Origin: Ditylenchus dipsaci
Lineage: Eukaryota; Nematoda; Chromadorea; Rhabditida; Anguinidae
Assembly (NCBI GenBank): GCA_004194705.1
Contig: SADC01000918.1
Location: 1-64,000, forward strand
Direction of reading: 5' to 3'
Length of the DNA: 64,000 nucleotides
The position numbers were made by a program, and so were the translations under genes. Below are positions 1 to 64,000 of this stretch, piece after piece; positions within the stretch are counted from its first letter, which is position 1; each line of letters starts with the position of its first letter. Below the pieces are notes generated by a model. That model did not search any database, had not been told where the DNA came from, and saw only the letters and a program-made list of their open reading frames with translations.

Positions 1-10
1 GTTTTAAAGT

Positions 11-167
11 TGTTGTGTGGAAGTGTTATTCGTATCTGTTATCGTCTCGACACGACATCGAGTCTTCTGTTGACCGTGTCCCTCTGTTCTCTATTGTTAT
101 CATCGTTGGTCGTTATAAACTATCTTGTTGGTTCGCTCGCTATTCTCTAAGCTCTCAGAACACAACA
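11..167 (+). repeat. 5' LTR
   Basis: A 157-bp LTR, TGTTGTGTGG...ACACAACA. It is nearly identical to the 163-bp copy at 2859-3021. The length difference comes from scattered single-base gaps, nearly all missing from this left copy, which matters for judging assembly quality. Confidence 0.9.
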
Positions 168-171
168 ATTG

Positions 172-1340
172 GCGCAGTCAAATGATTTGGATCAGCTCAA
201 AACAATCCTCGAAGCGCAAGCTCAAATCCAAGCTCAAATCCAGCTCAAGCTCAGCAAGCTCAAATTCAGGCTCAAGCTCAGCAAGCTCAAATTCAGGCTC
301 AAGCTCAAGCTCAAGCGCAGCAAAAATTAAATTCAAGCGCAGCAAAATCAGCTCCTTGTCCAATCTCTCAAAGAAATGTTCCAGGCCTTGGGTGGTGTAC
401 AGCTCTCAATCTTCAAGCTGACAATGCCCTTGGTGGCGCGGGAAACAACTCAGCCAACTCAGCTCTTCATCTGGTCTCATCACTCTCAGCTCGGATGGAA
501 ATTTTTGTCTACAATCCGATGGAAGACCACACATTCGACAAATGGTACGATCGCTACTCAGTGCTCATTGAAAAAGATGGTGCCTCTCTTCCTGATGATC
601 GAAGGTCAGACTCTTAATTGGTAACTTTTCCGAGTGTGATTTTAGGAAATATGCTGATGCAGTCCAGCCAAAAGGTGCCTATGAAAACCCATATGCGGAA
701 GTGGTGGCCATCCTCAAATCTCTCTTTGCTACTACTCGCTCTCTGGTCACCGCCGGTATGATGCTCTAAAAAAATGCAAAATGGTGGAAAGACCTCATCT
801 CTTTTGCTACTCAAGTCAATGCTTCGGTGGAACTGGCAAAAACTCGGTGCTATGGACGAGGAGGACCACAAGTGCCTTATCCTCATCTCCGGATGCAAGA
901 TCAGTGTGGTCAGCGGCAAGATGCATTTAGCTCATGGAAAGGGCCGAAGCTGAAAACAGAAAAATCACTCTCAATGAACTGGTGGAAGAATGCAAGAAGC
1001 AGTTCATGTTCAACTCCGATCTCGACCAGCTCTCAAAGCAAATGAACTCGTATCACTATCTGCTGCCGTCGCTCAAATTCCGAGAAGCAAGGATACCAAA
1101 TTTCGCTCTCAGCCAGCTCCAAATTATTTCCGCTCTCAACATCATATCGAACAAGCCTATGATGGCGTGTGCGACAGCTGGGTGCCAATGACCATCACGC
1201 TCTCAGTGCCGTCATAAGAATGCTATCTGTCGGAATTGCCATCTGAAGGGACACATTAAATCAGCTTGCCGAAGACCCATCTCCAACGAATCCAATCATA
1301 ACTCAAATGCTATTATAATAAAAGATATATTTACAGGTAT
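172..1340 (+). pseudogene. gag-like region with zinc knuckle, frame-broken
   Basis: The reading frame begins in a Gln/Ala-rich stretch built from a tandem repeat (about 220-330, units of the type CAAGCTCAAATTCAGG). It continues through capsid-like sequence (about 500-1040) and reaches a C-x2-C-x4-H-x4-C zinc knuckle at about 1220-1262. The frame switches several times through single-base changes, so no intact gag is present. Beyond about 1340 there is a protease-position region without a recognisable active site. Confidence 0.6.
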
Positions 1341-2029
1341 GGCTAAATTCTCTCCAGCTCAATCAGATAAGGTGCCGCCATGGAAGCTCTCGCTTGTCAT
1401 CAACTCGATTCGAGTGCAAATCTGCTTATTCTGCTTATTAAAAGAAAAAGTTTCACTGGCCACTCTTTCAAACTTCTGGCATGGTCAACTCCAAGTCAAG
1501 TTCAATGATCAAGTTCATCAACTCAAAGCCTATGTGATACAGGGAGGTCATTTATTCGATTTAGTGGGACGACCATGGATTAAAGTATTCGACTTAATCA
1601 AGCCTTTGACGGCCTCTTTTCGTTAATAAACTCTGCACATATTTTTCCAGGAAATTCAAATTCAGCAACTTCTATCGATCGGCGCTCTCAGTCTCTCAGC
1701 ATCTCAAATGCAACTCAATCAAACGGAAGCAGAAGTAATCGTTCCAATCTCTCTATCAATGCTGATCAAGTTGTGGAAAAAAACTCAAAGTCATTCTCCG
1801 TCAATCTTTCTCCGCTCACACAGGACTCTTCCAAAGAAAGCTCAGGACTCAATTCTATCCACTTATTCTGGAAGGGAAGAAAAGGAAGACAACTCAGCAG
1901 CCTTTGATGGAAAGCGAAATCGTCGCTGTGCCAATCAGCTCCGTTCCCGTATTGATCCGACTCGAACTGAATCTCCTCAAGCTCCTCAGCAGCTCTCGTT
2001 GGATCGGACTGAAGTGAAAGTGCCTCCAA

Positions 2030-2510
2030 ATTCCTCTACGGCTCTCTTCTGTGGCTCAAGTGCTACGTCGCTCTGCTCGACCTCAACAGCCTTTGATGGA
2101 TCAAACTCAAGTGGAAACTCCTCTCAATCATACTATGCCGCGCTCTTCTGTGGCTCCAGTGCTGCGTCGCTCTGCCCGACCTCAACAGCCTGTGGTATAT
2201 CAAACTCAATTGCGAGTGCCTCCTCATCAATCTCTGCCGCGCTCTTCTGTGGCTCAAGTGCCGTGTCGCTCTTTCAGACATCAACAGCCTTTGGGGATAA
2301 GACTCAAATGGAATCTCCTCTCTACAAGTCCTCGCCGCTCTCTTCTCTGGCTCAAATGGTTCATCTCTCTGCTCGTCCTCGTCAGCCCTTGGTGGTCCGC
2401 AATCGAACGCCGATGCAGCTCAGTCAATGTCCGCCTGACTCTTCTGTAACTCCAGTCATCCGTCGCTCTGCTCTTCCTCGACGACCAAGACAAGTGATCG
2501 ACATTCTATC
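2030..2510 (+). repeat. Tandem repeat of ~90-bp units in retrotransposon tail
   Basis: Four to five degenerate copies of a unit near 90 bp, each containing a CTCTTCTGTGGCTC-like core followed by GTCGCTCT and CTCAACAGCCT. One frame reads as repeated basic Ser/Arg-Pro-Gln-Gln blocks, which resemble the low-complexity tail after the integrase of some LTR elements. Confidence 0.6.
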
Positions 2511-2858
2511 AAGTGGAAGCATATGGATCAAATGAAGCGGCTCTAAAGAATGTGGCTCTCTGGAGAGAAATCAATTCATCAATCGTTCTCTCTCTGTGTA
2601 TCTACTCTTGTAAGTCTTCTCTCTTTTGCGGGATCCCTTTATTCATCGACTCTAAAATATTAAAACTCCAAATCCCCAAGCAACTCCTCTAAGGTCTGGC
2701 TCGCCTGTAAGTAGTCTAGTTTATAGTTGCTTGGAGGGTGTCCCACTCTTCTGGTCTGGCTCGCCTTTAAGTAGTCTAGTTCCGGGGCACCTATCTCCAT
2801 ATCTAAATTCAATCGTTCTTTCATCTATCTCATGGGGATCTTTAGCTAAGGGGGGAGA

Positions 2859-3021
2859 TGTTGTGTGGAAGTGTTATTCGTATCTATTATTGTCTCGACA
2901 CGACATCGAGTCTTCTGTTGACTCGTGTCCCTCTGTTCTCTATTGTTATCATTCGTTGGTCCGTTATAAACTATCTTGTTGGTTCGCTCTGCTATCTCTC
3001 TAAGCTCTCAAGAACACAACA
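2859..3021 (+). repeat. 3' LTR
   Basis: A 163-bp LTR preceded by the polypurine tract at about 2848-2858 and followed by the AAAGT duplication. It matches the 5' LTR except for single-base indels. Confidence 0.9.
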
Positions 3022-3026
3022 AAAGT

Positions 3027-3920
3027 CAAAACTCAACGAAACTCACGAAACCCAGGTATCCACAACAATCGCACTACAGAAATTCACAGGTAACAAATAG
3101 GAGAAGTAGGTAATATAGTATCACGAGACTGCGACTGTAGGAGCAAAAGTATTGGGACTACAATAGTGACGATGCACCGGGACAAAACTGACATAAAGAA
3201 AATGTTGAGCAAAGAACGGAGGCATGCATTCATTTGTTCCAACATTTTTCAACTGACTTGTACATGCTTCCACATCCTCTAGTAAACTGTTGCCAAGGAC
3301 ATGTAGGTGTTGGCTGCCTGGATCACGTCGACACAGATAGCATCCCGAAATGGCTCCTTTCTCTTTTCAAGTTTTCTTGCCTGAATTTTTTTTTTGTAAT
3401 TATCAAGGTCTAGCAAAAAAATACGAAAAAATGCATTCGAATAGTATGGGGATCAAAATTTTGCACTCTGAAGTTGCTGTTTAAAAGGGTGAGCCTATGC
3501 TTTTAAAGGCAAAATTCACAGCAAGATTTGAATTCCAGCCTTCATCAACTTTTAAGGCCTGGATCAATAAGTTGTGTACCACGGGATTTCAGAATTTCAA
3601 AAATAAGTGGTAATTTCAATTCTAATTTTGTATGAGATCGGCCAGAAGTTTTTTAAATTAAAGAGTTTAGAAAGATAGAAAAAGAAAAGGCTCTATTTTT
3701 ACTATTGTCAGTTCATTTTCAATTTTAATAGAGCCGTTCCTTTTTCTACTTTTTTAAACTTTCTAATTTGCAAAATTTGGTCTGTATTTACTGAAAGAGG
3801 AGATCGTCAGCTTTATTTTGGGGTATCGATGTCATCGAAAATAAAGAAATTTAGCTGACCCAATACAAAATAAAAATTGATCGCGAAACTCACTTTCAAA
3901 ATTCTGAAACCGCGTGTATA
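3027..3920. other. Non-coding stretch with one hairpin
   Basis: I see no convincing exon here. A near-palindrome at about 3667-3765 pairs AGAAAGATAGAAAAAGAAAAGG with its complement around a GGCTCTAT/ATAGAGCC centre, and is probably a small foldback element. Confidence 0.4.
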
Positions 3921-4147
3921 CAGGGTGCGTCAGAATTACGTGCCACCTTTAAAAATTTGGCTATGTAGCCCCTTGCTTGATTGATTTTCGCAACTAGCAT
4001 TGTGATCTTTTTCAAGTCTCTTTAAAGTTTTCACGACTGTTGTCACATGACATATAAGGGATAGGGCCCGAAATTCGTAAATCGACCGGGGGTGGGGCTA
4101 CGTATATAATTTTTTTTCGGGTGGCCACGTAATTTCGACGAACCCTG
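3921..4147. mobile_element. Tc1/mariner-type MITE, TA target
   Basis: A 227-bp element flanked by TA. Its inverted ends are CAGGGTGCGTCAGAATTACG on the left and, on the other strand, CAGGGTTCGTCGAAATTACG on the right. It has no coding capacity. Confidence 0.65.
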
Positions 4148-4357
4148 TAAAAGCTAAAAAGAATTTCATAAAACTATACGCTATGAGGGACGGGTGCCGG
4201 ATTTTCATGTAGCCCAGCACAAATTTTACTCAACCCTCTGTGTGGGCGTAGGACTATTGGATTTCAACCAAAAGGCTGATGAAATGTTCCTACAATTTTC
4301 GAATACATTTTTTCTGGCCTGCTGACAGAACTTTGAGATGACAAGTTTCTTAAATCA

Positions 4358-5122
4358 TCAACACACCGTCTCTTTCATCTCCTCCTCACTGCTGTCTGAC
4401 TCAGAAAACTTGTCCAAAAAGTCAGTATTTTTCAAGCTGCCAGCATTAATTCCATTGCAGTTCCTGGATCTACAGACACGAGAGCACTGGAAAAACTTTT
4501 TGAGCAGTGCCTGAAATAAAATCGATGAGAGAAGCATGTAAAAATTGTAAAAAAGCATATTCACCTGGTCCTTTAGAGCCATCTTCACATCCAATGCTTC
4601 AGAGCTTGGTAATTGTTGACTTGTAATGAAGCCTTTGGCAACTAGCTTGAGACTCTGCTTTGCCTTTTCACTGATGTAATTGCGGCACCAGACACAACTG
4701 CACACCACAAGAGAGCATGGACAATGTGGAAGGTGCTCGGAAATGTGCTCTCTCCTAAACAAGAAAAAGTGTTAATAAAGGATGCAAAAGGTTAAACAAG
4801 ACCTACCGCAACTTTGCTTTGCATCCATATATCAGATTGGGACATCTGGTAGGAGCCTGAAATTTGAAAAAAAAAATACCTATAGTTAAAAATCTATTTT
4901 GCCTACCCTTAGACATATTGACAGATGGTCTTCAAGCTTGCAGGGGTGTAGCTTGACAAAGCAAAAATTGCACTTTTGCAATTTACAGAGCTCATAATTG
5001 CATTGAGATCTGACGCAGATTGAGCAGTGGAAATGTCTTGTTTCCTCATTAGATTTGGGACTTGGATCATCTAAGTTCACTTCAGAATGGTAGTTATTTT
5101 TGGTGAGCATGTTGAAGCACAA
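4358..5122 (-). CDS. FBXO30/FBXO40-like TRAF-type zinc-finger protein (F-box not seen)
   Basis: Four exons join in frame: 5122-4907, 4856-4807, 4754-4565 and 4510-4358, with introns of 50-54 bp bounded by GT...AG. The product is rich in paired Cys/His (HFHCSIC, C-x2-C-x6-C, HLSICL, then RCPNLIYGC, HISEHLPHCPC). This spacing follows the N-terminal zinc region of vertebrate FBXO30/FBXO40, including a downstream ALKDQ-like segment matching the conserved 'MALALQDQ' area. The protein then ends in an acidic tail (SESDSSEEEMKETVC) and a stop, so no F-box is encoded here. The first exon stays open upstream of 5122, probably entering through an acceptor near 5163, so the true start is unknown; the first in-frame Met is at 5110. 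It may be an E3-ligase adaptor relative that lost its F-box, or a gene model missing an alternative 3' end. Confidence 0.72.
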
Positions 5123-5774
5123 TCCCTTTGAAGCATGCAGAGATTTTTTTACTTCAGGGGTAGCTTCTAACAGTATTTATTGTGGCAAAAAGCCTGTCAG
5201 TGTAAAGTTTTGATCTGAGGATCACCAAAAAAGGGCGTTTGAACGCATTTTGTGTAATTTACCTTTGGCGTTGCGCTTCTTTGAATTTAAAAGGTTTTTT
5301 TACAAGGGCACTTTCGTGAATTTTAGTCCTAACTTTTTTATTTTGCGGGACAGCGTTGTAAATAGGGCTTCAAGTTAGGAGAATGTTCTGCCCTCGTATC
5401 TGTCTCAGTGAAAAATGTAAGATTCATCTTCAGTAGTCTACCTCCGCTCCTCCCCCCTCGCCATGTTCGTAGCCAAGTTCCTCGTTTTAGCAAACACTAA
5501 CGGGAAATACAAAGTGAGGGAATGAACTTGGCCGATTTCAGATAGTTATAACCTTCAAGCTGGGAACCCAATGGGAGCCGCACCTCCGCACTCCCGCGCA
5601 AATTTTCACTCCCGCGGTGCGGCGCCAGCGTGTACACAATCAGGCGACACATTTTTGGAGCCGCACTCCCGCGCTCTTTCATTCTGAGTGAGGCGATTTT
5701 TCATTTGGAGTGAGGCGCATCATAGTTATTTCATTTTATTTTGCTCTTTTCGGTGCTTAATTTATTTTTGAGTA
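5123..5774. other. Non-coding upstream of the zinc-finger gene
   Basis: This probably holds the 5' end and promoter of the minus-strand gene. At 5440-5720 there is a GC-rich stretch with repeated CCGCACTCCCGC-like words and weak internal symmetry, resembling a decayed element. No exon can be defined. Confidence 0.35.
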
Positions 5775-5961
5775 CAGTCAACTCCCGATTTAGTGTACAC
5801 CCTGGGGACCGGCTCCAGGTGTACACTAAATCGAGCGTACATTAAATCGAGGGTTCATTCTAGTCATTTTAATTAACCGCCGGCCAAAATGATTTAATCC
5901 AGGTGTACACTAAACCGAGGTGTACACTAAATCCGGTGTACACTAAATCGGGAGTTGACTG
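5775..5961. mobile_element. pogo/Tigger-like MITE (TA target)
   Basis: Flanked by TA. The termini are CAGTCAACTCCCGATTTAG and its inverted copy CTAAATCGGGAGTTGACTG. Several GTGTACACTAAATC words repeat inside. The CAGTC(A/G)A-CTC ends and TA duplication match the pogo/Tigger group of the Tc1/mariner superfamily. Confidence 0.75.
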
Positions 5962-6111
5962 TACAACTTTTCCGCTTGTGGATCCTAACTGAAACTTTTT
6001 AAGACTAAAGCTACGATCTACAAATTTTCGGAAAATTGGAAATTTTTCAATGTAAGACAGAAAACCACCCTATCACACCTAAAATCATGTGCTGAACACA
6101 GTTTGTTAATA

Positions 6112-6274
6112 CAGTCGGCTCTCCCAATAACGAACCCCCTGGGGACCGGCTCTAGGTGTTCGTTATTGAGAGAGATCGTTATTGAGAAGGTCCGTTATAA
6201 GTACTTTATCGAAAATCCAACCAAACCAAAAAAGTGTTCGTTATTCAGGGGTTCGTTATTGGGAGAGTCGACTG
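6112..6274. mobile_element. pogo/Tigger-like MITE (TA target)
   Basis: Flanked by TA, with ends CAGTCGGCTCTCCCAATAACG and CGTTATTGGGAGAGTCGACTG. The inner GGGGACCGGCTC word is shared with the copy at 5775-5961, so the two are related subfamilies. Confidence 0.75.
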
Positions 6275-6549
6275 TACCAAAATAGTGATTTCACTAGCCA
6301 CAACACCTATAATGGGGTAGATACTTATTCTGAAAGAGCATCTGCCTACAAATCCCGAAAATATCAGTTTTTTATATGGGATTATAAACCATGATTTCTC
6401 ACCCAAAATTTTACGCTGAACATTTGACAATACCAAAACTGTAATTTTGGTGGCTCAAACTATGAAACCTAGGATAGGTACCCATGGTTCAGGTGGATAT
6501 CCAGCTGGATGGCCTAAAAATGAAATTTTAGTCAATTTTTTTTTACGTT

Positions 6550-7326
6550 TTTCATGCTCCAAAACCTGTTTTCTGGACTAATTCGGACATGCTGAAGATG
6601 GTTTGATGGTGATAAAATGTTGTTTTGTAAGGTATTTTTTAAATTTTGGGCAATAATTAATTTCGCTAAAATCAATTATTGCCGGAAACTCAAAAAATAC
6701 TCGAGAAAACGGTATTTTACCTCTATCAAACCATCTTCAGCGTGCCCGAATCAGTCCAGAAAACACGTTTTTGAACCCAAAAACGTGAAAAAAAAATTTT
6801 GATCCAACTGGTCGACCACTTGGTTTTGATGGTCCAGACTCTAGAGAAGGTGTCAGGTGGTTACCCTGCTCACCCTGAGTCTCACTGGTCTTTTACAGAA
6901 TAGTTTATAATTATTATTCAAGAAACAATAATGTCTGTTACCACCAGGATTTGAGCCTGCGACCTCAAAAATCGATCCAGCAGCCTCTAGATCACCCCTG
7001 AGAATCCATGCACTAAACCAAGTGGTCGACCACTTGGATCAAAAATTTTTTTTACGTTTTCGGGTTTCAAAACCATTTTTCTGCACTAATTCGAGCATGC
7101 TGAAGATGGTTTTACAGTGAAAAAAAACGTTTTATCAAGAAATTTTTGATTTATCGCTAACGATTGATTTTGATAAATCAAGAATTAGCAATAACTTTAA
7201 AATTTCTCGATAAAACCTGATTTTACCACTGTCAAACCATCTTCAGCATGCTCGAATTAGTGCCGAAAAATTGTTTTGCAACCCGAAGAAGTAAAAAAAT
7301 TTTTGATCCAAGTGGTCGACCACTGG
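6550..7326. repeat. Two hairpin elements beside GTCGAC palindromes
   Basis: Two long hairpins (about 6550-6805 and 7038-7305) share arms with a CATGCTGAAGATGGTTT core and a centre like TTATTGCCGG or GCTAACGATT. A perfect 20-bp palindrome CCAAGTGGTCGACCACTTGG lies at 7018-7037, with imperfect copies near 6806-6826 and 7306-7326. A tRNA-like B-box-bearing stretch lies at about 6940-7000. The same hairpin family recurs at 63690-63985, and halves of it occur near 20840 and 50094. Confidence 0.65.
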
Positions 7327-7940
7327 GTTTGCTACCACCTGGTCTAAATTTGGGAGGGGTTGCCGTCACCGAGGTTACTGGTTCGAGCCTCACTAAGTGT
7401 GTTAACTTTATTTTTTACTTCCATTTTTAGACCATCCAGGTGGACACCCACCTGACCAGGAGGTGCCTACCCAGGAATTGGGTTAGGGTGGGGATATCCG
7501 GGGGATATTGATATATATATATTGGTGTACCGTACCTGGAAGTCTAAATGGTGGCAGACCAATCCACAGAGAAAACCAGGATAAATATTTCTTTTGGACA
7601 TCTCATAAATGAATTTGAGGCTCAAGAAAAATATATTTGTGAAAACACGATTTCGAGATCGTACCAAAGAAAAAAATTTGACTGTTTGAACTCGACTGAA
7701 TTTCTCGGTCCACCCTCTAGTCATAGAAGCTGTTTAGTTTTTCGGCATTCTTATTTTTGCAAAAAACCATCCAACCACGCATGAAACATTGCAAAAAATG
7801 TTTAGCTTTTCGTCATTAAGTAGCTTTTCATATCCATGAACAAAAAAAAATATATAAAAAAATATAATCACCAAAAGCTATATTGCTCCAAATTTTGACA
7901 GTCTGTTTTGATTCATCCCGTCGATCATCCGTATGAGAGC
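7327..7940. other. Non-coding upstream of LAS1
   Basis: Simple-sequence tracts (ATATATAT near 7510) and repeat debris. A possible first coding exon of the next gene (ATGAGAGCATA followed by a GTAAGC donor) lies at about 7934-7944, but its phase fits the next exon only if one base is missing. Confidence 0.3.
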
Positions 7941-8014
7941 ATAGTAAGCAGTTATTTGTGACATTGTACTTGGTATTGAACGCAAAAATAACATAATTTT
8001 ACATTAAATTTTAG

Positions 8015-11000
8015 TGTTCTCTCAGCTTGAACAACGAAAATGCATTTCCGAAATGTACGAAGTTTGAAGCATGTCCCTTTACAGCAGTCGAATGGAAGAA
8101 AGTGCAGGCCTGCTACCTCATGGATGATATTAAAAGCTTGAAGGTAATCTTTTCAAAGAACAAATTTTTCAGATTTGAATCAATTATTTGAAGGAATCCT
8201 GCAATATTCTCAACATGTGGATGTGTAGGTTAGTTTTTTTCAACTGTTATTAATGTTTGGTCGATTAAAAATTGGAATTTTTCAGAATGGGCAGCAGTAC
8301 CCCGGTTAGATTCACGCCTAGTCGAGTCTATTTTTCTGTCATCACCACTGGGTTTAGGTGTTCATCATCATTTCCGAGCTGATTCATAGATCACTTGTGC
8401 TAGACAAACGGGAAGATTGCAACCATCTGGAGAATGCTGATTTGGCTCTGATCTATGGATCCGCCATAATTAGGTAAATTTTTTTCAGAAAAAACTTATC
8501 CAGATTTTTTTTGGGGCTAACCGTTCACTTCCTGTCACCAAAATTTTGTACGATCTGCCGTATCGCATCTGCAGAATTGCAAAATCATATCCGAAATGAT
8601 GATTTTCTAAAACAATTTTATATTTTCACTCAAGATTACTCTTCTGCGTAATCTAAAATTTGTTTAAGGTGGGTAGCTGTGATTTTGCAGCCAGTTTTGT
8701 GACGTTTTTAATCGCACGCGTGACAAAATCTGATCTCTAACACAGATTCATATAAATTTTTATATTGCTGCCAGAATTATCGAAATACATGAGTAGAGCA
8801 TTGACAGCACAGCGTGAAAAAGAAGTTTATGGACCCCTGAGCTGGTTTGTATTCCTGCAGCCACCAGTTTTTTCTCTCCATTGCAGTAGTCTGTGTCACA
8901 AGTGCCTGAAAACTGTAATTGGTTAGATAAACGGTTGTGAAGTCTTTTGGAAATCTACATCGGGTTATCAACTTGCTACCAAAGGCTGTCTGTTTGCACT
9001 GGGTTTCTTCGTAGTCCTCGCTGCAGCCTTTATTCACTGTTTTTCTTCCGTCTATGAAAATGCAATTTTTTATTTTTGTCATTTTTCATGTCACTATTTG
9101 CATATCGATCTAGTAATGTAGGGAAACCCAATAGTAATTTCTGCACAAATTCCTTGAATATGTGTCTCTAAGGGTGTCTAATGACCTGGATTGACCCTGT
9201 AAATACAGTCCTTACCGCACTTACCATTGTCAATGTATGATGTTTCCATCTTCAAACAGGTGGCCCCTTGGCACTCTCCCACATCACAGCTGTTGTCTTC
9301 GGCTGTACAGTCGAAGCAGGACAGTGATAATCCTGAACAAAACAAACCTCTACTTCAAAGGAGAACAAGGCATTTTGCTTTATGGCCTTTTTATAAATTT
9401 TCTTTTATTGTTTTCTTATAATTCTTTACATTTGATATACAGTGCGTCCAACAATTTTTCACCCCGATTTTGGAAATCTTATGGTAATTTTCTCTCAACA
9501 AATTAGTCGCAAGTATTATAAAGATTCCGATTTCACCAGTCGTTCTTTGACAACTTTGCAATTAAAAAACAGTAAACCGCCACCCTTGTTTGGCACTCCA
9601 CTGCATTTCAAAGTCCAAATTTCGGTGTTGAAATTCGTTTGCGATTTGTTGGAATAGGTCATTACGATTTTTACTCTCCTGATTTATTAGAATTTTAACA
9701 CTATTTGTATAGCCGAGGGTTTTATGTGCAGGCTTACAATATTGCTTTTGCATTAAATGTAGACTATAAGTCAAAAAGTGGCTTGAAGATCGTCAATATC
9801 GGACTTTTGACTTTAGTTACTTTACAAAAGTCACCTGAATGAGGCCTCATGATGCAAAAGTAGAGGAATAGCAAGGTTGTATGACCTATCATGTCAAAAG
9901 TATATGCATCTTATTGCCAAATTTTGCTTTCCAAAGAGTAAGTTTCCCTAAATTAACCAACGGATCACTGAAAAATACTTCAAAGAAGTCGATTTCGGGA
10001 CAAAAATGGTGCTGGTGCAGAACTGAAATATGCAAGTAGGGATTTGGAAAGAGGATGAGCAAGCAATTTGCGGGCAATTCATTCTCAAGCAGTTATTTCT
10101 TCTCTTCCATTCAACAGCCTTAATCGGCTGTGTGCCCTCCAGGTCCATCTCTTCCTGTTGTTGCCCCTCCTAAGTGGGTAATAGAAAATGTTTGGAGGAG
10201 GGGGAGGATGTCCCTTTATGATTACTTTTCTACTTTTCTCGCTCATAATAATTTGATTGGCCCACTTTAGTAGGTTTTTGAGGTTAGAGAGTAGGAATTT
10301 TATGCATAAAAGAGGTTAACTTTTCAATTGTTGCAATCCTATGCTCAGTTTACATAAAAAGAGATTTGAGATAAAAAGATCACATGGGAATAATACAGAG
10401 GTTGGAGAAATAACTAAGAAAAATGAAAAACGGCAAAATTCAAAGAAAGGGTGTGAATTGGTCTAGATGGCAACGCTCTTTGGTATATGTGCTAATTCCA
10501 TTGTTTTCCCTTGTGCTGAGAGTTCGGAATATCTAGGCAACAATCATCTTTTGTGCAAATCTTTGACAAATATCTTGGCAACATTTTAGCTCTGACTACA
10601 GTTAAAAATTATAAAATTTCATGCTTGGACAGAAAATATGAGTTTGTCTTTGTGTGCATAGAATAGAAGAATACGACATGGTAATGCATAAAAATATTTT
10701 CTAGAATGTAAATAGGGTTCGGGCTGATGAAAGTCAGGATTTCTTCGATGAATATGAGAAACAATATGCCTCCGTTGACTATTCATTCATTTTCATTTCA
10801 TTGAATTAATGAGAAAAAAATTAATCGGGATTTTCAGCTATTCATGATTCAAAATTATAAATGTCATTTTCAGATTTATCAACTATGTCAACGAATGCTG
10901 CCAGCCGAAACATGGATCCAAGAATTTGTCGATCGCTGAAGTTAGTTTTTGTAGTTTCTCTAGTTAATTTTAATGTGGTCGTAAAAACAAACATTTAGGC

Positions 11001-12897
11001 CGTTATAAGGATGTCTATTCCTGGTTGGATAGTCAATCGTAGGTTTTTCTGTGATTGATTATGTAGTTGCCTTGTTGTACCACTGCCGACAGGCGCCGAC
11101 GCTTGAACGCTGACTTTGTCAAAATCGCCACCATCACTGGCGCTGATAAAGATGTGTCAAATAAAAAGTTTAAAAAAAGACGCTCGAATGTTAGTTGAGG
11201 AAGCAGTACTTCCCACTTACCGTCGATGGCGCCGGTGCAACTCTGGAGTGTACTGCCATGTTATCATAAACTTTAACTTCCATAATTTATTATAGTCCGC
11301 CATGATGCCACTCACAACAATATGCCTCCGTTGACTATGCTGCGAAAAGCCTTGATGTTTTGCCGAAATTGGCTTTGGGTAAAAGCTTGATCCTGAATGC
11401 TACTAATCCAGAATGAATTTTCAGACAGAATACTGGAAGCGACAATTCAGCGAAGCAATTTCGAAGTGCCAAAAGAGGTCTGTGAGGAAGAGCGTTCCAA
11501 AAAAGACAATGCTGTCAAGTCCAAGATCTACGACGCTTTTGAGAAGTATAACAAATGGCGCAGAGTGGTAGGATTTTATGGTTTCTGTGAAGCTCCTACT
11601 AAAGCATGCCTGCGGTTTGGAGCTCACACCTTAATCCATCCAGTCACCTACTCCTGAAAACGCGGCTAATTTATTCGTCCCGATACCATAATAATCTTTT
11701 TAGGAAAGACTTCAGACTGAAATTGGATCCGAGGAGAGGGAACAGGTGCCATTCAAGCAGCTGATTGATAACATCACCGACTATCCGGAGTATTCATTTA
11801 ACTACCAGATACTGGTTAACATGGGTAATTCAGAGAATTCGTGCACAGTTTCGTCGAAATCTGCTTGTCCAAACAAAATTACATGAAGAGAGCCAAGCAT
11901 TTATCTGGCGGTAATCTTTGGGAGCTGAAAAAGCCAAAATGATGAATTGCATTTTTCAGGGCCGTTGCTTTTGTCTGCAAAGAAGGTAGAGGCAATCTCA
12001 GGAAATGAGCAAATGTGAGTTCTGTTATATTTGTATAGCTCTTAATTGACTTGTCTTATTTAGGTACTACTCTCCCATTGTTCGTCTTCTGAATGACAAA
12101 GGTCTGCTTCCTTCTCTGCTACTCGAGGTAGTTTTTTGAATGATTCACAAGTCTCCATAAGCTGGTTTTCATGATGTCACTTTAGTTGACTCGCCAAATA
12201 ATTGATGATTCTCGTAAGCTTACTTATACTATTTTATCTGTTTGAAACTTTGAAAGGCGTTACTTTTAGTCGATGTCGTCACTCGTTCACATCTAGGCGG
12301 CTGGGCAGATATGCTTTTGAAAGCGTTCGTGCAACAGGGCTCTCCACGATTTGCCGATACAATACCGGATGAAAGTTGGAAAGTCATTCTGAAGCACATA
12401 GTCTTAGCACCGCAATTCTTTCAAAGTGTTCAAATTGACAAGTAAGCTATTTCTGACTGTATGTGTATATACTTTTTCCGTTTTCAGAGTATTGTGCTTT
12501 ATGAATGGAAAAATCCCAGCAAAATCGTTGCGCCGTCTTCAGAAACTACTCAAAATTGGATTAGGTTCTGGCTGCGATGAAGATCTTGATGTCTCAACGT
12601 ATTCGGTCAAAACTTTGGCGGACCTGCAGAATAACTTGGACTCTACTGCAGGTGATTCTTTTCTAGGAGTTAATGTGAGTTCTAGTGCAGTATTTGCAGA
12701 CACCACATTTATCAAAGACCCCTGACTGGTGAGGAAGATTGGTCGATCAGTGCACCCGAGGAACTCGGTGTTTTAGGCCTAACTTGTAAATACTTTTGAT
12801 TTTGGCTGAATTAAAAATTGTACATTCAATTTTAGCCAAGCAGACTGCAGAATCTCTTTGTCTTTGCCTGGAGTCTTCAGAACAGAAAATTCTATGA
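8015..12897 (+). CDS. LAS1: LAS1-like HEPN endoribonuclease (pre-rRNA ITS2 processing)
   Basis: Exons recognised: 8015-8143, 8194-8228, 8286-8325, 8358-8473, 10874-10940, 10999-11038, 11296-11378, 11425-11567, 11704-11910, 11960-12014, 12064-12127, 12186-12213, 12270-12441, 12488-12675, then a last part ending at TGA 12895-12897. An AATAAA follows at 12953. The decisive motif spans the 11038/11296 junction: SIPGWIVNLRHDATHNNMPP, which contains the LAS1/HEPN catalytic RHxxxH. It is preceded by a LAS1-style helix (ALIYGSAIIRFINYV) and followed by TEYWKRQF. LAS1 with Grc3/NOL9 cleaves ITS2 in the nucleolus during 60S maturation (family knowledge). Several introns are very short (32 bp at 8326-8357). 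Single-base breaks occur near 11470 and 11838 and in the last exons. The first exon is not certain. Confidence 0.82.
8474..10873 (+). other. 2.4-kb LAS1 intron hosting a nested gene
   Basis: The donor GTAAAT and acceptor TTTTCAG join codons AG|A to give ...SAIIR|FINYV..., so this is one intron of LAS1. Apart from the antisense Ly6-type exons (8760-9332), the stretch 9333-10873 shows no exon I can defend. The signal-peptide exon of the nested gene should lie there or be lost. Confidence 0.7.
8760..9332 (-). CDS. Ly6/uPAR-domain protein, probably GPI-anchored (5' exon missing)
   Basis: Three exons splice in frame on the minus strand: 9332-9225, 9051-8959 and 8905-8760 (stop at 8760-8762). The mature part opens with LSLSCFDC, has Cys residues in the three-finger spacing (CxxC...C...C...C), then KGCSEDYEETQC. 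The 8959/8905 junction creates the family signature RCTCDTDYCNG (C-x-C-x4-C-N). A hydrophobic end of about 20 residues (LLFHAVLSMLYSC...AAI) follows, typical of a GPI-attachment signal. The first exon, expected to carry the signal peptide, was not found. The gene lies wholly inside a LAS1 intron on the opposite strand. Family members are cell-surface or secreted modulators; the specific role is unknown. Confidence 0.75.
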
Positions 12898-12952
12898 ATC
12901 ATACCTAGTTACCTGTCTACATTTGTTAAATTTTTGTTTGGTGATGTATTTG

Positions 12953-12958
12953 AATAAA
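12953..12958 (+). terminator. Polyadenylation signal of LAS1
   Basis: AATAAA lies 56 bp after the LAS1 stop codon and about 325 bp before the next start. Confidence 0.6.
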
Positions 12959-13282
12959 ATAATTCGGTTATTTGTGTTGCTTTCTAGGTAATTGGTCACA
13001 AATCCAAATGCATTATTGAAGTCTGAAAATCTGCGTTCGAATTTCCGCTATAATGGTGACTCAAACAATTTTAAATTTATTTTCTATATTTGAGGTTGAA
13101 ATTTAAAATTTTTCTGTTAGCTTCCTGAATTGCATCATACTGGACAGGTGTCGTTTGCTCCCCACATTGTTCATTCGACGATTTTCTCGTAGAATTTTCC
13201 AAGTTATGCTTCTGCATTAATTATCTAATTCTCTGTTACAGAAACTATTGAAAGAGATTTCTCCTTGGCTCAAAAGTTAGCG

Positions 13283-16148
13283 ATGAATGATCCAGTTGAC
13301 GAGAAGAATTTGAGTAAAAAGTGATTTTTTATTTTTATTTGCTGTAGCACCTACGATTACCGTACTTTTTGTAGTGAGCAGAAAAGATTAGCCAAGCAAG
13401 CTGCCAAGGCTGATGAGAAAGCCAAGAAAGATGCGGAGCGCGCCAAGGTAGCTCCGGTCCAGGCTGCAGTCAAGAAAGCCATCGATCCAGCAGATCCCGC
13501 GGAATACTTCAATATGCGTGTTGCTATGATCGAAGGTTCGTTTTTAAAACCTTCTGAATTACTGTTTGCCTGTATTTCTTTGAAATATGCCGTTCCGTCC
13601 TAGATCGTCGTGCTCGCAATGAAAACCATTCCCTCACAAGTTTCATGTGTCTATTTCGTTGGCTGAGTTCTTGGATAAGTATGGCCCTGAGGGTGTTATC
13701 AAGACTGATCAGATTCTGGAGAATGAAACCGTCAGTGTGGCAGGTAAATTTGTTGTAATTCTATCCGGTTTAATTTCAACCTTTTTCTAGGAGGGTCTAT
13801 TCCAAGCGTGAAGCTGGTTCTAAATTGATCTGTAAGTGAATGGTTTTCCTGACAGCTGCAGTGGTATGTAGGACTGATACTTATTTTTCAGTTTACGACA
13901 TCCGTGGCGAGTGTAAGCGTCTACAGATTTTGGCCAACGCGGTGTAAGAGTTTATAAGCAATTGTTGCTTAGGTTTAATTACTCTATTGTTAAAGGTATC
14001 ACCAGGGCGAAGATTTCGTTGAGCTACATGAGCGAATCAAGAGAGGTAGTTGATTAAAATTTTGTTTCGTTGATTCGTCTCTCATTGATTTATTCAGGAG
14101 ATATCATTGGTGTAGTCGGGTATCCTTCGCGCTCCAAGAAAAACGAACTAAGCATCGTTCCAACACAAGTGATTCAGTTGACGCCTTGCCTCCATATGCT
14201 TCCGCATACTCACTTTGGATTGAAGAATCAGGAGACCAGGTGTGCAACTTTTAATAATTCATTGGGTCTTCTTTGTTAATATCCTTCTCTAGATATCGAA
14301 TGCGATACTTGGATTTGATTATGAACCCTCATGTGCGCGAGAAGTTTGTCATTCGCTCCAAGATAATCACTTTTATCAGAAAATACTTCGATTCCCTGGG
14401 CTTTTTGGAAGTCGAGACTCCGATTATGAATCAGATTGCTGGAGGGCTACAGCAAAGGTTTGTCACTAATTTTTATGTTTTCACAGTTAAAGATATCAAT
14501 TTAAGCCGTTTGTGACTCACCACAATGACCTCGACATGAATTTGGTAAACGCTCTTGTGCTAATAGATCAAATTTGGCTGGCTAATGGGATTGTAATTTA
14601 GTTCTTGCGCGTGGCTCCTGAATTGTATCACAAGGTATATTTCGCAATCTTGGAATACCTCAAATAAACATATGTTTTAGATGTTGGTGGTTGGCGGAAT
14701 CGATCGTGTCTACGAAATCGGAAGGCTTTTCCGCAATGAAGGAATCGATCAGGTATTTGTATAGTTAATTCGGTAAATAAATTGGTGAGACCTATCTTTC
14801 TTGTTTTCAGACGCATAATCCGGAGTTCACTTCTTGCGAGGTAGGATTGGTTTTGAAATTAGCTGCCTAAAAAATCTAACAGCTTTTATTCAGTTCTACA
14901 TGGCATATGGTATGTCTTTCCTGAAATAATTATTGGTAAGTCAGTCAATCTACCGCCTTTAGCTGACTATGAGGATTTGATGAATCTGACTGAGGATCTT
15001 TTGTCAAGTATGTGAAGTCTATTTTCTCTCAATAATAACCTATGTGCTTTTAGAAATGGTGTTCAATGTTTTGGGCAGATACAAGCAGCAATATCATCCG
15101 AACGGTCCTGATACTGAACCGGTCTATGAAATCGATTTCACTCCTCCATTCAAGCGCGTACGCCCTTTAGCCTTGCGTTATTACATCCTTTGTATTTCTT
15201 ACTTTCTCAAGTCTCTAATTTTAGGTCAATATGTACAGCGAGTTGGAGAAGATCTTGGAGATTGAACTTCCAAAACCTGCCGACTTGGAAACTGCCGGTA
15301 AGTGACATTTTTATAATCCTTTTTGGGAAGCAACTTGTCAATTTTTCAGAAGCTCGCCAGATCTTCGACAAGATTTGCAAAGACCGTAACATTGACTGCT
15401 CCGAACCTAGGTGATTTGAGAGAGTTTATTGGTTGTTGGGTTTAAGATGAATTTTTAGGACTACTGCTCGACTATTGGACAAACTTGTTGGAGAATTGTT
15501 GGAAAGCACTTTTATAAATCCTACTTTCTTGATTGGCCACCCTCAAATTATGTCGCCTTTGGCTAAGTGGCACAGAACTATTCCGGGCGAGTTTAATTAT
15601 TTTCCTGATAATTTTATTCAATTAATCATCTCTTTTGAAATTTAGGATTGACTGAGCGATTTGAGCTTTTCGGTAATAAATGCATTACTCCTTAGTGATT
15701 TTGATGGCCTGGTTTTTCAGCTGCTACCAAAGAAATGGCAAATGCATACACAGAGTTGAATGACCCTATTACACAGAAGGCTCGTTTTGCTCAACAAGCC
15801 AAGGTAATTTTTGTGATTTATATTATTTAAATTTGTTTCATTTTAGGATAAAGAATCTGGGGATGATGAGGCTCAATTGGTCGATGAAAACTTTTGCACT
15901 GCTTTAGAATATGGTCTGCCTCCGACAGCAGGATGGGGAATGGGCATCGATCGCTTGTCAATGATTCTGACAGACAGCCACAATATTAAGGTTTCATTTG
16001 ACGCCAATTTCTTTATATCACATTTTTACTCGGATGAATTTTTTAGGAGGTGTTGTTCTTCCCGGCTATGAGACCTGATGATCAGCGCAAGACACCTCAA
16101 GAATTGGCAGCTGAGATGGCTCTGAATGGAGAAGTGAATCGTGCCTAA
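13283..16148 (+). CDS. KARS: Lysyl-tRNA synthetase (class II)
   Basis: Attaches lysine to tRNA-Lys. The chosen start, ATG 13283, begins exon 1 (13283-13320), which joins 13375-13535 to give [12 protein letters not shown], matching the animal KARS N-terminus. Twenty-two exons follow to TAA 16146-16148. The N-terminal Lys-rich helix is in exon 2 and the OB-fold tRNA-binding domain in exons 3-7 ([12 protein letters not shown]). Motif 1 region is [19 protein letters not shown], motif 2 RNEGIDQTHNPEF and motif 3 [14 protein letters not shown]. Three single-base gaps break the frame at about 13629, 13794 and 14449; in each case restoring one base of a short run recovers the conserved reading. Codons upstream of ATG 13283 stay in frame back to an acceptor at 13241, so an alternative (for example mitochondrial) N-terminus is possible. 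AATAAA occurs at 16286. Confidence 0.95.
15587..15645 (+). other. GC-AG intron in KARS
   Basis: To keep the conserved [14 protein letters not shown] reading, the exon must end at ATTCCGG and the intron must start GCGAGT. This is a GC-AG intron with an otherwise strong donor (G|GCGAGT). The alternative GT three bases on breaks the frame. Confidence 0.6.
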
Positions 16149-16285
16149 AATTTTGTTGGAATTCATTTGTTGCGTTTCGCTATCGTATGGTTGCCGTATA
16201 AAGTTATTTGTTAAGGCTCCGTTTTTAATGCTCTTGTTCGAATTTAGCTTCGATGTTGCTGGGTGCAATTAAGTCGGCTTTTCAC

Positions 16286-16291
16286 AATAAA
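16286..16291 (+). terminator. Polyadenylation signal of KARS
   Basis: AATAAA, 138 bp after the KARS stop. Confidence 0.6.
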
Positions 16292-16504
16292 ACTCGCATT
16301 TCACGTAACTTTTCATCGTCATGATTAAATAAATCAGATCCACTTGATCAATTTCTAGTCGCATTATACAAAAATTTGATTTCCTTTATTGATCGACTTT
16401 GTTAGGAATTTGTAATCGTTTGTCATTCGTTTGGAATGATTAACTATGATTAACCAAGAATGGCTAACCAATAAACTGATTGTTTATTGGTTGTTTTCCT
16501 TTGA

Positions 16505-16723
16505 ATGAGATTACTTAATACAGGATCACCGACTTTTATCATAGTTATAGGTAAGAAGAGTTTATATAATATACTTTCTTATCTCGGTTTTGCTGCAGCC
16601 TTCTCGTCTCATTTTCTCGCTCGGACCATCCAGCTTGTCAGCCCAGCTCACACTTCATTCCGGTACCCATGGGAGCATTATGGAACTGACAAAATTCTAC
16701 GTTTAAACATTCTGTTTTGCTAA
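16505..16723 (+). CDS. Small two-exon gene, unrecognised
   Basis: ATG 16505 opens a 46-bp exon (16505-16550). A GT...TGCTGCAG intron of 48 bp follows, then exon 16599-16723 ending in TAA. The splice is phase 1 and in frame, giving a product of about 56 residues that contains SFRYPWEHYG and a short hydrophobic N-terminus (FIIVIAF). It could be a small mitochondrial or membrane protein, but I do not recognise the family. It sits 356 bp after KARS on the same strand. Confidence 0.4.
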   Translation: MRLLNTGSPTFIIVIGKKSLYNILSYLGFAAAFSSHFLARTIQLVSPAHTSFRYPWEHYGTDKILRLNILFC

Positions 16724-17005
16724 AAGGCCTTGTGCTACCAATATTGATTTTTTAGTAAAGGCAAAAACAAGATACCGCATTTATTCTAATAGAATGCCAG
16801 ACTACTTATTTTTCAACATCCAGAAATTTTTTCGGCTCTGTGTTAAAACTGCAATAAGACGTGATTTACCCTTCTAGTTTTGGTTTTTTTTTGGCTTGTT
16901 GGTTAGAGATGCGCGCGCGCACTTACCTTAGACATAATTCCGAGCAAGACTCTTGATCAAAAATGCATTAAGCGACTCTTTTTGCCCAGTTCCAGTGACC
17001 AAAAC
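16724..17005. repeat. Half copy of the GAGATGCGC-core element, split by a hAT insertion
   Basis: From 16906 the sequence (GAGATGCGCGCGCGCACTTACC, then an AAAATGCATT word and TGCCCAGTTCCAGTGACC) matches the core and one arm of the hairpin family found at 26034, 38949, 40556 and 62893. The hAT at 17006 inserted into this arm, which resumes at 18339. The part 16724-16905 shows nothing recognisable. Confidence 0.55.
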
Positions 17006-18338
17006 TAGAGATGTGCACGATCGATATATCGTATCGTAAATATCGATCGATCGGTCCTAATTTTGACCAAAAATATCGATCGCGAATATCGCTGCACCAT
17101 TTTGAAAATATCGCATATCGCCTATCGTCTTTTTAAAAAATATCGCCTAGCAATTTTGAGATTTTTTGTTTAAAATTTGCGCGATGTTTTCACTAAAATT
17201 TTCGCCTACGGCACAATTTTTGGTATCATTTTGCTGACTGTTGTGGCATCTATTGTCGCAAAAGAATCATCGCCTTGCTTCGTTTGCGTTATTTTCGGTC
17301 GCTGTTTCGCGCTCGTTATGTTCTCTGATAAATAAAACTTTTATTCTTAGATGAGCCTACTCTGGAAACTCAAGCTCGACGGAGATGAAGCTGGCCGATT
17401 TCTTTTCAACAAGCTTTCGTCTACTAAATCAGATTGCAATGCATGCGCAAAGAAGATATCGACGTCAAACAAGGGAGTCACAAACTTGAAAGCTCATCTC
17501 GCGAAGCATCCGCAATACAAAGAGCAACTGGCAGAGATGGAGAAAGGAGAGCAAGCAAAGAAGGATCCATGCGAAAGGGGCTACAACAGTTTGTGATCAA
17601 GGGAACAGGTAATGCCTATGTTATTTGTTGGTTTTTTTGAGAAATTTGTTTTAGACGAAGTCTCGGCTCTCGACAGGAAGGTTATCCACCACGTTGCATG
17701 CACAAACCAGCCATTCTTGATTGTGGAAGAGGACACGTTTAGAGCTCTTTTTTCGTCATCTGACAGGGAGAACCTTACAGGTAGTTTCATCACTTATTTG
17801 ATTCGAGAGATTACATGCTGTGTAAGTTCCAGGTAAAAGGACTATACAGAATGGGCAATGCCACGGATTTATGCGGCAGTGAAAAAAGAAGTGGTTTCTC
17901 GTCTCGAAGATTGCTCGGCGCTCTCGTTCACCTCCGATATTTGGTCCAGCCCAGTGAGCAACTCTTTTCGGTGGCGCTAGACATCTACGACTACAGACGA
18001 TCAAATCTGAATCCAGAAAATGCGGAGATGCTATTGTTCCTTAACAAGAATCTGCGGATGTTGAATTTTAAGTATTAGGTGTTAATTGTTGTTTTATGTG
18101 TTGTTGTGAAGTGTAGATATCAGAAGCAATAAACTTTTATGAAGATTTTGTAGTGGATTTGAGCGGCGCAGCTGCCGCGGAAGATTTTTCAAGCTTTGTC
18201 TGCTTCTGGGGAAAAATATCGTATATCGTAACGATATATCGTTGCTAAAATTCATATCGTATCGTTATATCGATCGTTGGAAAATTAGCTCAAAAATATC
18301 GTATCGTTATGTCGTTAAATGACAAATGCACATCTCTA
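17006..18338 (+). mobile_element. hAT transposon, internally deleted
   Basis: A 1,333-bp element with ends TAGAGATGTGCA and TGCACATCTCTA, and a perfect 8-bp target duplication ACCAAAAC (16998-17005 and 18339-18346). Both subterminal zones are crowded with ATATCGTATCG/CGATCGATAT words, probably transposase-binding repeats. It carries a truncated transposase gene. Confidence 0.92.
17351..18078 (+). pseudogene. Truncated hAT (ZBED-type) transposase
   Basis: Exon 1 (from ATG 17351) encodes a BED zinc finger with CNACAKK and LKAHLAKHP (C-x2-C...H-x4-H). After one missing base near 17566 comes LQQFVIKG. A second exon (17655-17780) encodes the usual CTNQPFLIVEEDTFRALF segment, and a third encodes [11 protein letters not shown]. 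The frame then jumps directly to the C-terminal dimerisation remnant ([15 protein letters not shown]) and a stop at 18078. Most of the RNase-H-like catalytic core is absent, so it cannot be an active transposase. Confidence 0.8.
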
Positions 18339-18346
18339 ACCAAAAC

Positions 18347-18782
18347 GCGGTAGAATCCCTTAATACAAGGTGTTTTGCCTTGGTCCCCCAAGGCAATAAG
18401 TCTTATTTTGGCCAAAGATTTTTTTTTCAAAAATCTATCTTTTACGTGGAAAAGTGTCAGAAAACAACTTTTTAATCGTTTTAAGCATATAAAAATTACT
18501 TAGAAGTCATTTAAACATGATTTACAAATGTGCAAAAAATACCTCATTCTTCATTAGGTACAAAATTACAAACCCTGACTCTTCACTTAGATGCACCCTC
18601 ACTCCACTCCCCAGTGAACGAGTGTGGCTTTGCAAAGAGGGTTGGGAAGAGTGAGGATTTGAATCAGGGTTCTGATTTTGAGCTCTTTCTCACTCTCCAA
18701 ACCCGACAAAAAAATTCAAATTTTTCACAAATTATGTTTAACCTTATGATTTGATTATTCTTGAGACTGTCAATGTAAATTT
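18347..18782. other. Repeat debris
   Basis: Continues the element that received the hAT insertion, with a CCTTGGTCCCCCAAGG palindrome near 18378. No exon seen. Confidence 0.35.
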
Positions 18783-19119
18783 ACAAGGGAGGGACCCGAC
18801 TGTGACCTGGTGTTTTTCGATAATTTTTTTATGTGCGTTTTCTTGTAGAGCGTGCCCAAATTTCATGGGAATTTGGCCCCCACCTCTGAAACTCAATAAA
18901 ATTTTTAGGAATGACCCATGGCCCAAGGGTCAGCTATGAAAAACTATCATAGGGGTGTCGAGGTGTTTTTAAAAGTTTGAGACCCTTATATCACATTTTT
19001 GGACCTTCTGAGCTGTCATAGCCATATTTGTCATGAACTTGGGCACGCTCAACCAGAGTACGCAGAAAAAAATTTCTCGTCCAAGTTCCCCCAGGTCACA
19101 GTCAGGGTCTCTCCCTTGT
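18783..19119. mobile_element. MITE with ACAAGGGAG termini
   Basis: Inverted ends of about 28 bp: ACAAGGGAGGGACCC...GACTGTGACCTGG on the left, and the reverse of CCAGGTCACAGTCAGGGTC...CTCCCTTGT on the right. The flanks look AT-rich (AATTTA on both sides). No coding sequence. Confidence 0.6.
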
Positions 19120-20070
19120 TAATTTATCTAGAGGGCAATAAAACCGACTGGAGGTACCCAATTTACCTGTAGGTGCTGTAATAAACTGAGTTACCGAAGT
19201 TAGTTAGACGATACTCAATCCACCTGAAGGACACTGAATTTACCTAAAGGGTACTAAACCGTACGGGAATTACCCAGTTTACATGAGGATGTTCAAATTA
19301 CCTAAAGGGTTCTGAAATCACATAAAAGGACCCAAATAATCCAGAAATTACCCAAAACGATTCAGAAAGTATCCAAACCACCTGGACTGGTCCTTTTCTG
19401 AATTACGAAGAGCAATAATTAAAAATTAGAATGTTTGAGATTTGCATTTGTCTTGCAATTTTGTCTTTCAATTTTCTATTGGCACGGCTTTTCAAAACTC
19501 CCGAAGATGATTCTTTTAGCTTTTCAAGCAAATTTTGTGGGAAATTAAAAAACCTCTTGGAATTTGTCTAGGAAAACGAGTTTTCGACCTAAAGTGGCTT
19601 ACAGTTTACGCAGTTGCCCAACTTTATAGAGGAAATCCGAGCCTAAATTTTGGTATATGACTTATCCTCTGAATGCAGACCTCCGCACTCTCATGCGAAA
19701 ATAAGTTCATGTAACTTTTTGCCTTATATTTGACGTGAAGTCTGCACTTTCGTTTAACCTGTACACAAAAATTTTATAGGAAAAGTTTAAAATCTGATAT
19801 TTATGACCTGAGTCTACTTTTCGATTTTACGTCGAACTTTTACGTCGTTAAGAGAGGTTTTGAGTGAGGGCATGCAGACTTGAAAAATGACATTTTCTTC
19901 AAAAAGATTGTCACAAATTTTTTATTAGAAGGTGTTTTTGCAGTTAAGCATGGGTAATATTTCAGGAATATTACCGGTCACGTAATGAGAATTTAGCCAT
20001 CCTAGATAAACACCAAAATATTTGAATTGGCGCGTATAAACTTGGCGTTATACGTTTCCTCCCTTTTTCC
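19120..20070. other. Non-coding; degenerate ACCTAAAGG-type repeats
   Basis: At about 19140-19390, short words of the type TTACCTNAAGG and ACCCANTTTACC recur irregularly, like a decayed minisatellite. I see nothing in 19400-20070. Confidence 0.35.
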
Positions 20071-20474
20071 TAGAGGTGTGCATTCGGCCTCGGGAGGGAT
20101 TTCGGGATTGGGGCTTCGAAAAAATTCGGGATCGGGATTACGAAAAAAAAATTCCGATGGAAATTTCGGGATTTGCCGATCTGTCGAGTCCATGAGTAAT
20201 CAGGATAAATACAGGGTCTTTCAAGAAATTCCACTGATTTTAAACGCTCACAACTGTTTTCTTAATGGTATTTCAAAATTTATAAAGACTAAGCTTCCAA
20301 ATTTTTTCGCCATTTTATAAAAAGAATTTGGCCGAAAAAATACGAGTGGTTCCCCTGAGCCTTAGACCTTACCTTTCCAGAGGCTAACTACATACCAACA
20401 CCTAAACTACTAGAAAGGTATCAAGCAAAAATAGTGTTTTTTTATTTTACAGACAAATATTTACAGAAAAATTT

Positions 20475-22095
20475 GGGTCGTTTATGCCTTTAGGCCCCTT
20501 TTTTCCATTTGTGGAAAAAAAGGCCAAACGACTTACGTAAGTCGTTTGGCCCTTTTTTTCCACTTTTTCAAATTGGCGCCTTTTATTTATTTTTATTGTT
20601 TTTGTGCTTTCATAGTCTTGGCTCCAGGTAAATTTTTCCGAGGTGTATACTCTTTCTGGTAAATTTCCCTACTGTGAATTCACCCTCTGGCCGCTAAATC
20701 CCTCTGCAAAGATTTTCAAATTAATCTTTTTTTCTTGTGAAAAATCTTATCACTTAAAATGTTTTTCTATAATCCAGCATCCGTTTTATTCGATGATTTA
20801 TGCACCAACCCAACAAATGGTCGTCCATTTGGTGAAAATATTTTCTTTATGTGTTTGGGTTTCCGAAATCTGTTTTTTGCAGTAACTCGAGCATTCTAAA
20901 GAAGGTTTGACAATAGTAAAATGCCATTTTCTAAGGTAATTCTGAGTTTTCTAAAATGACAGTTTGGAATTTACAAGGTATATTCAGATTATCGGAATAA
21001 GTGAAGGTAACAGCTTTTCGAAGCCGAAAAATAAGAGAGAGAAAAAATTGACCCAGGTGGACATCCAAATCCACCACTTGTACCCGGATATGGAGCCGGA
21101 CTGAGTAGACTAACCAGTTAACTTCCTCATTTCGACCTATCTGCCTAGGTATCCACTTACCAGAGGTATCCATTCGTCTCCAGGTATCTTCATCCACTTA
21201 AACCATTTGAGCATTGGGTAACACTGCCTGGCTACTACTACCGAAGCATTTCCACCAGAATACCGTTACCTAGGTAGAACAACCTGAGCACCACCTGGTT
21301 ACCCTTCGGGATACGTGATTAACGCAGAACTGGGGCTCCTGCAAGTCAAATTGCTGTTTTAGCATTATCAAACCGTGTTTGGAACACGATTATGGATAGG
21401 GTAGAATGACTTTTAAGACGCTACTGTCATATACCCCCCCCCAAAAAAGCTACTGTAATATGCCTGCACCACAAGTTCCTGGGTTTGAAAGTACTCTTAG
21501 ACGCTTAGAGAATTAGTACTCTAAGGATACCAACCATCTCGAGAAGTGGCCCCTGTATTATTCCCTTCCCCTCCCAACACAGCCCGCAATCCCATTTAAA
21601 TTGCTTTTCTGGTCCTTTTATGGCGAAATTATTGTGTAAAAATGGTTTTTGACCATCCCTAAAAAAGTCGGTTTTTGGGGGGGGGGGTATATGACAGTAG
21701 GTCGATTTTTGGGGGGGGGGTATATTACAGTAGCGCTTTTTGGGGGGGGGGGGTATATTACAGTAGCGCTTTTTGGGGGGGGGGGTATATTACAGTAGCG
21801 CCACTTTTAGTTAGTTTCAGCTAAATCAAAATTTTGGATTTTAGAGATGGATACCCATTTAGAGGAGGTACCAGGTAATTCCCTATCCACCCTGAGGCTT
21901 AAAAGTCTTATAAAAATTAGTTTATGACGATTATTCAAGAAAATAATAATAAAAGAACAACAAACTGCAAAAACCAATAAAACTAAAAAGGCGCGTATTT
22001 AAAAAGTGGAAAAAAAGGGGCCAAACGACTTACGTAAGTCGTTTGGCCCTTTTTTTCCACAAATGGAAAAAAGGGGCAAACGCCCCTACGCCGAA
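20475..22095. repeat. Nested inverted-repeat pair with 30-bp palindromes
   Basis: Arms at about 20475-20585 and 21990-22095 are inverted copies. Each contains the same perfect palindrome centred on ACTTACGTAAGT (20522-20551 and 22019-22048, GGCCAAACG...CGTTTGGCC). The arms bound an insertion inside the hAT-like element. A half copy of the CATGCTGAAGATGG hairpin family lies near 20838-20985. Confidence 0.6.
21418..21801. repeat. Poly(C)/poly(G) terminal-repeat element, multiple right ends
   Basis: The left end is GACGCTACTGTCATATA followed by a C run. The right side has repeated ends, G run + GTATATTACAGTAGCG, at about 21680-21801, as if several copies inserted into or duplicated each other. 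Confidence 0.6.
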
Positions 22096-22757
22096 AAATT
22101 TGCTATAACGTTATCACCGCATGCTTTGTTTACGGAATATCGAATTCACTTCACGACAAAAAGTTATAAGCGTCTAAAATCGGTGGAATTTTCGGAGACA
22201 TTTTTTTCTCATAAATTGCTGTAATACAGAGCGAAAAAAATTAAACCTGATGGAATAATCGACAGGACCTGTCACATTTAAAATCTGTCCAAAAAAAAAG
22301 AAAAAAAAGAAATTTAAAAACTGCAAAATCATGCAAAAATGAAAATATTCCTGGCCAAAAATGCTTTTGAAAATACTCATCGGGATTTGGCAATTTTCGG
22401 GATCAGGATTTTTAAATCGATCTGGAGGGATTCGGGATCGAGATTTAGCACCAAAATCTTCGGAATCGGGATCCCGATCGGGAGGGATCCCGATCCCGTG
22501 CACACCTCTACTTTTATACAGAAAATGACCAGATTGGCTGGTAGTAAATGAATGGTGGTAATTACCCCATACCCTTTACCCCCTGGGTCATTACCCTTAC
22601 CCCGTAGTAAATGAGTTAGGGCAAGGGTACCCCGAAATTGAGGTAATTACCCCAACTTTTGGGGGTAAATAACCCCAACTTGCTAACGAACTGTTGTTTT
22701 ATTTTCCGCAGTTTTCTTTCTTTTTCTCTCAATCCTTCTGCCAAATCTGACTGACTA

Positions 22758-24515
22758 CCGTATTTCCTCTAATTGCCGCCCACCGCCCTCTAATTGCCGC
22801 CCCCCTAACTTCAAGTGGTCTGAAAAACCTGTTTTCATTCACTGTTCGAGCTGTTTAAAAAATGCTTGCGAGGGATTTCAAAAATCTAACAGGCACTTTT
22901 TACTAGTGTTGGAGTGCGGTGCTGTTAAACCGCGGTTAAAACCGCACCGCAAATTTTGAAAAACCGCAACCGCATAACCGCCCGCACTTAAGTGAAAAAC
23001 CGCGGTTAAACCGCGGTTTTTACTCTGACGTAAAATCATGTAAAAATTAGGTTAGACAAGACTAAAATCGCAATTTTCGACACACAAATCACAAAACTCA
23101 AATTTAGTACCCTATGATGGGGTGATATACTCCTGGATGGCCGTTCTCAAAACCCAAACACTTAGCTATGGCTAGTTTATCTACGGTCATCTCAAACAGT
23201 TTGAAGGGCATACCAGCGAGTTTCAAAAAGTTAAGGGACCAGCACTATAAACTAGGCAGAAAACTTAAAAAATCTAGATGTTAACGCATGTAAACATTTT
23301 GCGAAAAAAAAAGATTTTTCCCGCCTTTTCCCCGTGTTACGCTCTGCCATGCCTCTTTACTATGGAAAGTTTATTCACAGCCAACTAAAAAGGTTAACTT
23401 AAAAAGTAGATCAGACGGTGATGAGAGACCACATGGAACTGTCTAGAACATCGGTGCACCAGTTGGGATAGTAAACAAGCTAGATCAGACGGTGATTAGA
23501 GACCACATGGAACAATCCAGAACTTGGCGGACCAGACTGGATAGTCAACAAGGCTAGAGGGTAGCGAAAAGATCACACGATCTGAGGAGACTAAATCTGG
23601 AGGGCGGCCGTTCAGGAGCTCCAGGGCACTATAAAAGCAGTGGATTTTCCCCACCAGCTTCATTCTGGCCAGCCGGTCACCAGCTCTCCATTTTACTGTT
23701 CTCATTTTTACTTGTATTAGCGTGCACTGTTCTGAGTCCAGACTTAGACCCATTTTTCGTGTGTTCGCCAGGACTTAGAAGAATTCTTCGTTCGGGGCCT
23801 TGCAATATTTCATTGTTCGTGCACTTGCATTTATTTTCTCTGAGCCCAAGGACTTAGAAATTTCTGTTGTCAGGGACTTAGCGTGGTAGACTAGATCGTG
23901 GACTTAGAACTATTTCGCTAGGTGCCCAGACTTGTGTTTCTGGACTCTATTTTATTTTGTTCATTTTATTTTGAGTTCAAGTTTTCTTTGTACTTTTGAC
24001 GCTGTTCTATTTTCCGTGCTCATTTATTTTTGATTGTATCGGTTAATTACCCAAGTTTGAGGTGCTCACCAATAAAATTTGGAAATTACTCCTACCCCAA
24101 GATCCCCCAGTACACATCCCATCCGGTGTCCCGTCAACACTGAGGCCAAGGACCAACCCCGAAGTTCTGGGCTCGTCGTCGTCGTATATTATTAGCCAGG
24201 AAGGACAGATTCCCTGAGCATTCCCTGATTCGAAGAGTTTTCCGACCAGGAAGGGTCCAGCCCCTGTGGACCAGTGATTACGCTACCCTCCCCGTGTGTG
24301 GGCTCAGCATCGCCTTCACTTAGAACCACTGCGCACGCTTGCAAAGAGCAATTGGAGGACGGGCAACCCTCAATTGTTTACTCACCCCTAGTCTCCAATA
24401 CTACTTTTTACACAGCTCAAACAGTAAATAAAAACACGAGTTTTGAACCACTTGAAGTTTGAAAAAATTTCATGCTTCTAATTGCTGCCCCGGGCGGTAA
24501 TTAGAGGAAATACGG
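22758..24515. mobile_element. CCGTATTTCCTCTAAT element, copy 1
   Basis: A TA-flanked 1,758-bp element with ends CCGTATTTCCTCTAATTGCC and GGTAATTAGAGGAAATACGG. It shares these ends with copies at 46305-46555 and 55723-57006. The interior includes a left-end-only hAT remnant (TAGTGTTGGAGTGCGG, about 22914-23030, rich in AACCGCGG) and a promoter-like block. Confidence 0.75.
23400..24140 (+). other. Possible solo-LTR-like promoter block
   Basis: Contains a direct duplication (GATCAGACGGTGAT...GACCACATGGAAC near 23408 and 23480), a TATA-like CACTATAAAAGCAG at 23627-23640 and AATAAA near 24072. This order (upstream repeats, TATA, poly(A) signal about 430 bp on) resembles an LTR, but I could not place its ends or a target duplication. 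Confidence 0.35.
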
Positions 24516-25499
24516 TATCTGGTTCGAAAAATCGCAAAATTTCTTGACTTGACTAGTAGTAGGCAAAATATCATATAAGTTCAGATCAATTTTACTAATA
24601 TTTTTCCGGAATTTCCCTCAACCAAGCTATTCAAAGCCATTCTAAACCAGTGTGCAAGGTGGTCTTGGTGTGATTTCGAAGTGTTCGGAATGTCCGGTTG
24701 TGGTATTCAGATCGGTCGAATGCATCAAGGGTTAATTTTGATATAATTTTTTTCGCAAGGAGTTATTCACGCCTCAACCGGATTCATATGATATTTTAGG
24801 CGCCAATCTAATTTACACGTAAAGCTCACGTGTGAAATTTACATGTAAAATCCTCAATTCACTCATCAATCTGATTCATATGTTAAATTTTTGAATTTCA
24901 AAAAGGCTGGGGACTTATGTTACAACCTTATTATTCAGGCGACAATTAACGCGTCAATGTGATTTACGTGTAAAATTTACATCCACCATACCTCTTCTAC
25001 TGAATATGTCATTTAGGGCTAATTGGATACTGTATTTAATATAAACCCCACTCCATATGTGCCATTTTTCTCTATTCCTTTCAACTAGAGTGAAGAAGAA
25101 TCGGGTAAGAGACAATGGTAAGGTAAAGGCGAGCATTAGATTGCGAATTTTCAAATGCGGATTTCACATTTGCGGAATCCACTTTAGAGACTCCACAAAT
25201 GCGGATTACACATTTGCAGATTTTTATTAGCAGATGTTGCTTTTGCGGATTTACATTTGCGGACATTGAAATGCGGATTTCACATTTTCGGATTTTCAAG
25301 TGCGCATTTTTATTTGCGGCTTACATATTTGCGGATCTTTTTTTGCGGATTTTCACTATTTTCGTATATTCATTTGTAGATAGCGAATTTTCAAATTAGT
25401 TCTTACAAATTTAGAAATAAATGGCTGAATTAGCCTCAAGGGCGTACGATAAAAATATATAAATCGTTTTGAACACTTAAATGGGCATAGCCACGCTAA

Positions 25500-25700
25500 T
25501 AAGAGGTGGTGCGCGGAAATTCAAAATTTTTTCCTAATCATTGAACTTGTGTATGGATTTTTCAACTTGGTTTCTAACAAAACAAGGCCTAGAATTCAAT
25601 TTTTGGTATAGTTTTGTTAGAAACCAAGTTGAAAAATCCGTACAGAAGTTCAATGATTATGAAAAATTGAATTCCGGGTACCACATTTTATTTTCATGAG
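25500..25700. repeat. Hairpin MITE with GGATTTTTCAACTTGG arms
   Basis: An inverted repeat with GGATTTTTCAACTTGGTTTC on the left and GAAACCAAGTTGAAAAATCC on the right. A second copy of the family is at about 60655-60850. Confidence 0.6.
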
Positions 25701-25736
25701 CATACCTCTATAAAAGAGAAACGGAAAAAGCTTTTT

Positions 25737-26512
25737 GACGCTACTGGCTTATACCCCCCCCCCCCAAAAATCAAGTTTTTTCAGAGTATCTAAAAATCAT
25801 TTTTAAGTAATAATTTGTCGTAAAAAGGCTAGAAAAGCAATTTAAAAGGGATTATGGGCTGTATTGGGAGGGGAAGGGAATAAAAGGGGGCCACTTTTAG
25901 TCAATTTTTTTGGCCATTCTTCGGCTGTCTTACCATGTTTTTCAACATGGGTCGTTGCAAAAAGAGACTCTATGTGCATTTTATGGTCAAGAGTACTTCT
26001 CGGGATCATGTCTAAGGTAAGTGAGTGCGCGCATCTCTAACTCTCAAGCCCCCTGCGCCCCTTCGGGGCTTGGGGGCATGGAGTTGAGATGCGCACACCC
26101 ACATACCTTAGACACAAATCACTCGAAAGTGACTCTGGATGCATAAAAAAACATGCATACCAGAGTTTATATATGCGGTAGGCCCCAGTATTCAAAACTA
26201 TGTTCAACATCTTTGCTTTTCACCGAAGAGCATTTCCCCTCTTTCTACAAGGCCGGGCCAGAGGCCCAGCATCCGAAAATTCAGCCTGGAACTCAAAAAA
26301 TTGACTAAAAAGTGGCCCCCTATTGTTCCCTCCCCTCCCAATACAGCCCATAATCCCTTTTAAATTGCTTTTCTAGCCTTTTTACGACAAAATTATTACT
26401 TAAAAATGATTTTCAGACACTCTGAAAAAACTTGATTCTTTTTTGGGGGGGGGGGGGGGTGGTATAAGAAAGTAGCTGTTTGGGGGGGGGGTGGGTATAA
26501 GCCAGTAGCGCC
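25737..26512. repeat. Long hairpin element, poly(C)/poly(G) ends, GAGATGCGC core
   Basis: Left end GACGCTACTGGCTTATA + C run; right end G run + TATAAGCCAGTAGCGCC. The arms pair for most of their length. The centre (about 26034-26098) is a short palindromic core, GCGCATCTC...GAGATGCGC, around a GC-rich loop. An extra partial right end is present near 26450. Confidence 0.7.
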
Positions 26513-26990
26513 AGCTTTTTTGGGGCAAAAAGACTTTTTTTGGGTCAAATTTTAGCTGGGTCAAAAAGACTTTTTTTTGGGGCGAAAAGACTTTTTTTTG
26601 GGTCAAAAAGACTTTTTGTGGGTCAAATTTTAGGTAAAGGGACGTTTCAGCACTTTTTTTTAAATGAAAAAAAGTGCTGAAAGGCAAAAAGTGATTTTTT
26701 TTGAAAAAAATTGCCTTGGTCCCCCCTGTGGTTTTGAAACCGCCAATAAGCAAGGTTTCAAAACAACAGGGGGACCAAGGCAATTTTTTTCAAAAAAATC
26801 ACTTTTTGCCTTTCAGCACTTTTTTTCATTTGAAAAAAGTGCTGAAACGTTCACGCACCAAATTTTAGCTGGGTCAAAAAAACTTTTTTTTTTGAGCAAA
26901 TTGGCTTTTTCTGGTGCAAATCTTTTTAGTGGTAATTCTGCATTCCCTTTCATTTTTCTAACACGTAAAGTATGTTTTGGGGATTAAACT
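26513..26990. repeat. Mutator-like arm fragment with palindromic insertion
   Basis: Tandem CTTTTTTTTGGGTCAAAAAGA words and a TTGGCTTTTTC...GGTGCAAAT stretch match the arms of the element at 30388-31616. A separate near-perfect palindrome (about 26645-26855; arms with AAAAAGTGCTGAAAGGC and CCTTGGTCCCCC) interrupts it. Confidence 0.55.
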
Positions 26991-27143
26991 GTTTTTTGGG
27001 GGGTTTACTAAGAAGCGGTTAAATTTTTGCGAGAAAATTTCTCTTTCTCGAAAAATTCTCACTTCTCTAAACGACGTTTTTCCAAAACGAAATATTTCCA
27101 AGGGTCTAAGATAGCCAAATTGATAGCTTTTAGTGGATTGATT

Positions 27144-27314
27144 AACGTTTCTGGTCTGGTCGAGACAAGCACTACGGCTCAGAAGCGAAAGATCGAGGGA
27201 ATCAATGAGGCTTTCGCAGCGTTCAATGCGGAGGAGATGCGCAACAGCATGGCCCGAATGGCAAACGCAATCGACGGGATCAATTTAGAAGATGTGAACA
27301 TTGATGGAGTCTGA
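27144..27314 (+). pseudogene. C-terminal coding fragment carried in the 9-bp-duplication element
   Basis: An open exon ending in TGA at 27312, reading NEAFAAFNAEEMRNSMARM in its middle, with normal coding composition unlike the surrounding AT-rich repeats. AATAAA follows at about 27367. It could be the tail of a transposase or of a captured host gene; the family is not recognised. Confidence 0.4.
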
Positions 27315-27619
27315 AATGGTTTTGTCTGAAGTGGAGTATTATTATTGTTCTCGGTTTCTTTTTTTAATAAAGCATGATTGGTGGACGAAGTTGGGGTTTA
27401 TTTGTGTACGTTAAATGTCTGTCTGGTTGTATGGGTATAGAATAACGAGCTTCTGTAAAAATTTAAAAATGCCGGTAAAAACAGTAGGGTTTTAGACAGA
27501 GGTAAACTTTAGCGGTTTTGCTCTTTGCCAGAGAATATGCATGGAAAAATGTGTAGGTTTTTTGTATAATGCTAAATTTTAACAGGATTTGATAACTGCT
27601 ATTTCGAGAACTGTCGTTT

Positions 27620-27772
27620 TTAAGAATTGTCGGAACAATGGAAAAATGTCGTTTTGGAAAAGTGTTGTTTTGGAAGAATTTCGTTTGGAAACGTGTCGTT
27701 TTGGAAAAGGTCGTTTGGAAAAATGTCGTTTTGAAAAAACTAAATTTGAAAAGTGTTGTTTTTGAAAAATGT
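27620..27772. repeat. Tandem GTCGTTTTGGAAAA repeat
   Basis: About eight degenerate units of 15-18 bp (GTCGTTTTGGAAAAAT and variants). Confidence 0.7.
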
Positions 27773-28885
27773 GCCCTAGCCGAAAAATCGAATCAACTTT
27801 TATAAAATTTCACAAAAAAAGGTGGACTCAGAAATGGCCTGAAAACCACTTCTTGCCAACCCTGGTTTTCTGTATCGTACGTCAATATAAGGTCTCTGAT
27901 TGCTTCATCTGTTGCTGTAGCTTGATCAGAACGTGGACGGCTGGATCTTTTCATATTCGCTCAAATTCGTTTCGGTCGTTTGTTCTTCTTCAACAGCTCT
28001 AAAATAAGTCATTTATAAGAAGAAAAGTAGAATAGAGAGTTGTAGAAAAAGTAGAAATCCGCAAATGTCAAGTACGCATATGAAAATCCGCAAATGCAGA
28101 GTACGCATGTAACAAGTCCGCAAATTTAAAATTAGAGTCCGCAAGTGAATAATCCGCAACTGTGAAATCCGCATTTAAAAATCCGCAAATGTAGAGTTTG
28201 CAAATGTGGAATCCGTAAAAAAAATCCGCAAATGTGCAATCCGCAAGTGTAGGATCCGCAAGTGCATATCCCCATTTGAGAGTACGCAAATGTGGAATCC
28301 AACTGTGTGAATCTGCATATGACAATCCGCAAATGTGGAATCCGCGTAAAAAAATCCGCAATCGAATGCTCGCTAAGGTAAACAGTTATGTGGTTAAAAC
28401 TGCGAATGCCTGTAAATGTTTTATGCTACGGTTTCACTGGTTACCCGCGTAAGGTTACTCGATTAAGGTTACCCTCGTCTTATGCTGCCGGCCTTGATTA
28501 GAGATCACTAATTTAGAAACGGAGTTCTCTTATAAGAAAGGAGGCGTCTTATCTGCAAAACTTTTACTTTACGGTGTCTCACATCTCGTCTCACGATACG
28601 CCATGGAAAAAGAGCCTTCATGTTAGTGTAATAAATCGCTTCGCCTGATAAAGTACAACTTGCATTTATTTCAGATCAATAAAGTCGAGTTTGTGAAGTA
28701 AGAAAAATTTCACCCCTGACGCCCTTAGGGCTAAAAAAGTAGGGGTGATTACCCCCGGGCGTATTCATTTACTACCAGCTGGGGTAAGGGTAATTACCCC
28801 GGGGTATCTTTATTTACTACGGGTGGGGGTAATTACCCCATTTTCGGGGGCAATTACCACCGGGGTATTCATTTACTACCAGCCA

Positions 28886-28941
28886 TTATGACCGCAAAAA
28901 AAGATTATAACCGGTCATAATCTTTTTTCGCGGTCATAATC
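28886..28941. repeat. 56-bp palindrome
   Basis: A nearly perfect palindrome with arms ATTATGACCGC...AAAGATTAT around ACCGGT. It abuts the end of the GGCTGGTAGTAAATG element. An inverted match to the flank at 22517-22530 (GAAAATGACCAGATT) follows at about 28936-28957. Confidence 0.65.
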
Positions 28942-29723
28942 TGGTCATTTTCTATATTTCTAGTTTTAACTTTGCCGTATTTTGATGGCATAATCTCCTA
29001 GAGAAGATCAGCCATCGGTTCTATTTTAAATTAGGACGAATGGTGAAGAAATTGGAATTTTTTGTTCAAAAATGGAAGCGCTCATCACAAAACTTTTTAT
29101 TGTCGCCGAAAATCTCTTCTCTGTCGCCGATAATTTTAAATCTTTTTTATAAATTTATTCAACCTCTTTTCACATTTTTTCAAAAGTTTTAACACCATTA
29201 GGTAGCCCTGCGATTCTAGTTTCTAACGACTTTACATCATCTCTGCAGAATGTGCTATAAAAAGTAAAAGTAGGAAGCAAGTCAGAAAAATGATTTGTTT
29301 CATACTTTGGTACTTGTGCTGTTTAGACCCCCCCTCCCACCCAAATTTTTTGTAAAGTGACCCCAAAACATATCATTTGCTACTTTTTTCTGCTTTACAT
29401 AATAAAAGATACATTTCTGAACAGTTTTCGATGTAAAATTTATACTTTTTGACTTCAATTCCTCGATGGTACATGGTCTAATTTTAGGTATTTTAGGGTC
29501 ATTTTTTTGGATATTTACCATATTTAGGCTTAGGCAAAATAGGCCAGCGTATATTAGGACGGACTCATAAATGTTTTTTTTAGTTTTTTATATTCTGAAA
29601 AACATGTGTGAGTCCATCCTAACATGCGCTGGCCTACCCTCGCCTAAGCCTAAAGCCTAAAATATAGTAAATACCCAAAAAATGACCCTTAAATGCATAG
29701 AAAAACCGTCTACCATTGCAATA

Positions 29724-29788
29724 CAGTCGACCCTCGATTTAACGGCACCCCTAGGGCCGGGTCCGGGGTGCCGTTAAATCGAGGGTTC
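29724..29788. mobile_element. Half pogo/Tigger-like element
   Basis: CAGTCGACCCTCGATTTAACG followed by an inverted GTTAAATCGAGGG. The terminal CTG side is missing. Confidence 0.6.
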
Positions 29789-30387
29789 ACTTTGACTAAA
29801 TCTTGGTCAATGCTGAGGGGGGGGGGGGTCTAAACTAGTGATGAATGCGGTGCGGTATACCGCACCGCAATACCGCAGCGCACCGCATGATTTTGAATAA
29901 AAATACCGCACCGCACTGAGTTGAAATACCGCAACACCGCACCGCAAAGCGCTAAAATACTGCAGTTTCACACCGCAAAAATCAAAAGCCAGTATTTAGT
30001 TAAAAGTTAGAAAAATTCATTTTTGAAAGACTTTTTTGTTTTTCGTTCGCGATTTGTTTACGCTCTATCTGTTTCTTATGATGAGATGAGTGTCATTTGG
30101 AAGCTCAGGTTGTTCATCAAAGTGCTCGGTTCTGGCGTAGCCACTCTTTCTACAATTTGCTGGGTATTTATGGAGCAGGCGCCTCCAAGAGACAATCGAC
30201 TCAATAACAATTAGAGATTGACACCTACAGCCTGGAAAATGTCAACAGCCTGATGTCGAATGCATGGGATATTGGAAGATTGGACATTAATAAATAGAAA
30301 AATTATTTTTTCTTCTTTTCTTATACAGATCAACTGCAAAATTTTTCCGTGCTTGGCATCGGTGGCTCGACGCTTTTTGTTTTCTTC

Positions 30388-31616
30388 GGACAAAGCTTTT
30401 TTTTGGAGCAAAAATACTTTTTTTTGGGTCAAAAAGACTTTTTTTTGGGTCAAAAAGTCTTTTTTTTGGGTCAAAATTTTTTTTGGGTCAAAAAGACTTG
30501 TTTTTGGGCAAAAAGACTTTTTTTGGAGCAAATTGGCTTTTTCTTGGTGCAAATTTTTTTAGATGTAGTTCTGCATTTTGTTTTTATTTTCTCGATATAA
30601 TTTTTATTGTTTTGCTTGAATAGAGAAAAACTTCTAAAAAACTGATGTATAAAAAGTATGAATATGAATGAATATAAAATTTTTCGCCTTTTGTTAAGAA
30701 AAACTAATCCTTTGTTAATGAAATTGGTTCCGCCATCGAAGTGATGATTCAGAAATTAAATGGAAAAGTCTGAAAGAAAGGAAAGAATGACAATTTTTAG
30801 CTGGTGTGTTTATTTTGTGTTTATATAAACAAGTTGTCTATAGAATCCTACAGCTGTTCCTCAAATATCACCCAGCCTTTATCGTGAGGCTTTTGTGATG
30901 GCAAACAAGAACAAGCCACCCTTGACAGCCTATCCAACACCGCAAAATGTTACTCTGGTTGGGCTGCACCAAGATGCTACTCCTGTATTATTGCAAGCGC
31001 TGGATTTGCAGCTCCGAAATCAAAGCTACACTAACTAGGGACGCTACAAGACTCTTCGTTTTTCATTCTGCACAGTCTCTCCCAATCTTTTCTGGAATGG
31101 AGAATATCAATGCTCGTGTGTTGTGGGAGCAAAAAAGCAGCACTGCAAGCACTCTGTGATGTTGCTATGTGAAAATGGACTTGCCGCTTACCCTCTTTCA
31201 GCACAACAAATCCCTTTGCACCACAAACAGAGACTGGCCGGCCACGCAAAATGAGTTCTGCTTTGCAGCAATAGATTTTTTTCATTCATACTTTTTATAC
31301 ATCAGTTTTTTAGAAGTTTTTCTCTATTCAAGCAAAACAATAAAAATTATATCGAGAAAATAAAAACAAAATGCAGAACTACATCTAAAAAAAATTGCAC
31401 CAAGAAAAAGCCAATTTGCTCCAAAAAAAGTCTTTTTGACCCAAAAAAAAGTCTTTTTGAAAAAAAAATTTTGACCCAAAAAAAAGACTTTTTGACCCAA
31501 AAAAAGTCTTTTTGACCCAAAAAAAAAGTCTTTTTGGCCCAGCTAAAATTTGACCCAAAAAAAAAGTCTTTTTGACCCAAAAAAAAGTCTTTTTGCTCCA
31601 AAAAAAAGCTTTGTCC
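30388..31616 (+). mobile_element. Mutator-like element with long inverted arms
   Basis: Ends GGACAAAGCTTTTTTTTGGAGC and GCTCCAAAAAAAAGCTTTGTCC, flanked by a 9-bp duplication GTTTTCTTC (30379-30387 and 31617-31625). The inverted arms run about 300 bp and contain tandem CTTTTTTTTGGGTCAAAAAGA units. It sits inside the hAT at 29836-32206. Its interior encodes a SWIM-finger exon. The terminal sequence matches that of the gene-carrying element at 58195-60256. Confidence 0.85.
30844..31254 (+). pseudogene. SWIM zinc-finger exon (MULE transposase-like remnant)
   Basis: After an acceptor (TTGTCTATAG) the frame runs from AAT 30844 to TGA 31252-31254 with one in-frame TAG at 31036-31038. The first part includes YREAFVMANKNKPPLTAYP. 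The second contains YQCSCVVGAKKQHCKHSVML, a C-x-C-x8-C-x-H SWIM finger. SWIM fingers follow the catalytic domain in many MULE transposases and also occur in host proteins. Because it lies in a Mutator-like element, a transposase tail is the simplest reading; a captured host exon is the alternative. Only the C-terminal part remains. Confidence 0.65.
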
Positions 31617-31639
31617 GTTTTCTTCGCAGTGATGTGTTA

Positions 31640-31800
31640 AACACATCGTATTTTTGAGATTTTTCGGGCTCCGAGCTCTGGATTTAAAAAAAATTGCTTC
31701 GGCTCTTGCTCCAGGCTCTTAAGTTCCGAAAATTTGCTCCTGCTCTGGCTCATGTCCGGAGCCAGAGCGGAGCAAGAATCAAAGCCAGAGCCGGAGATTC
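31640..31800. other. Short repetitive GGCTC/GAGCC stretch
   Basis: Words of the type GGCTCTTGCTCC and GGAGCCAGAGC form an imperfect inverted repeat inside the hAT element (about 31660-31790). Confidence 0.5.
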
Positions 31801-32486
31801 ATACATGATTGACCACCAGAGTTGCCAGTGAACAGCTTTTGTCTTTCACTACATAAGATTCAACTTGGCGCCAAAGATGCAAAGATGCTCATGTTTCTCA
31901 ACAAAGTTTTGTCATTGCTCAATTATCAGTACTACCTGTTTTCGTCGTTCATTGTTGTGTTAATACCACTAATGTTAATACTACTAAGAATACACGAAAT
32001 CGATCCGGATCTTAATAATTCAAATTCTTCTTGTTTTGTAAAAAAACGCAAAAATGTGCCACATACTGCGGTATACCGCACGTAAGCAAAATACCGCACC
32101 GCAACACCACACTCGTAGATTTTACACACCGCAACACCGCACCGCATTGCGAGTCGGTGAAAAACACCGCACCGCAACACCGCAAACGTCTATTTCCTCA
32201 ACACTAGTCTAAACAGCACAAGTACCCATACTTTTACTTTTTTTGTGGCATTTTCTGCAAAGATGATGCAACAACTGGTATTTTGTTAGAAACTAGAATC
32301 ACAGGGCTACCTGATGATGTTAAAGCTTTGAAAAATGTGAAAAAAATTGGGTAAATTTATAAAATAGGATTTAAAAATTATTGGCGATAGAAAAGAGTTT
32401 TTCGGCGACAATAAAAACTTTTGTCCTCATAATCTGGCCCTAATTTCCGATTGCCAAACCCTAGTTTCTTCCTCAACTTTGGCCTA

Positions 32487-32658
32487 CAGTCGAAACTCCC
32501 ATTAACGTTACTCCAACGGACCAGCTCCAGAGTTACGTTAATGGGAGTTTAAGTTATTCAGGGTTTACGTTATGTGAAAACCAATCAAACCGGCACTGGT
32601 CTTAGGTTAGTGAGAGTTTCACGTTAATCGGAGTTTACGTTATTGGGAGTTTTGACTG
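32487..32658. mobile_element. pogo/Tigger-like MITE
   Basis: Ends CAGTCGAAACTCCCATTAACG and CGTTATTGGGAGTTTTGACTG with TA on both sides. The right TA (32659-32660) is also the left TA of the next element. Confidence 0.75.
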
Positions 32659-32660
32659 TA

Positions 32661-33294
32661 CAGTCTAGTCCCACTATAACGCGACCCCTTCAGGTTCGTT
32701 CCCGCCTAGGGTCCGACCATTTTTTTACCTCAATTTTTGTAAATTTTGTCAAATTGATCCGCTAGTCTAGTCCAAAATATTGTGAGGATTCCGATTTTAC
32801 GAGTCGTTTCTAAAAATGTTAATGGTTTCGCCGAAAGGATCCGCGGTTCCCGCTATAACGCGACCATATTTTCGAAAAGAGGTCGCGGTACTTATGCTGT
32901 TTGGACCGACCGTCATTTTTTTGATTTTATTGCACAAATTGTTTGGCCGTTTTGTTGTGTGTCACATTCATGTGTTATTTGTATCTTTTTTTGGTGCGTT
33001 GCTTACTCGCTTACTATGAAGAAGTTTCAGATGCTGAAATGACAGATGCTGAAAAAAAATGACGGTCGGTCCCAAACAGCATAAGTACCGAGGTCGCCTT
33101 ATAGCGGGAACCGCGGATCTTATCGGCAAAACAATATATAATTTTTAATAATGACTGCTAAAATTGGAATCCTTACAATATTTCGGACTATACTGGCGGA
33201 TCAATTTCGGCAAAAATTTACAAAATTGAGGTGAAAAATGATCGGACCTAGGTGGGAAGGAACTTGAGGGGTCTCCTTATATCGGGACTCACTG
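32661..33294. mobile_element. pogo/Tigger-like element, long hairpin
   Basis: Ends CAGTCTAGTCCCACTATAACG and TATATCGGGACTCACTG; TA on both sides. The two halves (for example CGCGGTTCCCGCTATAACGCG and GCGGGAACCGCGGATC) pair, so the 634 bp would fold into one long hairpin. No transposase remains. Confidence 0.75.
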
Positions 33295-33930
33295 TATATG
33301 GAAGAATCATTTGAAAATAAATGGCCACCATATAAGAACGCTTTTAAAAGAGGGTTTATTTTTAGAAGAATCATGATTTATTTGCAACTAAATAAAGAGT
33401 AGTCTTGCAATAGGAAAAACTTATTTATTTACCTTTCCCTTCCTCATAATATTAAAAGATTATTATATAAGAAGTGGTGGATGATGTTGGTGATGATGGA
33501 AACTGAAGAACAGTGCTATAGACAAATTGAAAAAGTGGGAGGAGTATCGATTAAAACCAAGAAACAACAGAGTGGGTGGGGGTAAGAGGAAAGAATTTGC
33601 CATGGAAAGCCCAACTCTCCTGCCTGCTCCTGTGTCTCCCCCAACACAGGTGAGGTCTTTTCCCTTCTTCTTTTATTGTGGTGGTGTGGTGTTATTGGCA
33701 GACTGCTGCGGCTAGAAGAGTCAACCAATTTTATTCCCCTTTAAGTGCCGTTACAAACATTTTAGTGCGCAAGATCATCGATTTATTGTTCAACTTTTTT
33801 TTATTTCACTCGTATTAATAATTGTTTCATTTTTTTTATTGAAAAATTGTTCCGGACTTGGAATTGTTTTTACTAATGTATCAAAAAGAAGAGTAAAAAG
33901 TTACGAGCAATAAACGTTATATATCCACTA
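33295..33930 (+). other. Possible small exon region, uncertain
   Basis: ATG 33601 opens an exon (MESPTLLPAPVSPPTQ) ending at a GTGAGG donor at 33649, with an acceptor-like TTATTGGCAG near 33700. The exon end (..ACACAG|) is in phase with VSVPAEG of the membrane-protein gene at 40 kb, so it could be an alternative first exon 6.4 kb upstream. No other evidence supports it. The rest shows nothing. Confidence 0.2.
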
Positions 33931-34141
33931 GGGTTGTTCTACTGGCTGGTCAATTTCAAATTGGCTATTAGCCTCCGATTAGTCGAATACTATACCTTGA
34001 TGCCCCTTGTGCAGAGTGAGTCAAGAAATTCTAACACTTTCAAGCGACCATAACTTTTTTTAGGCCGTATTTCTACATTCTGTGAACGCAGTTCGGCTCA
34101 GCTCGTTCTAAAAAAGCGAATTGGTCATTGGCCCTTCAACA

Positions 34142-34486
34142 CTGGATTGTTTTTACGCCAGCGTTACGCCGGCGTTTATAAACGCCGGCGTTTAAAAGGC
34201 GTTACGCCGCAACGAAAACAAACGCCGGCGATACGCCTGCGTTTGCTAAACGCCGACCTATATGTAACAATTTCAAGATTTTCAGTGGTTGAAAAATGAT
34301 CCCTATAGAGAATTGATAGAGCAAATACGGTATAAAATAAAAGTTTATACAATCTAAACTTGTAAAAATGAATTTTGTGTTAATAATACTCTATTTTTTT
34401 TACTTAAAACATTAAGGAAACAATTTTTGACCATCAAAATCTAAACGCCGGCGTTACGCCGGCTGTTCGGTGTTAGAACAATCCTG
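34142..34486. mobile_element. hAT-like MITE with ACGCCGGCGTT repeats
   Basis: Ends CTGGATTGTT and AACAATCCTG, flanked by CTTCAACA/CTTTGACA (6 of 8 matching). Subterminal AAACGCCGGCGTTACGCC words cluster at both ends. Confidence 0.6.
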
Positions 34487-34494
34487 CTTTGACA

Positions 34495-36126
34495 GTTCTA
34501 TTGACAACCCTAACAGATATATTCGAACTCTACAATCACGGATCGTATGCAAAGTTCGGACGCTTTACTTTTTTCCTCATTTTTGTTTAAAAATACCTAG
34601 TCTTTTTTTAAAAATCCAAAGTTTCGAATCTTGAAAAATCAAAAGACCATCGACGTTGATGAAAATGGCAATTTCGAGTTTTTGAATTCCCGAAGGGGGG
34701 CAGGGCAGCTGAAGACGCGGAAATGTTTTTTGAATTATTTTTTCTTTTGCATCAAATTTTTTTATTTTTTTTATTAGGCGAGGCGAATCAACTGTTAACA
34801 ATTGTATGTTATAGCTCAGTGAAAGTCGGCTAACTATAACTCGTTCGATCTGGCACTGTAAGCAACGTTGGGCTCGACTAGTGTATGGTTCTTGATTTTT
34901 AACTCGCAAAAAAGAAGTTCGAAAAACATTTTCGAAATAAGAGAGCTGTCTTCCGCAAATTCAAAAACTCGAAATTGCCATTGTCATCAAGGGGCTCAAA
35001 TGGTTCTTTAAAAATTTGGCGCTACTGTAATATAACCTCCCCCAATAATTTTAAGGCTTAGGAATTAGGCTTAGCTCTTAGGCTTAGGGCGTTACGCATT
35101 AGGCTCAGAGACAGCAAGTAATAATTTCACCACTTTTCAAAAAAAGTATGGTTTTTGGGGTACCTGAAAAATTATTGGGGGGGGGGAGTTTATATTACAG
35201 TAGCTTTTTAGGAGGAGGGGGGTATATGACAGTAGCGTCAAAAATTCTATCCTAATTTTCAAAAAGCTCCAAGCTTTGCATATGAGCTCAGCATGCTCAT
35301 AATCTTTGCAACTGAGCTATGTCACTTATACAGTCATTAAAATTTTTTTTTGAAAAAAACATGAAAAGCCAAGCGCTTGCTAAATAAAAAACACCCTTTA
35401 ATGGTAAACACAAGAAATTATTCGCTTTTTTATTTATTATATAGAAAGTATTAATTTGGAGGCGACAGTCATACAAAATGCATTTCGCATATTTTATCAT
35501 TTTTTATTTCAAAACAGAGCAAGAGGAAAATAGGAAAGGACGACCACGACGATCCTTTGTGGGTGGGGGGTGAAAAAGAGGTGCAAATGCTTTCTTCCTT
35601 TGCTATACTTTTGATTCCATCAACAAATTTTTTTGTTGCTTGTGTGCAATGATTTTTTATATATGGTTACAATAAATTCTAGAAAAAGGTAGGATAGAAT
35701 GCGAAAAGTTTAATCCCAGCTTTACCCACCTTTTCCCTTTTTATATACTTTCCACACCTAGGAATGAATACAGGAGTTGGTACTAAATTTTAGTACACAA
35801 ACATATATTTGGAGTATAAGTTTGGGCAACAATTTTTTCCGGCTAAAACACTCTTATTCCAGCTAAATTTATATTTTTATTTTTCTTTAATAAAGGGGGG
35901 GGGGCTTCTACAGCTACTTTTGACATCGACTACGATTTCACTTCACATACACTTTTTTACATATTTTGTTTTCTTATCTCAGATCTTTTTACACCGTTTT
36001 GTAGCTTAGACTTTTCTCTATCAATATAGTATTCAAAACCCGTGATTAATCAAATTTCGAGAAAATCACACCAAATATGAGGTGAAACTCCATTTAAAAC
36101 ACCTGGGTTAAAAACCACGGTTTTTA
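34495..36126. other. Repeat-rich non-coding stretch
   Basis: Contains a poly(C)/poly(G) element at 35018-35240 (GGCGCTACTGTAATATA ... G run ... TATATGACAGTAGCGTC) and the left arm of a larger inverted repeat from about 35895 (TACAGCTACTTTTGACATCG), whose partner ends near 37655. No exon recognised. Confidence 0.45.
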
Positions 36127-36134
36127 GTGTGAGT

Positions 36135-37468
36135 CATACCTGCAGCGCCGCCAAGCGCCAGCGCCGGCGGCGCTGCAGGTAGCGGCGAAAATTTTGGAGC
36201 GCCGGCGCTGGCTGCGGCGTCTTTGGCGAAGCTGCTGGCGGCGGCGCTGATTTTGAGGCAGCCGGCGCCGCCGCCAGCCGTCAAAAATTATTTTCACTAC
36301 TGGTACTCAATAAAGATTTGGCGCTACTTGGATATACCCCCCCCCCCAAATCAACCTTTTTCAAAGTGTTTCCAAACACCCTATATCGACCTAAAATGGC
36401 CTCAGAAGCACGAAAGCTAAGCCTAAGCCATAATTCTGAGAAGACTCTTGAACAAAAATGCATTTAGAGACTATTTTTGCCCAGCTCCAGTGACCAAAAC
36501 ATGCTAAAACAGGTAAAAAGTCAAAATTTAAAAGTGTCCAAAACTCGATTTTTTATTGACCAGAACTTAAAAATAATGTCTTTGTTGAACTTCTGAGGCC
36601 ATTTTAGGTCGATATAAGGTGTTTGGAAACACTTTTAAAAAAAGTCGATTTGGGGGGCGGTATATCCAAGTAGGGTCAAAGATTTTTTAAGAGAGGGAAG
36701 GGGCGTGGTAAACTTTATATACGCATCGCAGTAGGTCACAGCTTCGACTACCACTGGGTGCAAACCCTAATTTTTTCTTCTTTTATTTACAAGTTCAGTG
36801 TCAAAATGTTGCCAAGGTTCTGAGTTTTTATTTGAGCTATCATACAGATAAAAGTTAGGATAAAGTTAGAGCTAAAATATAAAAAACTTTGAACCATGTC
36901 CAATTCGATGCTATCCTCAATAGGACTATCCCAGAACTATTCGGTAGTATCATGAAACTGAGGTTTTTTTAGCAATTTTGTTCTACATAGTCATTTGCAA
37001 CCTTACACTTAAAATGTAGCCCTGCTTCTTGTCGTCCTTTTCAGCATACGGTTGTATAAAATAATGTAAATTGAAATCGCAAAAATGTTAGTTCCTAAAT
37101 AATACTGAAATCATCACAGCATACTGCATACACAGCACCACTTATCAGCAACACACCCCACTCAGCACTTAGTTTTTGGACATATATAGTACAAGGGATC
37201 GACCTTGTTGATCTCCCCGAAGGGAAAAAGACAAAAATTTGGCACTATAGAACGCCAACGGCGCCAGCGCTGGTGGCGTAAAACAAATAAGAATAAGAGT
37301 GTTTATCTTTTGGCTTATCAGCGCCGGCGGTGGCGGTGCCGTGGCTGTGCCGCTGGCGCTGGCGCCGTTCTTGAAAAGCCTGCCGGCGGCGCTAAGCGCC
37401 GCCGGCGAAAATTTTGGAGCGCCGGCGCTGGCGGCGGCGCCGGCGTTTTTGGCGGCGCTGCAGGTATG
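36135..37468. mobile_element. hAT element with GCGCCGGCGG subterminal repeats
   Basis: Ends CATACCTGCAGCGCCGCC and GGCGGCGCTGCAGGTATG with a perfect 8-bp duplication GTGTGAGT (36127-36134 and 37469-37476). Very GC-rich subterminal zones (36150-36280 and 37250-37460) stand out from the AT-rich surroundings. A shortened poly(C) hairpin element (36320-36677) is nested inside. No transposase left. Confidence 0.88.
36320..36677. repeat. Shortened poly(C)/poly(G) hairpin element
   Basis: GGCGCTACTTGGATATA + C run on the left; G run + GGTATATCCAAGTAGGGTC on the right. It keeps only half of the central region (TGCCCAGCTCCAGTGACC). Confidence 0.65.
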
Positions 37469-37989
37469 GTGTGAGTTTGTTGTAATTTTCTCAAAAATTT
37501 ATTTTTTATCAGGCTGTTTGACCACTCAATCGATAGGGAAACATCTCAGCTACAAAACGGTGCAAAAATATCTGAGATAAGGAAACAAAATATGTGAAAA
37601 AATGCATGCGAAGTGAAGTAACAGTCGATGTCAAAAAGTAGCCGTAAAGGTGTCCGGGCAGGAGTAGCTTGCGACAATTCAAATTGCGACAAAATCATCG
37701 GTATTATTCGGCAAATATTTCTACTCCTGCCCAGGTTTCCCCTCTTTAAAAATTATCAGCATAAACATGTTGAACGGGATCTCAGCTTTCTAAAATGATT
37801 ATTTCATGTTAATATTTTAGACATGTAGAGATTCAAAAAAATTTATTTGCTTCAAACTCCTAAATATATACATTTTGAAATCCTGACCATTTTTTAAGAA
37901 TTCCTATTATGACTCAGTTGCGTGCGATAGCAGGTTAGAAAACTAACATCCTGGGCTAGCAGTTGTATTGATAAAAAAAATTAGGATTT

Positions 37990-38580
37990 CAATCAACAAG
38001 GGAACCTCAAGTACTGTTTTTTTCAAAGACCCATAGAGAGATTTTCTGCAGATTCTTGTAGAGCACCGCGAAGATATATAAAAAAGTGCTGCCGCTTTTT
38101 ACAGTTTACTTGAAAAACTAGGGAGAGCGGGCTAACCAAAGTTGCCGATAAACCATGATTTCGTGGTTTTGAGTTTACTTCTAAATTTCCCTTCTTTGTA
38201 TAATTTTTTGAGTGTTCGATTTTTATGGAGTTTGAGTTTATGGCGTGGTATTGAGTTCGTTGTCATGGCTTAGGTCATGGCTTTTCTTGACAAACCGTGA
38301 CGAACTCAATACCATAAAAATAATATGCACGAAAATACCTTATACAAGTTGAATACTCAAACAATTTATAAAAATAAATTCAAATTAATAAAAGTAGACT
38401 AAAAACCATGAAATCATGGTTTTTCGGCAACTTTAGTCAGCCCGCTCTCCCTAATTTTTCAAGAAACCTGGAAATAGCGGCCGCACTTTGTTATATAACT
38501 TCGGGGTGCTCTACAAGAATCTGCAAAAAAATGCCTCAATGAGTCTTTGAAAAGTAACACTACTTGAGATTCCCTGGTGA
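37990..38580. repeat. Long foldback element
   Basis: Arms about 37995-38190 and 38395-38575 pair (AGGGAGAGCGGGCTAACCAAAGTTGCCG with its inverted partner near 38420-38455; TTGTAGAGCACC with GGTGCTCTACAAG). The centre carries a TGGTATTGAGTTCG / CGAACTCAATACCA-like hairpin. Confidence 0.65.
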
Positions 38581-38590
38581 TACAAAAATT

Positions 38591-39283
38591 TGACCCTACT
38601 TGGATATAACACCCCCCACCCCCGAATCAACTTTTTTTCAAGTGTTTCCAAACATCCTATATCGACCTGAAATGGCCTCAGAAGCTCGAAAAAGACATTA
38701 TTTTTGAGTTCTGGTCAATAATAAAAATTGAGTTTTGGGACCACCCAAAAGAACCCATTTTGAAGGGATTTAGGCCGTATTAAGGTGAAATGAACCGAAA
38801 AGGAGCCCATTTTTAACAAAAAGGAAGATGTTGAACATAGTTTTGAATACTGCGGCCTACCGCATAAATAAACTCTGGTATGCATACATTTTTTATGCAT
38901 CCAGAGTCACTTTCGAGTGATTTGTGTCTAAGGTATGTGGGTGTGCGCATCTCAACTCCAAGCCCCAAGCCCCCGAAGGGGCGCAGGGGGCTTGGAGTTA
39001 GAGATGCGCGCACGCACTTACCTTAGACATGATTCCGAGAAGTACACTTGATCATAAAATGCATTTAGAGACTATTTTTGCCCAGCTCCAGTGACCAAAA
39101 CATGCTAAAACAGGTAAAAAGTCGAAATTTAAAAGTGTCCAAAACTCGATTTTTTATTCACCAGAACTCAAAAATAATGTCTTTTTTGAGCTTCTGAGGC
39201 CATTTTAGGTCGATATAGGGTGTTTGGAAACACTTTAAAAAAATTCATTTGGGGGGGGGGGTGGTTATATCCAAGCAGGGTCA
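38591..39283. repeat. Long hairpin element, poly(C)/poly(G) ends, GAGATGCGC core
   Basis: Left TGACCCTACTTGGATATAAC + C run; right G run + TTATATCCAAGCAGGGTCA. Core at about 38949-39012 (GCGCATCTC ... GAGATGCGC) with an AAGCCCC/GGGGCTT-type hairpin. Confidence 0.7.
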
Positions 39284-39992
39284 TTTGTATAATTTATATA
39301 AAGATGCAAATATAAAAATAGTTGAAAAAAATTGTTGCCTCAAATTTTTTTAATGAAAATTTATACGAATTTTTAGATTTTTTAAAAACCGGGTTTAAAA
39401 CTTTGATTTAATCGCCTTTCCTCAATTAGATCGCCCGCTGAGCCATACCATTATTACCTGAAAGTTTTAAAATATTTTGCCAATTGATACCAGTGATACC
39501 AAAAAGTTACAAAGAGTTCAAATTTACAGTAGGGTTTGAGAGATTTCAAAAATCGGTTGAAAATTATCTGACATGATGGGGGATCGTAGGCTAACCAAAA
39601 CTGCGACTCGGCAGTTTTATTATGCAACACAACTGTGAAACTTTGCCGAGACCGGGCGAATGAACAGAGAACCGAGTACAGGAAAAGTAACCTGTAGTTA
39701 ATTCACGACAAAAATTATTAAAAAATCGGGATCAGGCTGGGTGACCAATTCAAAGAAAGCTGTAAAAAGCGTAACCAAAATCGGTGTTTCAAAAAAGTTA
39801 GATTTTAAACCGACCAGACTACTCTAATTCTACTGTGAATATTGTTATTTTCACCCAAGTTTTCTTTTTGCAGGCAAAATACTACCAAAAGATGCGGTAA
39901 ACACAACTTTGTATTACTTCAGCAAACAGGATTGCTGTTTTCTTCGACTAAGAAATATTCTTCATTAATAGTTAGCAATTGCTGTGATTGAA

Positions 39993-42900
39993 ATGTTAGG
40001 TGATACAGCCACAGCTTCCACCCAACTACCCACCTTCCTCACTTCCCAGGTGTCTGTTCCGGCAGAAGGAATTTCGGGGTGGACTTTGGCTTTGATTGTC
40101 ATTGGAAGTTTGGTGAGTTGCAGTGAAAAAAAATCACAGGCTATATGGTAACACTATAGAATCCCCCCCCCCAGCTAGCGAAAAATTTACTTTCCTGAAG
40201 GGGAAAGGACCCGTCCCATTTTGATTCTCGTGCTCTGAATAGGCACGGAACACTTTGGTTTCCGAAAAATCGAAAAAAAAAATTTTCGATTTGCCTTGGT
40301 CACCCAAGGTGAAAAATTTAAGAAAATTCAAAAAAAATATTTTTTTGAATTCCCGCCAAAACATTTTTAAGGGATTTAGGGCTGTATTGGGAGGGGAGGG
40401 AATAAACAGGGCCACTTTCATGGCAAAATGTTAAAAAAGTGAATTCTGGACTATTTCGGATGTCCTACCATGTTTTTCAACTGGGCCGTGGCAAAAAAGA
40501 CTCTATATGCATTTTATGGTCAAGAGTACTTCTCGGAATCATGTCTAAGGCAAGTGAGTGCGCGTATCTCTAACTCTCAGGCCCCCCGCCCCTTCGGGGG
40601 CGCAGGGGGCTTGGTTGCTTGGGGTTGAGATGCGCACACCCACATACCTTAAACACAAATCACTCGAAAAAGACTCTGGATGCATGAAAAAGCATGCATA
40701 CCAGAGTTTATTTATGCGGTAGGCTCCAGTATTCAAAACTATGTTCAAAATCTTGTTATTGGGCTCTGTGTGATTAGTGGCCCTCTTTTGTCCCTTCCCC
40801 TCCCAATACAGCCCTAATTCCTTTAAAAATGTTTTGGCGGGAATTCAAAAAAATATTTTTTTTGAATTTTCTTAAATTTTTCACCTTGGGTGACCAAGGC
40901 AAATCGAAATTTTTTTTTTCGATTTTTCGGAAACCAAAGTGTTCCGTGCCTATTCAGAGCACGAGAATCAAAATGGACGGGTCCTTTCCCCTTCAGGAAA
41001 AGTAAATTTTTCGCTAGCTGGGGGGGGGGGGATTCTATAGTATAGCCGGCTATATATATGTGTGCTATAGGTTGGAATTTTCAAATTGTTGGGAAACAAC
41101 TTTTTTTTATCGTTTTAGTGTATAAAAATCATTTAGAAGACGTCTAAACACTATTCATAGTTGACCAAAAAGCGACTCAGAATTTGATAAGAATTGATTG
41201 CTGCAGAATATATAAAACACGATTTTTGGTTAATCTCCATATGGTTTCGGTCCTGGTCTGGGATGGCCTCTGGATAGGGCAATACTCAAACCACAGAAGG
41301 GGTCGATAAATTGGACCAAGCAAAAATTCGTGTTTTGGACTTTATATACCTAAAGAATTGCCATTAAAAACTGAGTCGATTGGCGTTCACAGAATTTAAA
41401 AAAGGATTCACAAAAAAGTTATGGTCTCTCTCAAAAAGTTATGGTCTCGGCCAAATTTTTAAATTGCTCTGTATTTTCGTTTTTCTAAACCAATTGTTCG
41501 CTTTCTTTCACACGTTACATAGTGTCAGTTGATAACTCATCCGAATCTAGCGATTTGGGACTACATGTAAATCAAAAAAATAATTTTACGATATAAAATT
41601 AGGCTTAAAACAATTAGAACTCTTTTGTAACACTTTTTTGAGTAAATACAGTCAAACCTGGATATACAGTTGGCGACATTGATGGTGCCCGATGGCAATA
41701 TTTTTCTTCTTTATCAATTTACTCATAAAAATAAAACGTTTTCAAATACTGAAATATATAGTTTGAAAGAAAATTTCATACTTTACAATGCTGTCAAAAC
41801 AGATTTCTCAAAATGACAAGATTTTTCGAAAAAAAGAATTGCCTTTTTCAAACTTGTCACCGTTTTTTAGCCCGACAATTGATAGGGTTCGAATCATAAT
41901 TTTGAAGAAACCAATTTATGTTTAGCGGTATCGTGATTTTTCAATAACTGTTTGTAAGCATTATTTCTCAGCTACCATTTGGTATCTGAAACTTATTTTT
42001 TTGATAATTCTGGGAAAAGTTATGACCATGAACATAAAACCGCCGATTTCTAGTCAAAATAAAATAAAATGTAAGGGAAAGGGATGTTTAACCACATGAA
42101 TATCAGCTTTTCTTGTGATTTTAAAAATAAAAATTCGTGCCGTCATGCGCTTCTGAAAGCTCTATGATTTCTCTGCAAAATGACTTTTTGATCATTGTCG
42201 TAGGACCACCCAGCACTGAGATACAGATAGGTTGAAGTTGAAACCTTTAAAAACTACCATTTTGCCTTATTTTGAGCCATTTTTAGGGGTTTCAACTTCA
42301 ACCTATCCGTATCTCAGTGCTGGGTGGTTCTACGACAATGATCAAAATGTCATTTTGTAGAGAAATCATAGAGCTTTGCTCAAAAAAAGCTTTTCAAAAG
42401 TGCCGGTTTATCGAGAGTGGACTGTATTTGGAATTTCAAACGTTTGAATTTTGGTCACAAAGTGGATATTTGTCCAAAAAGTGACTGAATACAAACACAC
42501 TGATATTTTACAAATAATTTCAAGTTCGATCCTGTGCTGATTAGAAACAATTTTTCACCAATCTTTCATTTTGGTATCAAGTTGTCCCTGTAGGGACCGT
42601 CTGAGGGGCGGGGTGTCTTATAACAACTTGTTACACCGGGATTTGACTTCAAAAATAGCGGTACAGTCTACTCTCGATATAAGCACACCTAATTTTTAAA
42701 AAAGGTGTGCTTATATCGAGAGCCGCGGGTCTTTTCGGCAAACTTGTGGCTATCTCGAGAACTGATTGGTGGAATCAGAATCTGTACGATTTTTCTGATC
42801 AGACTGACGAATCAGGTTTGTGAAAAGACTTCGAAAATCGGGTTAAAAAAAGTGTCGGCCCCTAGGCGGGAACGAACCTGAGGGGGTGTGCTTATATCGA

Positions 42901-43196
42901 GAGTGGACTGTAAAGAGTTAGAACCCAGCAAATTTTTGAACTGTATGTTCAATGGAAATTCAACTGTATATTAATTCTTCAAATTATTTTAGACACTAGT
43001 GGCCGCCCTTGCAGTTGGTGCATACCTTCTGTTCAGAAGGATCAAAGACCAAAGAAAAAATCATGGGAGTACAGGTGAAATTGAATTAGTTGTCATTCTA
43101 CTGACTAATTGATAGATCCAATTTCAATTTGTAGGCCACAGTTTGAGGAGAACCTGCACGCCAAAAACCTACCCTACATATCACCCCCAACATTGA
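39993..43196 (+). CDS. Small single-pass membrane protein, unrecognised
   Basis: Three exons: 39993-40112, 42993-43074 and 43135-43196, with consistent phases (TTG|ACA, then G|GC). The product is about 87 residues: a Ser/Thr-rich N-terminus (MLGDTATASTQLPTF), one membrane span formed across the first junction (WTLALIVIGSLTLVAALAVG) and a basic tail (FRRIKDQRKNHG...). The order suggests an extracellular N-terminus and a short cytosolic tail. AATAAA follows at 43405. The 2.9-kb first intron is filled by at least three repeat elements. The start is the first Met after an AT-rich stretch; an upstream exon cannot be excluded. Confidence 0.65.
40141..41051. repeat. Long hairpin element in an intron, GAGATGCGC core
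   Basis: Left ...CTATAGAATCC + C run + AGCTAGCG; right CGCTAGCT + G run + GATTCTATAG. The roughly 300-bp arms are almost perfect inverted copies (GGGGAAAGGACCCGTCC / GGACGGGTCCTTTCCCC). The core is at about 40556-40632. It lies in intron 1 of the membrane-protein gene. Confidence 0.75.
41649..42424. mobile_element. pogo/Tigger-like element with inner palindrome
   Basis: TA-flanked; ends CAGTCAAACCTGGATATACAG and the reverse of TTTATCGAGAGTGGACTG. A near-perfect inverted repeat at 42150-42380 (AGCACTGAGATACAGATAGG / CCTATCCGTATCTCAGTGCT) occupies its right half. Confidence 0.65.
42664..42910. mobile_element. pogo/Tigger-like MITE
   Basis: TA-flanked, 247 bp, ends CAGTCTACTCTCGATATAAGC and GCTTATATCGAGAGTGGACTG. 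Confidence 0.78.
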
Positions 43197-43404
43197 GGGC
43201 CTTATTTGAGACAGCATTTACGACTTTTTTGTTACACAGAAATCTATAATAATTGTTATACTCCACTTATTTCGAAAACGTGTATCCAGTTGCTTTTCCC
43301 TCCACTTATTTACTTAAAATGATTTGTATGGTTGTGTAAAATACTTAAATTGTCAGTAAGATTGTAATTTTGTTACCATGTGCCTAACTTGAAACTAAAG
43401 CCAG

Positions 43405-43410
43405 AATAAA
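43405..43410 (+). terminator. Polyadenylation signal of membrane-protein gene
   Basis: AATAAA, about 210 bp after the stop codon. Confidence 0.5.
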
Positions 43411-43869
43411 ACAGGCATCATAGCAATCGCAGCTGAGAAGCAGACACACTTTTAAAAAACCGTATAAAAATGGCTTGGTCGGTTAAACGACAAATGGTTT
43501 TGAACCCTAACTCGTCTCAGTTTTTACTTTTCATAATGCCAGCCCGTGTATCCCACCTCTTGGTCACTCTGTTGATTTTAGGCTTAGGATTAGGCTCAAG
43601 GTGAGCCAGCGTTTGTAAGGGCAGGCTCAAACGCTTTTTCAAACACTTTTCTTTTTGAGTGATATACGGGCTGAGATTGGAAAAAGGTAGAATTAAGACG
43701 ACTTAGGGTTTCGTTCGCTTGGTCCTCCTGTTGTTCTTTTTAGAGAATATCGCAAAATGAGATTTAATAAAATTAAGCGCTGAACTTGAGATCTGGATTT
43801 CAGTTGGAGCGATAATTAATGGGTAAAACGTAACTCCGATCAATTCCACAAAAGCTCTAGGTGAAAAGA

Positions 43870-44670
43870 CCCGTCAAAATCATTAAAACTCCCGTCAAAT
43901 TTTAAAAACTTCTTGTTCTCGATGTTTACTATTCAAATTTTTTAATTTTTTTGCAGCTGCGTGTAGCCCTGAATCTCTAGTTTCTAATGGCTGTAAGTAT
44001 ATTCGAGTTGACCCCTCAACTTTTTAGGGGTCAACTTTTGTTAAAATTAATAAAATATCAATTTTTTGAAATAAAAGTGCCAAATCTGATATTTGTGAAC
44101 CCTCCTCAACTTTTCAAGCTCCACAAGATGGCTTAAACAGAAATTTAAAATCCTGTCTCTACAAAATTGTAGCAAAAGTTGACCCTAAGTTGACCCAGTT
44201 GACCCCTCAACTTTTTTTACTCACCGATTTTTCTGCGTCTAATTTTTATAAATTAGTCGGAATAACTGCCTATATTTTTTGTGTAGAGCTTAAAAAGTTG
44301 CCCTAGGGTCATAAATATCAAAATTAAAAAAATATAAAGATAAATATTGACATTTTTTGAATTTAAGAAAAAGTTGACCCTAAAAGTCGACCCCGACTAT
44401 ACTTACAGCCAATGAGCTATCAAGTGGCTGAATAGAATATGAAAAATTAGAAGAAAAATTGTGTTTTTTTAAACTACGTCTATTATTTCAAAATGAATTG
44501 TTTCTCCCACTTTTCAATATTGTAGTCAGCCACTTGATGACTCATTAGAAACTATAGATCCAGGGCTACATGCTGGTGCAAAAAAATAAAAAAATTGAAG
44601 GTAAACACCGAGAACAAGAAGTTTTGAAAATTTAACGGGAGTTTTAATGATTTTGACGGGTGTTTTCCAT
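43870..44670. repeat. Inverted-repeat element with TAGCCCTG arms and nested MITE
   Basis: Arms at about 43877-43988 and 44540-44668 pair (GACCCGTCAAAATCATTAAAA / TTTTAATGATTTTGACGGG; CGTGTAGCCCTGAAT). Inside, 43989-44410 is a second element with ends GGCTGTAAGTATA and TATACTTACAGCC, full of GTTGACCCCTCAACTTTT words. Confidence 0.6.
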
Positions 44671-46304
44671 TGGAGCCATTCCACAAATGAATTGTTTTAA
44701 CATTCAGTTTTTTTTTCTCGAAAATATAATTTCTGAAAAGCTTTCTAAACTCCAGCCGACTGTCTCATTTAGTCCAGCCCAAAAATTATGAGCTCTGGGA
44801 TTTGTGGGTGACCATGGTGTGTAGTCCACTGTGTTTGGTATGCTACTCTCTGATTGCAATCCGCATCCCCTTTCCAACCTCTTCAACTTCGGGTCTGGAC
44901 AGATGGATACGTGAAATGAACAGGAATTGCAATAATAGTTTTGTTGTAATCGAAGTGGGTGGCTTTTAAGTCTTCATGGCGCAGCTAGATTCTCATTATT
45001 CGACATTATGTAGATTACATTTTGACATTACTTACCGAAAAATTATCACCATGCATTGAGTCTGTAAAAACATGTAAAAACAGGTTTTCAAAAAAAAAAA
45101 AAGCTTCGAGTCAGAGAAAAGAGGCAAATTATAGGGTAAAGTCGAGTATCTTCATAATGACCCCGCCATAGTGACCCCGCCGGTAGCCAGATACCCAAGG
45201 TCTTAATTAGGCAAAAGGGTAATTACCAATTGAATCAATATACTATTTTCACATTCTCATTCAGTGGTGCACGACCGATTGAACCATGAAGTATCATTAT
45301 TTAGATAGGTCTATGATTGAGACTACCATACAGGTATTCACTCTATCTGGTTCTATACCCAAATAAGGAATAACTACTGTTCAAGTATTTACTTGGTCAG
45401 GTCTCTGCACCCCATTCTTTTGGAGTGCCGGCGCCGTCCTGGCGCCGGCACTCCAAAAGAAGCCGCCCCGGGGTGTATGATATGTGTTTATAGTTAAAAT
45501 TTTTGTTTGTTGTCAGCATGAGAATGGTATGAGAAAATACTAAAAAACACACTGTTGAAGCTTTATAATGTCAACAAATTATTGAAAAAATCTAGTGCTG
45601 CGGTGGGTTTCGAAAACTTAGCGATGGCGCCGCTACATGTAGGGCGCCGGCGCCCGTGCAGGTATGCTCCTGGGTACCTTGCTCTTCACCTGGATATCCA
45701 CCTGGATACCCTTATCCTGGCTATTATTTTGGAAGCAAGTTCAATCATACGTATTGGTGCATACGTATCATACGTATGAATCATACGTAAAAGAGGTCTG
45801 AGATGTTGAACTTGAGAGTTCCGGAAAGATAGCCGGCATGAGTTTGCAAAAGTTAGCAGAAAACCGGGTTTGAACTCAAACATCCACCAAAATCCAAGCC
45901 AAAACCAACCATCTCCAATTTGAAGGGTAACAAAAAGAGCCCAATAAGAATGAGCACCGTCGTATAAAATTAAAAGTTAACCACAGAAAGCACTACACAT
46001 GTCATACCTGAATGAAGAATGTCTGACTGAAATTTTGCTACTCTTCTAGCTCAGGGACCAATTTTGAACGCTATTGTTCTATCATGCGTAGTCTCGAAAA
46101 AAATTTGCTCTATGTCTATACGATAAAAAAGAGATTCCATCTAAATGTCGAAAAATAAAAAGTTACAGTCGTTTCAAAAGGCAAATATTCTTGCGACACC
46201 CAGTACTTTGTTCAACAAAAATCAATAACCACACATCAATACCCTGGATTTTATGCTCAATCGAGCTTGTTCGAGCACTTGCCTCATTTTTGAATTTACT
46301 AGTA
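44671..46304. other. Non-coding; two GC-rich palindromes
   Basis: A strong hairpin GGAGTGCCGGCGCC / GGCGCCGGCACTCC lies at about 45421-45458, and a GGCGCCGGCGCC stretch at about 45645. A repeated ATACGTATGA palindromic word lies near 45748-45790. A 44704-44886 minus-strand open frame has no coding signature I trust. Confidence 0.4.
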
Positions 46305-46555
46305 CCGTATTTCCTCTAATAAGCGCCCCTGCTCTAATAAGCGCCCCCCCCCTCGACTTTGAGGTCTGGATCTCAGTGTAGAAGCAATATTTTGCAAAGC
46401 TCTTTGATAAGTTTTCTTAACTCCCACGAGCTCTACCGATTCCACTTTTTAGATCATGGTTGAGCACCCAAAAATCTCGAAATCGAATTCCAAATTTTCC
46501 GATTTGTGGAGGTTTGAAAAATAAGCGCCCGGGGCGCTTATTAGAGGAAATACGG
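46305..46555. mobile_element. CCGTATTTCCTCTAAT element, copy 2
   Basis: 251 bp, TA-flanked, ends CCGTATTTCCTCTAATAAGC and GCTTATTAGAGGAAATACGG. It is a short non-coding derivative. Confidence 0.8.
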
Positions 46556-46704
46556 TAATTCAAATATGGATTTGTATTAGACGGAAATCGGTTCAATTAG
46601 TTTTTTTTCGCCTTTTGTTTCTTTTCTCTACTCTTCATTAGCAATTTTTTCGTCGCTATATTTTTTCTGAGATCTCGTCATTGTTCCGAACTCTGAGTCT
46701 CACC

Positions 46705-46788
46705 TAGGTTGTGGAATTCTCCGGAATTTCGGAGAATTCTTTGGAGAATTCTCCGATTTTTATTTTTTCGGAGAATTCCACAACTCTA
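46705..46788. mobile_element. 84-bp hAT-type MITE
   Basis: Ends TAGGTTGTGGAATTCTCC and GGAGAATTCCACAACTCTA, with a perfect 8-bp duplication GTCTCACC (46697-46704 and 46789-46796). GGAGAATTC words recur inside. Confidence 0.8.
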
Positions 46789-46873
46789 GTCTCACCCATA
46801 GTGGAGGTAGAAAGTCGCCTCCTGAAGCTGGAGTCGGTATACCGGTGTTCCTACTCTAATTTTTTTTTCTTTA

Positions 46874-47310
46874 AAGGTACGTTCACATAAAAGTGTCGAC
46901 CCAAGCGTTCTTTTAACCGGGAAGAGCTGTACTTTTTTTCTTGACCAAAACTTTTTTCTGTTGGTATCATTGTGTAGCTAAGATTCAGGCTTCAAAATGA
47001 GGTATTGACAAGCCACATCTGAAATGAAAATTGGGTAAAAATGCTTAGGTCCGCACTCAGGTCGACACTCAGGCCCACACTCTGTCAGTGTCGACCCGAG
47101 TGTCGACCTGAGTGCGGACCTAACCATTTTTACCCCAATTTTTCATTTCAGATGTGGCTGTCAATACCTCATTTTGAAGCCCTGAATCTTAGCTACAAAA
47201 TGATACCAACAGAAAAAAGTTTTGGTCAAGAAAAAAAAGTACAGCTTCTCCCGCGTTAAAAACACCCCAAATCTCACACTCAGGTCGACACTCATTGTGA
47301 ACGTGCCTTA
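46874..47310. mobile_element. Long-hairpin MITE with GTCGAC words
   Basis: Ends AAGGTACGTTCACA and TGTGAACGTGCCTT. The two halves are nearly perfect inverted copies (about 200 bp each) around CAGGTCGACACTC-type words (46895-47308). Confidence 0.7.
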
Positions 47311-47616
47311 ACCGTTGGAAAGTTAACTTTTTGGAACATAACTCCACAGAACTTAAAACTTTTGAAAGCTGGCAAAGCTACGGGGTTTCAAGAATCTCGA
47401 TATTTCAGTGAATGATCCGACTTTTTATTCCATTGATTGATGCGAATTGAAGGAATAGAGGGGCATAGCTTCTAGCTTTCATTATTGTCGTCGAAGATCG
47501 TTTCCATCTTCTGCTATCACCTGTTGCTGCACCGTTCATGTTGTCTGTGTGTTCTTGTAAATGTGTATTTTTCAGAGTTTAAAGAGTTATTATTCGCCTC
47601 AGTCTAGTCAATTAAC

Positions 47617-49412
47617 ATGCAAGAACCAACAATAACGAAGCCTTTCGCGACAAGTGGAACCATTTGTTGGTAATCAGAAGCCTTTCGAATCCGGAAATTA
47701 CGGAAATGGGAACTCGAATGGTCTGTCACTGGCTTCGCCTTTCTACAATGCTTCGCCTTTCCATCTATTCGCCGTATGTGAGTGGCACGCCTTCGCTCCC
47801 GAACCATGCCTTTTTTTGGTCCAAGTTTCAGTGGTAAATTTTCAGGTTTTTTGTTTTCAGTCATTGAATCCAAGCCATTTCTATTTGAGCTGCTTTGGAG
47901 TCAACAGCTGATCGCCCTTTAGTTTGGAGTTCCCTTCTCTTCCAAACAAAAGTTTCTCGGGGAACAATTCATTGCCAGGACGTGATATTTGCAGCGAGAA
48001 TAATGAGGCTTGCTTTTCGGTGCTGGGTTCAGTTGTAAGTTCTTGTGTTAATCATTTTGCAGGCTTTCATCCTCTTTCCTTCAGCTTCTTTCGAGTCGTT
48101 TGGGGATAACCAGCCTAAAAGCTGAGTGGTCTGTCAAACTTCCGCGAGTCGCTTCGCCGTCATCTACTCTCCGTGCTACCCCGAAAATCGTCTGGCTCAA
48201 AGTATCGGTGCTCAAAGTAGTGACAGCAGCTGCAATGGTCATGGTCAGGCATTCTCCCTTGATTCTTTTTACCAAGTGTAAGTCGTTCGGGGTCTACGGT
48301 TTTCTAAATCTCTTTTGAATATATTTAGCTGCCCTCGAGTCTCTCTTCGAAGCCCGCTGAAGTTGCGCCGCCTATGAAATGCCGCTGTGGTGCTATCCCG
48401 TCAGATCCTTTGACTGCCGAGGAGGTTTCGCGAAAGGTCTTTGTCGGAGGTGTTCCGGCCGGAACCATCAGAGTAGGCTTTTCAAAGTTTTAATAAGTCA
48501 GTCTCAACTATTGTTTCAGGCATTTTGATCGCCAACTTTTCGAAATTTGGATCCGTCAAGATCGATTGGCCCAAAAAAACCGCAGAAAGCGGCGTTCCAC
48601 CTGAAGGTAGCCTTAGGTTTCCTGTCATCGTATACTTATGCATCACTGTCTTTTTAGGTTACATATTTGCCATCTACGAGGAGGAGAAATCAGTGGTTGA
48701 GCTGCTTCAGAACTGCATTAAAAAAAGACAAGCGATGGTGTTTCAAACCAAATTTCGGAAACTCGATTTGCTCCGGTAGCTTTCTTCGCGTTCTTTTTCA
48801 TTGGCTATCATTTGCGGTTATAGGTTGAAGTCAAGGCTTGGAATGTTTCCAATGCGGTCTATATGGTAATCATGGTTGGCGCAGATTTCGTCCTTTTTCC
48901 GTCTTCGCTGGTTGGTCTTCCTCGAACTTGCACTGCTGGTCAGTTCCAATTCTTAAATTAACTGAAGCTATGCTCTAATTTCAGAATTCCTTGCCAAAGC
49001 AATTGAGGAGGTTATTGGGCCGGTCGCTTACTGCACGATAGAGCAGGACAAATTCACCCGCTACCGAAGGGTGCCGCTCAAGTCGTCTTCTCTCTCAAAG
49101 AGTCCTACATGGTCGCTATAGATGCGCACGAAATTCACTTGAATTTTCCGGAAGTGCTCGTAAGGTAAAGACAAGTCCGTCACTTTTGTGATTCTCTATT
49201 TCCTTATACTATAGGTTGAACTCAAGCCATTCCTGGCTCCGAACATGCCCTGCTGTGGATGTGGTGTCAAGACTAATACGAAATTCTGTAAAGCCCTGAT
49301 CTGCTTGGCCTACTACTGCGAAGGTTGCTGGAAGGAAAAGCACAGCACCATTGGTGGCATGGTTGCTCACGAAGCTTCGAAGAAAATGCACAGCAAGAAG
49401 ATTGTCGTCTAG
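47617..49412 (+). CDS. CPEB: CPEB-family RNA-binding translational regulator
   Basis: CPEB proteins bind U-rich elements in mRNA 3'UTRs and control cytoplasmic polyadenylation and translation. Exons recognised: 47617-47833, 47861-48034, 48063-48275, 48329-48473, 48520-48606, 48658-48776, 48824-48938, 48985-49159 and 49215-49412 (TAG). The N-terminal third is Ser/Asn/Gly-rich low complexity. RRM1 begins with RKVFVGGVPAGTI and continues ANFSKFGSVKIDWP. The inter-RRM strand is VEVKAWNVSNAVY, and RRM2 includes EVIGPVAYCTIEQDKFTRY. The C-terminus is the CPEB zinc-binding domain (CCGCGVKTNTKFC, then YYCEGCWKEKH...H). Single missing bases break the frame near 47650, 48115, 48474/48520 and 49064; at 49064 one C restores the conserved YPKGA. 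The subtype (C. elegans has cpb-1, cpb-2, cpb-3 and fog-1) cannot be assigned. AATAAA at 49563. Confidence 0.9.
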
Positions 49413-49562
49413 GAATCTGGTGCTCCTTATCTCAACTTTATTTCGTTCAATTTCTCTCAGTTGTTCATATGTTTCGCTTTTGATTGTTCTCATAGATTTA
49501 TCCTTGCTCGCTTATATGTTTAACGAGATTTTACGCGGCTATGTTTGTTACCTCTTCCCTTC

Positions 49563-49568
49563 AATAAA
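49563..49568 (+). terminator. Polyadenylation signal of CPEB gene
   Basis: AATAAA, 151 bp after the stop codon. Confidence 0.6.
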
Positions 49569-49649
49569 TCTTTCTAAGAGTCGAGGTTCATGTCTGTCTT
49601 GTAGGTTGCTAGTTGGTCAAGTTTTAAGACGTTCTTGTGTCGGCAACCG

Positions 49650-49845
49650 TACAAAAAGAATAAAAGTCTTTTTGTCGCGCGGACGAAAGTTTTGTTGGCC
49701 CAATTTTGGTTTCGGATCGAGGTGATTTTTACAGAACCAGTTCTCTCGGTAATGTTAACTGGTCCTGAAAATCAAAAAGTGGGCTAACCAAACTTTCGTC
49801 CGCGCTACAAAAAAGACTTTTAATTTTTTTTGTCCGGTTGCCTCT
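49650..49845. repeat. Hairpin MITE with GGACGAAAGTTT arms
   Basis: Arms AAAAGTCTTTTTGTCGCGCGGACG and CGTCCGCGCTACAAAAAAGACTTTT pair; a second inner pair is CCAGTT..AACTGG. Confidence 0.65.
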
Positions 49846-49900
49846 TGTGTCATGTGTTTTTCCTGTAAAGTTGTAATGAGGCATGTTTACCAGGTACATG

Positions 49901-49994
49901 TCAATTCACTCCCCGGTCAATTCACTCCCTGATCAATTCACTCCCCCTATCAATTCACTCCAGATCAATTCACTCCCCAGATCAATTCACTCCC
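49901..49994. repeat. Minisatellite TCAATTCACTCCCC
   Basis: Six units of about 14-17 bp, each containing TCAATTCACTCC. Confidence 0.85.
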
Positions 49995-50093
49995 AGAAAC
50001 GATTCTGGCTAAAAGTACACAATCCCCCACTCTCAGAGCGGTATGGCGATTGATCCCATCCGCCGATTGATCCCATGTAAACATACCATTAGA

Positions 50094-50298
50094 ACGTAAT
50101 TTTACTACTGTCAAACCGTCTGTAGAATGCTCAAATTAGTGCAGAAAACAAGTTTTGGAACCCAAAAGTGGAATTGTTTTGACCGAAAACGGAGTGACGA
50201 TCAGTCGTATGATTAGCTGATCTGTGTTGTGGACCCGTCTGTGAAATGTGTAGTGGGTGATTTATTTGTGTTTGTTCAGATATTTCGATAGCTATGCA
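50094..50298. other. Half hairpin element and spacer
   Basis: 50094-50175 matches the right arm of the hairpin family at 7038-7305 (TACTGTCAAACC...TTAGTGCAGAAAAC). The rest shows nothing. Confidence 0.4.
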
Positions 50299-50570
50299 TT
50301 ACCACTCTCACAACAATTAGGGTGCGTAAGTTACTAATTATTGGCAATGTCTCTATCATCATACTTACCACTCTCACAACCAATTAGGTTGCGTAAGTTA
50401 CTAATTATTGGCAATGTCGCTATCATCATACTTACCACTCTCACAACCAATTAGGGTGCGTAAGTTACTAATTATTGGCAATGTTGCTATCATCATACTT
50501 ACCACTTCCGAGTTTACCCGCGGGTACCGCCCCCAACACTACTCACAACCAATAAGGGTGCGTAAGTAAG
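50299..50570. repeat. Tandem repeat, unit about 67 bp
   Basis: Three full units and a partial fourth of CTCACAACCAATTAGGGTGCG...TTACTAATTATTGGCAATG. The last unit is interrupted by a GC-rich CGAGTTTACCCGCGGGTACC insertion at about 50510-50541. Confidence 0.85.
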
Positions 50571-51125
50571 ACGAGTTTTAGTAAACGCAACTAGTCGATT
50601 CAAATAAACTGAAGCATAGAATTATTCAAAACTTATGCGAAATATCCTGAAAATGGTGCCAGCAATGATATCTATGGTCGAGGACTGCAAAGATGCATTG
50701 AGCAAGGATTTTGCAATATTTAATGAAATTTGTTGTTTTTCATTGTTAGGATTCATTGTTGTTCTTGTTGATGTTTTGATGGCTTGAGTTATAATCCCCC
50801 CCACCACGGGGAGTGATCAGGTGGAGGAGATAACCTCATATTCGTGTTTCTCGAATCCGATTTCATGAGAAAGCCGGCTTTTTTTAATTCTGAGCAAAAA
50901 AAAAAATTTCGATCCACAGAGGATATCATGGTTTTTTAGTCAAAATTTAGCCAAAATTTGAAATTCAAATTGGCGCCTTTGAATATCAAAAGGGATTCTA
51001 AGGGATGCTTTTGGAAGTTTAGTTTTGGTTTAACCGACCCCTTTAACCGACCCTTGGTTCGGTGATAGAATTTAAAAAAAAGTGTTTTATGAACAAAAGC
51101 CGGCCCGTAGGCCGAAAATTATTTA
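50571..51125. other. Non-coding
   Basis: Nothing recognised, apart from a short stretch with ACCCCCCCCACC-like and repeat-arm words near 50800-50960 related to the element at 62590. Confidence 0.3.
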
Positions 51126-51181
51126 AAAGTAAGCGTACGCCGTGGCCGCGTACGGCTTTTGTACAGGCCTGGGAAAAAGTG

Positions 51182-51243
51182 CGATCCCACGATATCCTCC
51201 TTGCAAGTCGGCGCTCTAACCATTTGAGCTATCGGGTCGCCCC
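51182..51243 (-). repeat. tRNA-derived sequence (degenerate), copy 1
   Basis: On the minus strand the sequence runs GACCCGATAGCTCAAATGG (A-box like), TTAGAGCGCCGACTTGCAAGG and ATCGTGGGATCG. It looks like a tRNA 5' half and anticodon arm with a broken T-arm, so not a functional tRNA. It is probably a tRNA-derived SINE or pseudogene. It lies in a block of about 145 bp duplicated at 51526-51677. Confidence 0.55.
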
Positions 51244-51576
51244 AGGCTGTTTTTTATTTCTCTGCTATCTGCCTCCCTTACACCTATCCCCTTCCACAAG
51301 ACCGTCCTCGGTCTTTTCCATTACTGTCTACTACCGGCCAACTGTGCTCTCTGCACTTTCCTTTGTGGCCGGCCTCTCAATCAGCAAGCATTCCACTGGG
51401 GGAAACATGTCCTCTGCCAGTGATCAGCGAAAGGAGGGGCAAGGGCAGGTCAGACAGCTAATCCCAACACCAAAGTAGGTGGACTGGCCAGCCGTAGAAG
51501 GCTGCCAACCACTCGCTGCTACCAGTAAGCGTACCCCAGTGGCCGCGTACGGCTTTTCTACAGACCTGGGAAAAGT

Positions 51577-51638
51577 GCGATCCCACGATATCCTCCTTGC
51601 AAGTCGGCGCTCTAACCATTTGAGCTATCGGGTCGCCC
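51577..51638 (-). repeat. tRNA-derived sequence (degenerate), copy 2
   Basis: Same sequence as the copy at 51182-51243, in the second copy of the direct duplication (GCGTACGC...GGCCGCGTACGGCTTT before it, TCTGCTATCTGCCTCCCTTAC after it). Confidence 0.55.
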
Positions 51639-51689
51639 CAGCCTGTTTCTTATTTCTCTGCTATCTGCCTCCCTTACAAATTACAACTT

Positions 51690-52228
51690 AACCATGTTCG
51701 TAAGTTTTTTTGAAAGCCCGTAATATAGTTTTTCTTTTGACATATTATGAGTAATGATCTGTTTCAAAAAAGAGCAAAAATAAATTAAGAATATACTAGG
51801 CACCCTGAAAAATAAAACAAAATTTCTCACAACAAAGAAATTTCAACCGAGATTTCAGAAAATGCTACACCCCCTTTTCAAGTTTATTATATGTGTAAGG
51901 TAGGGGCAAGGGTGGTTTGGACAAAACCACCCTGCAAATCCAAAAGTCACTTAAAACATGACTTACACCCATAATATTTCATTTGAATTCGCGCCAAATC
52001 TTGGCACGAATACTGTCCACAAGCGCTTCACACGCTTTCACTATTACTTTACCCTCACTTCGCCTAAATAGCGAATACATTATTTGTTTCTGAACATTTC
52101 ATCCTCTTTCATTCCAGCTATCAAATTGGGTGTCTGGTGAGAAGTCTCGAGCTTGCACGCAGCACTTACGCACTTCCGCACTGACGAACGATCTTCGCTT
52201 CATTGCTTTCGAATCTTGTCTCTCAGCC
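51690..52228. other. Upstream region of the next gene
   Basis: AT-rich, then an acceptor-like TTTCATTCCAG near 52117 and a pyrimidine-rich leader. No other feature seen. Confidence 0.3.
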
Positions 52229-52806
52229 ATGCCGGTCCGCATTCAATCCTCAGGAGCCGGTGGTGAGTTAGGTTTAAATTTGACAGCAGCCAAAAGCACC
52301 GTATGTACTCGGTGGCTTACAATCAGGACTACGGTCACATCCAGCCGGATCCGACAGGATCCGGAACTATAGGTTTCACGTTGAATAAGGGCAAGCCTGA
52401 AGGGCACATCCAGACTCAGGTTCCGATAGGGGCTTGGGTACATTTTCAGATCTCTGGCGTATCTCCTCTCATGAGATCCACATTCCTCTGGGTTCAAGAC
52501 AAAGAGCCGCACACTGGACAATTGAGGGGTCGGCGGACCTTAAGCGTGAATGGCCTGGAAGTCGTCTCCGCTCCGCAAGAAGAAGGGAAGCAAGGGCCAT
52601 CGTCCAATCCATCCAAGCTCCAAGTGGTCAGCTCGCAGCCATTCATCCGTCCAGTCGTTCATCCAAGGGGTCAGCTCAGCCAGTCGTCTCCAGCATCAGT
52701 CCAGTCTCCAGCCAAGTGGTCTAAGAAGCCAGTCATCCAAGAAGCTCCAGTTGTCAATAGTTCTCCATGCCTATGTGATGCGCATTGTATGTGTGTATTG
52801 AATAAA
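52229..52806 (+). CDS. Unrecognised gene with poly(A) signal
   Basis: ATG 52229 starts a short exon (MPVRIQSSGAG) that ends at a GTGAGT donor at 52262; a 24-bp intron reaches GACAG at 52285. The next exon is open over 500 bp and reads VAYNQDYGHIQPDPTGSG, then GTIGFTLNKGKPEGHIQTQ and PIGAWVHFQISG. After that it becomes Ser/Gln/Pro-rich. The phases of the two exons disagree by one base, in line with the missing-base pattern elsewhere. Beyond about 52450 all three frames are open, so the C-terminus is uncertain. AATAAA is at 52801. The family is not recognised. Confidence 0.5.
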
Positions 52807-53127
52807 ACCCCCTCAACAATGTCTCTAGTGTGGGATCGACGTCTACATATTTTACTTATGTCATTTTTGTAGCTAAGGAAATATATTTAAAGTATATTTT
52901 ATCACGATATTGACTTCAAAAATTAGTACGGGACGACTTTAGACAAAAATACTGGAAGCTGAAACAGCTTCTTTTGCTTAGAATGCTCATAATTCTGAAA
53001 AAATAAACCCCGCAACTCTTGATATACCACTAGAAGCTTACTTCCTTGGCTATCTAATGGTATATGATGAGTTAGGATGTGACTAGAATTAAGCCCCCTG
53101 CGTGGAAAAATATGCTAGACATCCATC
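52807..53127. other. Non-coding
   Basis: Spacer between the two genes; nothing recognised. Confidence 0.3.
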
Positions 53128-53664
53128 GATTTAGCACCTGCTCGAGTACTCAAACTTCCGAGGTCGATATCTCGAAATGGACTATGAACGTCAAAATCTG
53201 ATGGCGCTATCGTATTCAGCGTATCATAAATAGGGTATCCAGTTGTAAAACAATCAATGCCCAAATTTCGACTTTCCGACCCAAGTCCAGTCTCTCAAAA
53301 TGTGACTCTTTATCTATATTAATAACTATTTCAATATCTTTTGCTTTGATATGAGTAGAATGTAAAAAGCTTTTTATAATTTAAAAATGGATATAAAATT
53401 TATTTGCTGACTAAAAAACACTTTTAAAAACAAGAAGATGCAAAAAAATTAAAGAAAAAAGTCAACCACGCGGAGTGAAACTCGGTAGCCTCGACCACCA
53501 AAGTCTAACCCAATACACTACCGAAGCTATGACACTGTTAGCTAGCTATACATAGTTCAAAATCAAGTTTCAATTTAAAAAATGTAAAAAAATAGCATTG
53601 AAACATTATCATCACATTAAAAAGCAAAATCATACGTAAGAAAATAAATTGACACAAAAACAAA

Positions 53665-53745
53665 AGACACCAGGTGGATTCGAACTCGAGCGATTCTAAC
53701 ATTTGACCACCGCACTGCAATCCACTAGGCCACTCACGCACGCCG
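53665..53745 (-). repeat. tRNA-like sequence in the duplicated arm
   Basis: The minus strand reads GTGCGTGAGTGGCCTAGTGG (A-box like) and, about 40 bp on, CGAGTTCGAATCCACC (good B-box). The T-stem does not pair, so it is a tRNA-derived remnant. A second, weaker one lies at about 53455-53540. Both are copied at 59570-59640 and 59760-59840. Confidence 0.5.
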
Positions 53746-53995
53746 CTCAATCATTAATGATCGCCATATATTAATAAAGTCAATTTCCAACCGCAACTTT
53801 TTCGCACCAAAATGACTTTTCCGCAAAAAAGGATATTTATGTCAAAAAGCGTTTTCGACGCTGTATCCAAGAGTTTGTAAGATTTTCAATATCGCTCGGT
53901 ATGTTCCCTTCTTAAGAACCTTTGATTACTGTACTGTTTTCATTCTCTGCTTATTTCATTTTTTTCGAACGCTCTCAAATCTAGAAGCAAGCACA

Positions 53996-54821
53996 ATGGT
54001 CGAAACTCAAGGTTGGTAGGCTCAGGTGATGACCGGCCTCGTGAATGAGCAATTGATGAGAAAAAGCAGAAGAAGCCCTTCTACAAGAGTACGCTGTTCA
54101 TCGTGATCGCCGCTATCATTCTTCTCGCTCTTGTTCTAGGCGGTGTTGTGACTGTGTATCACTTCACAGTCAGTATGTTATTTTTTGAGTTCACTTTCTG
54201 TGGCAACTTAAGACTTCTTTACTTTAGTCAAAGAAAGAAGACTTCGAAAAGGCTACTACAACTACTGGCCTCCTGGTTGCTGCTGTAGTAGTAGTTCTGC
54301 TGCTTCTGAAGCTCCTTCCACCTCTGCTCCAGATGTTCTCACGACCGATAGATCCCCTTCCGCTAGGTGTGAGAATGAAGTGAATTTCTTCGGGAAATGA
54401 TCAAAGAGAAAGAAAAATGATAAGTAAGCTGATGTCCCTTCTTCAGCAAGAAAGTCTTGAAGCCAGAGCACTCAGAATTGGCTGGACTCTGCCGGTGTGG
54501 TGTTCAAAGCTTTGTACAAGTTTTCAACTTGTCTGCTGTATCTTTTTCTTAGTTTACTTTTTTAAAACGAAACTTCATGCATGCACATTCTAGCGTTCCG
54601 CTTGTCATTTACGCGATCAAGCTGCTGTTGGAAACCCTTAAGACTGCGAAAAAGGCTGAAGAAAAGCGACGCCGAGCGAGAAGATCGTCGATTTTGCATT
54701 GAAGACACTTGGTAGCATAACCAAGGGGCTGAAGAAGAAAAGAGCGTCATCTTGGCTCATCATCCGCCGAAAAAGCAGGAACCAGCCTTAATCTCATTTC
54801 ACAATCAGAACAGACTGAAAT
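53996..54821 (+). CDS. Membrane/coiled-coil protein, donor copy
   Basis: Exons 53996-54172, 54228-54519 and 54594-54821. Compared with the second copy, the product has a short polar N-terminus, a membrane span (LFIVIAAIILLALVLGGVV), a Thr/Ser/Cys-rich linker (CCCSSSSSAASEAPSTS), a coiled-coil segment (FLREMIKEKEKMISKLM) and a Lys-rich C-terminal helix region (VPLVIYAIKLLLETLKTAKK). This copy has single-base losses in A or G runs (for example at about 54384, 54461, 54666) that break the frame where the other copy is intact. An early in-frame stop after the ATG exists in both copies, so the true start is unsure. No known family recognised; domain order suggests a membrane-anchored scaffold or secretory-pathway protein. 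Confidence 0.6.
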
Positions 54822-54884
54822 GTAAGATAAATTGCTTCGTTAATTCTCGGATTTTTATTCTCACCTCAGGAATTTTAAATTTTC

Positions 54885-55722
54885 AGGATATCAAAAAAAT
54901 TTTACAAAGCATACAGAAAGTCTCATCTTTGGTAACTAATATCCTTTTTTCTCGTTGGTAGCCTTATGGGAAAGAAACTTTTCCTGTCAGTTTATAACTT
55001 TTTCGTCGCCGAAAAAACATTGGTTGCATGTAATTTACCTTTTTTACCCGTAATTTTTTAACAAGGTCATCAAGAATAGATTAAAAACAACAAAACGACT
55101 ACTGAGAAACAAGTCTAAATGTCGATATTGTGTAGAGAGTTCAGCCAATATCTTCGCCAAAGGTAAGAATCATTGTAAGGAAATCATCTCGTCTTTGTTC
55201 TGTGCGGGCTCGTGCATACTCCACTTTTTACTGCATATCTAAAAAAATTTCATTCGTATCACTGTCTATAGCAAATTCAAAAATTGTCAGCCTTTTGGCA
55301 CTCAGTTCTTTGTTCGATACGAGCAATGTGAACATCTTTAAAGTAATCTAGACAAGACCGAGCTACTCTGCTACTCTACATACTCTATCTGATTAAATAT
55401 GCAATAGTACATTAAAGATTGTAAAAATAGCCTATACAACGAAACGAATCACGAGCAACTACAAAAATGAGGTACGAGTAGGAGAACGAATCAGTATTCA
55501 GTAACTTCTATTTATGATTCAAGTTCGCTGATCGATATATTACAGGGTTTTTTTCACAATTTTCAATGCGACTGCATACAACCGTACAAAGTCGTAAACG
55601 CTGTAGCGTCGATTCAGAACTTTTTTCGTTTATTTGATAACTGTCGAATTTGTCAGGCTGTATTTTGTCAAAGTGAATTGTCACTCTTTATGTGCCTTCG
55701 TGCTCTAGATATAAAAAGTATA
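54885..55722. other. Downstream of donor gene
   Basis: An acceptor TTTTCAG at about 54886-54892 follows the arm border, so the donor gene has a last exon here that the captured copy lacks. Beyond about 54960 nothing is recognised. Confidence 0.4.
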
Positions 55723-57006
55723 CCGTATTTCCTCTAATTAACGCCCCGGGGCGTTTTTTTTTTGGATGCCAAAATCGGAAAATTTGGAATTCGATCTCGA
55801 GATTTTTGGTGCTCAACCATGATCTAAAAAGTGGAGTCGGTAGAGCTCGTGGCAGTTAAGAAAACGTATCAAACAGCTTTGCAAAATTTGCTTCTACCCT
55901 GAGATCCAGACTCTCAAAGTGGAGTACCGTAAAAACGCCTACGCAAAAACGCTACAGTAAAAGGCCTACAGCAAAAAGGCCTACGCAAAAACGCCTACGC
56001 AAAAAGGCCTACGCTAAAAGGCCTATAGTAAAAAGGCCTACAACTGTTTCTAAACTTAATTGATCTACAAATGCCCTGAAACGCATTAAAATTGGATGTC
56101 TGTGTGACAAAAAGGCCTGAAAAGGCCTTAGCCATGTTTCGATTTTAAAAAATTATAACCTTCTGTATATATTCTATTTAAGTTCACGCTTCTATTGAAT
56201 TTCCATATTCTTTTCAGCGTTGGCATTCATTTGGGCAAACTCATTTGGCACCTCATTTGGGCGCCAATTTCAAAATGTCTAATTTTCCTAACTCGAAACT
56301 GCGGTTTTTCCGATTTTATTAGTGTATTCGTCCCGGACACGTCACTCGGGCGCGGTCAGTTGTCCTCCTCAAATTGACCCTCGGTCAATCGCTCCTGTGG
56401 TAAATCAGAGGATTTTTTTTCATTCAAAAGAAATTTTATTCCGATTTGGTTGGAACGTCACAGTGTTTCAATGGAGGTGGTAAATTCCTCGCGGTGAATT
56501 CACGTCAGTAATTTCCCTGTGGTAAATTAGCCTTTCAAAAATTGTGAGGTTACATGTTTCAATCCAAGTGACAGCAGACATTATTTTTTCTCAAATAAAG
56601 TAATACATTAGTATTAAAAACTATGTTCGACGTGCTGTAACATGGCTGGGAATCGAACCGCGACCAGCTTTCACCGATTTCTGCTACTCGGGCAGTGGTC
56701 AGTTAAATCCGCGGCTAATTAGCTCCGTATTTTTTAAATCAATAATATTGCTATATTTTTGTCTAACTATCCTTGTTTTTTAAATGATTTTCTATGAACC
56801 AACCTCAGAAAATTGGAATTCTATTTGTTTCAGGACTGAAAAAATGTGGATAATTTTATAGGCGTTTTTTACTGTAGGCCTTTTTGCGTAGACCTTTTTG
56901 CGTAGGCCTTTTTACTGTAGGCCTTTTTGCGTAGGCGTTTTTACTGGACCCCTCAAAGTCTAGGGGGAGTTAATTAGAGGGGGAGCGTTAATTAGAGGAA
57001 ATACGG
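55723..57006. mobile_element. CCGTATTTCCTCTAAT element, copy 3, with nested insertion
   Basis: TA-flanked, ends CCGTATTTCCTCTAATTAACG and CGTTAATTAGAGGAAATACGG. A second element (about 55927-56947; CCGTAAAAACGCC / GGCGTTTTTACTGG) with subterminal AAAAAGGCCTACG arrays sits inside. It holds a tRNA B-box-like GGTTCGATTCC (minus strand, about 56650). Confidence 0.75.
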
Positions 57007-58185
57007 TAACTAGGCCTTCGTAACATAACTGTCGGAGCACGTTAACTTCAAGAGGCTGCCTGGCGAGAGTTAACTGATGTAGGATTTACATCACTCATTT
57101 TCAGGTCTTTACTCAAACCACTGGTAGAAAATGCAAATTAGTGCAAAACATGCTCGCTACTGTTAGGTGGCTCAACCCATAGAAAAATCGGATCAGGTAC
57201 ATCAGTTTAGACTTAAACGTCTACTAAAAGCGTCTCCTTGACTTTTCTAGCAGGTGAAGAATATCTGAAATCTTTCAGTCAGCAGAGAAAAGAAAATGCT
57301 TCTTTGCTGTCGACCTTCTTGTTGGAGTTGAGCGCGACTCAACTTCAAGTCCAGAACTTAAGACTAGAGTGGCGCCACCAACTCCATTTAAAAAGTTAAT
57401 CAGAGCAAGCTGCGTACGATACACACATCAATTAATGGTTGTTTTTTAAATAAGGCAGCCATGTGATCTGGTGATAGAGAATCCAATTTATGGCCTTTTT
57501 GTGAACATTTTGGTTGGAAAATATTTTTTCAAAAAGTGTCGTTCCGTGTCTAAAAACACGTTTCTATCGTTTTTAGGGCTAATGATAATATTGGCACAGA
57601 AATGATTTGAAAACGGGGGAGTGGGGATGAGTTATTAAAAAAAGGTGAGTTACTTTTCGGTTATCGCTTAGGGGGGTTAGTTATTAAAAAGGGCTGAGCT
57701 ATTGAAAAAAATACGGCAGTTCTAATCAGGGAATAATTCTAAATTTGCCACCACGCGCCATCGTTTGATTGGGAGTCAAAAGCGAATAATAAGTAAAAAT
57801 ACTAATACATGGACAAGCAGAGATAACACCAAGAAAAAAGAAGGCTGGCAAACCCAGTGCACACTAGAACAAAAAATAACCAAAAAGAGGTGTAAAGTTT
57901 TTTAGGATTATGGAAGATGGTTGGACCATTTTTGAGCTGAATCAAGACCATTTAGAGTGGATCTGGACCATAAAAGAAGCATCTGGACCATTAACACGAG
58001 AAAGGCGGACTGTAACTTTTGACCACCTGGGAGTTTTCAGACCTGATGAGCACGATGATCGCGAAATCAAACCCATATCATAGTAGCGTCAAATATTCTT
58101 TTACCTTTTTCGGTACAGCCGAGGTGACAGCTGGCCAAGTTTTTTTTGACTAAACATAGTTTTGGGACAAATCCGATATTGTTAA
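57007..58185. other. Non-coding
   Basis: Nothing recognised except short AGTTATTAAAAA-type repeats near 57630-57720. Confidence 0.3.
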
Positions 58186-58194
58186 TTTGTTTTC

Positions 58195-60256
58195 GGACAA
58201 TACTTTTTTTGGCGCAAAAACACTTTTTGGCGCAAATTTTCGTTTTGCGTAATTAGATTGAAATTTTCAACTTTTTCAAAAAGTTTTAACATCACCGTGT
58301 AGCCCTGCTCTTCTAGTTTCAGATGAGGTTTCATTTATTGCATCATCTTTGAAAAATGTGATACAAAAAAATGAAAGTATGAACCAAATCAGAGCAACAA
58401 TTTAAAATGAAATTTAAAATTCCTGAGGTGAGAATAAAAATCGAGAATTAACGAAGCAATTTATCTTACATTTCAGGTCTGTTTCTGATTGTGAAATGAG
58501 ATTAAGGCTGGTTCCTGCTTTTTCGGCGGATGATGAGCCAAGATGAGCTCTTTTCTTCTTCAGCCCTTTGGTTATGCTACCAAGTGTCTTCAATGCAAAA
58601 TCGACGATCTTCTCGCTCGGCGTCGCTTTTTCTTCAGCCTTTTTCGCAGTCTTAAGGGTTTCCAACAGCAGCTTGATCGCGTAAATGACAAGCGGAACGC
58701 TAGAATGTGCATGCATGAAGTTTCGTTTTAAAAAGTAAACTAAGAAAGATACAGCAGACAAGTTGAAAACTTGTACAAAGCTTTGAACACCACACCGGCA
58801 GAGTCCAGCCAATTCTGAGTGCTCTGGCCTTCAAGACTTTCTTGCTGAAGAAGGGACATCAGCTTACTTATCATTTTCTCTTTCTCTTTGATCATTTCCC
58901 GAAGAAATTTCACTTCATTCTCACACCTAGCGGAAGGGGATCTATCGGTCGTGAGAACATCTGGAGCAGAGGTGGAAGGAGCTTCAGAAGCAGCAGAACT
59001 ACTACTACAGCAGCAACCAGGAGGGCCAGTAGTTGTAGTAGCCTTTTCGAAGTCCTTCTTTTCTTTGACTAAAGTAAAGAAGTCTTAAGTTGCCACAGAA
59101 AGTGAACTCAAAAAATAACATACTGACTGTGAAGTGATACACAGTCACAACACCGCCTAGAACAAGAGCGAGAAGAATGATAGCGGCGATCACGATGAAC
59201 AGCGTACTCTTGTAGAAGGGCTTCTTCTGCTTTTTCTCATCAATTGCTCATTCACGAGGCCGGTCATCACCTGAGCCTACAACCCTTGAGTTTCGACCAT
59301 TGTGCTTGCTTCTAGATTTGAGAGCGTTCGGAAAAAAATGAAATAAGCAGAGAATGAAAAACAGTTACAGTAATCAAAGGTTCTTAAGAAGGGAACATAC
59401 CGAGCGATATTGAAAATCTTACAAACTCTTGGATACAGCGTCGAAAACGCTTTTTTGACATAAATATCCTTTTTTGCGGAAAAGTCAATTTTGGTGCGAA
59501 AAGTTGCGGTTGGAAATTGACTTTATATAATATATGGCCGATCATTAATGATTGAGCGGCGTGCGTGAGTGGCCTAGTGGATTGCAGTGCGGTGGTCAAA
59601 TGTTAGAATCGCTCGAGTTCGAATCCACCTGGTGTCTTTTTGTTTTTGTGTCAATTTATTTTCTTACGTATGATTTTGCTTTTTAATGTGATGATAATGT
59701 TTCAATGCTATTTTTTTACATTTTTTAAATTGAAACTTGATTTTGAACTATGTATAGCTAGCTAACAGTGTCATAGCTTCGGTAGTGTATTGGGTTAGAC
59801 TTTGGTGGTCGAGGCTACCGAGTTTCACTCCGCGTGGTTGACTTTTTTCTTTAATTTTTTTGCATCTTCTTGTTTTTAAAAGTGTTTTTAGTCAGCAAAT
59901 AAATTTTATATCCATTTTTAAATTATAAAAAGCTTTTTACATTCTACTCATATCAAAGCAAAAGATATTGAAATAGTTATTAATATAGATATTAAGAGTC
60001 ACATTTTGAGAGACTGGACCTTGGGTCGGAAGTCGAAAATTTGGGCATTGATGTTTTACACTGGATACCCTATTTATGATACGCTGAATACGATAGCGCC
60101 ATCAGATTTTGTACGTTCATAGTCCATTTTCGAGATATCGACCTCGGAAGTTGAGTACTCGAGCAGGTGCTAAATCTAGAAAATTTTCAATCTAATTACA
60201 CAAACAGAAATTTGCGCCAAAAAAAAGTGGATTTGCGCCAAAAAAAAGTATTGTCC
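58195..60256 (-). mobile_element. Mutator-like element carrying a captured gene (Pack-MULE type)
   Basis: Ends GGACAATACTTTTTTTGGCG and CGCCAAAAAAAAGTATTGTCC; the TIR similarity runs about 75 bp, to TAATTAGATTGAAAATTTTC. It is flanked by a perfect 9-bp duplication TTTGTTTTC (58186-58194 and 60257-60265). The termini match those of the SWIM-bearing element at 30388-31616. Between the TIRs lie about 140 bp of repeat sequence with a TAGCCCTG word (58271-58408) and then the inverted copy of the donor arm (58409-60176). The cargo keeps introns, so it was copied at DNA level. Confidence 0.85.
58414..59300 (-). CDS. Membrane/coiled-coil protein, captured copy
   Basis: This is the minus-strand copy of the gene at 53996-54821, with the same three exons and both introns. 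Its second and third exons are open throughout: linker, coiled coil (CENEVKFLREMIKEKEKM), and the C-terminal part ending in ...SQSETDLK. It stops inside the third intron, so the last donor exon is missing; translation would run into intron sequence and end at 58414. About 870 bp of upstream DNA came along, so it may be expressed. The ATG region carries the same early stop as the donor. Whether it makes protein is unknown. Confidence 0.6.
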
Positions 60257-60265
60257 TTTGTTTTC

Positions 60266-60654
60266 AGAGACATTTTTGGCGTAATGCCAAGAAGTTTCCG
60301 AGCTTGATTTCCAAAAACACTACTATCATAAGGAATACAGTAAACGCTGGTTGTATCGACGCTCTATATGAGGTTATATAGAGCGTCGAGGACACACTCT
60401 ATAAAACTACAACAAAATGCCATTTGCACTACCGCACCCTAGGCTACTCCCTAGGTGTGGCAATTTATCGGGGGGCTGATTGTTCTAGAAAAATGGAATT
60501 TGACTCTTTAAAATGTTATGTTAGAGAAGCTTTTTGCCGTACTTTTACTGTCCTTACAATGTACCCTCTGTATTCATGGGGACACTTATAGCAAAGGTTT
60601 TTACGTTTCAGTAGTTTAGTGGAATCGCATTGGTATTTCAAGTTAAAGGGCATG
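60266..60654. other. Non-coding
   Basis: A short hairpin CTCTATATGAGGTTATATAGAG at about 60361-60382; otherwise nothing recognised. Confidence 0.35.
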
Positions 60655-60855
60655 CTCACGCTTTAAAATTGGTCCCGCCAATTCAAAAAAATTCCCAGTC
60701 ATTGGATTTTTGTACGGATTTTTCAACTTGGTTTCTAACAAACAAGGTCTAGAATTTAATTTCAGGTATAGTTGTGTTAGAAACCAAGTTAAAAAATCCG
60801 TACAAAAGTTCAATGATCAGGAAAAAAAACTGAATTGGCGCGGGACCATTGATCA
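60655..60855. repeat. Hairpin MITE, second copy
   Basis: Arms GGATTTTTCAACTTGGTTTC and GAAACCAAGTTAAAAAATCC; same family as 25500-25700. Confidence 0.65.
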
Positions 60856-60938
60856 GGAAGAGACAGGGTCTTTTAAGAGACCACATTTTTACCACATTTT
60901 CATAGTAATCTTCATGGTAGCGTTTAGCGACCCACTAG

Positions 60939-60996
60939 CAGTGTTGTAAATGATTTTTGCGAGCACCGCACCGGCATCGGTACCTTTACAACACTG
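60939..60996. mobile_element. 58-bp hAT-type micro-MITE
   Basis: Ends CAGTGTTGTAAA and TTTACAACACTG; flanks CCCACTAG and CCCATTAG differ at one of eight positions. Confidence 0.65.
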
Positions 60997-61501
60997 CCCA
61001 TTAGGCAAATACTTCTGGAGTGTCAACTGAAGTTGTAATTGCCGGCGCTGATTTCGTAAAAGCGCCAGCCCTTTTCAACACTTCCTGACCCGATCGGTGC
61101 ATAGACGGAGAACACACCTATCACTTTTTCTCAAAAGTGAGGCTGAGGGGTCGATATACCGTGTTGGAGCATATTTTTAACCAACATCAACTGGTGTTTT
61201 TAGTTTGTTTTGTATTTATTCTTCGCTTTTACTCAAGCATCTATTTCCATATATTTTTACATAACTGTTCTGCCCATCCGCCAAACGAATAAATCGTGTG
61301 CCATTTATCTACTAAACATGTTGTATACAATTTTTTTCAAAATATCGATGGTCAGCCGTTAGCTTTTCTTGTATCGACTATTTATTTTTAATCACAGAAT
61401 CATAGAAAAATTAAAGTCCAGTTATTGGCGTTGGAGATTAAAAAAATTGATTTTATGAATAACTTTTTCCATCCAACTGTCAATTACATTTTGCACACTT
61501 G
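60997..61501. other. Non-coding
   Basis: Nothing recognised. Confidence 0.3.
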
Positions 61502-61509
61502 GTACACAG

Positions 61510-61994
61510 CAGGGCTGCATCGGATATCCGATATCCGACATCCGATATCCGATATCCGGCACTTTTTGACATCCGATATCCGGTATCCGATATCCGAAAA
61601 AATGACCGATTTTCGGATAAAATCGGATAAAGAGAGGCTATTTTGAAAAAAAACTTTTGAATTATTTTTTGAATTTATTTTAAAAAATAGGTGAAAACGA
61701 ACTCTTTTGCGGTCATTTTTACACGATTTTCTCCTGCATTTTATTTGTCTTGTTCTTCCAAGCTTAAATTTATGGCTTTCAGATGCTTAACGAACAAAAA
61801 TGGGATGCATTTTTTGAAAGGAACCATAGCGAAGTGCAAATAAAGTGTTTTACGAGAAAATTTTGAAAATATCCGAAATCCGATATCCGATAACCGATAT
61901 CCGGCACTTTTGATATCCGATATCCGATATCCGATCCGATATTTTTGAATATCCGATATCCGATCCGGTATTTTTTCGTATCGATGCAGCCCTG
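61510..61994. mobile_element. hAT-type MITE with GATATCCG arrays
   Basis: 485 bp, ends CAGGGCTGCATCG and CGATGCAGCCCTG, perfect 8-bp duplication GTACACAG (61502-61509 and 61995-62002). Both ends carry dense runs of the word CGGATATC/GATATCCG (61519-61615 and 61867-61975). Confidence 0.9.
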
Positions 61995-62002
61995 GTACAC
62001 AG

Positions 62003-62590
62003 AGTAACCAAGTAATTTTCTTGATTCTAAAAAGCCATAACTTTTTGCCCACCTAGCCTGATAATCAGTTAAAACACGGGCAGGAGCATCCTGTGCCAAA
62101 TCACATTGAGCCACCGCGAATTGTGCCAAAATTAAGATAATAATTCAACTCAAAAAGGCTGAATTATTATTTAATTTTGGCACAATGTGATTTGGCACAG
62201 GCTGCTCCTGCCCAAAACCACAGCGGAACCAATAAAATAAAGGGTTCTGAAATTGTATACCAAAAAAATTCCTTACGCAAAAAACCACAAACAAATATGG
62301 CTCATTGAAATTAGGCGGATTGCTTGTGCATTCCTGTATGACTGCGCATGACAGGACCAAAAGTGCATTTTTACCCACCCCAACCGCAGAACATGGGGTA
62401 GGTACGACCTGGTCAGGTGGATATACACCTGGATGGTCTGAAAAATAATTTTTTTGAAATATATAAGAAAAACCCATTTTTCTGACTTAAATTTGTGAAA
62501 GTAAGGCTTGACTTTACTTGACCCCCCCCCCCCACGGCTGACCCACTTCTGATGACAATTTTGAAAAACCGATTGCATATTCGTGTTTCT
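62003..62590. other. Repeat debris
   Basis: A hairpin with arms CTGTGCCAAATCACATTG / CACAATGTGATTTGGCACAG lies at about 62088-62202, and a C run at 62522. No exon recognised. Confidence 0.45.
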
Positions 62591-63297
62591 CGAACCCGAT
62601 TTAGGCACGAATTTACCAATCGTTTCCGGTGAAGTGAAAAAAAATTCAAACCACAGGGGGGGGGGGGGGGGTATCATGGATTTTAGTCAAAATTTGAAAA
62701 TTTTGAATTCGCACCTTTTGAATTTTGAAGGGATTAAGGGCTGTATAGGGAGGGGAAGGGAAAAAAGGGGGCCACTAATGACTCAGGGCCCACTAACAAG
62801 AAGATGTTGAACATAGAACATAAACTCTGGTATGCATGCTTTTTCATGCATCCAGAGTCTTTTTCGAGTGATTTGTGTCCAAGGTATGTGTGTGTGCGCA
62901 TCTCAACTCCAAGCCCCCAAGCCCCTGCGCCCCCGAAGGGGGCGCAGGGGGCTTGAGAGTTAGAGATGCGCGCACTCACTTACCTTAGACATGATTCCGA
63001 GAAGTACTCTTGATCATAAAATGCATATAGAGGCTCTTTTTGCCACGGCTCAGTTAAAAACATGGTAAGACAGCCAGAATATACCAATATATGTTTTTTC
63101 TAACGTTCTGCCATAAAAGTGGCCCCTTTTATTCCCTTCCCTCCCTATACAGCCCTTAATCCCTTCAAAATTCAAAACGCGCGAATTCAAATTTTTCAAA
63201 TTTTGACTAAAATCCATGATACCTCCCTGTGGTTTGAAAAAAAATTTCACTTTACCGGAAACGATTGGTAAATTCGTGCCTAAATCGGCTAGGGGAA
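62591..63297. repeat. Long hairpin element, poly(G) arm, GAGATGCGC core
   Basis: Arms CCCGATTTAGGCACGAATTT...CGTTTCCGG and the inverted partner ending AAATTCGTGCCTAAATCGG. A G run of 18 lies at about 62656-62673, but its partner C run is absent. The core at about 62893-62970 matches the family. Confidence 0.7.
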
Positions 63298-63445
63298 ACT
63301 TGCCAAAACGAAATTTGCCAAATACGAAATTTGCCAAATACGAAATTTGCCAAAACGAAATTTGCCAAAACGAAATTTGCCAAATCGAAATGCGCCAAAA
63401 CGAAATATGCCAAAACGAAATTTGCCGAAACGAAATTTGGCCAAC
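63297..63445. repeat. Tandem repeat CGAAATTTGCCAAAA
   Basis: About nine to ten units of 15 bp. Because the unit is a multiple of three, all frames stay open, producing spurious repetitive open frames. Confidence 0.9.
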
Positions 63446-63689
63446 GCACCAACAGGAGGGACCAAGGCAGTTTTTACGTTTTTTCGAAATTTTCGAAACT
63501 GTGTTCTAACACCTAAAACAACCCCAAACCAGCTAAAACCATCCAAAATCACCCAAAACACCCAAATCACACCAAACCACCCAGAACACCAAAACCACCA
63601 GAAACCATTCGAAACTTCACCAAACAAAATTTAAATTTAAAATTTAATTTAAATTTTCAGTCTGAACCAATTAAACCAAGTGGTCGTCG
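63446..63689. repeat. Low-complexity ACCAAACCACCC stretch
   Basis: A/C-rich degenerate repeat (about 63510-63625), then AAATTTAAATTTAAA-like AT runs. No gene. Confidence 0.6.
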
Positions 63690-63985
63690 ACTTGGATCAA
63701 AGTTTTTTTTACGTTTTTGGGTTCCAAAACTTGTTTTCTAGACTAATTCGTGCACGCTGAACATGGTTTGACAGTGGTAAAATGACGTTTCATGAAGAAA
63801 TTTTTGAGTTTTAGGGTATAATTGATTTTGGTAAAATCAATTATTTGCCAAAACTCAAAAAATAACTGAGAAAACGGCATTTTGCCACCGTCAAACCATG
63901 TTAAGCGTGCACGAATTAGTCTAGAAAACTGGTTTTAGAACCCAAAAACGTAAAAAAAATTTTTGATCCAAGTGGACGACCACTT
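63690..63985. repeat. Hairpin element of the AAGTGGTCGACC family
   Basis: Arms (TTTTTTACGTTTTTGGGTTCC / GGAACCCAAAAACGTAAAAAA type) around AATTGATTTTGGTAAAATCAATT. Flanked by CCAAGTGGTCGTCGACTTGG on the left and CCAAGTGGACGACCACTTGG on the right. Confidence 0.7.
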
Positions 63986-64000
63986 GGTTTGGTTGGTTCA

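Follow-up and report, generated by a model that had tools for sequence, protein, structure and literature searches.

The window, a 64,000-nucleotide stretch of a contig from the plant-feeding nematode Ditylenchus dipsaci, contains a 2,062-bp element at 58195-60256, whose ends were located by direct sequence reading. The element begins with GGACAATAC and ends with GGCGCAAA, and the whole composite is enclosed by a perfect 9-bp target-site duplication (TSD), TTTGTTTTC (9/9), on the plus strand at 58186-58194 and 60257-60265. Direct reading confirmed the element, its terminal inverted repeats (TIRs) and the TSD as placed in an earlier sequence-only reading of this DNA. Between the left TIR (58195-58280, plus strand) and the right TIR, 74 and 78 bases align with 5 mismatches and 6 gap letters. 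The initial estimate of about 75 bp holds for the TIRs in the window (74/78), but the arms of the carrier family are longer: the left arm matches related MITEs (siblings) across 209 bp (58195-58403, plus strand) and, by sibling comparison and folding, ends 4 nt past the loop position of sibling L004. It is followed by 4-6 filler bases between the MITE hinge and the captured DNA (58404-58409, plus strand), the captured DNA itself (58410-60176, minus strand), at most 2 filler bases (60177-60178, plus strand) and the leftover 78 bp of the MITE right arm, which form the right TIR (60179-60256, plus strand; sibling alignment). In plan, the element thus consists of a left arm reaching just past the hairpin tip, the cargo and 78 bp of right arm, with both TIR ends of one element flanking the captured DNA. 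About 110-140 bp of the right arm are absent, with siblings L004 and L050 as reference, and junction alignments inspected by eye gave no clear case of microhomology on either side.

The cargo is an inverted copy of a donor segment on the plus strand that comprises the tail of a repeat, upstream DNA, and exons and introns of a predicted gene. Alignment confirmed the inverted copy, with 60176-58410 corresponding to 53128-54882 (53128-54884 in the sequence-only reading); about 3.5 kb of other sequence lies between the two. The copy is collinear with the donor DNA along its full length and keeps the introns, and is therefore not a retrocopy. The captured internal sequence amounts to 1.77 kb from one parental locus, about 180 bp of which, at the 5' end, are repeat sequence, and includes the upstream region and three exons. 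It ends before the next predicted exon of the gene, so that a transcript reaching that end would continue into the MITE. In a genome search (42 matches from the best 40 of 77 candidates), segment 53128-54882 was covered only by the donor and the element copy; the other 40 matches represent a dispersed repeat within 53100-53313 (37 matches) and a paralogous exon (3 matches). A single substitution in 1743 aligned bases separates the copy from the donor, together with 34 indel events, 29 of which are changes in homopolymer length (3 mismatches and 32 indel events under an alternative gap scoring of the same pair). The apparent identity is 98%, the shortfall being due almost entirely to indel noise. 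On contig C866, the duplicates L050 and L052, which served as a control pair, differ by 22 indel events (21 in homopolymer length) and 0 substitutions. Given the single substitution, the capture is very recent or the copies are gene-converted; gene conversion could also account for the near-identity of inverted copies 3.5 kb apart.

The predicted product of the donor gene contains one hydrophobic segment, judged by eye to be of membrane type. A database search, restricted to proteins of 0.55-1.75 times the query length, returned a single protein, UniRef A0A915E4H3 from D. dipsaci; this is the donor as modelled in the assembly itself, and it matches the donor frames at 54221-54364 and 54436-54549. 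The hydrophobic exon and the following intron (54058-54235, plus strand) have paralogous matches on C324, C1040 and C1346 (DNA identity 77-80%). The C324 paralog shares 71.7% of amino acids with the hydrophobic exon over 46 residues, and the position of the intron after this exon is common to both. The captured copy contains open frames of 114 codons (58743-59084) and 138 codons (58414-58830), both on the minus strand, neither of which gave a Pfam match above the cut-off. In the assembly, the exon frame has 0 stops in the copy versus 3 in the donor; with the frame of the C324 paralog as reference, an in-frame stop precedes the hydrophobic segment in donor and copy alike. The coding capacity thus speaks neither for nor against expression as protein; the sequence-only reading had suggested that the copy may be expressed. 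No tRNA genes were found in the window.

The direction of copying can be read from a dispersed repeat at 53107-53310, which crosses the 5' boundary of the donor at 53128 and has 37 partial matches (query positions 1-214), 26 of them starting at query position 18 or lower, that is, left of 53128. Because this repeat runs unbroken past 53128 in the donor and is cut there in the copy, sequence continuity argues for copying from donor to element, in support of the direction proposed earlier. Upstream DNA was indeed captured, as had been claimed, but since the donor's 5' edge lies inside the dispersed repeat, this DNA is partly repetitive. Six other contigs carry the repeat as facing inverted pairs.

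The carrier is a member of a palindromic (foldback) MITE family whose 14 measured siblings span 383-449 bp, with arms of about 200 bp. One sibling is predicted to fold into a single 424-nt DNA hairpin (-172.5 kcal/mol, z = -28.8, 100 shuffles). The internal 129 bp retrieved MITE siblings with at least 76 matches from the best 40 of 810 candidates, many as back-to-back inverted pairs. A TIR 24-mer occurs at 346 genome sites, a number that overstates the size of the family: a sample of 20 lone forward sites comprised 6 MITEs and 14 members of a different repeat, among which even the upstream flank is shared. TSDs were counted at the 10 sibling loci for which both outer ends could be placed (the flanks are common to L050 and L052; three loci with an internal right end were dropped): 9/9 positions match in 3, 8/9 in 4, and 3 have only 7- or 8-bp matches. 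None of four further sibling pairs reaches 8/9, and L102 and L069 have 9/9 TSDs by eye. Compared with 28 and 26 sibling arms, the window element carries 1 private substitution in 287 arm bases, and siblings carry 0-9 per 418. Dating by private substitutions therefore failed to identify an old resident MITE that predates the capture; with so few, the MITE may be no older than its cargo. The 8-23 substitutions by which the left arm differs from siblings were rejected as a sign of age, as they reflect shared variation.

Among the exact-match terminal sites compared, which draw in part on a listing of 100 of the 346 24-mer sites, the window element is the only facing TIR pair longer than 2 kb within a 6-kb limit, in a comparison that left out one-mismatch rows and is no census. 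Of the other long TIR pairs looked at for further cargo, as suggested in the sequence-only reading, one remains a capture candidate, on C1309, in which about 550 bp reach the right TIR and have their only near-full-length match at one locus, on C5. Four further candidates are otherwise explained: C1256 (1,964 bp, 9/9 TSD) is, by eye, a MITE with a nested transposon that has an 8-bp duplication, C446 and C882 have nested palindromes inside (by eye), and the filler on C1250 is mostly dispersed repeat. On C150 and C900, a MITE lies at the centre of a larger inverted duplication without a direct TSD.

A related site on C1295, which has neither element nor cargo, aligns across 58121-58194|60266 onward and contains one target copy, TTTGTTTTT, identical to TTTGTTTTC at 8/9 positions. 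The left flank (58121-58194, plus strand) is present there as a 74-bp match. The alignment of the right flank (60266-60840, plus strand) is interrupted by extra C1295 bases from about 100 bp past the junction, beyond which identity is 91% (60434-60840). An unfilled counterpart of the element's target is present elsewhere in the same genome; the single target copy expected of an empty site is there, but at a paralog and not at an allele.

The carrier may be a Mutator-type element, as assigned from the sequence. Such membership is compatible with the 9-bp duplications, and the TIRs are long, as in MULEs (74-78 bp for the window element, with sibling arms of about 200 bp). MULE-domain matches in the genome number at least 115 (from the best 150 of 504 candidates), but no transposase with matching TIRs was seen at 10 such loci: the four terminal motifs were absent from all 10 MULE-domain loci fetched (L039-L048, +/-1.5 kb). 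Pack-MULE mobilization is recognized by gene-carrying copies with different TSDs, and a single copy was found here (best 40 of 77 candidates); rice Pack-MULEs, in the published figures available, are mostly single-copy too, so that the multicopy state is not strictly defining. We class the locus as a Pack-TIR only, not as a Pack-MULE. Pack-TIRs are defined by internal non-TE sequence of 100-5000 bp and a unique parental copy of at least 90% identity, and the element has both. The dispersed repeat spanning the 5' boundary of the donor means that a published screen that excluded TEs within 100 bp of the parent (PMC8277862) would have dropped this locus; that filter is a guard against segmental duplication and not a definition. 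The worry it addresses is answered here by the junctions, the TSD and the empty site.

We interpret the locus as an animal Pack-TIR in which the middle of a foldback MITE was replaced, most likely by in-place gap filling from the neighbouring gene (probability about 0.58). The inverted copy of 53128-54882 replaces the DNA between the hairpin tip and the right TIR, the left arm being whole to 4 nt beyond the L004 loop and the right arm shortened to 78 bp. The palindrome may have been extruded or have stalled replication, and a break at the hairpin tip would have followed; one arm would then have lost 110-140 bp, and the break would have been filled in place, with the donor 3.5 kb away as template, and closed with few filler bases. 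If breaks fell evenly over 430 bp, one within 4 nt of the 10-nt loop would occur by chance in about 4% of cases (hand estimate); this hinge coincidence is one event judged post hoc, which weighs against the in-place explanation. The sequence-only reading had instead proposed capture first and then insertion of the gene-carrying element 3.5 kb from the donor. There is support for its core, namely that in an animal a neighbouring host-gene segment was captured by a TIR element with a 9-bp TSD, and the capture is local; in-place filling, however, fits the local, single-copy anatomy at least equally well. Prior capture is a serious but less probable order of events. It accords with the perfect 9-bp TSD around the whole composite and with MITE arms that are not visibly older than the cargo, and it is the explanation given for the foldback case from Drosophila in the corresponding section of PMC8277862. 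The transposed cases described there are distant and multicopy, though, whereas here one gene-carrying copy was found (best 40 of 77 candidates), only 3.5 kb from the donor; a local hop is possible, yet requires a coincidence. Arm substitutions do not separate the two orders.

It is very unlikely that the inverted copy arose from duplication or folding of a contig or from a PacBio chimera with a missed adapter. The source was heterozygous, the PacBio/CANU assembly is inflated at 227 Mb (flow cytometry gives 160-170 Mb), and its description mentions no polishing (PMC6929663), all of which would suit such an artefact, as would copies that are identical save for indel noise. Against this, both ends of the copy can be followed into MITE arms at base resolution, a perfect TSD bounds the composite, the target is present once at the related empty site, and the two copies stand about 3.5 kb apart, with other sequence between them. 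Junctions of this sort would not be expected from fold-back chimeras. Least probable of all is copying in reverse, with the cargo as source, or an inverted segmental duplication at which MITE arms were placed later. The exon frame, open in the copy and interrupted in the donor (0 versus 3 stops), points that way, but these differences in frame come from indels like those of the control pair. Moreover, the repeat is continuous across 53128 in 26 of 37 other matches and cut in the element, and the duplicated sequence ends at MITE arms.

Tan et al (2021, PMC8277862) described Pack-TIRs from animals, among them a Mutator-like foldback case in Drosophila. The type of event is already known in animals; its preservation here is unusually clean. 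According to the survey sections of that study, the parent is no more than 15 kb away for 160 of 281 unique animal Pack-TIRs (56.9%), and for most of those 160 it is less than 5 kb away; single-copy cases are ascribed to gap filling. The latter share with the window element two TIR ends, host DNA, one TSD, a nearby parent and young age, but are mostly hAT and Tc/mariner elements, unlike the palindromic nematode MITE with a 9-bp TSD found here. Reference-genome Pack-TIRs are listed in those sections as hAT (208/370) and Tc/mariner (115/370), with no Pack-MULE identified; if the carrier is a Mutator, it belongs to a class that this 100-genome animal survey did not report from reference genomes. 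Ssk-FB4 of Drosophila melanogaster, as characterized there, is likewise a foldback element (TSD 9-10 bp) and has taken up a gene together with the region upstream of it. It is present, however, at three polymorphic loci with different TSDs far from the parent, has TIRs of about 700 bp and is argued to have transposed after capture, whereas the window element is single-copy, 3.5 kb from its donor and of a MITE family of 383-449 bp.

Among nematodes, the Mutator/foldback element Tm1 of Meloidogyne, in the descriptive passages of PMC3169594, has foldback TIRs, 9-bp TSDs, MITE-like members and members with host-like sequence (Cg-1, histone hairpin). It differs in its composite TIR motifs and in one member with a MULE-type transposase; those passages describe no donor copy for its cargo, and the likeness is one of description. 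Turmoil-1 of Caenorhabditis elegans, also a nematode DNA transposon, carries rsp-2 exons with an intron and a cpg-3 fragment, but is assigned in the relevant part of PMC2572040 to the Harbinger superfamily (usual TSD 3 bp), with the capture within 760-bp ITRs. Plant Pack-MULEs, from the figures excerpted for rice, are non-autonomous TIR elements with host gene fragments as well; about a third are multicopy (36%, 481/1337) and donors often lie on other chromosomes, as opposed to one copy, one local donor and a hairpin MITE carrier here. In the open-licence literature searched, no Ditylenchus element of this kind was seen to be described as having captured a gene.

How DNA transposons acquire genes is debated between in-place gap filling and template switching with transposition, as outlined in the discussion of mechanisms in PMC8277862. 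Here, donor and filled element lie within about 8 kb, with almost no mutations, and sibling MITEs and a related empty site are found elsewhere in the genome. If palindromic MITEs generally break at the hinge, gene capture would be predictable from hairpin structure. More speculatively, the palindromic MITEs of D. dipsaci might be recurrent sites of breakage and copying, where breaks at the hairpin tip would be mended from any nearby DNA, so that the MITEs gain genes without a transposase and could later be moved by one. Repair-like scars on C150, C900 and C1309 are cited for such recurrence, and the locus in the window is the cleanest case.

The 2,062-bp element at 58195-60256 of the window starts with GGACAATAC and ends with GTATTGTCC, and direct reading of the sequence places the target site duplication (TSD) copies TTTGTTTTC on either side of it, at 58186-58194 and 60257-60265. 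Alignment showed that an inverted copy (60176-58410) of the donor segment 53128-54882 lies between these ends. An element with terminal inverted repeats (TIRs), a perfect 9-bp TSD and an inverted donor copy, as described in the sequence-only reading, was thereby borne out. Searching the donor segment against the 227-Mb assembly of 1359 contigs gave 42 matches (best 40 of 77 candidates scored), among which only the donor and the element copy cover the full segment. The remaining 40 comprise 37 matches to a dispersed repeat at the donor 5' edge and three single-exon paralogous copies.

According to the assembly matches, this dispersed repeat (53107-53310) spans the donor boundary at 53128; among the matches listed, 26 of the 37 begin to the left of 53128, the position at which the captured copy ends. 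Since the element carries a cut version of the repeat and the donor an unbroken one, the element is the recipient and the donor the source, the direction that had been claimed earlier. The other end of the copy, at 54882, lies near an intron 3' end, and the donor gene appears to extend further, as had also been proposed (splice sites judged by eye). The captured part includes upstream DNA and three predicted exons, and ends before the next predicted exon. The repeat, inside which the capture boundary falls, occurs as facing inverted pairs on six contigs among the matches listed, and may be the terminus of a distinct MITE family.

In the donor, a predicted gene, one hydrophobic segment was recognised by eye; the exon encoding it has a paralog on contig C324 (71.7% identity over 46 residues). 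Relative to this paralog, donor and copy each have an in-frame stop ahead of the hydrophobic segment; two later frames of the copy are open (114 and 138 codons). Pfam returned nothing above cut-off for the open frames of the copy, and the single database protein returned for its exon was a Ditylenchus dipsaci UniRef entry, which fits the donor frames in the same assembly, breaks included.

Donor and copy share 1742 identical bases and differ by one substitution and 34 indel events (1741, three mismatches and 32 with other gap scoring). Homopolymer-length changes account for 29 of the 34 events, compared with 44% expected for random single-base insertions. A near-identical comparison pair on contig C866 of the same assembly behaves alike, with 2503 identical bases, no substitutions and 22 indel events, 21 of them in homopolymers. 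For these reasons, the 98% donor-copy identity at first sight is mostly sequencing noise, and either the copy arose very recently or conversion has homogenised the two. The D. dipsaci assembly was published as 227.2 Mb in 1,394 scaffolds, built from PacBio RSII reads with CANU; no polishing step is described, the source material was heterozygous, and the flow-cytometric genome size is 160-170 Mb (PMC6929663). The nematode spliced leader SL1 matched 218 assembly sites at up to one mismatch (reversed control, 0), and SL1 motifs form regular arrays on contigs C409, C351, C422 and C1, with a spacing of ~1.1-1.35 kb.

The element is a Pack-TIR, a TIR element carrying captured host DNA. Its carrier probably belongs to the Mutator superfamily, given the 9-bp TSD, the long TIRs and the foldback form; MULE-domain matches in the genome number at least 115. 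The proposed Pack-MULE-like capture in an animal stands as a Pack-TIR, with the Mutator carrier probable from TSD, TIRs and foldback form. Published cases include animal Pack-TIRs and, from Drosophila, a foldback Pack element of Mutator-like type (both PMC8277862), a Meloidogyne Mutator/foldback family whose cargo is host-like (PMC3169594), and gene capture in C. elegans by a Harbinger element (PMC2572040). The element is an unusually clean example of a kind already known, and its interest lies in the capture mechanism that it makes testable.

The stretch 58281-58403, which adjoins the left TIR, is common to MITE siblings genome-wide, many of which are arranged as back-to-back inverted pairs (best 40 of 810 candidates scored). 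Siblings are 383-449 bp long (n=14 measured), and one of them, L004, folds into one single hairpin along its 424 nt (-172.5 kcal/mol vs -45.8 +/- 4.4 for 100 shuffles). For ten siblings both outer ends were located (L050 and L052 have flanks in common; three loci with internal right ends were dropped); among them the 9-bp TSD is perfect in three, matches at 8/9 bases in four and at fewer in three. None of four further end pairs has a TSD of 8/9 or better; at L102 and L069 it reads 9/9. Fourteen of 20 lone TIR sites fetched are a solo MITE-family end within another repeat (L083, L086-L089, L091-L093, L095-L100), and terminal-motif counts therefore overstate the family.

A related stretch on contig C1295 aligns across the insertion point with one target copy, TTTGTTTTT, and contains neither MITE nor cargo. 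On the left, 74 bp match (58121-58194); on the right, the alignment is broken by extra C1295 bases and then runs at 91% over 60434-60840. The site is paralogous rather than allelic, so that the empty-site check put forward earlier yielded a single target copy without the element, but not at an allelic site.

The mechanism with most support is gap filling in place, in which a hairpin-forming MITE would break at the hairpin tip, one arm would be trimmed, and repair would copy the nearest accessible template into the broken MITE. The element consists of a left arm, 4-6 junction bases, the cargo, at most 2 junction bases and the terminal 78 bp of the right arm, which is short by ~110-140 bp compared with L004 and L050. 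The left arm is retained through the position of the 10-nt L004 loop plus 4 nt, and this hairpin-tip breakpoint, a single observation made after the fact, supports filling in place, as do the donor's position 3.5 kb away and the single captured copy. Published data from 100 animal genomes place 160 of 281 unique Pack-TIRs no further than 15 kb from the parent, most of these 160 less than 5 kb away, and ascribe single-copy cases to transposition-independent gap filling (PMC8277862). Capture followed by a local hop is possible by analogy with Drosophila Ssk-FB4, the precedent argued in the same paper. Counting against filling in place, only one of the 287 arm bases is a private substitution, no useful difference from the cargo and no sign that the MITE was there first; nor is microhomology evident at the element-cargo junctions.

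Among the other long arrangements of the family that were read, one is a candidate second capture. On contig C1309 (34633-35668; L002 1501-2536), a MITE is followed by ~550 bp of filler up to a second right TIR. Filler bases 30-565 have one near-full-length match, C5:260117-260664 (L103; 94%, 14 substitutions and 18 gap letters in 560 aligned bases), which stops at the inner edge of the right TIR, with L002 2465-2491 ambiguous. Among the matches listed, 38 further ones are partial, and the middle (~215-438) is itself repetitive. None of four terminal motifs occurs within the 951 bp fetched from C5, and the outer end on C1309 has an 8/9 TSD in low-complexity DNA. Contigs C1256, C446 and C882 were rejected by eye as MITEs with other elements nested inside, and C1250 because its filler is mostly dispersed repeat. 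The C1250 locus (L101, 132654-134463) has an odd duplicated-end structure: a full MITE, a 17-bp flank, 1.2 kb mostly of dispersed repeat, and a partial second right arm whose 17-bp flank is almost identical to the first.

Two other arrangements fit palindrome-driven repair, which they do not prove. On C150 (L071/L075/L076; 199432-199890 and 200316-200770), a larger inverted duplication is centred on a MITE (464 bp aligned, 95.9%, five mismatches, 14 gap letters), and on C900 (688632-689475; L070/L073) a MITE is centred in a palindrome reaching ~200 bp into both flanks. No direct TSD was found around either MITE (C150 by eye). C900 has an extra right TIR end ~250 bp downstream.

Other repeats lie nearby in the window. 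Between donor and copy, 55722-57008 is a transposon-like unit whose two ends, judged by eye, share a ACCGTATTTCCTCTAATTA-type motif in inverted form; a 14-15-bp CCTACGCAAAAAGG unit forms inverted arrays within it. Open frames at 186-2535, one with a CCHC-like knuckle, look by eye like the gag/protease part of a retrotransposon. Downstream of the element, 61524-61977 holds dense, irregular ATATCCG repeats.
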